Part shown: positions 1 to 64,000 of the stretch, one piece after another
Numbering within the stretch: position 1 is the stretch's first letter
Layout of the letters: each line of letters opens with the position of its first letter
DNA from: Datisca glomerata
Lineage: Eukaryota; Streptophyta; Magnoliopsida; Cucurbitales; Datiscaceae
Assembly (NCBI GenBank): GCA_003255025.1
Contig: QANY01007347.1
Span: 310,001-374,000, forward strand
Direction: 5' to 3'
Length of the DNA: 64,000 nt
The notes under the pieces: model-generated
Database searches by the model: none
What the model was told of the DNA's origin: nothing
Seen by the model: the letters and a program-made list of their open reading frames with translations, nothing else
Made by a program: the position numbers and the translations under genes

Positions 1-1033
1 AATTTACATAAGGATGCACATCTTAAAGAAATTTTACAGAAATTATAAGAAGGATTCTCAAGAACTAAAACATAAAGTTTTTGTTTTTTCTTAAGCTACA
101 ACATGGCACGTCAACAATGAAAAAATTCACAGAAATATTAGAACAATTTTTGAGTGAAAATAGTTTATACCTTGATCATTAGAGAAGTGCCAAAGGCATT
201 AAGCAAAGACGACTTCTTCTACTTTGTACACTGTTGTTTCTGTACTGGAATGAAAAACCTAATCAACTGTCTAACTTACATATATCAAGATAACACAACG
301 CAAAAGACGCAAATATGAACTGATATTTTCCTGGGTTTTAAATTAGCAAAATAGTTGACTTCGAAAGATTTTTTTTTGAGGGGAGATAAAAAGTTATTTA
401 AAAAAACTTAACTTTGACAACAAAGCTTTTGTATAAATGTCAGTGGATTTTGCCTTATAATCTGTTATCAAACTACTTATGATCACATTAGTAATTCATA
501 GAATGACAACAAGTATCCAGAACATCTCATTGTTAAATTGAAAACCACCACAATTGAATTGAACTAAATATTACTCTAATTTAGAAAAGAAACAATATAC
601 CTATTTCATGACATCATTATTTTTGCAAATAAAGGTTGAACCAAAGAGCATATATCTCATAATCATCATTTGGTAGCATAGGTTCTTTTGTTCAAGACAT
701 TTAAACAACAGTCCCCTTCTCTTTGTATAATAAGCTAGCTGTATAATCGCATAAGAATAAGCTACACGTAGACATGCCTTGTTTATTGTCTTTCTGACGT
801 TAATCCTCTATTACAAGAGAAAATCAAGACCATCTGAGTTATCCAAAGTTTTTTATGGGAAAAATCAGCACATGTCACTTACTAGATTCCATCAAGGTCT
901 GATTGAGCTCATTGCAAGTCTGTATGAGTAATTATATTAGGATTTGGCCATAAAAACTAGTCAAAAATATATTATTATAAAATTTTAAACAGAAGTTGAC
1001 CATATGATTGAAATATCACTATCAAATGATCAA
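1..1033. other. Unassigned AT-rich intergenic DNA
   Basis: No open frame with a recognisable domain, no RNA gene and no clear repeat was seen here. The stretch ends where the copia family A LTR begins with TGTT. Confidence 0.5.
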
Positions 1034-2744
1034 TGTTGGTTATCGCGGCACGTGCGGGGCGGATATTTTATTGAGAATGATTTTTGTAAGACGATTCTCT
1101 AAAAGAATGAGATGATGATTCTTTTTTAGAGATTTTATATTAACTCTTAATAGTAGAAAAACCACTATTTACAAAATTGTGTTCTTCTCTCAACTCTTGA
1201 TTGATTAACTGATTCTTTGATTCAACTGATTGATTGATCCATTATTTGAGGTCATCCGGATAATATCTGTATAAGATAGTTTGGAATAATTAGAATAATA
1301 TTTAATTATAAAAATTTCAATTGTAGTGAGACTCACTACTATTGTGCACAACTGCAGGCCACATGGCACTACAATGTGTCGTGAGGTCGCATAGTGCATC
1401 ACGACACCACTTTAGTGCCATGTGGCACTATAATGTTGCACACCTACTACTATAGTGCCATGTGGTACTATAATAGTCTATGTTAATCTTTGATATCCAA
1501 TCAGTGATTGACACGTGACAATTACTACGTATTAAAAATTTACTTTGATCAGATTAAATATTTAGATATTAGTTAATTCAAATTAACATATTTGATTATC
1601 ACCATCAACAAAATTATCTGTTATTTCACAAATAATATATTTTGTTGATCCAAATTATTATCTAATAAAAATTTAATTATTTAATTTCACAAATTAGATA
1701 TTTTATCTAACTTATCGATAATTAAAATAATAATTGATAATTATATATATATATATAATTTAATTAATTAATTAATGATTAATTAATCACACATAATTAT
1801 CTCATAATTATGCACTTGCCNAATTAAATAATATTATTTATTAATTCTATTATTACTTCACTATAAATATGGAATTGCACTCTTAGAGATTACAGATTGT
1901 TTTTACAGAGTATTTTCATGTAGTCTACTCATATAATCATTTCACGTAGTTCTATCGTCCAATTATTGGTTTGTAAATTAGAAGTGATCAAAATTATCGT
2001 TTTGTTGTTCTAATTTTAACTTTTGATCCTTAAGTACCATTAATCCACTAGTGAATGACTAATTTATAATTTTATTATAAATTTGAGCTCAATAACCATT
2101 CAGTTCTAGAATTAACACTTAACGGAACCAATATACGATCCGTTAGGAAAGCTTGTATTCCAAATCTTGTATGATCGTGTTCCCAGCCATCGATATCATT
2201 GAATCTCTAAAACAAAAGTCACTATCCTGTTTTACAAACAAACCTTAACGAGTGAATCAAAAAATTCAGTAGACATGCATATGAGTTCATGGCTACTCAG
2301 GATTCAAACAAGTTATCTACATATGAGCATCGAATTAACGTGTATTAAATCTTTATGGTAAACGGCTCGTTGATAAAGATATTAATTCACATCAGTCCAG
2401 TCATATAATCTCATTATATAAAGTACATTCATAAAGATTTCCATCCACATCAATGATCTGGATCTAGATCACATGCATTCATAATTCTTAGTGAACCGAC
2501 TAGCAACCATTCATTGAAGATTCGATACTTTAATATGTCGCTGACAATTTTATTCATTATTTATGATTTTAATCCTCTCGTACTAATACAAGATCATAGT
2601 CTCATTAATGAATATGGAATTTTCAGATACTTATATAAATTATTCGACAATAATTTAAAAGAACAATTATAAGAAAAATGTAATCCTTATTAAATTTCAT
2701 ATAATAAAGTCAATACACATGCTTTGAGGGCATAACTCCCAACA
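1034..2744 (-). mobile_element. Copia family A, full LTR (3' LTR of element A1)
   Basis: On the plus strand the block starts TGTTGG and ends CCCAACA, so it has the TG...CA ends of an LTR. From about 1845 to 2744 it is closely similar to 5115-6020, and along its whole length it is similar to 48789-50393. The DNA right of 2744 codes on the minus strand for copia RNase H, which makes this the 3' LTR of a minus-strand element. It contains a cluster of imperfect palindromes at 1322-1480. The five bases left of it (ATCAA) and right of 6020 (ATATA) match only in part, so no target duplication is claimed. A single undetermined base lies at 1821. Confidence 0.8.
1322..1480. repeat. Palindromic minisatellite inside LTR A
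   Basis: Variants of a roughly 20-base unit containing AGTGCCATGTGGCACTATA recur here. The unit is itself an imperfect palindrome (GTGCCA...TGGCAC). Related units occur at the equivalent place in the second LTR, at 48905-49100. Confidence 0.65.
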
Positions 2745-5104
2745 ATCTCCAACTTGTCCTAAAGAAAATGTTGTCTTAATCACATGTTATGCACGTGACC
2801 CTTAAATGACTTCACAGGAATTGTCTTTCTAAAAGGATCAGCTAGGTTCTGTTCCGATGCTATCATCATAACAGTCACATCCTCTCAATGTACGATCTCT
2901 CTCACAAGATGATATTTCCTCTCTATGTGCTTGCCCCTCTTGTGAACTCGGTTCCTTGGAATTCACTACCGCCCACTAATATCACATTACAGGATCAATG
3001 GCTTGTCCATATCTGAAACTTCTTCCAAATCAGTATAGAACTTTCTGAGCCATACCGCTTCTTTCACAACTTCACAAGATGCTATTTATTTGGCTTCCAT
3101 AGTGGAATCCACAAACGCTGGATTGTTTAATACTTTTCCAGACTACAACTCCTCCTCCTAGGGTGAATACTGATCCAGATGTCGACTTTTGACTATCTCT
3201 ATCTGATTGAAAATCAGGAACAGTATATCTAGTGGGATTCAAGTCTCCACCAGAATAAATAAACATATAGTTTCTCGTTCTCCTAAGATACTTGAGAATG
3301 TGCTTTCCTGCAATCTAATGTTGCAAACCTGGATTCAATTGATAATGACTGGCAATTCCAACTGCATAACAAATGTTCGGTCTCGTACACAACATGGCAT
3401 ATATGAGACTTTCAACTGCTAAAGCATAATGAACCTTTCTTATATCCTCTTCCTCCTAAGTTGTCTTAGGACATTCATCCTTGGAGAGGACAATTCCATG
3501 TCTGGCCGGTAGTTGACCTTTCTTGGAATTCTCCATAGAGAATCTCTCCACCACCTTATTAATATAAAATGCCTAAGAAAGTGCCAATAACTTGTTCTTT
3601 CTATCCTTTAGGATTTGGCTGCCCAAAATATAACTCGCTTCTCCCAAATCTTTCATTTAAAATTTCTCAGCTGACTACTTCTTTACCTTTGATAAAGTTT
3701 CTACATTATTACCAATGGGTAGAATATCATCAACATAAAGAACTAAGAAAACCACTATCTTATCTTTGATGTATTTATAAACACATGCTTCATCAACATT
3801 TAGCTCGAAGCTATAAGACTTTATAATCTCATCAAAAGCAAGATTCCGAGATCTAGATACTTGCTTTAATCCATAAATGGATTTAAGCAACTTGCATACT
3901 TTTTTTTTATCTTACCCCTTTTATACTAACCCATTTGGTTGCATCATATAGATGCCTTCTTTAAGAGAGCCATTCAAAAAAGTTGTCTTGACGTCCATTT
4001 GCCATATCTCATAGTCAAAACTAGCGGCTATGGGCAAAAAGATGCCAATGGATTTTAGCATGGGTACAGGGGAGAATGTCTCATTACAATCGACTTCCTC
4101 CCTTTATGTATAGTCCTTGGCTAATAATCATGCCTTGAAAGTCTCTACTTTCCCATATGCACCTCTTTTCTTCTTGAAAAACTATTTATATCAAATGGGT
4201 CTGACATCTTCAAATGGATCTACAAGTTTCCAAACAGAATTGGAATTTCAATTTCCAGATTCATGACTTCTTGCCGTTTCTCCTTTTTAGGATCATCCAT
4301 TGCTTCTCCATAAGATAATGGATTATCCTTATCAGTGTTTGACACTAGGACATGTGCTTCTCGTTTGTAGCAAACTACTTGTCTCACAACCCTCCCACTA
4401 CGATGTCATTGGTCACATGGGTAGGCCTTGGTTACTAATTGTTCTTTGAAAGTCTTTACTTTCCCATCTGCATCTCTTTTCTTCTTGAAGATCCATTTAC
4501 ATCCAATGGGCATGACATCTTTAGGTGGGTCTTGCCATTTGTCCTTTATAGGATCATCCATTACTTCTCTAGAAGATAATGAATCGTCCTTATCAGTGTC
4601 CGACACAAGGGCATGTGCCTCTAGTTTGTAGCGAACTGGTTATCTCACAACCCTCCCCCTAAGACGTTGCATTGAATTTCTTTTGCAAGAACTATGGTTT
4701 TCCTAGTTTGTTATTTATCAGTAGAAATTAAAAGTGGTCTGATCTCATCAGCCGCTAATTCCTCGAGAATTACTTTCCTACGAGGTTTGTAGTTTTGTAT
4801 ATAGTCATGCTTAAGGAAGGTCGCATTTGTCGACACAAACACATTTCGATCCTTGTGACTTTAGTACCCAACTCTAGCCTCTAGAGCATAGCCTACGAAT
4901 ATGCATAACTCAGACCTTGAGTCTAACTTTCTGGTCTTGGGTCTAATAACGTGAGCTGGACACCCCATATATGAAAATGACGCAGACTAGTTTTGGAGCC
5001 ATTCTATAACTCTAAAATCATCTTACTTATAGACTTAGAGGGAACTACATTCAAAATATAATTTTTCGTGTGTAGTGCATATCCCCAAAATGTATGTGAT
5101 AATG
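2745..5104 (-). pseudogene. Ty1-copia A1 pol remnant: RNase H, RT, end of integrase
   Basis: Read on the minus strand, this block codes for decayed pieces of a copia polyprotein. RNase H lies at 3072-3266 (GGDLNPTRYT, SDRDSQKSTSGS, LGGGVVVWKS). The RT core at 3675-3890 shows KSIYGLKQ and VLYVDDIL, with the catalytic YVDD pair intact. The RT N-terminus lies at 4406-4606 (DKWQDPPKDV, GCKWIFKKKRDADGKVKTFK). The end of integrase lies at about 4650-5100. Gag, protease and most of integrase are absent, so a deletion joins integrase to a truncated 5' LTR at about 5105. Stops and frameshifts separate all parts. The family copies itself through an RNA intermediate, but this copy cannot encode the proteins. 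The assignment to copia is firm; the lineage within copia is not resolved. Confidence 0.85.
4110..4667 (-). repeat. Tandem duplication of the RT N-terminal segment
   Basis: The segment coding for the start of RT occurs twice, at about 4110-4404 and 4421-4667. Both contain the GTCT(C/T)TACTTTCCCAT and GGATCATCCATT words and end with CTCACAACCCTCCC. The copies are diverged, so the duplication is old or is a join of two related elements. Confidence 0.7.
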
Positions 5105-6020
5105 ATTAGACCCAATAAATCTTATTTATTAATTTCATTATTACTCCACTATAAATGTAGAATTTCACTCTTAGAGATTACATATTGTATTTATAGAGTT
5201 TTCTCATAGAGTCCACTGATATAATCATTTCGTGTAGTTTTGTCCTCCAATTATTGGTTCATAAATTAGAACTAATCAAAATTACAGTTTTACCTTCTAA
5301 TTACCTTTTGATCCTTAAGTACCAGTAATCCACTAGTGAATTACTAATTTATAATCTTATTATAAATTTGAGCTCAACAATCATTCAGTTCTAGAATTAA
5401 CACTTAAGGAAACCAATATATGATCCTTTGGAAAAGCTTGGATTCCAAATCTTGTAAGATCATGTTCTCAGCCATCCATATCACTGAATCTCCAAAATAA
5501 AAGTCACTAGTCTGTTTTACAAATAAACCTTAATGAGTGAATCAAAAGATCTAGTAGCATGCATGGAAGTTCGTGATTACTCAGAATTCAGACTGATCTA
5601 CATATGATCAATGATGTGTATTAAATCTTTATAATAAACGGCACGTTGATAAAGATATTAATTCACATCGGTCCAGTCATATATAATCTCATTATATAAA
5701 ATACTTCACTAAGATGTCTATCCATATTAGTATTCTGGATTTAGATCACATGCATTCAAAATGCTTAGTGAACCGTACTAGCAACCATTCATTAAAGATT
5801 TCATACTTTAATTTGCTGACAATTTTATTCATTATCTATGATCTTAATCCTCTCGTACTAATACAAGATCATAGTCTCATTATATGAATATGGAATTTTC
5901 AGATATTTATATAAATTATTCAAAAATAATTTAAAAGAATAATTATAAGAAAAATGTAATCTTTATTAAATTTCATATCAAAAAGTCAATACACATGTTT
6001 TAAGGGAATAACCCCCAACA
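5105..6020 (-). mobile_element. Copia family A, truncated LTR (5' LTR of element A1)
   Basis: From about 5115 the sequence follows 1845-2744 almost base for base and ends in CCCCCAACA, the outer LTR end. The inner part, with the palindromic minisatellite and the primer-site side, is missing. Together with 1034-2744 it brackets the A1 pol remnant. Confidence 0.8.
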
Positions 6021-8100
6021 ATATATTCCCTGAACACTATTGCTATCAGGAAAGAAATACACGATGTATATAAAATAGAGATCAGCTCAAGACAAGATCA
6101 ACACAACTTCATAGTTATCCACACAGCTTAAGACAAGATCCACTCACTATCTTCTTTTCCTATATACTCGCCTCTAGTTATTAGCACTAAAAAGAGTATG
6201 CTTAATAGTTAAGGATAATAAAAAAGGAAACGCAGCTTAGATATGTATGTAGCACTCAAACTATAAGGTATATAACTACTATTAGGAGTCAAGAAAAAAC
6301 CATAGGAATATTTCCACAAATAACTTGAAGATAATGAGTAATAGGAGCGCCAATGAGAACATAAATAATAGGACAAAGATACAAAATTCCCTAGGTCACC
6401 TGTTGGGGATGGATATGATTCTTCACTGTGTAAATAATTGACCAAAAAATATTGATTAAAGTGGGAAAATTAGGACTCAATTTGCAACGAGGAAAGATAG
6501 CAATCTATTTGACTTAAAAGGGAAAAAGACTAGCCAAAACAGTAGAAACAGGTTGTCCAATGTGGACACGATAAGGACAAACCTCAAAGAAGTACCTAAG
6601 GTGTTCAACTCCTCCATAATTATCAAAATTTTGAGGATCCATTTCAAAATATTGTCGAATGTGGAAATAGATCTAGTATATAAGTCACTAGAAATCAAAT
6701 ACTAAGTTTCGCATTTAAAGTTGTTCTATCCATTAACATCAAACAGAAAAACACAGATTACATTTGTGTTTTTAGAGCCCTTCAAACATTATGTGTTTGG
6801 GGTGTGTGCAAGTTTTGTGTACAAAGAGAGAAAGCATAAAAGGAAATAAAAAGTTACGTAAAACTAAGCTAAACTTTCCATAAAGCCACCTATAAATGTA
6901 AACTATTTTCAATCGTTAATGAGAACAATACATATCAATAACCATGAACATAAACAATTTAGCTTCAAGCTACTAAGATATACCACTGAAGTCTGAAATA
7001 AATATTCCTGGAATTACAACTACTTTCTATTTTTTTCCTTTTTCTTTGTGTTTACTAAGTTCTAAAGTTCATCCAATAGCTAATAATTATCGGCAATGGT
7101 CATAGTTAATAAAGCCACCACATAAATCCAGGAAATAGTAATAGCATCTTTCAGTGAAGTATCATTAGAAATACCCTATCTAATATTATTAATATGGGAT
7201 CATTGAAAAATCACAATAAATCACAAACCTGAAAATTTCTATGTGCTTCATTAATCGATTATTAGAGCTTGAGTCATATCCAGTGCTTCTTACCATCGTT
7301 ATCATTTTAAATCCCCTCTAATTATCACCTTGTCAAGCCTAAAGCCCTAGCCAACAATAATAGATTAAGCACCATGCTTACTGCAAATCTTGTAGGATGA
7401 TTGTTCGAGGTCTTGCCTAAAAATTCATCATTCAAATTCTGACTATAAAAATTTAACCTAAAACTAAGCACCCAATGGACCATAGTTTTTTAACTAGCCA
7501 TCACTAAACAAACAACATGAAAAAAAAGGATATGAACCCATATCTAACACAAGATCAAAATGAAAATGCATCTTCAACTTTAAGAAAAAATGTGAAGCAT
7601 AGCATATACATTCAGAAAAAAAAAATCAAACTAAAAAATTAATAATTTTGAAGCTCATCTTCCTCCTAAAATTGAGTTCGATTGATCTTCAAAAAAAATG
7701 TAAGGAATTGAATATACATACATAAAGAGAAGTGAACGAACACCAAAAATTTAAACCCACCGTTGAAAACAAAAAATCCAAACACGAAAGCAAAAAGAGA
7801 AATAGTTTATCTTCAATAATAAAAGAAATTGATTTACACATAGCGAAAAAATAGTAAATGAACAAGACCACTGCACTGACTGAAATTCCAGCACACGACA
7901 TAGCATTGATGCCAACTGATGGCTAAGTTTTGAACAAATTCATAAAGTATCCACCATTAAGAACACAAAATCAAGCAATTTGAGGAAAAAGGCAGAGAAA
8001 AAAGGAAACAAGGGCTCACCATCCTAACAAGATGAAAATAGGACCCATGCGACCAAAAACAATGAGCCAATGACCCTCGTACGTCACAAGCCAACGAACT
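6021..8100. other. Unassigned AT-rich DNA
   Basis: Short minus-strand frames at 6209-6445, 6477-6698 and 7689-7901 show no recognisable motif and have the low-complexity hydrophobic make-up expected of chance frames in AT-rich DNA. Nothing else was seen. Confidence 0.4.
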
Positions 8101-8189
8101 TCAAACCCTACCTGTCAATTGCGGCTCAACGAACAAAAGAAGCTCGATCATAAAGAAGATCGAGAGAGGTTAAGTGAGAGAGCTCGGGA

Positions 8190-8272
8190 GCTCGAGGGAG
8201 AGGGAGAGGGAAAGAGAAAGAGAGAGAGAGAGAGGGAGAGAGAGAGTGAGAGAAAGAGAGAGAGATGGAGTA
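8190..8272. repeat. (GA)n/(CT)n microsatellite
   Basis: A long purine tract of GAGA repeats with few interruptions. Read on the minus strand it is a CT-rich tract flanked by CCCTAACCC-like and GGTAGGGTTTG words, as seen in the 5' untranslated regions of many plant genes. I found no downstream coding exon on the minus strand, so it is called only as a microsatellite. Confidence 0.75.
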
Positions 8273-8810
8273 AACAAAATGAATCAGATTGGGTTAGGGC
8301 TTGGGGTAAAAAAGGAATGGCATAGTTGTAATTAAATAAAACTTCATGACTAGCTATGTGTCTATGAAAATATCTTTCTCACTGTCATTTAAACTAGAGT
8401 ACATCTTTTTCATGATAGTTTAGATAAATGATTAATATCATAGAACCCCCCACACTTTACCTCATTTTTTAAAGCCATGGTATACTTTCATAGCATTTTT
8501 CAAAGTTGTAAAAGACCTTTGTTAGCATTCTTTTCATGCTATAAATGTTATGAATAACTAACTTAGCGAACATACTTATTCATGCAATTGTACAAACTTA
8601 AAAAATAATAACTTTTGACAAAATATCACAAAATAACATTATCACATAACGTTTTATTTAATTACTAAAACTGTAACAAACTATTGTCCACTAGAAATCA
8701 TAGTTAAAATGACAAATACATATTGAAATTTTACATAGAACAAGCAAAAATAATATGTCCTAAAGAGAAAGATTAAAATCTAGTAAGACCCCAAATCTAA
8801 TTATGAAGCT

Positions 8811-9300
8811 TCAAAAACCGGTGTCATTTGTTGTTGAGGTAAGTTCAGTGCTTTGACCGATTTTAATAAACAATAACTTGGTCAAAAATGTTCGCTTGGT
8901 AGAAGAAGCCATAACACAAATATTCCAAGGTGCAACATTTTGTACCGAAGAAGGATTAGGAGCATCATTACCAGCTAAAAAAATAACAGTAACTCCAAGT
9001 TGCATTGCATGAAATGAACCAATTTGAGTAGCTAATCCATAAGAAGGATTAGAACCATCATTCTCTGCATACAGTTTATTTTCTTTATTAATTATTAGAA
9101 AAATAATATATTTCATAGGTAATACAAGAATAATTAAAAAATATGAAATTAAGGACGTTAACTTATAATTAGCTTAGTAGTTATATTACTGGCCAAGGTT
9201 GTTGCCTGTGTTACATTAATTATTGCTGAAAACCCTGAAAATCTATGCTTGTAGCTATATAACATGGCTTGCTTAGCATCTTCTTTGTTGAAAAGTTGAA
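8811..9300 (-). pseudogene. Subtilisin-like protease (subtilase) fragment
   Basis: Two minus-strand pieces resemble plant subtilases, secreted serine proteases. The piece at about 9158-9300 has the propeptide inhibitor (I9) signature NKEDAKQAMLYSYKHRFSGF followed by SAIINVTQA. The piece at about 8811-9080 resembles part of the peptidase S8 domain: GSFHAMQLGVTVIFLAGNDA, then PNPSSVQNVAPWNICVMAS. The order matches a real subtilase, but the segments carrying the catalytic Asp, His and final Ser are missing, and a stop and non-coding bases lie between the pieces. The usual length is about 750 residues; here fewer than 150 are recognisable. This is a truncated gene relic, or a fragment carried here by a transposon. 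I find no third exon nearby. Confidence 0.75.
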
Positions 9301-9403
9301 ATTTACATTCAAACCAATCCGTAAATATAGTGTATATATAACCAAACAAAAGACTAATTAAATATAGAGGAAATATTGGAGTGAACCTACATATGAAAAA
9401 CAT

Positions 9404-11718
9404 TAGAAAGTAGTTGTAGATGATGTTTTGAAGAGAGGGCAGTGTTGTTAAACAAGTTCATATCTAAGTGAGGGCAGTAATGATTTGTAAAGAAAACAAA
9501 CCATAATTACACAATGGAAGATTCCAAACAAGATATTCACTGCGTTTCTAATATAATTTAATGTAGAAATCAGAACAAAAAAAAGCTTAATGAAATATCA
9601 TATTTGTTTCTGGTTTTGAATTTGGTATCTATAAACACAACATTTTAGATTATATTATACTAGTATTCGTTTATCACCATATATATAAGAGCTAAAAGAT
9701 TATATGTGTTGCTTAAGAAACTCTCTACCTGCATCGCAACAGGGAAACCGTCGGCAAAATCAAGTGGAAAAAACAAATCAACTTGCTTCTTTCTAGCAAA
9801 AAATAGCAGTTTGAGGAGAACTGAAAATTATTAAGAGATCACAGCAGACAATAAATAGTTTTCTTACTTCATGGGCTCTCTACAATGATTTATCCTGCAG
9901 CACGTTCATGGTAATACTTACATTATGGCATCCCAAATGTGATAATATTACATTTGTCAAACCTCTCCAGCTTCATCTGAATTTACTATGAGCGATACAA
10001 TTCAACATAGGGCATATTATTCAAGAATTTTGTGAATTTCTCATAACCATTTGAAATATCAGATACTGCTAAAGACAATTCTGGGTATACAAAATATCAG
10101 CCACAAGTAATTACATAATAGTTAATGACGACAAATCCATAACCTATTATACATTGAAGCATCAACATAACCATGGAGGTATAAGTATTTCTACTTAAGA
10201 ACTACCATCCTAAGAACCAACTACAAATTGAAGTTCTCTTAATTCATATCTTGGAAATGAAAGAACTGTCATTACGGATTAGTTAATCATATATAAAAGA
10301 AATGTATCAAATTGGTGCTCAGGTAGGATGAATCACTATACCAGTGAATATATATTACATTTACTATCAAAACTCTTTCAAAAACATTAGAGTGATGTAA
10401 AGAATTTCAAATCAAAGCCAATTGACAACTAGAAAATAGGAAATTATAAATTCCAAGCAATATTGTTTAAGCAACAACTCTAGAGGCATATAAGATATAT
10501 TAAAAATAAAAATATTGGGAAGCAAAAGTAAATCAATTAACCTGGCTGGGCACCAAGCTTAATGAAACTTTGTGCACTTTGGTACTTTGTTCTTTAATAA
10601 TTTAATTGGAATTAATGCAATAAATCTAGCATTTTCGTGACATAATATGGGGGTTGTATTTCATAATTTAACTTCCTTTCTTAATGGTCCTGTCTAATTG
10701 GAAACATGTGGGAAAATTATTTCAACTTCTAAAGCCCTCTCTCATTCCCTCAACAACAATAAACTATTAGAGAACTAATCTTGATACTACATCTGGAAAA
10801 AACCTGCATTCTTGTAATGAGTGATTGTGATGGCATTGTAGTTGAAATATTTGGAATCTAAAAGGTCAAACAAAAAAAATTAGGATGTCTGTCTCGATGA
10901 AGAATTGAGCTGAAAATCTTTCAAAGAAGGAGAAAACAAGATAAACCAGCTCCCTCTAGATTCTATATCTTTATTTATTCCAAACGCCCCGCTTTGTGTT
11001 TCACACAATCTACCCAAGCTCATAAAGTGTAATTGCTCAATTAGGTATAAGGATAGGAAATCATTGCAAACCAAATGATATAATGGACTAACCATTTGAG
11101 AGATTCTACATTGTCTGAGCAGCATCAAATATAGCACTATTAGTAGTGCCAGATAACTGACCCAGCTGACGACTCATTTGAGCCTTCCTTGAAATTGTTG
11201 GTTGCCCAACGTTTGAGAAAATTACATTGGATGTTTTCCATGTATCTGGGAAGTGGTAGGAGATAACATATACTAAAAGTAACTAAAAAGGCTAAAAACA
11301 ACATAAGTAGATGCAAGTTGTGACCCCTTGGAAAAAAGAAAGCCATGAAGACCAAAATTTGAAATTTTTTATCACTGAATGTACATGTATTCCACCATGT
11401 TATGATTTATGGCTTTGAACCAATTCAGGTAGCTTAACTGGCTCAAAAGGATCGACATGCTCTATCAGTAATTTGTCAAGAACCTAAATATCCTATCTTC
11501 TAGAAAATAAAACTTATAATTCTTTGACTTCCATCACATATCTTGTCAATTAAAAGGATCCCTACAGGTTGGTTTTGTGGGTTCTCTTGACTAGATGATA
11601 CAAGCATTTATCTAAGCAAAATATTGTCTACAATATAAAGTATAATAAATTCTGGGGTAGGTTGTAAAAAGAAATCTATCTGAGTCACTTATTCACTAAA
11701 ACTTCTGCTGAGTCTGAG
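9404..11718. other. Unassigned AT-rich DNA
   Basis: Minus-strand frames at 10880-11137 and 11140-11355 carry no motif that I recognise. No terminal repeats or RNA genes were seen. Part of the right edge may be the untranslated tail of the LINE that starts at 11719. Confidence 0.35.
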
Positions 11719-12069
11719 TCATGTAATTGTGTAAACTGGCTCCGCAGAATAAAGATAAAAGATAAAATCAACATCATCAGCAATAATATGCCAGTACGTC
11801 TTGAAAAAATTAGCATTGAAACCATCAAGCCCTGAAGCTTTTCTATCATTAAAAGAGAAGAAAGTAGCCGTAACCTCTTCAGTAGTAAAAGGCTGGATCA
11901 AGATCCCCCTGTCTTCTCGAGAAACCTTCTTGGGAAGGAACTTGTCAAGAATATCCCAATTAATATTTTGAATATTAAGTTGTTTCCTGAAAAGATCTTG
12001 ATAGAAATTTACAATTAAGTTCTTAATAGCAGTTGGATCATTGATAAGAGTACCTTGATCATCAGTCAA
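11719..12069 (-). pseudogene. LINE reverse transcriptase, N-terminal part
   Basis: The frame has the signature of plant L1-type LINE reverse transcriptase just before the RT core. It reads LINDPTAIKNLIVNFYQDLF, then a linker, then PFTTEEVTATFFSFNDRKAS, followed by GLDGFNANFFKTYW, which corresponds to the KAPGPDGF...FFK.W block. The polymerase core and the zinc-binding tail that should follow are missing. It continues the endonuclease pieces at higher coordinates on the same strand. Non-functional 3'-truncated copy. Confidence 0.85.
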
Positions 12070-12370
12070 AAAGTTGAAGCTAGATTTCCTTCTATGACCT
12101 TTAACAGATTCAAAGAAGAAGGAAATATTGCTATCTCCAAGATTTAGCCAAGAATTCCTTTACTTTTGCATGTAGAAACTTTCTTTAGCAAGCTACCAAG
12201 AATGATAAGATTGATTAGCCATTTTAGTGTCTTGTTGAGCTTCAATCGAGTGGGGATGCAAGTCTAGATTTTGTTGAGTCTTTTCATAGCCACTCTCGTA
12301 TCATGAACTTTTCTAGAAATGTCATTGCAATGTGTAGAATTAAAGGATCTAAGAGCAAGTTTCACTGCCT

Positions 12371-13240
12371 TCAATTTCTTAGCCACCTTGTACATAGCCG
12401 TGTCATACACCTCCAAGCTTGTTGGACTAGGTAAGAAAAACCCTCAATGTCAGCCCAGAAATTAAGGTATTTAAAAGAAAGTTTCTTCCTTGAAGCATCA
12501 GGGAAAAATTTAAGGATACCAAGATTGTGAGCTGAGAATGTTGAGGAGAAAAGAAAACCATAGACCTCTGAAAAGTTCACCTCGAGTGAGTGTTAAGAAT
12601 TCTATGTATCTTGGTGTGAATACTAGCATTTCAAACTTGATGATTCCACTAAGTGAAAAAAGAGCCAGTAAAATCTAAGTCAGTCATCTCAATAGATCTA
12701 AGACAGTGAACAAACTATTTCATACCTTCATCCCAAGTAGGAGCACCTCCTTGCTTCTCATCAGGATGAATTATCTCATTGAAGTCACCAAAAACTATCC
12801 AAGGAAGAAGATTAATGCCCGAATGCAACATAACCAGATAATCCCATAAACTTTTCCTAACACTCAGACAATTTCCAGTTTAGATGAAGGTGCAAAAAAA
12901 TTCAGTAGAAGGATCCTTCTTAATGACTTTACAATGAATCATTTGTGCAGTGATAAAGACCACCAAAAAATAAAAAAATTCAGGATCAAAAGCCACCCAA
13001 ATCCTACTTAAAGGAATCTTAGTATAATTTTTTAGAAACCTACAATTATGAAAAACAACATTAATAATTCTGTGAAAGTGTTTTTCTTTTACTCTATTTC
13101 AAGTAAACCACATAACTTCACATTAAAACATCTCACAAACCTCCTAACTTCCGAATGTTTGAGAGGTTGGATAAATCCCCTAACATTCCAAGTTGTAAGG
13201 TTAATTAACATGAGGATTTGGAGAAGAGAGTTACACTCCC
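12371..13240 (-). pseudogene. LINE endonuclease domain, broken
   Basis: Read on the minus strand, the region starts with the typical endonuclease opening NLTTWNVRGF near 13200. It then carries GDFNEIIHPDEKQGGAPTWD at about 12735-12800, the block holding the metal-binding Asp and Asn of the exonuclease-endonuclease-phosphatase fold. It ends with a domain-end segment (SAHNLGILKF then FKYLNFWADIEGF) at 12371-12580. Several stops and frameshifts separate these blocks. The domain nicks target DNA to prime reverse transcription in living L1 elements; this copy is dead. Confidence 0.8.
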
Positions 13241-13288
13241 CTTTTCACCATTCACGGCTTTCTGTTTTGCAGCAGATCACCTCAACCT

Positions 13289-13860
13289 TTACTTCTGTCT
13301 AGCACTAATTTTTCCAGAAGAAGTTGAAGTCCCTGGTGAACCAGTGCCATTTCCCTTCTCTATGGTCTCTGTAGGAGTGCCATCATGCTCAATGTCATAG
13401 ATTTTCTCACTTCCCTCAATGTTAATCCCTTTTGCTACTTTAGTAGGACAATGATCCTCAACCAAAGCTACTGGATTATCAGGTTCGGTAATAACATTGA
13501 CAGGTTCAATAATCTCAAGAAAAGCATCATCAAGCATCTCTGGAAGTCTAGAAGAAGAGGATTCTAGAACATCTACAATCGGATCATCCACTACTTCTTT
13601 ACCCTTCATATTAACTTGAATCTATTCTTGTTTGCTTGGCTTAGGAACTTTCTGTTGAGGAGCATTTGGTTTCTTCCCTAAAAGGAAATCATGCCCAAAC
13701 ACTACATTTTGAGCATTTTTAGGCAGCCCCAAGTATTCAACATCCACCCTAACATCAAATAACCCATATTCATCAAGGTCTAACTCAATATACTCAGGTA
13801 AATCTCAGTCTAGGTCAATCTCTACACAAACCTTTGCAAAAGAAGGAAAAAAGGTCTAAC
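13289..13860 (-). pseudogene. LINE ORF1-like region
   Basis: Upstream of the endonuclease on the same strand lies an open stretch of about 106 codons (13289-13609) that is acidic and rich in Ser, Thr and Pro. It is preceded, after a stop, by a frame reading YIELDLDEYGLFDVRVDVEY and then GHDFLLGKKPNAPQQ at about 13625-13800. The position and make-up fit the end of LINE ORF1 and the linker to ORF2. No zinc knuckle was found, so the assignment rests mainly on context. Confidence 0.55.
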
Positions 13861-13873
13861 TCAATATACTCAG
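13775..13873. repeat. 23-bp direct repeat pair at the LINE/copia junction
   Basis: A perfect 23-base word beginning AAGGTCTAACTCAATA is present at 13775-13797 and again at 13851-13873. The first copy lies within the LINE coding region and the second abuts the family C copia fragment. It probably marks a slippage or repair event at the junction. Confidence 0.85.
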
Positions 13874-13916
13874 ATTTAGATTTCCAATTTGATAGAGACT
13901 CATGAAAATATAATTT

Positions 13917-14280
13917 GGGATACGCGTTTACTTAAGGAGGAGGAAAGGTTAATTGGAGGAGTGCAAAATGAAACTGTATACCAGACCCAACCATTGAAGC
14001 CGAATACATATTTGATCACAACTTATTGTGATAAATCTAGTGCAATCACATAATCTAAGGGGATTAAGAACCATAAAAGAGGCACATGCATGGAGCGAAA
14101 CTATCATATCATGAGGAAGATTTAACAATGAGTAGATATAGTTAGATCAAAAATTGCTTTCATGGAGAACTTAGCAGACCCATTTATGAAGACTTTATCC
14201 ATGATTTTGTTTGGGTCTCATATAGAGAACATAGGGGCTAAGATGGTAATAGATTTGTTATTAGACAAGTATGAGAATTC
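13917..14280 (+). pseudogene. Ty1-copia C1 RNase H, C-terminal part
   Basis: In the plus frames I read GGGKVNWRSAK, then IEAEYI, the conserved STMEAEY block of copia RNase H. Next come YHIMRKI and MENLADPFMKTL, the block that ends nearly all copia polyproteins (NLADPFTK), and a tail including SHIENIGAKMVIDLLL. Two or more in-frame stops interrupt it. The family C LTR follows at once on the same strand, as expected for the 3' end of an element. The rest of the element is not present to the left, where a LINE is joined. Confidence 0.8.
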
Positions 14281-15760
14281 TATATTTTCATTAATGATCG
14301 TTTTTGAATTAAAATAAATTTATATTTTTAATTACATGTAAATATTCTTGTTAAGGTCCACAAACACATAGTCCTTGGTTTGTAAGTCCTATGGAGTTTA
14401 GCTCATAAGGACTAGGTAACAAACTAAGATACTTTTTATCATGTAAACTAACATATATTGGTCACAAGGTGAGTACCTAGTTAATGTACTAGTGTATTTT
14501 TAATGTATTGAATGGACTAATGAGTCAGATTATTATAATAGTACTATATTCAAAAAATTGTAACTCATTGTTATTATGTTATGAGTGCTCCTAATCTTGC
14601 AAGAATTATGAATTCATATTTAATAGCTTGGTCGTTTAGATCTGCTATGAATGAAACTTTATTAGTAAACATATTTCATGGGTTGGATGGTTAGATTATT
14701 AGATAGTGAGGATGCATAGATTCTTAGAAGAGTCCATAGATACTTTTAGATAAGTGACATAGTACCTCTTAATTAATCCATTTATATGATCACAGTAAAG
14801 TAAGAACTTAATATCTATAATGGAGTATTAGATATTTGATCATTTTACTTAGGGCATCAAGTTTGGATATTTCATAATTGATAAAAATAACAAAATTTGT
14901 AACCTAAGGATATGAGATGTATAAACATTAGGTCGATTGTCCTTCACCTAGTTATACAATGTACTATATCACGGAGGGTCATTGCATGATGTATAGGATG
15001 AGAATAATTACATTGAGTAATATAAAATACAATTGTAGTACAATTACAAGTTTATAGTGGAATTAGTTGTAACTAATAATTAAAAATTCTGGTTATGAGT
15101 CTAACAGTAGATTTTATTAATTACTTAGTCAAAAGTATTTTTGTCCTTACGGTCTCTAGCGAGTCTATGAATTTAGAGTTATAACATGACCGATTATTGG
15201 CATGACATTGATACCATATAGTCAACCATTTTGTTTAACTTGGTCTTGCTTTAGATTGACCAAACAATTAGTAAAAGTTAAATTTATTTAGTATTAGATG
15301 GGATTACTAGATTTAGTTTAAGGCCTCAGGAGATAATCCTAACAATGTGGACCTCTAAAAATAACAGAGGAGTTTTCTTTCATCATTAAGGAGACAAAGT
15401 GAAATAACAAAAACCTAGTATTTTCTCTCTAGCCTAGCCGACTTTTAGAGAGAGAAAGATGGAGGCAATTTGTCTCTCATATTCAAGTTCCCATATACTC
15501 AAGTTGGTTGAAGGTACGAGGAATAGCGTAGAAGATTGGACGGTTTTCGTCACAACGGTGTATGATTTTGGATTTTTGCATGGATCGAGATTTATGATTT
15601 TGCAAGGTTCAAAGCTTAATTTGTAGTTTGCACACAGATCAAGGTTTGAAGCTTCATGACTTAATAAAGACGGGGGTTAGTTTAACTGCGCCAATTAATT
15701 CCTTCATGGTAGGCTTTGGAAAAGACCATCATTGTCTCAATAAACCTATTAACACAACAT
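14281..15760 (+). mobile_element. Copia family C LTR (3' LTR of C1)
   Basis: This non-coding block follows copia RNase H and is repeated, diverged, at 62555-63500 (same strand) and at 61690-62280 (opposite strand). Shared words include GAGTACCTAGTTAATGTACT and GGATGGTTAGATTATTAGATA. The outer ends are blurred; the right limit is set where similarity fades, near a CTCTAGCC-rich segment and a purine tract. Confidence 0.65.
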
Positions 15761-17801
15761 AATATGGCCTAGGAAGGTACGTCAGTGTATATGAAGATAG
15801 AAGGAGATGGTGTTTAGGGAATTTCATCAATTTTTCAAAACATGAGGAGAAGAAGTACCATTTATAAAAACATCGATCAAGACATACAAGGTATATAGGG
15901 AAAATGAATAACTAGTACGTTTTAGCTCCTAAGTAATGAGGATGCAAGAGATGGAACAAAAAGCATAAAGAGAATTTCCACGGTGCAATCAAATATGACC
16001 ATCCTGGAAACAATTTTTATAATAATGAGAATGCTACAAAAGGGTACGTCTCGACAAATGAAGCCCCTCGACCTTGACGGAAAAGATCTAGAGATTCAAC
16101 ATACTAGCATTTTCAAGAGAATCAACAACTTACACCGCCAGAGTCGAAATGGCGAGTTTAAAAAAATATGCCACATGACCACGAACCATCTAGCATTGTT
16201 TGAGGGATAAAAACAAATATTCTCATTGATCAACTCCTTATCCACCAATCTCAGAATAGTTTAGAAGGACTTGGCCTTTAGTGGCAGTTGCAGTTAGAGC
16301 AATACAAGATACTTGCATGGGAAGAACTAGTAAGATCTTTTTTAAGTCAATACAGTTCCAAGATAGGAATCGCGGTGAGTTGGAATAGCAAGCTCGAAAC
16401 TTAAGAAGCAGTTGCGTCCCCAAATCCAATAGCCAAGAAAAGAAAAGAATACTCGATGCCACCATCATTCAGCAACGGAAATAAGACCTCCACACCACTT
16501 TCAGATAAAATTTTACAAATATCTTCACATTACTTGAAAGAAACATCCTCTTACGATACAACCTTGCGTGTGAATTTCCATTTTTCTTGAAAATCATGCG
16601 AGTAGCTATTTTTTATGTTTTTTATACTCGTTGCCATTTTTTATGATTTTTAAAGGTTGCCTGTTTTTGAACATTACTACTAGTAAAAGTGGGTTGTCAA
16701 CATCCATCAAAATGACCTTTCCCCTGTCTTTTCCTATCGTCCAGATGAACATCCTCTGCCCGAACAAAACATAAAAAAATTTCCTACGCATTGGCACCTC
16801 CTCTTCCATTCCAAAGCGAGAGAAACCTAGCAAAGAATCACTCCTCATTTGATTCTAGTAGATTTTTTTTCAGAGTTTTAGCAAAGTTTTGAGAGAAAGT
16901 AGTGAGAAGAAGAAAATAGATGATGAAGAAGAGAGAAAAAGAGAGAGTTTGAGAGTTGAATACCTCCAAGTAGAGGATGACAACCACAAAGAGGCGTAGC
17001 CCTAGCCAAGAAGCCATAGAAATCACTCAGAAACAATTATTGCTCTGCCAAGTAACGACCTCGTAGATTAAGCCATCAAGAAACTGGATAAGTATTAAAT
17101 TACATGAAGAATACAAAGAATTCCAAGAACACTAACGAATCCAAGTTTCAATACAAGAATCAAGAACCAAAGTTCTAAGACACCAATGGCTTGTACAGTG
17201 GGGGAAATCGACAACAGTCTACCAGTAAGTTGCTGAAACCATCGGAGGCAGGTAGACTTATGTTCACACTAATCACAAAGTATATCTAATTAAAAGAAGC
17301 CATTATCTAGGATTAATATAAAAGTAGGTTAAAGAAAGAAGCATTATTAGAGCTACTAACGTCAAGGATAAGCATGATCATTGCGCATGTTACTATTAAT
17401 CACCCATTGGATGCATGATTAGCGTTAGTCATTTTCTCTCAGCTATGAATCATCTTTCGAGGTTGTTCAAGTATTCTTAGGGCTTAGCACCATTTCGTTT
17501 TCACGGGTAGGGCTAACGATCACCATCACCTTGTATGATGATTAAAGTTAAGGGAAAATACACTCTTCACCCTAAACTTTGAAGTCAGTTTCATTTTAAA
17601 CCATATGCTTCAATTCCTTTCTTGGGTGATTTATTTTGAATTATATTGTTTATATTTCTTTTCTTCTTCTTTTTTTGAATGATGCAAAATGTGTTTTATA
17701 TACATTTTACTTTAGACTAATTTATTACTGAAAAATCAACTTCCTTTTAGTAAATAAAACTTTAGTGGCTAAAAAATTATTAAATGATTTCTTAATGAGA
17801 T
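15761..17801. other. Unassigned DNA between copia C and a CACTA-type end
   Basis: A plus-strand frame at 15983-16210 and minus-strand frames at 16238-16468, 16606-16848 and 16838-17026 show no family signature I trust. The minus frame near 16270 contains ALTATAT, a word also found in RecQ helicases, but nothing around it fits. Confidence 0.35.
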
Positions 17802-18150
17802 TACTACTACAAAATTCATTTTTCATGACGGGATTCTCCGTTGTAAAAAAGAATTGACTACAGTGTATCCACCGTCGTCTTAAAAGGCATCGTAGAACAA
17901 GCTATCCATGACGGTGGCTTTGTTATGACCTTTAGTCCATTAACCATCGTAAATAAGCTAATATCCACGATGGTATTTGTGGAACTATATCCACGACGGT
18001 GTCTATTACCACCGTCATGGAATTAAGATGACGGTTTATCTAGCAACCATCGTGAATAGTTCCGTAGACACCATCGCATATATTTGCTTATTCACGACGG
18101 TTTGTCCAGGAACCGATGTAATAATAATAAATTACCAACAGTGGTTTGTT
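17802..18150. mobile_element. CACTA-type transposon terminus with subterminal repeats
   Basis: The block opens with TACTACTACAAAA, one base off the CACTACTACAAAA end of many plant CACTA elements. It is followed by at least eight variants of a (C)ACGACGGT / ACCGTCGTG motif in both orientations up to about 18150. Such dense inverted subterminal motifs are where the TNPA-type protein binds in this superfamily. The transposase remnant at 18675-19000 lies at the expected distance. The opposite terminus was not found with certainty. Confidence 0.7.
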
Positions 18151-18674
18151 TATACATCGTCGTCGTATTATGTAATACTTATTTATTCATTTCTAAACCA
18201 TTAAGCTATGCTAATAAAATTGCATAATAAACAAAATAGAAAATGATACAAATATCTCAGTAGACAATATAACTTTTGCAAAATATATGAGTACCTTAAA
18301 AAATCTCAACATTGTGCACTAAAAATGGTAAACACTGAAGTTACAAAAATCTAGAACCTAATGAACTAATTTGATTCTTTCTTTTGAGTTGTTCTTCTTG
18401 CTCCAATAATGTTCTTCTTAATCGTTGAACTTTCACAATAACAAAGACAAATTTAAACCCATGAATATATTAAATTGTAAAGTAAAGTAAAATAGTTTTA
18501 AAAGCTATCGTACGTCCATGTTAGGTGACTTGATATTGTTCAATCTTTTTATCCACTCATGTGTTGCTTTATGAACTTTATCCCTAGATAAAAGTATCAA
18601 CGAATACAAATTTAAACAAAACATAATCATAACATAAGCATACTTACTATAAACATACTTACATGTACTACCTT

Positions 18675-19000
18675 TAATAATCATAGTGTCTTCACCATTT
18701 GATGAACATAAGCAACCTCGATTTCTTCACCATCTACACTAACTCCACTATTTTGGAAACATCAATGGTTATCAAGATTTCTTGTATGGAATCTATAGCC
18801 ATTTATGCGTAACCAAAATACTTGATTACCCAATAAGAAGGGCCATGTGCTATCCTCATCAGTGTAATCCATGGTTAAGTATTTTAGAATTTACCAGTAT
18901 GAATATATCGTTATCACTTAGGTTACCGGATCATGCAACCAATAAATAAATATTTGGTTGTGTTCATCTTGTAGCCACTTATGTCTCCTCGATTTGCTAG
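18675..19000 (-). pseudogene. CACTA TNP2-like transposase, C-terminal region
   Basis: Minus-strand reading gives RHKWLQDEHN, then W.L.D.V, then after a stop DEDSTWPFLLGNQVFWLRIN, then GYRFHTRNLDN and, after one more stop, QNSGVSVDGEEIEVAY. The NGYRFHT...QNSGV pattern is characteristic of the domain (DUF4216) at the C-terminal side of TNP2/En-Spm transposases. The DDE catalytic core is not visible. Together with the terminus at 17802 this supports a decayed autonomous-type CACTA element. Confidence 0.7.
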
Positions 19001-19549
19001 GATGCTACTTCTACAAGAAATTCATATGTTTCCTATCATGAAGCGAAAAACAAAAATTCAAAGTAAGTATGAAATCAAGTAGCATAATAAAAATAAAGAA
19101 GCATAATAAAAAATAGAATTTTGATATTATTTTACTCACTCAAGAAGCATAATAGGGCTTTAACTTCATTGGTATTTTTTAATATGTAGCAATGTGCTTG
19201 CTTCCATTGTCTTGATCAATTCTTTCTACATAACAACTACAACAAATGTGTGTGTTTTTATAGCTAACCACAATGGCGTTTCATGCAAAATGCTAGGAGA
19301 ACCAATTTTTCTGGGATAGGGGCGCAGGAACAAAAAAAACCAAACCACATAAAATTAGACCTATCCCTCTCTCTTCACATTCACAACCCTATCTCTTTCC
19401 TTCATCTTCTTCAACGTCCTCTCTCTTCAATGAAGCTTTCTTCAATGCCCTGCATCTTCTCTCTATAACAAGGCCTTCGTTAGTACCCTCTCTTTTCACT
19501 TTAGCATCCTTCATCTTCTTCAGAGCCCTTCATCTTTTCTCTGCAACGA

Positions 19550-19715
19550 ACCAACAACCTAGCTTCTATCTCTCTCTCTTCTAATTCATGAACAGAGTAC
19601 AAGCAAGGGTTAGCTTCTATCTCTCTCTATTCTAATTCTTTGGATTTCTATGAACAGAAATGAGCAAGGGTTAGCTTCTATCTATCTCTCTTATTATTCT
19701 TTGGTTTTCATTACA
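19550..19715. repeat. Tandem repeat of about 62 bp, three copies
   Basis: The words TAGCTTCTATCTCTCTCT, TCTAATTC and ATGAACAGA...AGCAAGGGT recur three times with small differences. The tract is pyrimidine-rich and lies downstream of a CT-rich stretch at 19360-19480. Confidence 0.7.
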
Positions 19716-20349
19716 GAAGTTAAAATCAAAGATTAGAGATCCTCGACCCTTGCCTTAGCCACGAAAACCACAGTTTTGATTTTGAGGTTTGATCTCTTTT
19801 TTAAATTTTTCATTTTGTCTATTTTAGTGAATCACTTGAATCAAAGGTAATCAAATGTTTGATTTATTTTATTTCATGTTTACTTGCGTTCATTCTATCT
19901 TGTGGTGTGCAATACTTGAATTTTGTCAGGCGTTGTTTCTTTTATTACAAAACTGTGGTGAAGGCTTTGAGATAGTCTGTTATACTATATTAATGCATGT
20001 TCTTTTATTGATGGAAAGCTTATGGCATGTGCTTGAACATAGCATCTAGGATTGCTACAATGTTTGATCTTTTCTAGTTCTTAAATGACTTTAACTTCAT
20101 GCTTTTATCTTTTTCTTCTGGTCACTCGACAACTAGTATTAAAATTAACTTGCTTCACCTACCTTCATCTATTTTTAGAATATCACAAGGATTCAATAAA
20201 GACTACTAAGCGGTCCAAATTATTCCACAAATCAAGTTAAGAAGTACTTCAAAGCTAGATGCTTTCTTCATTGCAATGTGATCCATTTAATTGGATATCT
20301 GCTACTTCTCTTAACCTGTTCTGATTATAAGATGACGATGTAAGTGCAG

Positions 20350-20457
20350 GATTACGGTTATCTGGAGGCCAAAGGCAGATTACCCCAGCACTTCCAATGC
20401 ATTTTGTGGATGTGCTGAATGTTGGTGATGGAATTCAAAGTTTTTCTGATACTTCTG
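20350..20457 (+). other. Exon-like stretch of unknown host gene
   Basis: A 108-base open stretch preceded by GTGCAG and followed by GTAATAG, so it has acceptor and donor dinucleotides. It has higher GC content than its surroundings. In one frame it reads LRLSGGQRQITPALPMHF and then VDVLNVGDGIQSFSDTS with no stop. I do not recognise the protein. It lies between CACTA-type sequences and could be a captured exon. Confidence 0.3.
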
Positions 20458-20682
20458 GTAATAGTTAGTCAGGTTTTCTGGCATCGATAACCAATATATT
20501 AATATAAAAATTGTCTACCTATAATATATAGTGGCTATAATATATAGTGGCTTTAATAGAATCTTTGTCAGGTATGTATTTAAAAAAATACCCTTCTAAC
20601 ATCAAATAATATGAGTGGTCAAGGGACAATGTTACAAGTCAGATAAATTTTGCTTCTGAGAAGGTAGCTTTCTTATGTTTTT

Positions 20683-21354
20683 CAAATTCTCAGTTCATTT
20701 CTTAGTCGAGTTGCTGAAGCTCTCTTTCAGTCTAGAAATTACCACATTCCTCATGGTCTTCCTTCTTTGGCTGAAGATAGTTGGTCCTGGACTAAAAATA
20801 AGAATGGTTCTTTTTCTACTAGTTGCACTTATTTTGCTTTGTCCTCTCATCAAGAGCCTCTCCCTTGGTGTCACTTAGTTTTGTTTTCTAGGAACATTCC
20901 AAAATATGCTTTTATATTTTGGCTTGCTCTCCTCAACAAGCTCAACAACAAAGATAGAATCTCAAAGTCGTATCATGGGGTTAGTATGGAATGTGTATTT
21001 TGCATTGATGGAGATGAGTCTGTACATCATTTGTTTTGTGGTTGTCCCTTTTTTAGATTGATGCTTGAGCCTTTATTGGAGAGATGTGATAGATTCTCTC
21101 TTCCCATGACATGGAATGAGAGGATTTCTATTAAAAACACTAAGTCCTACTCTTTATTGAGTTGTAAGTTTATTATCTCTACTTTCATTTATTGCTTGTG
21201 GTTGGAAAGGAATATGAGGATCTTCATGGGTAAAATCATAGATTCCTCTCTCATCTCTAGGAAAACTGTTTATATGGTTAGGGAGAGATTAATTTTTCTT
21301 GATAAACATAGATCTTTCAACTTAGTTGATCATATATTAGAGAAATGGATGTAA
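20683..21354 (+). pseudogene. LINE polyprotein tail with RT zinc-binding domain (zf-RVT)
   Basis: The plus-strand frame is open for more than 200 codons and ends in a stop at 21354. It lacks a real start codon because it is the 5'-truncated tail of a LINE. The zinc-binding domain that follows plant non-LTR reverse transcriptases is clear. It runs from SWSWTKNKNGSFSTS, through RNIPKYAFIFWLALLNKLNN and KDRIS, to CVFCIDGDESVHHLFCGC, the C..C...H....C metal site. The tail includes IYCLWLERNMRIF, also typical. Five-prime truncation is what target-primed reverse transcription commonly leaves. It is one of the best preserved frames in the window and probably a fairly recent insertion. Confidence 0.9.
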
Positions 21355-21540
21355 CCCTTTTGGGATGATACTTTAGTTTTGGTGCTAGTTGTCCTGGGGT
21401 ATGCCTATTGTATTTGTGTAATTTTTTTGTTAATGTATTTTTGCCTTTTGACAATTTAAAATATAAATCTGTATATCCCACTGGTATGATAGTATAACAA
21501 ATAAGGCATATGATAGCATTTGAGAAACATGTATAGCTTT

Positions 21541-21670
21541 AATAGCGTTTTTTCAAATGTCATGTCTCCAGAGGTTATAAAAAGTCTGTGAGCTATTATA
21601 GCATTTTTTCAAATGTCATGTCTCCAGAGGTTATAAAAAGTCTGTGAGCTATTATAGCATTTTTTCAACA
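21541..21670. repeat. 56-bp tandem repeat
   Basis: The unit containing TCATGTCTCCAGAGG and GTCTGTGAGCTATTATAGC occurs twice in nearly identical form, with starts at 21545 and 21601, and a third partial copy from 21657. The period is 56 bases. Confidence 0.9.
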
Positions 21671-22010
21671 CTATGTTACATGTTATTGAAGGTGAGCTAT
21701 TTTAGCAGTTTTTCAACGTTGTTGTAGTCTTTCAAAGCATTTTTTAAATGTTGTGATAGTTAGCCAATAGCATTTTAAATGCTTTGATATAATACAAATG
21801 CAGAATATTTTACGGTTTTAATAGCAATATTTAGACAGGTAACAATATATGCATTACATAATGTTTTTGATCTACAAATGCGTATTTTCTAACATCGTTA
21901 TTACCTTTTAATAGCATTTGTTAAATGCTAGAGAATTATTGCATGATTTTAATAGCCACTATGATAAACAAGTGAAAATGCTATTTTATTGTTTATATCT
22001 TTTTCCAACC
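21671..22010. repeat. Short dispersed motif array (AATAGCATTTTAAATGCT-type)
   Basis: Variants of TAGCATTT and its complement AAATGCTA recur at least eight times in both orientations. Clustered short inverted motifs of this kind are typical of CACTA subterminal regions, so this may be the other end of the element that starts at 17802. I could not find a terminal CACTA inverted repeat to prove it. Confidence 0.45.
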
Positions 22011-23299
22011 CTATCTAAAAGCCATTTTAAGAAAAAAATCACAAATAAAAAAGTTATATATTACTGTATTTAATTAATCAAATAATAACACAGTCCACTA
22101 AAAACTACATCTCCAACAGATACATTTCCTCTTTAATTTAATTACTACATAAATTCGTCTCAAGGACAAAAAAAAAAGAAATGAAAAAAGCATAAAACAC
22201 ATGAAAATTCAGCCATCAACCCTCCCACATATTAAGTTGACAAGAGCTTCCATTTCATCTTTTTGACAATGCTATTATGTTATCAATCTGAGGGAGAGAG
22301 AGTTTACATGTTACGTAAGATCATGGGCACAACAAATAGACGCTCAATTTTTAACATTTTAATAACTAGTACATTTGTAAATATATGCAGAGACGCTAAG
22401 AAATAAGAAAAATGTAGTGGCTTAAGTTCCTAATTTTGTAGTTATGTAGTTTATATTTGACTAAAACTAACAAAATAAATAACGAGAAACCATAATATAA
22501 TCTCAAATTTTAACAAAATAGTTGGTCTTTTCTAAGGTATGTCTAAGATCTTTGATTCTGAAACATGTGGAAAAAATTAAAAAATTCTGGGAACTAGTTA
22601 ACATTTAACATTAAACCATATGTCCATATTTGAGCCAATAAATTATAGGAGATATTAAGCATTACTAACAGAAGCAATTCTAAGGACTTCTGCACCCTTC
22701 ATTTTGAACACTAAAATTACCAAAAAAAAATAATAATAACATAGAACAAAAGGAAAACAGTCTCTCAATGCAACATACCTCCCAAAAAATGACAGGAAAA
22801 AAATATCATCTGTCAAAAAATAGTCGTAACAATGGTAAATAAACTCACCCTGAACATCTCTAAACAGATTAATACACCAAAAATTTAGATTTTGGAGACA
22901 TTTTGAACTTCATGTGAACAACAAGAGAGCATATACCTACCTTTGAGTTCTTTATATCAGCGTAGCATCCCACCCTCATTAAGGTGCATTGAACATGAAA
23001 TCCAAATTTAAAGGTAGCAAGAAAACAAAGAACGAAGGCTATATAAATAAAAAATTATAATTGACTGATAAACATCATTCTATATGATTTGACTCCTAGG
23101 AATATTTAGCATATATTAGAGAGAGCTATGAAACATGTACATGTCTATAAACCAAAACATCTCTTCTTGCTATACCATTGAACTAACTTTACAAACCAGT
23201 AATAATGTGTTTCTTCGATTTTATATCCCTTATTCCAAATGTTTGAAAGAACCCTGAAACACATAGGTTAGCAAGTCAATGAGAAAAACTTTCCTTGTA
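22011..23299. other. Unassigned AT-rich DNA
   Basis: No coding motif, terminal repeat or RNA gene was seen. Confidence 0.4.
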
Positions 23300-25330
23300 G
23301 TGGATTCCTTCTTTTATAGTGCACCATTTTGTGACAAGCCCAACTCTAAAGCCTCTCACCTTCCTGTATATGCATTGCTTTTGCTAAACCCACTTGCACC
23401 CAATGGGCTTGACACCTTCATGTGCCTCTACAAGCTCATATAATCTTTGTCAATGATCTGCATTTGCATCATTCGTAGCCTCAATGTAGTTCCATGTATT
23501 TGAGTCATATTCTTCTGAGATAGACTCTGAAGTCTCTCTCATGAGCATGTATCTCTCACATGCATGTGATTCCCTCCCACTATGATGCGGTTGTGTAGTA
23601 CTAGGAAGTGCTTATTATCCCTATTTTTGTTGACTGCACTCTCTATAACTTCCTAACTCTCCTCTAACTAGTTTTGCACGAGAAGGTCCTTATAAGCTAA
23701 CTGTTATATTACAATGTTGTTTCTATATTTGAAGTTTGTAGTTGTCATATTTCAAGAAAACAACATTTGTACTCCCAACATTTCATGTTACTTGATACTC
23801 TAAAACAAATATCTTCTCATGCCTTTTGCATACCCAACAAAAACACATAGCTTAGGTTCTAACTTACCACCATTCTTCCAAAGCACATGTGCTGGATAAC
23901 TCCATATATGGTGATTATGCAAAGTAGGTTCATAACCATTCCATAACTTTAGTGGTGCCTCGCGTATTGCCTTAAAGGCTCGAGGTTAAGAATGCACGCA
24001 GTTGTTTCCAAAGTATATCCTTGAAAGAAAACACGGAGTGTTGAATAACATATCACAGATCTCACGATGCTTAAGATATTTTTGTTTCTCCTCATAGAGA
24101 GATATTCTCCTCCTCGATCTGATCGAAGATATTAACCTGTCTATCTAACACTTTTATGACTTTCTCTCTAAACTCATTGAATTTCTTGGAGTTTCAAATT
24201 TGCAATGCATTAAATAGATTGAGCCGTATCTAGAGTATCATTTGTGATAGTCATAAAATACTCGTAGCCAACTCTAGCTTCGACATTCATGGGTCCACAT
24301 AGGTCATTGTGTACTAACTCTAACGATTATGAGTCTTTCTGTCATTTTTCCTTAAAATGTGTCTTGTTCATCTTACCTTCTACACACGATTCATAGAATG
24401 GTAGTGCTTCCAAACTCAAAGAGCTAAGTGGCCCATTTCTTACTAGCCTTAGTATCATGTTTAGATTGATATGACCCACACATAAGTCCCAATGATAGGT
24501 TACACTAGGTTGAGAAACCATTCTTCTTTCACGTGTACTATATGAATTGTTACTGAATTTAGTATCATGAAAACTATTACTAGAACAAATGAAAGCTATA
24601 TTTGTATTTTGTTTAAAGCATTTGAAAAACTAAAGTTGTAGTCTTTGAAACCAAGAAACAGAAATCAAGTTTCCTCGTATATTAAATATATAAAGATAGT
24701 ATGATAAAGTAATATTTATAAAACTATAAAAAAGAAATAGTTATTATGCCAATAGAATCAACTAGAGTTCGTGCCTCTGATCACAGAACAACCTACAACT
24801 CTCTTTCATTTAGTTTTTTTGGTTTCCTAGGACCCCTGCAATGAATTGTACTCAGTGAGATGTATGAACCCTGTACCTTTGTAGGAAGTCCTCATAGTTT
24901 ATCCTCTAATGACCAGTCTTACCACAATCGAAATAGTTGACCTTACACTTTATCCATCTTAACTCCACCTAGACCTCACAGTTTTGTCCTCCAATGACCA
25001 TTCTAAGGCATTATCGACCTCGGTATCCCCATCAATTTCATTTCCATAAATCTTAAGGAGATTAAACATAATTCTAGGGGTTGTGGACATGAATTTATGT
25101 TGTTGTTGTAACACATCAGATGTAGAAGCCAACGTGTAACAACGAGCCAGCTCATCTTTCTTATTCCACATGGAATATGCATGTCTCTTACTTAGAGGAA
25201 AATTTGATAGGAACATAAGGATAAGGATCCCTAAGAAAATACTTAACTCCGTTAGCAATTAAGATCATGTTTGAGATATGCTTCTAGTTAATGTATTTCT
25301 TTCCATCATGTTTGTTTTCTTTCACTAGCG
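23300..25330 (-). pseudogene. Ty1-copia remnant, RT start to gag
   Basis: Minus-strand pieces in polyprotein order run from right to left. Gag lies at 24959-25258 (ARCYTLASTSDVLQQQHKFM, YGNEIDGDTEVDNALE). A zinc knuckle lies near 24925 (FDCGKTGHW). Integrase pieces lie at about 23940-24500, and the RT N-terminal segment, with the K.GV.PIGCKW-type block, is near 23380-23430. All are broken by stops. No LTR of this element was recognised; the gypsy-type LTR on the right belongs to another family. Confidence 0.75.
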
Positions 25331-25734
25331 ATACAAAAAGGGCTCAAAGATGACATGTTTACTTACTGAAAGATAATAAAAGCATGCACGTTCTATGTTA
25401 AGCATACATAATACCATGAAATAAGAACTAAAAAATAAACATGCATTAGTAAGCAACAATGTCTCAACTTCCATAAATATATCCACGCTGAGGAATAACA
25501 TATGTTTATAAGCTAGGTAGGATAATCTATTCTACTTAACCACCAATCTGTTAGTAATACTTAGTACTCCACTAATATGTTATTAATACCTTGTATATAA
25601 CTATTGCTCACTTGGTTTCTTGAAATGAGTAACAAGAACGCTTACACAAGTGTACACCATTATTTCACCTTCCGACTCATGCAAAGTGAGTAAATTCTGC
25701 TTAGGCAGGTCATCCCAGTTACACGCTTATCAAG

Positions 25735-27240
25735 GTGATATGTTTGTGATATATATGCAAGCGTACATGTCATTCACAAGTAATAAAATGATAAATAAAT
25801 GTCAATCTACGCAGGGACTGATGAGAAATTAGGCAATTAAACAAATAAAATTAAATCTAATTAAAAACAGAGTAACTGCAACAAGTGACTTCAAGTAACT
25901 TTAACTAAAATAGAAATGCTGATGTTAAGTAAAATGGTTTAGAGTGACATTTGCAGAATATGTGATTTAAGTTTAGTAACACTGGTGTATTCAATAATGA
26001 AGTTAGCTAGCATAGTTAATTTCCCTTTTCATTAATATTCCTAGTTAAATCTGTTTATGTTGCTACAGTATTCTGATAGCATCAACATCAAGACGTTAGC
26101 ACAATAGATTTGCATCATTGCGAGCATTAACTCTAAACTTAATTAACTTATTCCTAAGTCTAATTCAGATTAGAATTGTCTCTTATTAGTTTTGATCTAC
26201 GGGATTTAAGCATCCAAGTATCATTCATGCTATATCTATTAGATCGAACCTTTCCTACAAGGATGTATGTAAAGCAACACTACAGCGTGAACCACTGGAA
26301 AAATGTTGATTTCTGAGTTCATGAGGTTTTCCTGTCTTTTTAGCGCACGAGCTTTTCCTCTCCTTCTATTGGCTACTTTTTCTTTTTCTTTTTTTAACTA
26401 TATTAGAATAGCTCTTATGTTATAATGCCTTTTTACGCGAATAATCAATACTTATGGTGAAGATACCCAGTTATTCAGCAATATAACCAGAGCAAGGTTG
26501 TTCCCTTTCTTTAATTTGCTATTGCTTTTGCTATTACTATAGTAAGCTAATATCTCTGGTTACCTTTTTATGTGAATAGTCAACACTTAGGATGAAGATA
26601 CCTGGTAACTCAGAACCTAAGATAGAGGAGCCATTCTAACCATTTTTTATTCATGAAAAATTTCTTGAAAGACAACACAGCAGCAAAGCTATACACAAAC
26701 ATTCTAAAGAAATTCTCCTTAAAACTTGGATGTTTGCCATGATGAATAACTACAGCACTGCCTTCTAGAAGTTTTAGATGCCAGAAAGAGCATTAAGCCT
26801 TACTCAGATTTATAATATCCTAAACTTCTCAAAAATTGCCAATTCAACTTCTAAGTGCAAAAAGAAGGGAACTAGTCGAAAAACTCCAAATTCAGTATTA
26901 TTTGAGAATAACTAACACATTTTATCACGTTTCATCTCATTTTTATTTTTCTTACCTGTTTTTGTTGTTTACTGATTAAGCATATTATTAGCAAGCTTAA
27001 ATTAAAAACTCACACAAAGGAAACTAGAACTAACATCCTAAAAAAATTCAACAATTACCAAATGATAACTTCAAAGAAACGGGCATAGGCCCTCTCCCCT
27101 AATCTTGACACTTATAATGTCCCTACCACAACTGAAAAATGATAACCATAACGAAACCAGAAACATATTCAATCACCCAAAAAAACCATAATCATAAACT
27201 TCATCAGCAACCAAAAATTAAATAGAAGTAGCAGGCAAAT
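25735..27240 (-). mobile_element. Family D (gypsy-type) LTR, lone copy
   Basis: The first 600 bases follow the LTR at 60015 onward: GCAAGCGTACATGTCA...AAGTAATAAAATGATAAATAAATGTCAATCT here against the corresponding GCAAGTGAATGTACCA...AAGTAATAAAGTAGTAAGTGAGTGTCAATCT there, then CAATTCCC, GTTGCTA and ACAATAGA words in the same order. No internal gypsy coding sequence is attached on either side, so it is a solo or orphan LTR. The right limit is approximate. Confidence 0.6.
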
Positions 27241-27299
27241 AAAAAGAAAGGGGACATAAAGGTACTCTCCCAATACTGTTGCAAGATGCTGAAGTAGTC

Positions 27300-27783
27300 C
27301 CATGACTTTCACTGCTTGGAAGAGCTCTTAATCCCACCTCTCTCTTTAGAGGAAATATTAAGGTCTGATAACCTTTTCTTCACTGACTGGATTTCTTCTT
27401 GAATTTGGTCCCCTCAATAATGCTCCTTCTTAGCTGTTTTGAATTTCTTATATGCACTAATAGTAGATCCAGCTTTTATTTCCTCTCTTCCTTCTCAGAA
27501 TGTTATTTCTCAGGGATGGGGATTAACACTTTCCTCTTGCCTTTATCTTTTTTTTTCTTGGCTGATGATTTAGGTGGTGGTTTTGGTAATACTTCTTCCT
27601 CACTCTTTCTAGCTTCTTCTTCTTGCTGCTCCTCTTCCTCATCTTCACTATCTTCTTTTTCCCCTACAACCTCATCCCGTACATCCTCACTTTTAGCATC
27701 TCCTTCTTCTTCTTCAAGCTCTTCCTCATCCTCTTTAACCACAACTTCCTCCTCTTCCATTACTTCTTCATCCTTGTGGGTAA
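27300..27783 (-). pseudogene. Acidic, lysine-rich coding remnant of unknown function
   Basis: The minus-strand frame from about 27783 to 27503 codes for an extremely Glu-rich tract of some 60 residues. This is followed by PKPPPKSSAKKKKDKGKRK, a basic nuclear-localisation-like run, and a stop. A shifted frame continues with AGSTISAYKKFKTAKKEHY, a stop, then IQEEIQSVKKRLSDLN to about 27300, which reads like coiled coil. Acidic plus basic regions of this kind occur in several transposon-borne and nuclear proteins, and no catalytic domain is visible. The upstream side is cut by LTR-like DNA beginning TGTTGAATCGGG at 27785. The synonymous GA/AAG repeats could also be partly low-complexity DNA. Confidence 0.45.
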
Positions 27784-27784
27784 C

Positions 27785-29570
27785 TGTTGAATCGGGTTTT
27801 AAAATTTGAGAAAAAATCATTAAACCACGAATGGTTCGTCGGTGGAATATTAAAAAATTTACATCCACCAATTTAATTGTATTAAATATTAAAATCACAC
27901 ATCCGATTATGCATACTAAGTTAAACGTATTCAAAAGAGGTAGAAATGTTTTTATACCTTTCTTGTATTGGAGAAATTGGGATTTGGTGGACTCCTATTA
28001 GTCATCTCGCAGTCTTCGTTCTTCGTGGAACTCAAATCAATTTTCACACCAACAACCACTCATAGGGTTCAAAAGTATATCTCAATTAGATTTGATCAGA
28101 AATTGAGTGTCTGCTCTCAAAATAACGGGAGAAGAGAAACCAATTTTTTCCTTCTCCTCTGTAGATTTCGTCAGAAAGCAGGGGAGGGAGAGAAACTATT
28201 TTCTACACTGTGTAATCACACACTGTGTTAGGGTTAGTGATGCAACTCTATTACCATCCCTTTTGTAATAATTACAGAATTTGCACATATATCTATATAT
28301 GTTAAATTACCAAAAATTCACCTTCAAGCTTTACTATTGACGAAAATTGCATATCTCTCTAGAGTCAATGTTGTGTCCAAATTCATCAATCCAAATTGAT
28401 AAATTAAATTGATCTACATCAAATAATTAATTAATTTATTTTATTTCATAATTATCTAATAATTAGAAAATAACCAATTAATTAATTTGAACATTAATTA
28501 CTTAGTTGTCAATAATTAAGTAATAACACCCATCATATATGGGTTCGGAACATATGCCTTGGTCCAAAACATATTTTTGGTCCAACTGGTGTTATTTTTC
28601 ATTCCTCTCCTTATGAGCTACTCCTGAGACCGAATGGAACCTCATGGATAAAGTTATAGGACACAAATATTCGACAAATTTATCTCCGTAAATTTCCTAC
28701 CTATTTAATCCTAACATTGTATGACTCCACTACATTTTATGTTGGTGCAAATAAACACTTTTATTTCATAGTTCAAATAATATTTAATATATTACCCTTT
28801 GTGAATATCAGTGACAAGAGTGGTTAGTAAAATTACCATTTTACCCCTCTTGTTATTATTTCATTAACTCATTTATTGACTGTGAATAAGAAAGACATAA
28901 TAGTGAATTGTCTCGTACAATTCTCATGTCTTATTTAATGATTCATTTCATCGAGTACCTGACCAGGTTAATTTATTCACACCATTGATAGAAAATAAGG
29001 TGATATTTTTGCATTTTGCAATCTAATCACGAATTTCCATATCTGTGACTCATGCAACTCCAACATAGTTGAATCACTATCCTAACAGCCGAGGTAATAT
29101 CCAGCAATTCGAACTCATTCTTTTGACATATCAAAGATCGTAACTAACTGGGTCAAGTTTCGTATTCACCTCAGGATTAAAGTAATTATGAAAATACCCT
29201 TAAAATGTAACAATTAGATTTAGATCTAGATAAATGGCTTTACCCCAAACTAATTTGTTACTGGTCTATTCAACATGTTCCATAACATGTCTTGGTCAAC
29301 CGTTAGAGTCTACACTCCCATGCCCTGAGACCAGCATCCTTTGGTTCAACCTAATAGTCATAATCGGGGACTCGATTGCCCAGTCGATCCTAAGACTACG
29401 AATAATGCTATGAACTATTTCAGAAGAGTTTATCTGGAAGTCTCCTCAATCTTTACTCTTCTTACGTTGACAATAGTTCTAGGACTTGAGTAAATTATAA
29501 ACACACTTTAATTCATAGAAAAACTTTCATTCATTCATTAAATTCAGTAATACAAAATATCTTATTCGAA
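27785..29570 (-). mobile_element. Copia family B LTR (3' LTR of B1)
   Basis: From about 28250 to 29562 this block is a diverged copy of 54935-56245. Shared words include TTACAGAATTTGC, CTAATAATTAGAAAATAA, TTGGTCCAAAAC and CTGAGACCGAATGGA near the left, and CTTACGTTG and AAACACACTTTAATT near the right. The segment 27785-28250 starts with TG and is placed here by context only. Copia RT of the same family follows on the right in minus orientation, which makes this a 3' LTR. Confidence 0.65.
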
Positions 29571-29594
29571 ACAAATCACCACGCCCATCATGTG

Positions 29595-29820
29595 GAGTCA
29601 ACCTCTCCAAGGAGCGGTCTCACAAAGGGTCAGGCATTCCAATACTCGATTTCAGGATTAGATTAGAAATGAATCACCACGACCATCGCGTAGAAAATTT
29701 CTAGCCTAGTACAAAAGATCGCATACATGAGATTTCCTACGACTGAGGCATAGGAAATCTTCCTCATGTCTTCCTTATCTTAAGGAGTCTCAGGAGACTG
29801 CTCCTTGGAGAGGCTAACTC
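29595..29820. repeat. 27-bp near-perfect inverted repeat at the LTR/pol junction
   Basis: Positions 29595-29621 and 29794-29820 are reverse complements at 24 of 27 bases (core CTCTCCAAGGAGC against GCTCCTTGGAGAG). A short direct repeat, ATCACCACG(C/A)CCATC, lies at about 29575 and 29674. The right arm is coding in RT/RNase H, so the left arm is probably an inverted duplicate of pol sequence. Confidence 0.7.
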
Positions 29821-31075
29821 CATGCCTGAAAGGAAGATATCTTTTTTTGGAGTCTTACATACTAAAGTGATCCATCACCTTATCATTATAAGATGCTTGA
29901 GACATTGTCAATTATTTATTCTTCATATCCCAAAAAATTTGAATACCTATGACAAATGCAACTTCTCGAAGAACCTTCATATCAAATTGATTAACAAGCT
30001 AAATCTTGACATCAGATATTTTTCCTACATCATTTTCAATGAGTAGAATATCATCGATGTGCAAGACGAGAAAAACCACTTTCCTTTCGTGTATCAGCCT
30101 ATACAGACACAGTTTATCTACTAACTATTCAAAACCAAATTTTTTGATAGTTTTATTGAATCTAATATTTCACGACTGTGCACTTGCTTAAGTCTATAAA
30201 TGGACTTGATCAGTTCGTAAACTTACCCTTTTGGCCTTTCTCCATGACCTCGTCTGGTTGAGCCATATAAATGCACTCTTCAAGATTTCCATTTAGAAAA
30301 GCACCCTTGATGTCCATCTGCCATATTTCATAATCAAGGTTAGAAGCAATGGACATGAGGATTCGGATGGATTTAAGCATGGCTACCAGCGAGAAGGTAT
30401 CCTCATAGTCTATACCTTCTTTTTGGGTATAGCTCTTGGCTACTAGCCTAGCTTTGAATGTCTCAACATTCCCATCTGAACCTCTCTTTTTCTTATAGAT
30501 CCATTTACACCCTACAAGTTTTACCCATTCAGGAGGATCTACAAGTTTCTAGACTTTTTTTTAGTACATCGAATATATCTCAACATTCATGGCTTCTTGC
30601 CATAGGTTTGCTTCAAGACCAGCCATGGCCTGTGAGTAAGACACATATTCATCATGATCCTTATCTGACACATTATTAAGGAATCTCCATAAGACATGTA
30701 CCTGTCAGGCTGTCTCACAACTCTTCCACTACGTCAAGGCTCCATAGGTTTTGGCCCTAACTGTGGTTCTTCTATTATTAAATCATAAACATATCCTGAT
30801 TGGGGAGTTGGTGTCCTCCCACTCAATAATTCCTCTAGCAGAAGAGTTCTTCTCCGCTTCACACATCCTATATAGTCTTCATCAAGAAAACATTCATGCT
30901 AACGAATGTTTTCATGTCAGTCGGACTATAAAAGACATGCCCCTTCTTTCCTTTAAGATACCCTACAAAATTGCATAATTTTGATCGACTGGACAACTTG
31001 CCTATCTTATATTTTAGAACATGTTCTGGGAACCCCCATATTCTAAAGTGGTTAATGGATGACTTTCATCCATTT
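29740..31075 (-). pseudogene. Ty1-copia B1 RT remnant
   Basis: The block parallels 50461-51750 closely and in the same order, so B1 and B2 are one family. Minus-strand translation of the two together shows the RT blocks: the SLSK motif at the RNase H boundary, the IDDI metal-binding region near 30050, the YGL.Q.SR block near 30170 and the KW.YK block near 30490. All are interrupted by stops. Integrase, protease and gag of B1 are absent, as the MULE/DUF1985 block begins at about 31100. Confidence 0.75.
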
Positions 31076-31116
31076 CATCTTTCATATGCCCCTCATAGCT
31101 ATTCATGCATCTAATG

Positions 31117-31740
31117 AGGAGAAAATGTCGTACCATCAGCAAAATTGAAGGGGTAAACTTTAACATTGATGGTAATGTTCTGAACTTTGGCTTAAAAGAA
31201 TTTGCACTAGTGACATGCCTGAATTATGGGGAGTATCCACCGATACGAAAGGAGGAATAAAGGAAGGAATGCTAAGAGAGGTTGTTTTCCCATCAATGAA
31301 GTTGATAACGTGCAAAAACCTTGCATTCTCATTCAATGCGATGCAAGGAGCGAAAGAGAAAAATAAGATAAAGGTTACGCAGTTATACTTCTTGGAAAAT
31401 CTTCTCTTAGCTCGTTAAGAGAGCATAAAGATCGACATTCAACATGTAAATATAATTGATGATGAGGAAACATTCGAGAGATATCCATGGGGAAGATTGT
31501 CATACAAACTAACAATAAAATTCATTAAAGACTATCTGAAGCACGTAGACATGATGGGATATGATGTTTGTGGTTTCCCTTATGCTTTGATCATTTGGGC
31601 TTACGAGACTATCCCCAACATTTCATTAAGTAAAAACCAATTTGCCAAGAGGATAGTGACAACAATTCCAAGGATTTACAACTGGGAATCACATGTACAA
31701 CCCTCATGGAATGACTTGGCCAATACTTTTTTTTAACAAT
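31117..31740 (+). pseudogene. DUF1985 (plant transposon-associated) domain protein, broken
   Basis: Plus-strand frames read RRKCRTISKIEGVNFNIDGN, then VLNFGLKEFALVTCLNYGEY, then after a frameshift QLYFLENLLLAR, and after a stop HVNIIDDEETFERYPWGRLS and GYDVCGFPYALIIWAYETIP, ending near PRIYNWES. This order (GL.EFALVTGL, FL.N.LL, YPWGR, GFPYA...WAYE.IP) is the pattern of DUF1985, the N-terminal domain of Ulp1-peptidase-like proteins carried by plant Mutator-like elements. The peptidase domain itself is not visible downstream. It sits tail-to-tail with a mudrA-type transposase, the usual partner in such MULEs. Two or more frameshifts or stops break it. Confidence 0.8.
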
Positions 31741-31821
31741 AACTTAGTATGTAATCTAATTACTGGCATTGAAAATTATTTATTGTTGTTGAAAAATATG
31801 CTTCTTAATAGCCTTATTTTA

Positions 31822-32443
31822 TTAAATGATCAAAATACTTCGAATCGTGTTGACAAGAATGGTATCGACCCGGAAGGAACTGGAAGCACCATACATGGAG
31901 CCTTTCCGTAACACCGAAGAGACAACAAAAAAAGAAAAGGAACCAATAATGGCTACTGTCCAATCCGAGGAAGAGGAATCATTTGAGAGACTAATAAATA
32001 ATTTCATTTGATATTCCAAAGCTTTAATTCAATATCAAACGACATTAATTTCTTTTTTGAAAGATTAGACCAACAAGCTGGGCAACAAGAAGCAGTAAGA
32101 AAATTATATATTGTTCATCATAAAATTATGAATATTATTATTGATATATTTTATATTGATAAATAGGAGCTAAAACAAGATCAAGGCTAATAGGAAGCAA
32201 AAGATGAAGGTAAAGAGGAAGGCCAACAGGAGAAAGTATTGGTGAAGGATTTGAGGAGAAAATGTAGCTCTTCAAAGAAGTTGAAAGGAAGAAAATGGTT
32301 GGTCAAGAAAATCAAAGATCTTGAATCACCATATGTGGATGAGTGAGCAAAAAAAGTGAAGAAAATGGTAGCAAATGATCAAGGACCGAAGCCAACTCCA
32401 CTTGAAACCGGACCACGCTTCTCCCTTGGATCTCAATTTGATT
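31822..32443 (+). pseudogene. Charged linker region downstream of DUF1985
   Basis: Short plus-strand frames are rich in Glu, Lys and Gln, for example EETTKKEKEPIMATVQSEEE and SSKKLKGRKWLVKKI, and the last ends PRFSLGSQFD before a stop near 32443. In DUF1985 proteins a long charged, disordered linker joins the domain to the peptidase. This is consistent, but no specific motif proves it. Confidence 0.4.
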
Positions 32444-32616
32444 AGTGGGTTTTGGATTTGTGTTTTTAAGAATTTGATATAGATTTGTGTTTAATATAGA
32501 TTTTTAACAAGTTCCTAGATACCGTTATATGGATGCTTATGAATATTTTTTTAGGATTCGAGAAGTATTTAAACATATAATTGAGTGTTGTTGTATTGTA
32601 TAATTTCTTATGCAGG

Positions 32617-32784
32617 AGCTGGATTATTAGGGGGTATCATGTAAAACTAGGTAATCCCTTTTCAATTCAAATTAGGACGGTAAAAGAATTAGCTACGCAA
32701 GGTATATATTCTTTTGACGAGCTCTATACAACTGTTAGAGACATAACAATTTTAAAAACCTGCCTAAAAATTGCCTGTCAATGA
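32617..32784 (+). other. Short open frame, unassigned
   Basis: A plus-strand frame reads AGAWIIRGYHVKL then RTVKELATQGIYSFDELYTT and ends in a stop. Its composition looks protein-like rather than random, but I do not recognise it. It lies between the DUF1985 relic and the end of the MULE transposase. Confidence 0.25.
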
Positions 32785-32980
32785 AAAAAGTGCACATAAA
32801 ATAAGCATATTCAAATAATCAATTTCAAGAAACAACTAAATTGAAATGAACAATAAAATGCAGCTTAAATTGAAGTTTTGTCAATAAAAAATAACTTGCA
32901 TTAAGTCTTACAAAAAAGAATGCTCATAAACAATAAAAGTACAAAATTAATAATATCAAATGTTAAAATAATAATTGTGT

Positions 32981-35426
32981 CTACTTGCTACTCCTAGAAC
33001 AGGAAGCACGAATTGGGTTCTTGCATGTTTTCCGATTGTGACCAAATTGACCACAACGACCATACTTCACACATCGCCTAGTTTCGCATATAGAGGGAAC
33101 ACGTTGTTTCTTCGGTCTCCCAGCTGAACGTCTCACATCTAGAGGTAGTATCTTCAATTGACCTTCATCGTGAATATGTAAGATGCTCCAATTTTCTAAT
33201 GGGTGAACGACGCCTTTATAGGTTGAAGCATATTCTGTACTTGAAAAACAATCACTAACATATGAATATGAACTCAAATTTCGATTGCAAAGGACAACAC
33301 AAGCATGAGCACATGGGATATGATCCAAATCCCACCTCCGACAAGAACTCGTACGACTACTCAAGTTCAAAACATGCATGACACCACCATGGCTAACATG
33401 GAACTCATTTATATCATATGAACCAAACTGAAAATCCGTAAAAATAAGTTACACATAACCATTATGTTAAAATAAAACCATATAGTAACTAAATAAAATA
33501 CATGACACATAGCGATATAGTTCAAGCAACTATATACTCGTCCCTCAAATGTTCCTCAGGCGATGGTGTAAGCTTCATTTTCAGAAAAGATGCCACCATT
33601 CTACGCTCGTAAAACCACCTCAAACACATTTGATGTATAAATTTTAACAAACGTATGATAGAAAGTTCACGTGCTTTAACTAAAACATTATTAATACTTT
33701 TAAAGATGTTCGAGGTCCGCATGTTATACCACTTAGTAGGAAAATAAGCTCGTGCCCATCTAGGAAATCCAATTCCCTCTAAATAAGAATGAACACGTGG
33801 AGATATCTTATCCAAACTCCACATGTGACGCTCAAAGTCAGGCATAAGATAAGCCCTAACACATGCATAAAAAATGGGATAAATGCTATTCGGAAACTTA
33901 AACCTAGTCTTTATATTCTAACATAAATGGGACATGCATGCTCTGTGATGAGCATCAGATAAACCAATACTAATGGCCTTGGAAATACTAGTGTGTCTAT
34001 TAAAAACAATAACTAAATCAACAACATCTCCAATGCAATAATGCAACTTACGCATGAACCATATCCAAGAATCATCATTCTCTAAGTGAACTATAGCAAA
34101 TGCTAATGCAAAATTTGGTTGTAACCATCTAAAAAACAAGCAGTTAACAAAATACCCACATACTTTGCCTTTAAAAAATGCCATCAACCGATATGCATGG
34201 TCTACAGTGTCTCCACCCATCTAAGGACACAACATTAGACATAAAACAATACTTGAACCTCCAAGCAGAAGTCACTACATAATCGGTAACCGAACCTGAA
34301 ACAAAGCAATAAAAAGTAAAATAATAGTAACTAAACTATATGCTATATTTACTAAGTATAAGTAACTATGGATTGTTTTGGCAACGTATGATTTCATGCA
34401 ATGTTGTAAAAAATGAAGGAATGGCAACGTATTATTCTTCTGGAGACCACAAAACAATCCATAGCAATTTCTTTCCCACTCAAAGCTTTATGATAACTAA
34501 CATGGACACCATGTTTCGCACTCATGTGGTCAACAATCTCCTTTGGATGACTCTTTCGTAAGCAACTAGCCTTATAATTTTTCTTCAAACACTCACTGAT
34601 AATGATAGCATTAGCTTGCCTATGATCACTTTGTATAATATCTAATGAACAAGAATGTTCACTAGTATACTTCCTAACCATCCAAAAAAACACTATACCA
34701 AACACTCACTGATCACGATAGCACTAGCTTGCCTATGATCACTTTGTATAATATCTAATGAACAAGAATGTTCACTAGTATACTTCCTAACCATCCACAA
34801 AACACTATGCCTATACGTCGAAGCACGCAAATACCAACAACAAGAGTCATCAAGACATATTGCCACAAAACGATCACCATTAGACTTCTTCATCTTAAAT
34901 TCAAATTTATTTTTTAAAGAAACCACTTGAATTGCTTTCTCAACTCTACCTTACTACCAAACATATCTCCTTCCATAACATGAAAATCAGTTGGAACATT
35001 CTCCACATCAACGGTCTCAATAAAACGACAATTAGATGGTTGATCAACAAGAACATTGCTAATAGTAGAAACAACCGTGTCGACCCTAGAACAACTAGCA
35101 TTGGCCATAGTTGAAATTTATAAATATTGACCAATCTCGATAACTAATGGACAATAGACATTTTTTACAAAAGAAATAAACCATGAAATGTCACTATCAT
35201 CTTTCAACTCCAACACATTACAAGATGTCATCCTAACACCAAGAACAACCTTCATAACTATATTTTTTCATGTAGCAGACAAACATAATTCACGTATAAC
35301 CAAATATAATAGAACTCCAAATGTTGAATCCTCATCAACAAAACCTGGTTTTAATTTGTTATCCACATATGTATTGCTATCACACCACCTACCATCATAA
35401 AATAAAATAATAGGAACCTTTGACAT
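32981..35426 (-). pseudogene. Mutator-like element transposase (mudrA type)
   Basis: The minus-strand reading starts with VPIILFYDGRW near 35420, the usual opening of plant MULE transposases. It runs through LVIRELCL, an acidic segment at 34914-35108, and the MuDR DNA-binding domain (NKFEFKMKKSNGDRFVAICL, with DDSCCWYLRAS) at about 34790-34920. Part of the MULE catalytic region lies at 33918-34220, with a linker at 33522-33845. A SWIM zinc finger (CRRWDLDHIPCAHACVVL) lies near 33300 and a CCHC knuckle (CGQFGHNRKTC) near 33040, before a stop at 32981. Domain order and length (about 800 codons) are near complete, but stops, frameshifts and a 113-base internal duplication inactivate it. Living relatives cut and paste DNA flanked by terminal inverted repeats; none were identified here. 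Confidence 0.9.
34586..34811. repeat. 113-bp tandem duplication in the MULE transposase
   Basis: The segment coding for WMVRKYTSEHSCSLDIIQSD occurs twice in tandem, with starts at 34586 and 34699. The unit of 113 bases is not a multiple of three, so the duplication shifts the frame. Confidence 0.9.
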
Positions 35427-36578
35427 GCCTGAAAATACAAAGATTCATAAAGTTTAAAAAAACAATAAGATGGCACATACAATTGATACTGATAGTATAT
35501 AATTTAGTTACCAGTATACAGAAGCCAGAGTCAGAATAATGTTTGTCTGAAAAGAAGTAAGGAAAATACTTCCTAACAATAACACATATTAGCAAAGAAA
35601 ATACATAGACTCAAATAAAACAATGTACATAATCTAAGAAGAACATTCCCTAAATAAGAACACAAACTAAAAGAACAAATTAATGTAGAAAAAATACATA
35701 GAAGATAAAAAATCAAAGAAGATAAACAATCACAAATTTTCTACTTAGAAAATCTGGAAATAACAAAATTGCAAGAAATTGCGATGTAAATCACAAATTT
35801 TCTAAACAATATAAAACAAGAATTTGCAAATAAAAACTTAATATTGTGGAAAATCAAGAAATATAACTCACCTCGTCGGAGAAGAATAAGCAACAAAGGT
35901 GACAGAAGCAGCTCGCCGGAGAAGAAGAACCACTAGCAGCTCACCGTAAAACAATAGCAGTTCACCAAAAATAGAAGGCTTGAATCCGAAAATAGTAGCA
36001 GCTCAAATCCCTCAGCTCGAAAACAAAGATCGTTACAATAGGGTTGTTCAGAAGTTGCAACATCTTCCGATGAGGAAGGAAGAAGCGCGTTATAGCAGGG
36101 TTGCCAATTTTGAAAACCCACAGATTATTTCCATTACACAGCTCGTAATAGAGAAGGGAAAAATAGAAAAATAGTAAAATTTTAATTGCTCCAGCTTTAG
36201 CACGTGCAATGTTTAGCCATCCCTACAATTTAAGAAAAAAAGGGACATTTTTTTTAATACACCCACCAAAAGTGATGAAAATTACAAATTTAATGTCAGG
36301 ATATATAACATTAAAAGTATTATTCTTGAGAGGATTCACCAAACCAAACATTTATTCTGTTAAATGTAGGGCACAATTTTTCAAACACTGTCATAAATAT
36401 ATGGTATGTTGGGTGCATAAATATATGGTTTAAAGCTGAGAAGGCATCCATAAGGATAAGCATCTCATGCCCGATCATGACATTCACTACTTAATCAATC
36501 TTTAGGAGTAGGAAGCTATCCTTGGACATGCCTTATTCATATTAGTAAAGTGGATGCTTACCCTACATTTATCATTTT
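35427..36578. other. Upstream flank of the MULE transposase, unassigned
   Basis: AT-rich DNA with a local repeat of (C/A)AGCAGCTC(G/A)CCG(G/T)A-type words at 35905-36005. This is where the promoter and terminal inverted repeat of the MULE should lie, but no partner for an inverted repeat was found left of 32981. Nothing else was recognised. Confidence 0.4.
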
Positions 36579-36944
36579 TTATTTTTGACCACTACAACAT
36601 TGGCTAACAAGTATAGGTATTGTTCCTATATGATAAATCATGCATATAGCAATCTTTGTACCTTCCCATTGATGATTGTTTTCATATGTGAACTTCCTCT
36701 GTTTCTGCCTGACAAGTTTATAGTTACGGTCCACCTCCAACTTATGTGATATTACAAAGGGGCTACTCTTCAACATGTCTGAAATGCTCCATGAAAAGGT
36801 CTTACAATTTTCCCTTTGGAAGTAGATGAGCTCTCTTCTAAGTGGATATCCAAGGTCCAAACTGATGTTGACAGTCTTCGTAGGTTCAAACATGTGTACT
36901 GAGATGTCGATTGTCTCTTCTATTAGGGGTCTCACTATGTCCAA
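36579..36944 (-). pseudogene. Ty3-gypsy pol, segment before the RT core
   Basis: The frame reads TVNISLDLGYPLRRELIYFQ, then ENCKTFSWSISDMLKSSPFV, then ISHKLEVDRNYKLVRQKQRK. This is the standard block between protease and RT in plant gypsy polyproteins (L..F...N.D.FAWS..DMPGI.P.V..H.L.V......V.QK.R). The RT core should follow at lower coordinates but is not there. Confidence 0.85.
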
Positions 36945-37082
36945 AGTCTATCTCCTCTCTTTTAATTCCTACGTGGACTCTTTTCTCTCGAAGCTAGTAA
37001 GATAGCAAGTTCTCTAGCCTGATCTCCACGAATTTCCATTATCCCCATGGAGGTTGGGAACTTGATCTTTTGGTAAAAGGAG

Positions 37083-37401
37083 AAGGGGACTGCTTTCATT
37101 ATATCTTCCCTTGTACAAAACAGAAACTTCCAAAAATTATAAAAATTCGCAGATATCGAATATGATTTTTCTACGATGTATACTTCTTATCCGAAAATGA
37201 TTCATGGAACACAATTGATCCTAATATGGGTTTTAAATCTCAATATTATTCAGAACTATGCAATAAAATTTGTGGAACAAAAATTATGAGTTTACTGAAA
37301 GTTCAATCCGAATAACCACGTCTACATCTCGTGCCTCAAGCTCCGCTGCCTAGAGTTTAAGCCTTCTTAGATAATATCAGCCTTAGAGTAAGGGTGTTAC
37401 A
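37083..37401 (-). mobile_element. Gypsy LTR end (TGTAACACCC type)
   Basis: On the minus strand the block starts TGTAACACCC at 37401, a start common in chromovirus LTRs. It follows directly after the integrase C-terminus at 37494-37730, as a 3' LTR should. Part of it (GAGTTTAC(T/C)GAAAG...ATCCGAATAACCACGTCTAC...GCTGCCTAGAGTTT) is repeated at 41036-41103, and ACAAAACAGAAACTTCCAAAAA recurs at 38664. Confidence 0.65.
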
Positions 37402-37493
37402 TCCTACCATCCTTATATGAATTTTCATCCTAAAAAATTTATCGTGTTTATGTTTTAGAAGAGATACGGGTACATCGCTCGAATCTCATCCTC

Positions 37494-37730
37494 TCATTCC
37501 CATGTAGACTCTTCAAATTGATGGTTCTTCCAAAGTACCTTGACCAAGGGAATCTCCTTAATGCGTAACACTTGTGTCTTCCGATCAAGGATCTGAATCA
37601 GAATTTCTTTGTAAGTAAGATCTTCCCATAACTGGAGTGACTTATAACTAAGGATGTACGACGGGTCGAGAATGCACTCCCATAAGATAGAAGCTGGCCA
37701 ATTTCCGTTAGAGCTTGCCACCACACCCAT
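37494..37730 (-). pseudogene. Ty3-gypsy integrase C-terminus (chromodomain-like end)
   Basis: The frame reads ILDPSYILSYKSLQLWEDLT, then YKEILIQILDRKTQVLRIKE, then IPLVKVLWKNHQFEESTWE. The pattern D..H.L..E.L.....L.YEE.P..IL.R....LR...I..VKV.W.N....E.TWE is the very end of chromovirus (Tekay/Del-like) integrases. It is broken upstream. The element is minus-strand, with its LTR end next to it at 37401. Confidence 0.85.
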
Positions 37731-38599
37731 ATCAAAACAGAATTACCCATCATTAAGATTTATTAGTTTGTAAGGTACGTACATGTGACATTTCTCATGA
37801 GTACCATTACGCACCTTCAAAAATGTGGAACCAGTTGCAAATATGCCTTCCCACAAAACTAACCAGAAAAACATTCACAAATCCTCTCTCGAAGGATGAG
37901 GTAAGTCATAAACCTTTCCCAAAGGACAAGGCAACCAAAACTTAGTTGGTGGGTAAGTGACTCTAACGATATACAATACTTTACGTTACGTGGTCATACA
38001 CTAATAGTCTTTCATATCTTAGATCAGATTTCTTTACCAAGTTTCAGTATCATATAATATTATTATCATTATTAATGAAGTATAGCAGCATAACGAATAC
38101 ATCACAAAATAATAACCAAACAAGGGAAAGAGATCCGAATTTATTCTACGTTTTTAAGACACAGCAAGTAAACAAGCAGTTATATACGTAGGATTTCACT
38201 TTCCTGATCTTGCACTAAAGAAATTACGAAATTGAAACTCCTGAAGTCAAATAGCACTATTCTACTCAGTACAATACGGTATGCAAAAATGGAAACTAAC
38301 TTTAAGCGCTGACTCGGTAAAACCGACACAACTTAAACTAGGGTTTCCTAAAATTTCAAATTTCTTACATGCTGACCTTAAACATACCAGGGATTCACAT
38401 AATTAATTTCGTGATATTTTGAGGTGGATTGGTTATCAAAAAACGCGAAAACTAATTAGCCACATAAAACTAGTTTTTTTTCAAGTACCGCAGTATCATT
38501 CGAAAAATACGTTTCTGTACGCAAATCTTGTTGAAAAATTATGAAAATTTACAGAGTTACTAAAGATACTCTTAAAATATTACCGTAAAATATTTATAT
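37731..38599. other. Unassigned DNA, probably gypsy-derived
   Basis: No coding motif was seen. Its position between gypsy integrase and LTR-like DNA, and words such as CTAGGGTTTCC near 38340, suggest retrotransposon non-coding sequence. Confidence 0.3.
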
Positions 38600-39094
38600 C
38601 AAACCTAGTTGATCTCTATATAGAAACAACCCTAAATTTGGATATCGAAAAACTGATTTCCCCTATACAAAACAGAAACTTCCAAAAACTATAAAAATTG
38701 CAGAGATAAATTTTAATCTAGTTGTTCTACAGTACATGCTTCAATATATCCTAAAAATTTCAGATTCAAAATCCTTCGTCTGAAAATTCCAGTTTTTTTT
38801 ATGAAAAGTCAATGTTTAAAAAAAAATCTTATTTAAAAACGATTAATGGAACATTTTCAATCTTGTCTGAAATTTCCAGTTTCTTTCATATTCAAAAATG
38901 ATTAACCTTTTTAGATAATATGGCTCTTAGATGTGAACCAAAATATGAGATTGTAGTGTAAGAAGGTGTTGCACGAGAATTAAGGAGAGGGAGATGCCAA
39001 AATACAAATGGGAAGAGTGAGGGTGGTTTGTTTCTCACAAGGGAAGGGGAAAGGGTGATGCCTCACAAACACAAGGGAGGGGGAGAAAGTTGCC
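38600..39094 (-). mobile_element. Gypsy LTR fragment interrupted by a CACTA-type end
   Basis: The segment 38660-38700 repeats 37110-37140, and 38903-39094 is repeated at 41106-41293. In both copies the LTR-like DNA stops at GAGAAAGTTG and is followed at once by CCACTACTACAAAATAAGG, a CACTA-type terminus. Confidence 0.55.
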
Positions 39095-39381
39095 ACTACT
39101 ACAAAATAAGGTTTGATGATGGGTAAAAATCATCATTATAACCCTATATTGACGGCTGACCGATTGTCATCTACCAGGCTATCATCTTTAGTCATTTAAA
39201 AAAAATCATCAATATAGTGTACCGCAAAAAGTAAATAGATGATGGGGATTACCCGTCATCATAGGTGCAAGAAAAAGTAAATAGATGACGGGGATTCCCC
39301 GTCATTAAAGGTACCCTAAATCTTTTTAAAAAAATTATCATGGAAAGGCATTACCTTCCCATGACATCCCTTCAATTACCT
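39095..39381. mobile_element. CACTA-type terminus, copy 1
   Basis: CACTACTACAAAATAAGG begins the block and is followed by inverted motifs of the GATGACGGGGATTCCCCGTCAT type, repeated up to about 39310. This is the structure of a CACTA end with subterminal repeats. The block is repeated at 41294-41587. Confidence 0.75.
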
Positions 39382-40013
39382 AGAGTGGAGCTTAATTAAT
39401 CAACAAGCATCATCGTGAGGGAAATGAATCAATACGTCGAAAACTACTGAGTACTTACACAAAGTAAAGCTTGGAAGCCAGAAAACATAAAAAATGCATC
39501 ACAAGCAATGACCCAGACTACATAGTACATACTTTGCGGACTTTTCAACCTATAAGATATAACAACCTAAAATTAATAATGCAAGGTTATTTAAAGAACC
39601 TTAAAGGCATAGATGTATAGCCAAAATATTAAGCCTCGACGAAATTAATCAGATGAAAGATTGTAAATAATAATGTTTGACTAAAATAAGTAAACAATTA
39701 CAATATATGTTTTTATAGGAAATATAAACAATAAATCCATCAAATCATGCATTTATCTATAAGAAAAGAAAAAGCGATGAAATAATGCAACAGAACTGCA
39801 ATTCTTAGATAAAAAAGTAGACTTCTCAACAGAACTTAAATTAGTAGATGATCAATTTCCATAAAATCTACAGTAACCTTTATCGCCAACTTATAATTTA
39901 TATGGAATGAGTAATGAGCTTTTAAAAATTCTACTACAATGGTCTGTAGATCATACAATAGTCTGAAGCATATACAATGATCAGTAGATCAAACAGTAGA
40001 CTGAAGCAAATAC
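39382..40013. other. Interior of the CACTA-associated block
   Basis: AT-rich non-coding DNA with no motif seen. It lies between the CACTA-type terminus and EDM2-like exons, so it may be intron or untranslated sequence carried along with them. It is missing from copy 2 at 41.1-41.7 kb. Confidence 0.4.
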
Positions 40014-40118
40014 CTCAGCACCTGAAGATTTATCATAGAAGACTAATTCCCCGCAAGCAAAGCACTGATGTTGTTTAAACTGATAATTCTTTTGGAAAAA
40101 ATCCTTCTCCTCCATTGC
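40014..40118 (-). pseudogene. EDM2-like PHD-region exon fragment
   Basis: On the minus strand, a 105-base stretch of exactly 35 codons lies between an acceptor (TTATTATGGCAG) and a donor (GTATTTGC). It reads MEEKDFFQKNYQFKQHQCFA followed by CGELVFYDKSSGAE. The YKQHQCFACG.LGSSDK..GAE segment is characteristic of EDM2, a plant nuclear protein with PHD-like fingers that controls heterochromatin and transposon silencing. No stop is present. The GSS of the family reads VFY here, which may be decay. Only this and the exon at 40210 remain, so it is a gene fragment beside a CACTA-type end, likely captured or a remnant gene. Confidence 0.7.
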
Positions 40119-40209
40119 CTGCCATAATAAGAAAGGGTTTATGTGCTAAGTAGCTTTAAACTGAACAAGGTATATAAGTAGTGACAAAATAAAATGATAG
40201 ACATCGTAC

Positions 40210-40309
40210 CTTTACTTCATCCTTAGAAAATCCAAGAGATAAACGTAAGGATTCTTCACCGTCCTTTTCAGTTGGATGGAACGACCTCAGGGACCTCCCT
40301 TCACAGCTA
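40210..40309 (-). pseudogene. EDM2-like exon fragment, preceding exon
   Basis: A 100-base open stretch lies on the minus strand between an AAG acceptor and a GTACGA donor. It reads SCEGRSLRSFHPTEKDGEES and then LRLSLGFSKDEVK. It matches the C.G.C.RSFH.T..DG.ES.C.SLGFT.DEV block that directly precedes the next exon in EDM2-type proteins. Two cysteines of the PHD-like finger appear changed (Ser or Arg), a sign of decay. The intron between the two exons is about 90 bases, a normal plant size. Confidence 0.7.
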
Positions 40310-40739
40310 CTTCAAATCAAATAACAACTTTATGCAAGTTTGTATATAAATTAATCAGAGTAATTATGATCAAGTATTTCTTTCTTAAAAAATATTGAAA
40401 CATTTAAAGATATCCTCAAGAAGTTAACACAAAAAAGTTGTCAAGATTGGCAGGAGGAGACGTGAACAGAATATGTCATGTTCTTATAGAAAATCTGCAT
40501 ATATGAGATATGCCCTATTACAGAAAAAGCAATCTGACACGTAATGAAAACTTAACCAATAAAACCAACTTGAATAAAGCCCTACAGTTGGAACTTGGAG
40601 CAATATCACAATCTATAGTTTCCAATAAAGAAATGAGATGAAAGCACTAATTAGAAGTAACATGATCTAATCCAAGATGTTGGTAAAGCGACTTAAAATA
40701 ATGATATCAGATACTTCAACACGCATGATTGGATGGGAA

Positions 40740-40960
40740 ACAATTATTAGGGAGGGGGAGAGAGAGAAACAGAGTGGACGAGGAGAGAGAGAGAAAGAGA
40801 GAGAGGTATCATCTTTCTTAAAATAGAAGCAATACTAGTTCAAAAACCTCGAAGATTAGACTAAACTCATACAGAAAACAGAAGGGAAGACCCCTACATG
40901 AGAGCATTATTTAATGCATATGTGAAATTTAAACTTTACCACTTACCCGCCTTCAGGTGA
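40740..40960. repeat. Segmental duplication unit (copy 1, right part) with (GA)n
   Basis: A GA-rich microsatellite (40757-40806) is followed by GGTATCATCTTTCTTAAAATAG and about 150 further bases. That block is repeated almost perfectly at 41592-41740. In copy 2 it is joined directly to the CACTA-type terminus. Confidence 0.85.
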
Positions 40961-41035
40961 AATTTTAACTATACAATAAAACATGTGAAACAAAAATGAT
41001 ATTATTTATGTTGAAAGAAAACAAGAATAACATGA

Positions 41036-41740
41036 GTTTACCGAAAGTGTGATCCGAATAACCACGTCTACGTATTGTGCCTCAACCGTCGCTGCCTAGA
41101 GTTTTAACCTTTTTAGATAATATGGCTCTTAGATGTGAACCAAAATATGAGATTGTAGTGTAAGAAGGTGTTGCACGAGAATTAAGGAGAGGGAGATGCC
41201 AAAATACAATTGGGAAGAGTGAGGGTGGTTTGTTTCTCACAAGGGAGGGGGAAAAGGTGATGCCTCACAAACACAAGGGGTGGGGAGAAAGTTGCCACTA
41301 CTACAAAATAAGGTTTGATGATGGGTAAAAATCATCATTATAACCATATATTGACGGTTGACCGATTGTCATCTACCAGGCTATCATCTTTAGTCATTTA
41401 AAAAAAAATCATCAATATAGGGTACCGCAAAAAGTAACTAGATGACGGGGATTACCCGTCATCATAGGTGCCAGAAAAAGTAAATGGATGACGGGGATTC
41501 CCCGTCTTTAACGGTACCCTAAATCTTTTTTAAAAAACTATCATGGAAAGGCATTACCTTCCCATGACATCCCTTCAATTACCTAGAGAGAGAGAGGTAT
41601 CATCTCTCTTAAAATAGAAGCAATACTATTTCAAAAACCTCGAAGATTAGACTAAACTCATACAGAAAACAGAAGGGAAGACCCCTACATGAGAGCATTA
41701 TTTAATGCATATGTGAAATTTAAACTTTACCACTTACCCA
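41036..41740. repeat. Segmental duplication, copy 2, with internal deletion
   Basis: 41106-41587 repeats 38903-39381 (LTR piece plus CACTA-type terminus), and 41588-41740 repeats 40797-40958. The 1.4 kb in between, including the EDM2-like exons, is missing. The join lies in a GAG/GAGAGA context present at both edges in copy 1. 41036-41103 repeats gypsy LTR sequence at 37288-37360. Confidence 0.9.
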
Positions 41741-41854
41741 CCTTGAGGAATAAAAAGTGCATCACCTGCATGAAGAACAACCTTTTGTTAATACTCCATT
41801 TAGCTTTTTGCTCTAGGATGAATTAAATACTCAGGGTCTTCTAAAGCAACAGAA
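41738..41854 (-). pseudogene. JmjC-domain protein exon fragment
   Basis: On the minus strand a 117-base exon-like stretch lies between TTTGGCAG and a strong donor, GTAAGT. It reads SVALEDPEYLIHPRAKS, a stop, MEY, a stop, then QKVVLHAGDALFIPQG. The L.AGDALFIP.GW block is the second strand motif of JmjC/cupin oxygenases (2-oxoglutarate, Fe(II)), and the Pro-Gly usually precedes the distal metal ligand region. Two stop codons make it non-functional. It shares strand and neighbourhood with the EDM2-like exons, as if both pieces were moved by the same element. The exact JmjC subfamily is not clear. Confidence 0.6.
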
Positions 41855-41933
41855 CTGCCAAAGAATAAAAGTTAAATATATATATATATATAAAATTAAT
41901 GTCTTAAATAAAAATGAAGAACAAGAAACCCTT

Positions 41934-42470
41934 TTGTTAGATTTAATTAGCAAAATTAAAAATCCAAAATTAAAACAAGAATACCTTGAAAGACTTTTAA
42001 TTCTGAAGAAAGAAAATACTGAGTCTAATAATAATAATACTCCAAGTCATTCACAAACTCTTGAAAATTCAACAGGGTTAAAGAGAAATAAAAGGAAGTT
42101 ACCTTACAGGAACTTCAAAAAGAAATTAAAAAATTAAAATAGAAAAAAAAGAATTAAGAAATTCTAACACATATATAAAGGAAGAATTAAACCTTTTAAA
42201 AATAGAAAATCTAATTAATAAACAAGAATCCAGTGAACTAGGAGAACCTAGTAAATTTATAATTTCTGATAATGAGGCTGAAGAACCCATTATCACCAAT
42301 CAAAATGATGAACACTTCATGCAAATCCTCAATCACATCAAAATAAAAATGGCACATAATGTTTGAATAATCATTCGAGATTTTGATTTTACAACAATGG
42401 CTCTAGTTGATTCAGGAGCAGATTTAAGTCCTCACAAGACAAATTCAATACATTACTTTAAAACATTGTT
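41934..42470 (+). pseudogene. Pararetrovirus-like pol fragment with aspartic protease motif
   Basis: Plus-strand frames code first for a Lys/Asn/Glu-rich region (41934-42137). After frameshifts comes a segment reading KFIISDNEAEEPIITNQ, followed by IIRDFDFTTMALVDSGADLS at 42370-42432. The DSGA at 42409-42420 is the catalytic motif of retroviral-type aspartic proteases. The neighbourhood and style suit the protease of endogenous caulimovirus-like elements, though a gypsy source cannot be excluded. It is on the opposite strand from the RT and dioxygenase-like pieces further right, so the insertion is rearranged. Several frameshifts; non-functional. Confidence 0.6.
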
Positions 42471-42624
42471 TGTGTAAGTTTTTAACCTGGTTTTGATACC
42501 AAAATATATAAAGCAATTAGAGAGGGGGGTATTAAGATGCAAGAAGATAAACAGTAAAAAATATATTAAAAACAATCATTACAAAATCTGTATTGAGGTG
42601 TAAGATTAAAAACTTACACAAACA
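42467..42624. repeat. 19-bp perfect inverted repeat flanking 120 bp
   Basis: TGTTTGTGTAAGTTTTTAA at 42467-42485 is the exact reverse complement of 42606-42624. The enclosed 120 bases contain the primer-site-like word at 42490. It may be a hairpin of the leader, or the scar of a head-to-head join of two copies. Confidence 0.85.
42490..42501 (-). promoter_or_regulatory. Primer-binding-site-like word (tRNA-Met type)
   Basis: On the minus strand the word is TGGTATCAAAAC, which matches 10 of 12 bases of the TGGTATCAGAGC site used by caulimoviruses and copia elements. It lies about 310 bases downstream of the TATA-like box at 42813 on the same strand. Confidence 0.5.
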
Positions 42625-42812
42625 GTATTTTATTGGGCAACAATTAAATAGTGATCCCGCTCACTATTTGGATCAATATTTAATGTTGAAGAAAAAAAAT
42701 ATTTACAAAAGAGGAGAAGAAGAAGAAAGCTTTGTTTCACAAAACATGTTTTAGCTCTCAAATAGTTAAAAGTTATGAAAACTAGTTTTGATGAACAAAT
42801 GGGAGAGACTAC

Positions 42813-42822
42813 CTATTTATAG
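42813..42822 (-). promoter_or_regulatory. TATA-like box, minus strand
   Basis: On the minus strand the word is CTATAAATAG followed by a pyrimidine-rich segment (CTTTCTTCTTCTTCTC at about 42725), as in many plant and pararetrovirus promoters. It is downstream of the dioxygenase-like frame and upstream of the primer-site-like word, the expected place for a pregenomic promoter. Confidence 0.5.
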
Positions 42823-43336
42823 CCAAGGAAAGTGGAGTTCACCGAGAATCCATCACTTACCTGAACTATTCTATTCTACAAAAGTAAAAATATTTTACAT
42901 TTCTACTTTTGTCTACTTTGACTAAGAATAGAAAAAAGCATAAATAGTTACCTAATTATTTGACAACTAGTACAATTATTACAAAAAATGACAAATTATA
43001 AAGATTCCTTGATAATTGTTATCTTGGTCTTCGTGTCTGTCATGATTATTGTTGTTGAAAGTCATTGTGATTGTTTGTTGCATGTTGAATTTCCTCGATA
43101 ATTGCTATCTTAGATTTTTGTGATTGTTGCTTTACTTTGGTGGTGGTATTGTCGTTGATCCTTGATAATTATTATTTTGGACTTTTGTGGCTTGATTGTT
43201 GATCATAATTATTTAAAGATATGACCTTTGCTTGTGCTTTGGTGTCACCATAATACATCTTCAAAATTATTTGATTTTGATTTATTTAAATGTTGGCGTT
43301 TTGCCAAGGATAAATTCTTTTGTTCATTTACCACTG

Positions 43337-44640
43337 AGATCAATATTATTGAATGGGTTCTTCAATTGCTGAGCAGTAACCTTTCTGGATGATTGATCCT
43401 TTTGGTTTAATTTGGTGACTTGAATCTGTAGATAATTCAAAGTTATTATCGTCTTCTAAAAGGAGAAGCATTTTTTAGATTAATTTTTTTCTCCAATTTG
43501 GTTTTTGGATTCGTGGCCTTTGATTTACCCTTTGAAGATGGTATTGATTTTGTTATGGATTCAGATTTGGATAGATTTAGACTGGATGGTTTGATTTATG
43601 GATCTGGGTGAATGGGCTCATTAATTTTTAATGGAACTTGGATAAAAGGATTTGCTAGTCTCATAATGGGATGGACACTTACAAATTCATAATTGATGGA
43701 CGCAATTATTTTACGGGTACTCAACTTATCTCACCATTTAACATAATATTCTCTGGTGAGGATTCCATTTTCAATCGAGTATTCTCATTTCAAAATCCAA
43801 GGTATTTTATATTTTTTTGAAAAAAAAGTACTTGGGGAAAGGAGACTTCAATCGGTGGGGGCTTGTAAACCTTTAAAAATAAATTGAAATATTGTTGTAA
43901 ATCAATTAGAAAAAGTTCTAAGGTAAGACCATAATGGACCACCATTTTAAGAAATAATTTGGAAAATCAATTTTGAAAGTGTTATTAAAATTTAAAAACT
44001 AAAAGTGAGAGATATCACTGTTTTGATGTAAGAAAATCATGTGCCATGCATCAATATAGTTAAAATAATTATATTATTTTTTATTTAAAATTATTTTGGA
44101 ACTTGAAAGATGCATTCTCCAATCCCTCATAGTTATGATTCTGAGGATAGAGAAAGAATGGTAAATGATTCTTTTCTCAGAATTCTAATTGGGCTAATTT
44201 TTATGAATTTTGTTTCTAAGAGAATGTCTCTATAGAAATTAAGATTTTGTTATTATGTCCAGGGATATAGTGAAATTTAGGAATGAAATGGGCTTCGGCA
44301 ATTTGAGCAGGATCCTTCAAATGAGTAAATGTAGGCTCAATATGAAAGAGCATTTCACTGGCCATTTTTTGAAAATCAAATGATGATTTCTTGTATTTTG
44401 AAATTGATTGGGCATCAAAGGATATTGAGAATGAGTCAAATTGGTTAACCACGGTTGATTGTTGATTGGGTCTGTCGGACCCAAGTATTGTTGATTGGGT
44501 CTGTCGGACCCAAGTATTGTTGATTGGGCTCGGTTAGGAGTAGAAGACTCCTCTTTGATTTGGGCCTTAAGGGCCAATTGAGTCAAAGACTCCTATTTTT
44601 TAACCAGTCATCATTTCACATGTTTGCTAAAAGTGATATC
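43337..44640 (-). pseudogene. C-terminal part of the dioxygenase-like viral ORF
   Basis: Minus-strand frames continue from the AlkB-like segment. One covers 44216-44586 (ALKAQIKEESSTPNRAQS; then MASEMLFHIEP and FIPKFHYIPGH in a shifted frame). Another covers about 43480-43735 (NYEFVSVHPIMRLANPFIQV, then PLKINEPIHP). The last reads VTKLNQKDQSSRKVTAQQLK and ends in a stop near 43337. The long, weakly interrupted coding potential on one strand suggests one ORF of several hundred codons. I do not recognise a domain in this part. A 29-base tandem repeat (44458-44531) lies inside. Confidence 0.5.
44458..44531. repeat. 29-bp tandem repeat
   Basis: The unit GTTGATTGGGTCTGTCGGAC plus nine bases starts at 44461 and 44490, with a diverged third copy from 44519. 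The length is not a multiple of three, so it shifts the frame of the surrounding ORF. Confidence 0.9.
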
Positions 44641-44643
44641 GAT

Positions 44644-45285
44644 TCTTTTCGTTAAGGATTCAACTGCATGCCTATGATCTTTTTGAAAAATTCTTTGATT
44701 GATTTATTTAGAAATTCAATTTTAAATATTACTTGTCCCAAAAGGTTCACAGTTAAAATTTCTCTGTTATCATAACGTATTTTATTATCTTTGTGAAAAC
44801 CTATTTTTCCGCCATTTTCATACCATTGAATTAATGTTGCATTGAAGTCATGCTTCAACACAATATCTTCTAAAATTTTATCAAATTCATCAATCCAGTC
44901 ATTTCTTGGATATTCAAATAATCTATGACCATAATTAATGGATGAGATTTTTGAGCACTGCCCTGCCATTGAGTTTCTTGATTTTAATAGAACTTTGGTT
45001 GAGTATTTTAGGCTCTACCTTTCCATATTCTAGTAGGCCAGATTCCTTAAATTGCTCAATTGCAGAATCTTGGTATGATTTCCTACAAAACATTACAAGT
45101 AAGGGAGTCAAGAGTTTAATTATTGATAAATTGAATATTGAAATCAAAATTACTAAAACTAGATTGTTACCTGGCAAAACTTTACTTGGAATTAATTTCA
45201 AAACAAATTGTATGATTTGATCAATTATTTTAATAATGAAATAATAAAATTGAAATCCTAGAAATCTATTCTTAGATTGAAACAA
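44644..45285 (-). pseudogene. AlkB-like 2OG-Fe(II) dioxygenase domain, broken, in a pararetrovirus-like locus
   Basis: Minus-strand frames show the parts of an AlkB-type oxygenase in the right order. The frame 44935-45285 ends with SIKIKKLNGRA, like the NGR.A entry of viral AlkB domains. The frame 44652-44969 has FNATLIQWYENGGKIGFHKD, with metal ligands His at 44793-44795 and Asp two residues on, then NREILTVNLLG. A third frame at 44638-44676 has RHAVESLTKRIDITF, with the distal His at 44668-44670 and an Arg at 44644-44646 where 2-oxoglutarate is bound. In living relatives this domain removes methyl groups from nucleic acid, and it occurs in replicases of some plant RNA viruses. Here two frame changes break it. 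Its source virus is not certain. Confidence 0.65.
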
Positions 45286-45500
45286 TTTTATTTTTTTCTC
45301 AAAAGATAACTAAACTATCATGTTTTATTAGTTTGACAAATAACTAAACTATCATTATTTATCATTATTTCCAGTATTTGTTTAACACATTTGCTAATGC
45401 AAACAATCAAGAAATGTAACTAGTATTGTTTAATATGAATATTATTAATGCAGACAATCAAAAAATTAGTAAATTGATTAAATATTTTATTCATAATATT

Positions 45501-45745
45501 TTAGAATTCACTAGGAGCATTCTTAAGCCCAAAGGGCATTACATTCCATTCATAATGGTCAAACGGGGTTACAAATGTAGTTTTGTTAATTAAATCTTTT
45601 TTGTTTGGTATTGAATATTGTATCCATTCCAAGACATTATTAAGGGGTTTATAATCGATCATTAAACGAGGAACTCCTTGTTCAATTTCACTGGCCTTTT
45701 GTATATAAAAAGCTGAGCATGACCAATGAGACTTTCTCAAAGCAT
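45501..45745 (-). pseudogene. Pararetrovirus-like reverse transcriptase fragment
   Basis: The frame carries the RT opening GVPRLMIDYKPLN, a short middle with IPNKKDLIN, and the block FVTPFDHYEWNVMPFGLKNA. The style (Y.W.VMPFGLKNAP, P.L..NYK.LN) fits Caulimoviridae and their endogenous copies better than plant gypsy elements (VDYR.LN, ...FGLTNAP). The segment with the first catalytic Asp is deleted between the blocks, and the YVDD box is absent. It is joined in frame on its N-terminal side to a copia integrase pre-domain. Confidence 0.7.
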
Positions 45746-46013
45746 CATTCTTTGTTAACCTGTTTAATCTATATAGATTAATATATCCCAACCCAAGATG
45801 TCATAGATACGTGCCATCATCATTATGAGAAACTCTTTTTCGTTTGTTACTTTTATGATTTGCTACTTTAAACAATTCAGAATTATTTAACACATGTTCA
45901 GTCAGTTTAAGCATATATAGCCCGTTCAAAAACTTTAGCATGACAAATATTGAATCCATTCTTTGAAATAAAAGATTGGTTATTAATAAAAGAAATATCA
46001 AATAATTGTTCAT
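45746..46013 (-). pseudogene. Copia A2 integrase pre-domain (gag_pre-integrs)
   Basis: Minus-strand frames read KSNKRKRVSHNDDGTYL, then after a frameshift LGYINLYRLNRLTKNDAL. The pattern YLWH.RLGHIN..R...L...G.L is the zinc-binding pre-integrase segment of copia polyproteins. It continues from the protease at 46039-46266. After it the copia sequence stops and pararetrovirus-like RT begins. Confidence 0.75.
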
Positions 46014-46038
46014 GTAGTAACGTTAAAGAAATCAAATT

Positions 46039-46266
46039 TCAAGAAAAACTAGGAATAAAATAAATATTGATCAAAACAAGAAATTTATTTCCAAAGCTTA
46101 AATCGACTTTCTTAAATGCTTTTGCTGACACGAGCACACCACTGCCAATTCTCACTATCACCTCACCATCAGGTCGTTCCCTTGATGAATCAAGCATCTG
46201 TAAAAAAGAACATACATGGTTAGTGGCTCCTAAATCCAGTATACAAGATGACAAATCATATTCCAC
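46039..46266 (-). pseudogene. Copia A2 aspartic protease
   Basis: The frame reads CILDLGATNHVCSFLQMLDS, then SRERPDGEVIVRIGSGVLVS and AKAFKKVDLSFGNKFLVLIN. This is the copia protease block, with the canonical DSGATNH changed to DLGATNH; the catalytic Asp is retained. The upstream side of the same frame contains KKIGKYDLLVLEG, the usual linker after the zinc knuckle. Confidence 0.85.
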
Positions 46267-46339
46267 TAAATATCCTTCAAGTACAAGTAAATCATATTTA
46301 CCTATCTTTTTCAGCTCGAAGATATACTTATTACAGTTT

Positions 46340-46850
46340 CTCTTCCATTGACCTTCAACTCCTTAATGGAAACATTTTCCCTTGGTTCTTTCTTTTTGGA
46401 GTTGTTGTCTTTCTTGTTCTTCTTGGACTTTAAGTGATTTCTTGGCTTTCTTTCTTTTCTTATTCTTACTTTTGTCCTTATAATTGTTCTTCTTCATTTT
46501 GTTAATATTCACAATAGTGAAAGAAGGTTTTTGCTCAACAACATTTGCCGCACCCTTTTAGGTCATACTCTTGTTGAGCAACCCAAAAGTCTGTTGTTCA
46601 TTCAACATGGGGTTTTGTTGAATTGTAACTTGTACATAACATCAATGGTAGCTCCTGAATCTATGATCCAGGCATCATATTTGTCCCGAACATTTTTCGG
46701 GGCATCGTCAGCAAGCTTTTCAGAACATTCCTTAGTAAGGACAAACTTGTGGTTCTCACATATTAGCATTAAATTCAAATTTGATTTTCATCTTATAATG
46801 TTATCACCATTGAGTTTTATGAGTGCAAGAAAAGCAGAAATTGGGTAGCA
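46340..46850 (-). pseudogene. Copia A2 gag and zinc-knuckle remnant
   Basis: Minus-strand frames read NLNLMLICENHKFVLTKECS, then DDAPKNVRDKYDAWI, a typical copia gag start. After internal deletions come VVEQKPSFTIVNINKMKK, a Lys/Asn-rich tract, and a degraded knuckle (WKRNC) near 46345. Between the gag pieces the frame shows IIDSGATIDV, which looks like a misplaced protease word and may reflect a rearrangement. Confidence 0.7.
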
Positions 46851-48770
46851 CATGGTAGATATAATAATAACTGATAAATAAAACATATATAATTTAATAT
46901 AATTGTAATAATTATCAAGAAATTCAGAAACTAAAGGTGATGTATGAATGCAACATATCAAACACATAAACTTAACAATTACTAATCAACGGTAAGATAA
47001 CCTAACAATTAATGTGTCACCGTAGGGTCAGTCATATTAATTTAAAACTCTTAATGAGACATTCTCATCCTTATTAAATAAAACTCAAAATATTTCATAT
47101 TTTCTCTTTTAACAATAATGTATCGCTAATTTGGCCAAGTGACAATTATCCATTAAAAGCTTAATTGTGACTTCGTGAGTGTAACTCATTATTTTGGATT
47201 CCATGACTTAATTTAGAATATGCTGCCTTAGGGTCGTCGGTCAAGTGTAAACTACATCACTTAGTCCTATCTTCTTGAAAAGTTTTACCTTGATATTGAT
47301 ATAGCTCGAAACTTTGCTCAGGGGAATAAAAATAAAGCCATCTTGAGGCCCTCTCTATATCTTATGGTGTTGTACTAATAATGGATACCATAGATTACAT
47401 TGACATGCCAACCTTGTCTCACTCACTATTTTATCATTAATGTGTTTCTATTTGACTAATCAATTAATTTCAAATTAATTACTAGTTAAAATAACCCTAT
47501 AAATGTAAATTAATAGTTAATCCAATCTAATAGGTCTAAGTTCATTTAACCTTCTAAAGATCTTAAGTCAAAATTAGGTGAACTTAGAATAACTAATACT
47601 TTAATAAAACTCTTTTAATAAAGTTAGTTATCCTAAAGGTACTCTAGTCTTTAGAGTGGTGTGAATACCAATTTTTAACTATTAAAACCTAACAGTTTAC
47701 ATGCAATTGATTTCTCAAAATAATTCATATAACTATATTAGTAAAGTCCAAATAAACCACGTTTCTACTAGTGAGATGCATGATTAAGTAAAATTGTGCG
47801 GGGTTTCATGTATGCCATATGATCGACTAATGTATGGTCATGTTATCAATCAAATCCATAAACATTTATTTAATAATTAAATAAACAAATGATGAAGCGA
47901 GCAATTATTAGGTATTTCTAAATTACAACCTTTGAAAAATAAAAATAATTATGAAGAGGACTTCAATAGCCCTTTTAATTAGGATAAACTTTTTTATCCT
48001 AATTAAATAATCCCATTAATTATCCTTTTAAAATTAATTGAATTTGATAGTTAAAAGTAATTTGATGACTCACCAAACTTGGGCCAAACCCAATTAATTA
48101 ATTAATTATTATTTTAGAAAAATTAAAATCGATAATTATCCTTTTAAAAATCAGATTTCAAATTTTAAAATTCAAAATCAAAATTCAAAATTTCAAAAAT
48201 TTAAAAATTTAAAATTTAAAATACAAGGATAGGATTTTGGTTTTCACGATACATCGTAGGGATAGGGTAACATGGTATCAAGGTTTCTACGAAACTTCCC
48301 TTGCAGTAACGACAATTGCCTCTGATGATAGGACTCTCCCACTGCCGTCACCACCACCATCAACCACTGCCACCCCCATCCACCTTCACAGTGGTGCCAC
48401 TGTCGATGGTGTCGTGGACGCCGATTTTTCCGGCGGTGCCGTTGCCAAAACTCCAATTTCCCGTGTCGGCACCAGAATTTCTTTTTTTTTCTTCGCTCGT
48501 CTCGTGCGTTCTTCGTCTTCTCGCGATCATAATTTTACAACATGATATTCACAATAAAATTACAAAAATTTCTATGCCCAAAACGGCTTACACAAGACCT
48601 AAGGAAAAAAATAAAAAAGAAAGCCTAAATCTGAAAGTCACCATACAATTAACGTTTCATCATTAACCATATATTCTAAAAACAAACCATCCATTCATTC
48701 ATACATATCAAAATATATATTATGAATAATGCAAGAACACCCACAGAGTATTTTATATATAAATATATAA
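46851..48770 (-). other. Copia A2 untranslated leader
   Basis: The stretch lies between gag and the primer site and holds no convincing coding frame. A GC-richer island at 48240-48520 has a CT-rich, CACCACC-rich composition. A plus-strand frame there (48237-48545) looks like a by-product of this composition. Confidence 0.5.
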
Positions 48771-48774
48771 AGTC

Positions 48775-48786
48775 TCTCTGATACTA
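48775..48786 (-). promoter_or_regulatory. tRNA-Met-type primer-binding site of copia A2
   Basis: On the plus strand the word is TCTCTGATACTA, matching 10 of 12 bases of GCTCTGATACCA, the reverse complement of the tRNA-iMet primer site. It sits two bases from the LTR start TGTTAGAATTTG, exactly where a PBS belongs, and it proves that 48789-50393 is a 5' LTR of a minus-strand element. Confidence 0.85.
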
Positions 48787-48788
48787 AT

Positions 48789-50393
48789 TGTTAGAATTTG
48801 CGGTGACGTGCGACGGAAGGCGTGGTGGTGTTTATTAAAATGATATGAAATAATAAATGATTGCATCGTTACATATCTCAAAGATTTTAAATTTTAAATT
48901 GTATAATAGTGTAGTGCCACACGACAATGTAGTGTGTCATGATGAGTCATATTGCCTCATAGCACTGTAGTTTCAAGGCACCACTGTAGTGCCGTAAGTG
49001 ACTACAGTGTACCACGTCCCACTATAGTGACACGTGACACTACAGTAGTCCATGTCAATCTCTGATTCAAAATCAGTTATTAACATTGTGCAGTCCCACA
49101 TGCCACGTGGTAATTTCTTCAAATTTATTATTTATTTTAATTAGATAAATATCTATAAAATAGTTATTCAAAAATTAACTTATCTGATCATCTCTATCAA
49201 CTAACTTATATGTTAGTTCAAACAACATATTTACGTGATTCAAAATTTGAATTATTATCCCCTAATAATTGAATATTATATAATTTCATAAATTTGATAT
49301 TTTGTCTCACTTATCGATTAACACAAAATTAATTGATATTATTATTTCATAAATTTGATATTTTGTCTCACTTATCGATTAACACAAAATTAATTGATAT
49401 TATTATTTCATCAATTTGATATATTTGTCTCACATATATAATTATCTTATAATTATATACTTGCCTCAGAAATATAATTCATTTTTCAAGTTAATCCTTT
49501 TTTCATGTCCTGAAATATTCACACCCTATACTGTGTAGTACAGAGGTGAGTTGATGACCATGGACCTATTATCCTAAGCTCCAATAAACTAAATTATTAA
49601 TTAAACTCTTTAATTAAATAATCTTATTTATTAAATTTATTATTAGTCCACTATAAATATCGAATTGCACTCTTAGAGATTACATAATATATCTACAGAG
49701 TATTCTCGTGTAGTCCATTGGTATAATCATTCCATGTAGTTTTTGTCCTCTAATTATTAGTTCGTAAATTAGAACTAGTCAAAATTATCATTTTATCCTT
49801 CTAATTACCTCTTAATCCTTAAGTACCATTAATTCATAGTGAATGGCTAATTTATAATCGTATTATAAATTTGAGCTCATAATTATTCAATTCTAGAATT
49901 AACACCTAAGGGAACTAATATACGATCCATAAGGAAAACTATGATTCCAAATCTTGTAAGATCATGTTCCCAACCATTCATATCACTAAATCTCCAAAAC
50001 AAAAGTCACTAACCTATTTTACAAACAAACCTTAATGAGTAAATCAAAAGATCCAATAGACATCCATAGGAGTTCATGATTACTCATGATTCAGACCGAT
50101 CTACATATGATCATTAGATTGATGTGTATTAAATTTTATGATAAACGATAAGTAAATAATGATATTAATCAATATCGGTCATATCGTATATAATCTTATT
50201 ATATAAAGTACAATCACTAAGATGCGTATCCATATCAATGATCCAGATCTAGATCACATGCATTCATAATGCTTAGTGAACCGTACTAGCAACCATTCAT
50301 TAAAAATTTCATACTTTAATATGTTGTTGACAATTTTATTCATTATCTATGACCTTAATCCTCCCATACTTATACAAGATCATAGTCTCATTC
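48789..50393 (-). mobile_element. Copia family A LTR (5' LTR of A2, outer end missing)
   Basis: The block starts TGTTAGAATTTGCGGTGACG and runs parallel to 1034-2590, including the palindromic minisatellite and all major words. It stops at CATAGTCTCATT (50393), about 150 bases short of the outer end present in A1, and is joined there to RT of copia family B. Confidence 0.85.
49282..49433. repeat. 61-bp tandem repeat in LTR A2
   Basis: The unit starting CATAAATTTGATATTTTGTC begins at 49287 and 49348, with a partial third copy at 49409. It is not present in the A1 LTR, so it arose after the copies separated. Confidence 0.9.
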
Positions 50394-50460
50394 TAGCGCA
50401 AATTTTTTCATACGTAACACTCTCTACAGATGAAGATCATAGAATCTTTCTCATGTCTTC

Positions 50461-51350
50461 CTATTCTTGACTAGTCATGGGAGACTTTTCTTTGGAGAGG
50501 CTAACAATATGCCTAAAGGGAAGATATCCCTTCTTGAAGTCTTGCAAACTGAGGCGATCTATTACCTTATTAATATAAGATGCTTGAGACAATGTCAATT
50601 GTATGTTCTTCCAATCCTGAAAGATATGAATACCTAGGACAAAGGAAACTTCTCCAAGATCCTTCATATCATATTGTTTTGCAAGCCAATTTTCCTGCAT
50701 CATTCCCAATGAGTAGAATATCATCCATGTACAAAACCAAAAAAACCACCTTCCCTTCGTGTATCAGCTTATACACACAGGGTATGCCACTAGCTGCTCA
50801 AAACTAAAGTTCTTGACAGTTTTGTCGAATCAGGTATTCCACGAACTGGATGCTTACTTAAGTCCATAAAGGGACTTTAATAGTTCGCAAACCTTGCCCT
50901 TTTGGCATTTCTCCATGAACCCGTCTGGTTGAGCCATATAAATGTGCTCTTCAAGATTGCCATTCAGAAAGTAATCTTGACGTCCATATGTCATATTTCA
51001 TAACCGAGGGCAGAAATGATGGACAAGAGGATTCAGATGGATTTAAGAATGGTCATCGGTGAGAAGAAATCCTCATAGGCAATACCTTCCTTTTGGGTGT
51101 ATCCCGTAGCTACAAACCTAACTTTGAATGTCTCTACATTCCCATCTGGACCTCTATTTTTCTTGTAAATCCATTTACACCCTATAGGTTTTACCCCTTC
51201 AGGAGGATCTACATCGATTATATCTCGATGTTCATTGTGTCTTGCAATAGGTTTGTTGCAGGACCAGCCATAGCCAACGAGTAGGAAACAAGCTCATCAT
51301 GATCCTTCTCTGAGACTGCTGTCAAGTCATCTCCATAAGACATGTACCTA
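50461..51350 (-). pseudogene. Copia B2 reverse transcriptase
   Basis: The frame at 50461-50724 reads KQYDMKDLGEVSFVLGIHIF, then LTLSQASYINKVIDRLSLQD and LPFRHIVSLSKEKSP, the end of copia RT. Upstream pieces carry the DDI metal-binding box near 50730, the YGL.Q block near 50860 and the N-terminal KW.YK block near 51170. Stops break all of them. RNase H and the 3' LTR are missing because family A sequence begins at 50393. Confidence 0.85.
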
Positions 51351-52240
51351 TAAGGTTGTCTTACAACCCACCCACTACGTCGAGGCTCCAGCTTCTGTTA
51401 TGGTTCTTCTATTATTAAATTGGGAACAAATCTTGATTGGGGAGTTGGTGTCCTCCCACTAAACAATTCCTCTAGCACAAGTGTCCTTTTCGGCTTCACA
51501 CTTCTTATGAGTCCTCTTCAAGAAAAGGGACTTTCATTCTCAAGAATGTTTTCTAGTCGGTTGGACAATAAAAGACGTATCAATTCTTTCTCTTGGGATA
51601 TCCTACAAACAGGCATAATTTTTGTCGACTAGCCAACTAGTCTGTCTTCGGTCTCAGTATGTGTTTCGGGCATCCCCATATCCTAAGGTGCCTTATGGAT
51701 AACTTTCATCCACTCCATCTTTAATATGGTGTACTAGGTGCCATCTTTGACAGAACTTGGTTCAGAATATATGCCACTGTTTCCAACACATATCCTAAGA
51801 ATGAATCTAGGAATGATGATTAACTCATCATGGATCTAACTATATCCGATAGAGTTCAATTCCTTCTCTCTGACACACCATTCTACTCTGGAGTGCTAGG
51901 TGCTGTAAGTTGAGAAAGAATACATTCTTCCTTAAGAAAGTTTGCAAGCTCTCCTAACAAGTATTCTCCACCGCGAACGGATCATAGTGTTTTGTTTTGT
52001 TTCTCTAATTTTTTCTCAACCATAGCCTTGTACTCTTTGAGGTTTTCGAAGATTTCAGACTTTTGGCGCATTAGATAAACATGTCCAAAACGTGAGTAGT
52101 CATCCGTGAAGGTTACAAAATACTCATAACCACGTCTTGCTTGGATAGTCAATGTCCTACATACATGACTATCTATGAGTTCAAGGCATTGAATGGCTCT
52201 TTCACCCTTCACTGAAAATGATCTCTTGGTCATTTTTCCT
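51351..52240 (-). pseudogene. Copia B2 integrase
   Basis: The frame at 51982-52233 reads MTKRSFSVKGERAIQCLELI, then the block with the first catalytic position (DSHVC, where the family has HTDVC, so the catalytic Asp is His here). RGYEYFVTFTDDYSRFGHVY then carries the conserved FTDDYSR. C-terminal integrase pieces follow at about 51400-51900. Stops and frameshifts are present throughout. Confidence 0.85.
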
Positions 52241-52462
52241 TCTATGCAAGCTTTAAATTGTGGAGATCAATTGAGTCAGAATTCAACATTTTACTCTCTT
52301 TGTAAATCAGTCTTTACTTCAGTGTCACATATCACTGAAACTTTTGTTTTACAAAGAATAAGTTATTTATCTTGCGTGCAGTAGTAATTAAGCCTTCATT
52401 TTTAAAAATACCAATATTATTATCAATAAAATCCAAAGAAAATTCTTGTCCAATTGAACTAG

Positions 52463-52867
52463 CTATTGAAATGTGTTTTTCCCAAAAACTGGGATATCAT
52501 AAACATCACGGAAAATCAAATATATGTTCTCAAATAACAATTTAATAATTCTAACTAATACTTCATATACTAGTTCTCCACCCCACCAACTGAAGTTGAA
52601 CTTGCTTTCGTTAAGCCTTCTTCTTTCTCTAAACCCCTGCAGGGAACAACAAATATGGTTAGTGACTGTAGAGTCTAAAATCCATAAAAAAGTATAGTCA
52701 TCCACATAATAGGCTTCGGTAACAAGTAATGTACCTTTGGATTTCAACTCCATGAGATAATCTGAGCAGCTGCATTTCGAGTGGCCAACGACTACACAAT
52801 GATTACACTTGTCTTTTGACTTGTCCACTTTTGTAGGGCCCTTGCCTTTCATAGCTTTTAAGTTCAC
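52463..52867 (-). pseudogene. Copia B2 zinc knuckle and protease
   Basis: The frame begins with a basic segment and a zinc knuckle, CNHCVVVGHSKCSCSDYL (family form C..C...GH....C). It runs on to WILDSTVTNHICCSLQGF, the protease active site, with the usual DSGATNH changed to DSTVTNH so that the conserved Gly is lost. It continues with the copia protease pattern to its stop. Confidence 0.85.
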
Positions 52868-52871
52868 TTTC

Positions 52872-53597
52872 TTAGCTTTCTTCGGTCCTCTCTTGAGTTT
52901 TTTTAAGCGTTAGAGGTGGAAGGTTTACTTCAGTAAAGTTTGCCTCTCCATTCTTCCTCTTGCCTTTTAGAAACATGGACTCAACAGCTTGTAACTCCTT
53001 CAGAAGTTCTGGAAGAGAATAACTCAACTTATTCATCGAATAATTAAGTATGAAATTCTCAAAAGTGGTTGGCAGGGACTCGAGGATTATATCAACTTGA
53101 GTCTCACCATCAACCTCAGATCCCATGATTTCCATCTCATTCAGATAACTAATGATCAACATCATATATTCTCTGACAGGAGTTTTGAGTTTCATCTGAC
53201 AGTTCATGAAGTTTCGCACAACAACCTGATTGTCATGACGACCCTAGTCCCCAAACATTTCAGTGATGTTCAACGTCATATCAGCGGTGTTCTCCATGTT
53301 TTGATGTTGTTATTGCAACACATTTCTAATTGATACCAAGTTGTAACACCTGGTGATCTCATCAGAACGCAACCATGAAGCATAGGCATCGTTTTCCTCT
53401 TGAGTCAATTTAGCAATATGCTTAAGGGGACAAGGGGTGGTGAGCATAACCTTGTGCTTTTCTACTGCCAGCACAATATCAAGATTACGTTTCCAATCCA
53501 TGTAATTTTTGTTTGCATTCAAGATTGTTAAGAGTGGGGATAATGACATGATTACTAAAAAGAATAAATAAAGTGGTGTAAATAAATACTTAATCAT
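52872..53597 (-). pseudogene. Copia B2 gag
   Basis: Two frames make up gag. At 53310-53597: LNANKNYMDWKRNLDIVLAV, then YASWLRSDEITRCYNLVSIR. At 52872-53219: REYMMLIISYLNEMEIMGSE, then VDGETQVDIILESLPTTFEN and SLPELLKELQAVESMFLKGK. These are the standard blocks of copia gag (Y..W...L..VL, and the UBN2-type domain). The break between the frames lies at about 53220-53310. The gag start codon lies close to 53540, with the leader and 5' LTR beyond. Confidence 0.9.
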
Positions 53598-53599
53598 TT

Positions 53600-54934
53600 A
53601 GGAAAGTATGATGCGTGATGCAAATACTTAAATATTTAAAAAATCTTATAAAAACATATTTATTCCATGATGTTATGATCAACAACGATATCTCTTCTCA
53701 TCTAGGGACAATGCCTGAGCTACCTCCTAACGCTTCTCAAGATATCGCTACATCAAGCTCAACCAATCACCAATGATTTTGATCACCTTAGCCTCATTGA
53801 CTAGCTCATATTAGAGATACCAGTGTTCTTCGGTCTAAGTATTTGACAAACGCATCGGCTTTAAAGGTTGGAATGAACTAAAAGTTCATCTAGGAACGGT
53901 CCTGCCTCACCACTTCCTTTATAAGCTTTAACTTTCAAATAACTCGATGACTCAAAGTAACACGATTCCCAAGTTTCTCCCACTAAAAAGAGGCCCATTA
54001 GGGTGGCTCTAAACCATTCATCAAGTCACTATCAAGTTTGCATTGGGTAGCTTGAGAACATTTCAACGTAAGCGACCCTCCCACTTAGATTTTAAAAATT
54101 TAGATTTTTCTTTGTTTTTTCAAAAATCATAACTCTTTTTAAATTTGAAAAGCAAGTTTAAAAAATGATAAACTTTATAAACTTTATATCATAATTTAAA
54201 CTTTATAACTTTTATAAAATTCACATTGTGTTTAAAATTATAACCCATTATAAATTTAAACTACAATGATGTATGTACATGATACATGATAATCTGATAT
54301 TGACATATCTCTATTAATATATGGCATGTTATATGAAGATGTTAGATTAATAATAATTCATACATTCGAAATTAACCTCTCTATGACTCATTTCTAATTA
54401 AAACCATAAAAAGAATAATAGATTATAATAATTTAAAAACTATTCTTCATGGCATCTGTAATTATCTCATTCTCTTCCATGAAGTCCCACCTCTTTGTAA
54501 CTCTTCAGCAAGGTCAAGTCCCATTTTCAAAATTCAAATTGCAATTTAAAAGTAATTTCCAACAAATTTTACATTGATAAATAATTACCAAGTAAATTAA
54601 TCAACGGATTTATTTTAAAACCAATTTACAAAATAAATTCTAATTAATTAGTGTTAGAAAACTATTAAATTAAATAAATTTAACTTTTATTGATTGAATT
54701 GGGCTTGAAATCAAATCCCAAGTCCCTACGATTCATTTGGGCCAAACAAAATTTGCTTAGTCCAGAACCTCAACAAGCTTGGTGGGTCCACACCAGTCCA
54801 AGGCCCAACAGGGTCTTGCGCACACTAGGGTTTCCAAAAACCCTAGGGTTTCCTAAACCTTAAGTGTTGTCGCCTACGTGTCTGCTCTGTCTAACACTTA
54901 GCTTTGCTTAGAGTTAGGTTTGGAACCTTTTCAT
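53600..54934. other. Copia B2 leader and inner part of the LTR
   Basis: No coding motif was seen. By position this is the untranslated leader and possibly the first part of the 5' LTR (a TGTTAGATT word is at 54342). No clear primer-binding site was found. CTAGGGTTT words occur near 54825-54850. Confidence 0.4.
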
Positions 54935-56250
54935 ATTTAATTACAGAATTTGCCCATGTACCCATATATGCCAAAAATGGAAATTCCCCATTCCATATAC
55001 ACCTATATGCAATTCTCTCTTCTTCCCCTAGAGCCAAAATTATGTTCAAATTGATGAATTTAAATTGATCTCAATTAATTTGTTTTATTTACTAATTATC
55101 CAATAATTAGAAAATAATAAAATAATTAATTTGAAAATTAATTTTGGTTTCACAAAAACAATGATGACACTCATCATATATGAGCTCGAGAAGTGTGCTT
55201 TGGTCCAAAACCCGTTTTTGGTCTAACTGATGTTTCTCATTCCAGTTTTTATGAGCTATTCCTGAGACCGAATGGATCCACACGAATACAACTATGGGAT
55301 TAAAATATCCTTCTAATTTATCTCTATAAATGCTTCAGCTATTTAATCTCGACATCGTACGACTCCACCATATTTCTGATGCCGGTAGAACTCTTGATTC
55401 ATGCGCGTAACATTTTCTGTTGGTTCAAATAAACACTTGTATTTCATGGTCTACAGAATATTTTATGATATTACCCTTCGTGAATATCAATAAAAAGAGT
55501 AGAATGTAAAATTACCATTTTACCCCTCTAGTCATGATTTCCTTAACTCCTTTATTGATCGTGAATAAGAAAGACATATCAGTGAAGTATCTTGTACAGA
55601 TCACCATGTATTATTCAATGACTCATGTCTACGAGTATCAGGCCTAGTTTATTTATTTATACACCCATAAATAGAGCATAAGGTGATATTGTTGCTTTTG
55701 CAATCTTACCATAAATTCAATATCTCTGAATCATGCAACTCCAGCATAAGTTGAATCACGGTCCCAACAACTAAGGTATTGTCTAGCAATTTGAACTCAC
55801 TACTTTGGCATATCATAGATCTTAAGTAACTAAGTCAAGTTTCATATTCACCTCAGGATTAAAATAATTTCAAAAATACCTTTAAGTTGTAACAATTAGA
55901 TTTTGAATCAGATAAACGAATTTGCTCAAAACTATTTTGTTACTGGCCTATTCAACATGTTCCATAATATGTCTAAGTCAACCGTTAGAGTCTCTACTCT
56001 CATTTCCTAAGACAAGAATCATTTGATTCAACTTAACAATCATAATTAGATTCGATTGCCCAGTTGATCCTAAAACTGTGAATAACATTCAGAACTACCT
56101 CAGAAGAGTTTTTCTAGAAGACTGCTCGATCTTTACTCTTCTTACGTTGTTAATAGTTCTAGGAATTAAGTAAATTACAAACACACTTTAATTAAAGGAA
56201 ACTTTCAATTTATTCATAAATCTCAATAATACATAAATGTCAAAGAAATA
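54935..56250 (-). mobile_element. Copia family B LTR (5' LTR of B2)
   Basis: The block is a diverged copy of 28250-29562 along its length, with the same words in the same order (TGGTCCAAAAC, CCTGAGACCGAATGGA, AATAAGAAAGACAT, CAACATGTTCCATAA, CTTACGTTG). With gag on its left in minus orientation it is the 5' LTR of B2. Confidence 0.75.
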
Positions 56251-56289
56251 ATTGTTTACTCATAAATAGTTATTAAAACCTACTTTGTC

Positions 56290-57045
56290 GAAATAATTCC
56301 AATAGCTGCAATATGCTCTGGATTTCTAACTCTGAGACACACCTCCTAAATATTCTATCAGAGTCTTGCATGTAAAGATATGGATCAACTCAATAGAAAG
56401 CTTTTTTACCTACTGGAAAAACCTCTTCAATCATTGTGAATCCAGCTCTCGGGGAAGAACTCCACTTTCTAACTAGTTGGCTATGTCAGCATACCAAAGA
56501 TCCTTAACAATTGAAATTGCTAGTAACTACTCATCTGGGAAGGTCTCTGCTATAGTTGAGTCAGCTAGTCTAGAAAAGTGATTCGTTACTTGGTTCTCAC
56601 TTCCCTTCTTATCTTTGATCTGTAGGTCAAATTCTTGTAAAAACAACATCCACTTAATAAGCTGAGGCTTGGCATCTTTCTTTGAGATCAGATATTTAAT
56701 TGCAGATTGGTTAGTGAAAATAGTTACCTTCGTACCAATTAAATATGCTCTAAACTTATCAAATGCAAAAACTATAGCTAAGAACTCATCATCAGTAGTA
56801 GTTTAATTCAATTATGCCTCAAATAGAGTTTTACTTGAATAATAAATAAAGTGGGAGACCTTACCTTTTCTTTTCCCTAACAATGCTCCTATAGCATAAT
56901 CTCTTGCATAACACATAAGCTTAAATGGCAGCCCCCAATCAGGTGCTACTATAATAAGTGTTGTCACTAATGCCTTTTTCACCTCAAGGAAAGCATTCAT
57001 ACATTCATAAAAAAAATCAAAAGTCCTATTATTTTCAAAGAGCAT
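56290..57045 (-). pseudogene. Gypsy D2 RNase H and following segment
   Basis: The frame 56812-57045 reads LFENNRTFDFFYECMNAFLE, then VKKALVTTLIIVAPDWGLPF and DYAIGALLGKRKGKVSHFIY, the start of the RNase H domain of Athila/Tat-type gypsy elements. Lower coordinates hold further degraded RNase H with no long frame. Confidence 0.85.
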
Positions 57046-57700
57046 GCATAAAAGTTTAAATTTTTTAAAAATTATTTAATGAACCTTCTATAGAATCATG
57101 CATCACCTAAAAAACTCCTAATTCCTTTTACTGAGCTAGGTGCATGGAGCTTTTCAATGACTTCTATTTTAGCTTTATCCACTTATATTCCTTTTAATGA
57201 GACTCTATGTCCTAAGACTATTCCTTCTTGGACCATGAAATGACATTTTTCCTAGTTTAAAACTAAATTGGTCTCTTGACATCTTTCAAGCACTTTTTCG
57301 AGATTAGACAGGCAGTTTAAGTATGATTCACCAAAGACAGAAAAATCATCCATGAAATACTCCATATCAGCCAGCCTATCAAGCATTTGGTCAATGAAAA
57401 GTAGGGTAAAGTGGTCTTCTTTTGGTATCTTTATTCATCTTTCTATAATCCATACACACTCTCTATCCAGTTACTATCCTTGTGGGGATCAATTCATTTA
57501 TTTTATTTGTTATAACAATAACTCCACCTGTCTTGGGAACACACTGGACAAGACTCACCCATACACTATTAGAAATGGGATAAATTATACATGCATCAAG
57601 CCATTTGATGATCTCCTTCTTAACAACCTCCTTCATTATTGGATTCAACCTCCTTCACTATTTTACGAAGTTGTTACTTCCCTTTTCTAGCAGTATCTTA
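57046..57700 (-). pseudogene. Gypsy D2 reverse transcriptase
   Basis: The frame at 57463-57648 reads LNPIMKEVVKKEII-like sequence with KWLDACIIYPISNSVWVSLV, then QCVPKTGGVIVITNKINELI and PTRIVTG. This is the RT N-terminus of Athila/Tat elements (AGIIYPISDS.WVSPVQ.VPKKGG). The core RT blocks at 57050-57450 are present only as scattered pieces with stops. Confidence 0.85.
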
Positions 57701-58291
57701 TGCATACAGATTGAAGGGCCTATCCCTTTGATGCCAACCATTGTAAGCCAATTGCTCTTTTATACTTCTCCAGAACTTCTAACAATAATTGCTCATTTTC
57801 ATGGCTTAGGGAGGATGAAATAATGATAGGCAGTGTACTATTTTTACCCAAATAGGCATGCTTCAAATGGGCAGGAAGGGGTTTCAATTCAAGCAAAGGG
57901 AAAGATTCAACAGAAGGTGGTGGTGGTTTAAATGTTCTCTCAGATAATTCTAAGAACTCAATTTGCTTACCACATCTAAAATTGTCCTACCTTGCATCCA
58001 TCCATGTAACTTCATTTTCCGCCTCATCATTATAGTCTTCATCAATATTTTTCAAAGTTTACTCTGGCTGGGTAGCATTGCTACAACTTATGTACATCTT
58101 CTCCATCATTATAGAATCCATCCATATACAACTGCACATTCTTCTATCCCCTCCGTTTTACACATCAATTACTACCCTTCCTATAGCTAGGAAGGGTCTT
58201 CCCAATATGATGGGCACTTCCTATATGCCTCATAGTCTATAATGATGAAATCAGTTGGAATTATGAATTTGTTAACTTGTACCAAAACATC

Positions 58292-58522
58292 CTATATCTT
58301 ACCCTCTGGGTAGACATAAGACCTATCAGCTAATTGCAGAGTGATAGTGGTTGGCCTCGTTTCTCCTATTTCCAACTTTCTGAATATGGACAATGGCATG
58401 AGGTTATTACCAACTTCTGAGTCACAAAGGGCTCTTCCACAATATGTTTTCCCGATTTCAGATGTAATGGAGAAACTCCCTAGATCCTTCAACTTTAGGG
58501 GAATCTCATTTTGCAAAATCAT
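58292..58522 (-). pseudogene. Gypsy D2 aspartic protease
   Basis: The frame reads KLKDLGSFSITSEIGKTYCG, then RALCDSEVGNNLMPLSIFRK and GETRPTTITLQLADRSYVYP. The family motif CDLGASINLMPLS is changed to CDSEVGNNLMPLS; the Asp is kept but the Gly-Ala pair is disturbed. Confidence 0.85.
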
Positions 58523-59316
58523 GCTGCACTCTTAGGTTAAGGCTACTGTTTTGAACTCTCCAAGCCTTCTTCTCTTGGTCAAAATATTTGTCATAAACTT
58601 GATATAGTTTGGCATCTGTTGTAAAACCTCTACCAATGGTATGTTTATGTGTAGCTACTTTAATATGTCAAGGAATTGAGTAAACTGACCGTCTAGCTTT
58701 TTTTTTTTTCAGTCGTTGAGGGAATGGTGGCAAAGGCTTTCCACATCTTTTACTCACTGTTACAGCCATGGATGCTACAATAAATGGTGCTATAGTAGAA
58801 GTCTCTGTTATAAGTGCTTTGAGTTACTTCCTTGGTTCTCTCTACAGTCTTATCTTCTATTCTATCAGCAGGTTGAGTTGCCATTTTTCCACTCCTCAAA
58901 TGTATTGCTTTGTGGAGTTCTTTCCCTTATCTTCTCGGGTTTTTGGTATTACTTGGCAAAGCTCATTGAGGTCTTGAATTCAATGTATTGGCTAACTGTT
59001 TAACCTGATTCTCTAAATTTCTCAGAGATACTACTTGACTTTGGATCATTGCGGATTGATTTTTAATTAATGATTCATTCTTCATGAAGTATTCCTTCAA
59101 AAGATGTTTTAAAGTACCAGATTTCTTAGATGTTGCTTGCTTCTGCCCTTGTGCTTACTGGGAAAAACTAGGAGGACATGCTGGTTTTTTTTTGTGCATT
59201 TGAGGGGCCTGTACTTCGATTGTTCCAAGAGAAATTTGGGTGTTGCCTCCAACCACGATTGTATATATTGGAGTAGGGGTTGTTATTGCTATTTCTTATG
59301 AAATTACGTACATAAT
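58523..59316 (-). other. Gypsy D2 gag C-terminal region, decayed
   Basis: Between protease and the gag core the minus strand has no long open frame. Short plus-strand frames (58716-59003) overlap and look like chance. By position this is gag C-terminus and linker. Confidence 0.45.
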
Positions 59317-59794
59317 TCACATATGCCAGATTTTCAGGGCAACTCTCAAATAATTGTTCTTCACCACAGCAAGATCATTCCAACTGTTGATAGACTCTGG
59401 AGGTAGTGAATTGATCCATGCTCTAGCTCTATCCCTTAAGAAGTAGGGAAGCAGACTCATCCTTAGAACATCCTCTAAAGCTCCAGGTATCTTGAAAGCA
59501 TCACTAACCTCCATAAAAAGTCTCAAATGTAGGTGAGGGTCTTTAGTGGGCAGTCCATTGAATTGCCAAATAGTTTTACATCTGGAACATCACATGCTTC
59601 AATTTCAATTGTAGAGCTCGAATCTCTACCCTCACTATTCCAAGCTTCATCGCTTGTGGTTGGAGAATGGCATAGTCATTAATTACTCTATCTTTGGCAT
59701 AATCCATGACTATTACGTTGTTTCCATTGATAGCTAAATTGCCATTGTGATTCCTGTTATCATTCAACACAACCTCTTCACCAGGTGCAACCAT
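59317..59794 (-). pseudogene. Gypsy D2 gag
   Basis: The frame 59576-59794 (MVAPGEEVVL, later NDYAILQPQAMKLGIVRVEI) is the N-terminus. The frame 59317-59526 (RLFMEVSDAFKIPGALEDVL, then FLRDRARAWINSLPPESINS) is the retrotransposon gag core typical of Athila/Tat elements. A frameshift near 59550 separates them. Confidence 0.9.
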
Positions 59795-59996
59795 ATCTCT
59801 GACAACAAATAGTCATCTTGCTCTCTTCTTAATCGTCTCAAGGTTATGTCTATTTCTGGATCAAAGATGAAGTCAAGTATTTACTGCCTGTGCATATAAT
59901 AAATCTCACTTTCCTGTAACAGAGAATGCTAAAACTCAGTAATGAAGCATACAAATTAAATTCAAATTGATATGAGTAAAGATATAATATCTTTAG

Positions 59997-60014
59997 TCCC
60001 CGGTAACGACGTGA
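59997..60014 (-). promoter_or_regulatory. tRNA-Asp-type primer-binding site of gypsy D2
   Basis: On the plus strand TCCCCGGTAACGACGTGA matches 14 of 18 bases of TCCCCGGCAACGGCGCCA, the 3' end of tRNA-Asp, used as primer by Athila/Tat-type gypsy elements. It lies between gag and the LTR as expected. Confidence 0.8.
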
Positions 60015-61560
60015 AGAACTTGTTGTATGATGTGTATACGCAAGTGAATGTACCACTGATAAGTAATAAAGTAGTAAGTGAGTGTCAATCTCCATAGAAA
60101 CTAGTATGAATATGCAATATTATGGACCAAAAGAGATTTAATGTCAAAGTAGTAAAGTAACAATGATTATAGTATAAATGGGTCAAGGTGAGTTTGAGAT
60201 TAATACAATTAATAAAAGAAATGTAAAATGAAACTTGTAAAGTATGAAGCTAACATTATAGTAATAAGATATTCAGTCGTAATGAGGGCTAGTGTGGTCA
60301 ATTCCCCTATCAATTAATTTTTCTTAGTTAACTCTATTTTAGTTGCTATGGCATCCCAATAGCATTAACCTTAGCTCAAAGGTACAATAGACTGACATCC
60401 ATGCAATTACCAATTCCAACCTTTATTAAATTATGTTTAAGCTTAATTTCATATTAGAGTTTGATTCTTTATGTTGTAGCCAAAAGGTTTACAAGGTTAG
60501 CACATTTGTCTACACTACTCACTAAGTACTTAGATCTACATGATTCAATATTCATGTATTTTCGATTTAAATAATCAGGTATCATTCTAGTCACTTCCAT
60601 TAAACTAAATCTTTCAAACTTTAATCTAACTTGTATTTCAGTAAAGATGACCAATCACAAATGAAAAATCAACATTAAGCATACTTGAATGAAATGCTAA
60701 AGATAGTATAACAACAACAAATTCATTAACAAGAATAAGCAATATCCAGGTTCATTATCATACTAGCTTCGAGTATTTAGCTCATAATGAGCTTAAGAAC
60801 AGAAACAAAACATTTCATTTCCATATTTTCCAGCAGAATAAGAAGTAAGATGAAGATAAAACAGAGAACAAATGAAGCTAAAACAAGTGAGAGAGAATAA
60901 GAATAAATGAATATTCTTTGGCCTTGTCTTCTTCCTTGCTCCCCTTCTTTCATTTTATATCTTCTTCATCTTCTTTCCTTTTCTGGAGAGTCTCCTTCCT
61001 ACAATGCAGTGTCAGCTCCTTCTTTTCTCTCCTAAAAAAATCCCTTTTCCAAAAAGGCGTACTTTTGATAGATAGGGGCATCAGGATTAGGGTTTCTTCT
61101 TTGTACAAGGATGCATGTCTAACACCAATTCCATGGGGGACCACTGGCATAGGTGCTGATGACACCTAGAATAACCGCTTCTGAACACAGGGATTTCCTT
61201 CACGTTTCAGTGCCAGCTGGACTACACGACAGACCTCTTTCCAAGCTTGCATTACACTGCTACAACTATAACAACAACAAGATCTGCTACAGCAATTATT
61301 TAGATTTCAAGCTTTACAACAGGCCCTGCAGATAAGATACACTACTGCATATAGTTGGAAAAGCACACAAAATATTAGCATGGCAGCTAAACTACGCATA
61401 AAACTAATATAAGACAAAAATAACTAAGATTTAAACAATAAAATACTAAATCCCCCTAAGATAAGCAACAATTAAGGATTAAAAATACTAAGATAACTCT
61501 AAAATCCAAGCTTTATCCACTCTCTATCTTAGAATGAAAAGGGGAGAAGGGTAATTTCGA
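60015..61560 (-). mobile_element. Gypsy family D LTR (5' LTR of D2)
   Basis: The LTR follows the primer site directly on its outer side and is similar to 25735-27240. A TATA-like word (AAGATATAAAA, minus strand) is at 60953-60963. The right limit is approximate. Short frames inside (60918-61335) are within LTR sequence and are not genes. Confidence 0.7.
60953..60963 (-). promoter_or_regulatory. TATA-like box in LTR D2
   Basis: AAGATATAAAA on the minus strand, placed within the LTR about 940 bases from its inner end, where the transcription start of a gypsy element could lie. Confidence 0.45.
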
Positions 61561-61689
61561 AAAGAGAAAAGGGTATAAGTCTCGTTTTTTTTTATTTTTA
61601 AGTCTCGCTTTGTTTAATTTACATTTTTATAGTTTTTTATAGGACTCTTGTATAATGTCATGGTCGTACTTATTTTACAGGAGAAAACT

Positions 61690-62280
61690 ATGAACCCTAT
61701 ATTTAAAACCTGTAGAATCCAACATTTTTTATAGTGGATTCTACTATTGAGAATCTATGGACTCACTATCTAATAATCTAGGCATCCAACCTACATAATA
61801 TGTTGACACTTAGAGTCTTATTGTTAATGGATCAAAATGACTAAACTATTAAATATGAGTTCATAACTCTCTCAAGATTGAGAACACTACTATGTATGCG
61901 GGCAGCTCGTTCAAACAATTGAGGGAATGATAAGAAATTTCCTAGCACCATTGCTTCCTTGATGGGCCCAAGCCCATGCAGGCTTTTAATGCATTTCAAA
62001 TGTACTGGTATATTAACTAGGTACTCTACCTAGTGACTAAGATAAATCACTCTACATGATAAAGTTAATGTACTACAAGTTACAAAGAACTCTTAGTTAA
62101 ATACATTATTCTCATTAGCTAAACTCTATAGAACCCACAAACAAAATACTATTATGCATGTGCATATTTTACAAGAATATATTACACTAATATAAGAATA
62201 AACTATCTACTATTAATCAGAACTAAATGTATCAATACATAAAATAGAATTTTAGTGCGTTTTAGTGCACAATCCTAACA
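61690..62280 (-). mobile_element. Copia family C LTR fragment, inverted
   Basis: The reverse complement begins TGTTAGGATTGTGCAC at 62280, a classical copia LTR start, and then follows C1 from 14338 on (ATATTCTTGT, TATAGAGTTTAGCT, GTACCTAGTTAAT, TAGATTATTAGATAGTGAG). It is oriented opposite to C1 and to the copy at 62555. Confidence 0.75.
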
Positions 62281-62554
62281 ACATGAGCATGACATGTAAA
62301 TCAAGCTTAGCTTTGGGTTTTCAAGAAGACTAGAACTTTGAAGAAAAGTCCCACTCTAGGATTTGTAGTTTATGCTCAATGAAATATCTTGATCTTTCCA
62401 AAGCCTTATATGAAAATCCACACTTGATACTCAACATGGTCAGAAAAGATGAAACCATAGGCAACCAACAGTGCAACGCCCCAAACCAACAATCCACTTC
62501 TATCGTGAACAATAATGCATTAACTCAATCATGTAGAGTGGCTTTCCTTCATCA
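62281..62554. other. Spacer between inverted LTR C fragments
   Basis: A 274-base stretch with no recognised motif. A minus-strand frame (62330-62512) has no family signature. Confidence 0.4.
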
Positions 62555-63500
62555 CTTGGAGGACCTCCTAGTTAATGTACTAGATCATTTGGAATGCATT
62601 TAAGGGACTAATGACTCTAGTTTTCGAAAATCCTGACTCATTGCTATTATATTATGAGTACTTATAATCTTAAGAGAGTTATGAACTCATGTTTAATAAC
62701 TTAGTTAATTTGATCTATTATAATTGAGAATCTATAAATCAACATTTCTGTAAGTTGGATAACATAATTGTTAGAGAAGTAAGGATGCATATATTCTCAA
62801 TAATAGAGTCCATAGAGACTTTCAAGTGAGTGACGTAGTACCTTTTAATAGAATCTATTCATATGATATCAATAAACTAAACCCTTAGTATCTCTAATAA
62901 ATTATTAAATATTTGATAATTTTACTTGTGGCATCAAGTATCGAAATTATCATAGTTAATAATAGAACGAGATTGGAGACTTAAGGATATGAGAGGTGTA
63001 CAAACTAGTTTGATAGTACGTGACCTAATTATACTTAGAATTATACTATAGAGGGGAAAGACATAATGAATAATATATAAAAGATAGTTACATCGATTAA
63101 TTTAAAATACAATTACAATGTAATTAATTATAATTAATAATTAATAAATTTAATCATAGGTTTGATCGACATTAATTTTTTAGCCATAAGTATTTATATT
63201 ATTATCATCATTGAGCTAACTTATGTGTTATAGGTATTGTTGTGACCAGTAATAAATTGGTATGGCATGGTTACCTAGCAGTCAACCAAGTCGATTCTAA
63301 TGGTAGTGATGAAAATTATTAATTCAAATTAATTTCAATTGATACATTTTTTAGTGAATCATGACCGTTAGATTTCACTATAAGTAGTAGGATTCACTTA
63401 TATTATGGTTAAGCCTATTGGCACCATTAGTAAAAGAAGAGAAAGCCTGAGGTAGTCTAATTACTATCTCTAGCCGAAAAATGAAAAAGTGAATGAAATT
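62555..63500 (+). mobile_element. Copia family C LTR, direct copy
   Basis: The block parallels C1 from about 14472 to 15450 (CTAGTTAATGTACTAG, GACTCATTGCTATTATATTATGAG against the equivalent words in C1, and GGATATGAGA(T/G)GTATA-type words). It ends near CTCTAGCCGAAAAATG, matching CTCTAGCCTAGCC at 15430. Confidence 0.7.
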
Positions 63501-64000
63501 ACTTTTAACTTGAATAAATTACTAGGTAAGCATGCTAGTGTGATCAACGTAGGTTACAAAATATTAGTTAGACTAACTACCTAATGGCATTGTAACTCAT
63601 AGTAATAAAAGCTCAAGAATTTTAAAAATCAAGTGGGAGCATGACTTTAAATCAAAACCCACAATCTCCATTAGTGGATCATAGTAAGGTGTTAGAGTAT
63701 TTTGTCCTCAATCTTTGAGGTTCCCTAAATGAGAGTATCTGAAGCATTATATATTAAAAGCATGATCTTCGCAATGATCATATTAATAAGTGAATAAATG
63801 GGAACTGCATAAGTAGGAGATGCCCACATGTCATGAGTCTGAGGGTCAAATAATGGTATACACTTGAGTCATTTTAGTAACATATCACCTAAGAGTAGCA
63901 TATCACCTAAGCGGTTCTCATTGTTTATTTTGAGAGACTGAAGCTTAACATTACTTTTTTTAGTGGATATTAATATGAGATTAGTAGGATTACTAAGTAT
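63501..64000. other. Unassigned DNA at the right edge
   Basis: No coding motif was seen. A short tandem pair (CATATCACCTAAG at about 63884 and 63900) is present. It may be further family C sequence, continuing beyond the window. Confidence 0.4.

Follow-up and report, generated by a model that had tools for sequence, protein, structure and literature searches.

A decayed florendovirus-type endogenous pararetrovirus with an AlkB-type domain in Datisca glomerata, probably the RT-deficient partner of a two-part virus

AlkB domains have been reported so far from plant RNA viruses and from one Gypsy lineage. A 64,000-nucleotide stretch of Datisca glomerata DNA (hereafter the window) raised the question of what an AlkB-type dioxygenase is doing beside the reverse transcriptase (RT) of a pararetrovirus-like locus, as a preliminary description made from the sequence had proposed. 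In the reading that we consider probable, the locus derives by decay from an AlkB-carrying endogenous pararetrovirus of florendovirus type, of which it is a fragment; the AlkB element of this family resembles the RT-deficient half of a virus in two parts, replication being supplied by RT-bearing elements. If this is true, AlkB would, as far as our searches reach, have been unknown from any DNA/RT virus until now.

The window contains 85 ORFs of at least 75 aa, of which 76 were scanned, nine overlapping or low-complexity ORFs being omitted. The profile PF13532 (2OG-FeII_Oxy_2), which the preliminary description had suggested searching, matched a single one, i.e. the minus-strand frame 45014-44655 (120 aa), taken alone (E=6.3e-6, 27 bits, profile positions 66-136 of 194), at a score under the gathering score of 31.2. 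NCBIfam AlkB models gave a weak match to the same stretch (E=0.1). An NGR was found in the frame upstream of 45014-44655 (the same was found in 1.6 % of shuffles), and HAVESLTKRIDITF, the distal His/Arg motif, in a different frame just downstream. A pattern modelled on this C-terminal motif occurred in 0.04 % of dinucleotide shuffles (0.2 % for a looser version) and in 1 of 710 window stretches, presumably the motif itself; the motif patterns used in the shuffle tests were fitted after the sequence had been seen. Neither flanking AlkB piece had a Pfam match when scanned alone. According to PF13532, the motifs and the alignment with related copies, the AlkB (2OG/Fe(II) dioxygenase) domain covers 44614..45093 on the minus strand and is broken over three frames by deletions and stops, with HxD at 44795-44787, the distal His at 44670 and the 2OG-binding Arg at 44646 (all minus strand). 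The motifs are thus present in three minus-strand frames as first described, from the profile match, NGR and HAVESLTKRIDITF, but their spacing is not the correct one that had been claimed: about 42 codons separate HxD from the distal His, vs 55 in L082 (the reference to which the other copies align), and the window copy has lost bases in this interval. The motif set is likewise not full, given that HxD, the distal His and the first Arg are kept and that the second Arg of RxxxxxR, an Arg in 51 of 58 related copies, is a Ser in the window. A single-sequence structure model of the window frame reached a pLDDT of 38 only, and the best solved-structure match for a related AlkB copy was a weak one to ALKBH8 (E=0.22).

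This domain is framed on both sides by pararetrovirus sequence of the same strand, since RT and RNase H remains precede it and an ORF2-like stretch follows, which bears out the pararetrovirus-like character initially attributed to the locus. The caulimovirid RT remnant (45330..45734, minus strand) was delimited by blastx to caulimovirid polyproteins (31-65 % identity), alignment with P0003 and three-frame translation. Its middle part is missing, PFGLKNAP is kept and YxDD is lost, and it is better preserved than in the related AlkB copies described below, with 53-65 % identity to its closest relatives. It is followed on the same strand by an RT thumb/connection piece (45160..45300; blastx, 33-59 % identity to relatives) and by an RNase H C-terminal stub whose N-terminal part is missing (45119..45199), recognised with an HMM of the relatives' C-termini (nodes 202-228 of 248, i-E 5e-6 in a three-frame search). 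Beyond AlkB lies a florendovirus-type ORF2-like segment (43933..44500, minus strand), in which 44500-44184 matches residues 953-1057 of the Prunus protein P0017, in the part following RNase H there (E 4e-10), and 44163-43933 matches P0035 weakly (E 0.3). The label ORF2 comes from position, by apparent homology to the post-RNase H part of the Prunus protein, and the florendovirus-type assignment of the element is taken from its architecture and the literature.

With the RT piece and the AlkB frame as a joint query (X at stops), the best matches were caulimovirid polyproteins (E down to 1.8e-36) from Vitis, Prunus, Rhododendron, Carya, Salix and others, many of them with PF01107, PF22909 and PF24925 (movement-protein and coat domains); integrase-bearing (Gypsy-type) proteins appeared only from E 2.4e-8, and PF13532 was listed in none of the 55 matches. 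At about 45735, the RT piece is joined directly to a copia fragment (45735-46362, minus strand) with Pol_BBD, which is GAG-pre-integrase-like by eye. In inverted orientation, the family is present a second time (41856..42427, plus strand), as a fragment with the end of the coat protein region and the start of the aspartic protease (blastx to P0005, residues 1044-1215, and to P0009), whose positions 41888-42427 match related loci. About 60 bp separate the end of this fragment from the tRNA-Met site on the minus strand, the two fragments forming a compound, inverted insertion.

Both the TATA box and the tRNA-Met primer site named in the preliminary description were recovered on the minus strand. 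The distance of the TATA box CTATAAATA (42814..42822) from the primer site is close to that in an RT-bearing copy. The primer binding site TGGTATCAAAACCAGG (42486..42501, i.e. 42501-42486 in reading direction) agrees in 14 of 16 bases with the site quoted in the accessible part of PMC13308828, a match that by itself is at chance level, as 26 of 100 shuffles match with at most three mismatches. The window site is supported because L143, an RT-bearing copy of the same genome, has a TATA box and a similar primer site (three mismatches) at a similar spacing, i.e. 336 nt against 321 nt in the window. The intergenic/promoter/leader region (42515..43073, minus strand) is 82 % identical to that of L143 over 567 bp. 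A primer site with at most three mismatches was found after ORF2 in none of 60 AlkB loci, most of these stretches being expected to end short of it.

A search for PF13532 in the window's own genome (678 Mb) yielded at least 129 matches at E<=1e-3, a lower bound since 150 of 427 candidates were scored. By eye, about 121 of these look like one repeat series and eight like host or other genes (C760, C888, C906, C385 and C366). Sixty of the 121 repeat copies, mostly better scoring ones, were analysed together with seven control stretches, with flanks of 1.5 kb, at four other AlkB places. Similarity to endogenous caulimovirids was present at 60/60 AlkB copies vs 0/7 controls, and the window DNA likewise aligned to all 60 loci and to no control. 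Same-strand ORF1 similarity was found upstream in 55 copies, ORF2 similarity downstream in 58 and both in 53; at 50 of the 60 loci, the RNase H stub, AlkB and part of ORF2 are covered by one and the same alignment, of 71-80 % identity. The PF13532 match in the window is significant, and the relatives of the window copy do not stand alone in host genes or RNA-virus-like insertions, all 60 having caulimovirid sequence; the RT beside them, expected in the first description to be that of a caulimovirus, is a degenerate remnant. The AlkB loci of the same genome that were compared include no close match to the AlkB of the element (best E 0.7).

PF13532 was above the cut-off in all four AlkB-bearing open frames of related copies that were scanned (up to 1.7e-11). 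In the alignment, the family keeps the H and D of HxD in 60/60 and 58/60 copies, the distal His in 60/60, the first Arg in 57/59 and the second in 51/58; fixed-pattern counts are lower (HxD 55/60, HAV 47/60, RxxxxxR 45/60), and such residue counts are biased because the copies were found by an AlkB profile. In one copy, a degenerate RT, the RNase H stub, AlkB and ORF2 sequence follow one another in an open frame of 902 codons. To judge from sequence, AlkB in these florendovirus-type elements follows the RNase H stub and precedes the ORF2-like part. The earlier proposal of a second ORF for AlkB is refined in that, in at least one copy, AlkB shares one open frame with these two parts. That AlkB might be the end of an ORF of its own was rejected as the frame runs past it in open relatives, and a simple replacement of RNase H by AlkB was rejected as the RNase H C-terminal stub precedes AlkB in the window and in 21 of the 60 copies (blastx rule). 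Nor was it supported that the ordinary florendovirus ORF2 is an unrecognised AlkB, since two RT-bearing copies, P0017 and P0035 have ORF2-like sequence without AlkB.

Movement protein similarity was seen beyond AlkB in 3/60 loci (L105, L110 and L114), the fetched stretches beginning downstream of the place of the movement protein. A pair of oppositely oriented AlkB copies, within about 1 kb of each other, occurs at L134 (with L145).

The RT of these elements has lost its catalytic signature. YxDD and PFGLKNAP occur in 0/60 AlkB copies, and FDMKSGFW and NYKPLN in 2/60 each; the counts among 37 related polyproteins (P0003-P0039, themselves found by RT similarity) are 37, 37, 31 and 35, respectively. 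RT similarity was detected upstream of AlkB in 54/60 loci, so that the absence of motifs is uninformative in six. The N-terminal part of RNase H was found on the AlkB strand in 0/60 copies; one locus has it on the opposite strand, in a neighbouring RT-bearing copy. In a midpoint-rooted tree, the window falls among the more diverged copies, whose RT remnants share 34-58 % identity with P0005; in a large young cluster most remnants reach 26-36 % (46-51 % in L087, L109 and L116; several loci have no value). As RT remnants are less degraded among the diverged copies than in the young cluster, RT decay in AlkB elements may have proceeded step by step.

AlkB evolved under purifying selection. Among 31 stop-free copies, its median dN/dS falls from 0.53 at dS<0.1 to 0.21 at dS>0.5, and deep pairs of all 60 copies with stops masked give 0.23; the pairs compared are not independent. 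Neutral simulation with kappa 4-8 (observed kappa about 5.8) gave median dN/dS values of 0.53-0.66, with 2.5 % limits of about 0.30-0.42. Set against this simulated range, older AlkB change was constrained and recent change (0.47-0.53) is near neutral, as for fossils. Deep-pair values for the other regions were 0.22 for the protease, 0.31 for the coat region, 0.39 for the RNase H stub and linker, 0.41 for ORF2 and 0.44 for the RT remnant, the coat and protease regions being aligned in 48 and 49 of the 60 copies. Overall, the RT remnant (0.44-0.57) is close to, and slightly below, the neutral medians, with 0.28-0.39 in six young pairs and 0.56-0.85 in four deeper pairs of stop-free copies; it is not cleanly neutral and may be under some constraint. 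Profile-based sampling of copies biases dN/dS less than it does residue counts. Nearest-neighbour AlkB copies differ by a median of 7 %, and terminal branches of the tree measure 0.014-0.31 substitutions per site. With a substitution rate of about 6.5e-9 per site per year, these branches roughly correspond to a few to tens of millions of years.

Potential partners exist in the same genome, where the best 150 of 13301 candidates, a lower bound, match RT at 73-88 % identity, many with stops. By identity to P0005, the RT-bearing copies among these best 150 seemingly fall into two groups (about 77-88 % and 73-76 %), and many members of the second have long open frames. The two RT-bearing copies read across RNase H and ORF2, L142 and L143, both lack AlkB, with gaps of 134 and 67 nt between RNase H and ORF2. 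L143 shares with the window the above-mentioned 82 % of intergenic identity and only about 65-70 % in ORF2 stretches; intergenic identity is 86 % over 390 bp for L107. Past the ORF2 of an RT-bearing copy, short blocks of 45-89 bp reach 93-98 % identity to AlkB copies (L118). At L118 and L142, an AlkB copy and an RT-bearing copy were observed in tandem on the same strand. AlkB/RT pairs at most 10 kb apart number at least 10 vs 0.53 expected under a uniform null that ignores insertion hot spots; this count used 120 of the 121 AlkB rows (one on C767 omitted) and RT rows taken by eye on shared contigs.

Such a pairing has a precedent. In the accessible part of Geering et al. 2014 (PMC4241990), the florendoviruses VvinBV, VvinDV and OsatBV are proposed to be bipartite, component A having RT and component B having neither RT nor the N-terminal part of RNase H, with a C-terminal end homologous to ORF2; the components have a common intergenic region and sometimes form compound insertions. 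The AlkB element resembles component B, as described there, in lacking RT function and the RNase H N-terminal part, in its ORF2-like C-terminal part, and in having a companion RT-bearing element, a common intergenic region and compound insertions. Unlike component B, it has an AlkB domain separating the RNase H stub from ORF2 and retains a degenerate RT stretch, and its intergenic identity to the RT-bearing element is 82 % vs the more than 90 % reported for grape components (PMC4241990). For VvinDV component B, CAULIFINDER is stated in the excerpted text of PMC9719215 to have found only the movement protein and a zinc finger. The puzzling component B thereby gains a possible reason to exist.

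What AlkB might contribute can be proposed from its chemistry. AlkB enzymes remove N-methyl groups in an Fe(II)/2OG-dependent reaction, and the pregenomic RNA of pararetroviruses, being transcribed by host Pol II, is open to host methylation. In the two-part organisation that we envisage, the AlkB element (coat protein, protease, dead RT, RNase H stub, AlkB and ORF2-like region) would be accompanied by an RT-bearing partner. Its AlkB protein would be freed from the polyprotein by the viral protease and would strip viral pregenomic RNA of N-methyl groups (m6A, m1A or m3C) in an Fe(II)/2OG-dependent manner, before this RNA is translated, packaged or copied; the partner's RT would copy the AlkB element itself. 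We give roughly even chances to the full division of labour, i.e. one DNA with RT and another in which RT is dying within an open frame and AlkB is selected as an RNA demethylase, acting as an eraser on pregenomic RNA (or on m1A of the tRNA-Met primer). A selectively kept AlkB in a DNA/RT virus suggests that host RNA methylation mattered to pararetroviruses too, and many natural copies are available for measuring the age, selection and activity of the domain.

The absence of YxDD and of the RNase H front from all 60 copies would equally be expected of a satellite, i.e. a non-autonomous parasite of the RT-bearing virus that uses RT in trans and keeps AlkB for its own benefit. The promoter region common to the AlkB element and the RT-bearing copy, the co-location of AlkB and RT, and RT-bearing copies with full RNase H and ORF2 and without AlkB also fit this explanation, which we regard as a possible, though less probable, one: a pure parasite has no need of the coat and protease regions, which persist in most copies (48 and 49 of 60) with dN/dS below neutral (0.31 and 0.22). 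The non-catalytic alternative accepts an AlkB-like fold and gives it another role, e.g. RNA binding; enzymatic activity is a prediction and the second Arg is not kept in 7/58 copies, but the Fe(II) and 2OG residues are nearly invariant, and we consider such a role unlikely.

The remaining explanations do without a viral AlkB altogether. The high copy number in one genome, and a protein database holding no AlkB relative at the lengths searched, would suit an AlkB that entered one endogenous copy post-integration, the chimera then being multiplied by host duplication or transposition without ever having been viral. Deep pairs (dS>0.5) at dN/dS 0.21, which need long constrained protein evolution, nearest neighbours differing by a median of 7 % and a TATA box and primer site still recognisable in the window make this history very unlikely. 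AlkB is known from plant RNA-virus replicases (accessible part of PMC544882), so that chance resemblance, or an RNA-virus fragment lying beside a pararetrovirus by accident, had to be considered; with same-strand pararetrovirus neighbours on both sides in 53/60 copies, it is in effect refuted. The RT-deficient partner of a two-part virus thus remains our preferred reading.

This element can be set beside the known carriers of AlkB. In the available part of PMC9289625, Alphaflexiviridae, Betaflexiviridae and Closteroviridae are named as such. Like flexivirus and closterovirus replicases, the present element has AlkB in a plant virus polyprotein with HxD, H and RxxxxxR, a likeness by motifs; these families differ, according to the excerpts, in being RNA viruses with AlkB inside the replicase. 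The same source (PMC9289625) describes a Phalaenopsis Ty3/Gypsy element with an ALKBH5-like ORF2, whose m6A demethylation was shown in vitro. Both are reverse-transcribing plant elements that acquired an AlkB-family demethylase domain, but the orchid element, as presented there, is a 25-kb LTR retrotransposon with its RT domain in ORF1 and an AlkB nested among Arabidopsis ALKBH5 homologs, whereas ours is a pararetrovirus with a dead RT and no close match to the compared AlkB loci of its own genome. Wollendovirus WolV1 (PMC13308828), likewise an endogenous caulimovirid, combines its polyprotein with another protein whose function is unknown and has a tRNA-Met site; it differs in that no AlkB is named in the accessible text.

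Against the protein database (candidates of about 66-210 and 231-735 aa), the AlkB frame alone retrieved nothing at E<=0.01, and it had no match among the 37 caulimovirid-type polyproteins (best E 1.6). As no AlkB was seen in database polyproteins, the trait may be a peculiarity of this host lineage. Scans of viral contigs and genome contigs with AlkB, RT and primer site found no relative, the 73 contigs with a primer site showing no similarity better than E 0.13, and phage and plasmid records gave no match. In line with the preliminary description, which knew of no AlkB assignment in a DNA/RT virus, no report of AlkB in Caulimoviridae was found in the open-licence full-text literature, outside of which most subscription papers lie. 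The word AlkB does not occur in the accessible parts of PMC13308828, PMC10377300 and PMC4241990. In their available portions, PMC12846519 assigns AlkB-like demethylases, as a countermeasure, to RNA viruses and lists different factors for DNA viruses, and PMC12786077 names only the orchid Gypsy case. The screen of 121 angiosperm genomes in PMC9289625, as excerpted, found the domain only in Phalaenopsis; an RT-dead AlkB element could have escaped it because RT was its marker. More generally, RT-marker screens could overlook such elements.

The window is otherwise plant-like, with 33 % GC and copia, Gypsy-type and MULE-type domains. By our reading of the placements, a 228-codon frame at 20668-21351 (plus strand) resembles the zinc-binding end of a LINE RT, a MULE transposase with a SWIM finger lies in pieces at 32984-34950 (minus strand), and a Gypsy element in pieces occupies 56530-59812 (minus strand); the RNase H matches at 56.5-57.1 kb are taken to belong to the latter. 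Several pairs of direct repeats at 37286-41748, with lengths of 300, 191, 162 and 102 nt and 83-98 % identity, point to a small mobile element nested there, and a 61-bp tandem duplication of 98 % identity is found at 49279-49400.
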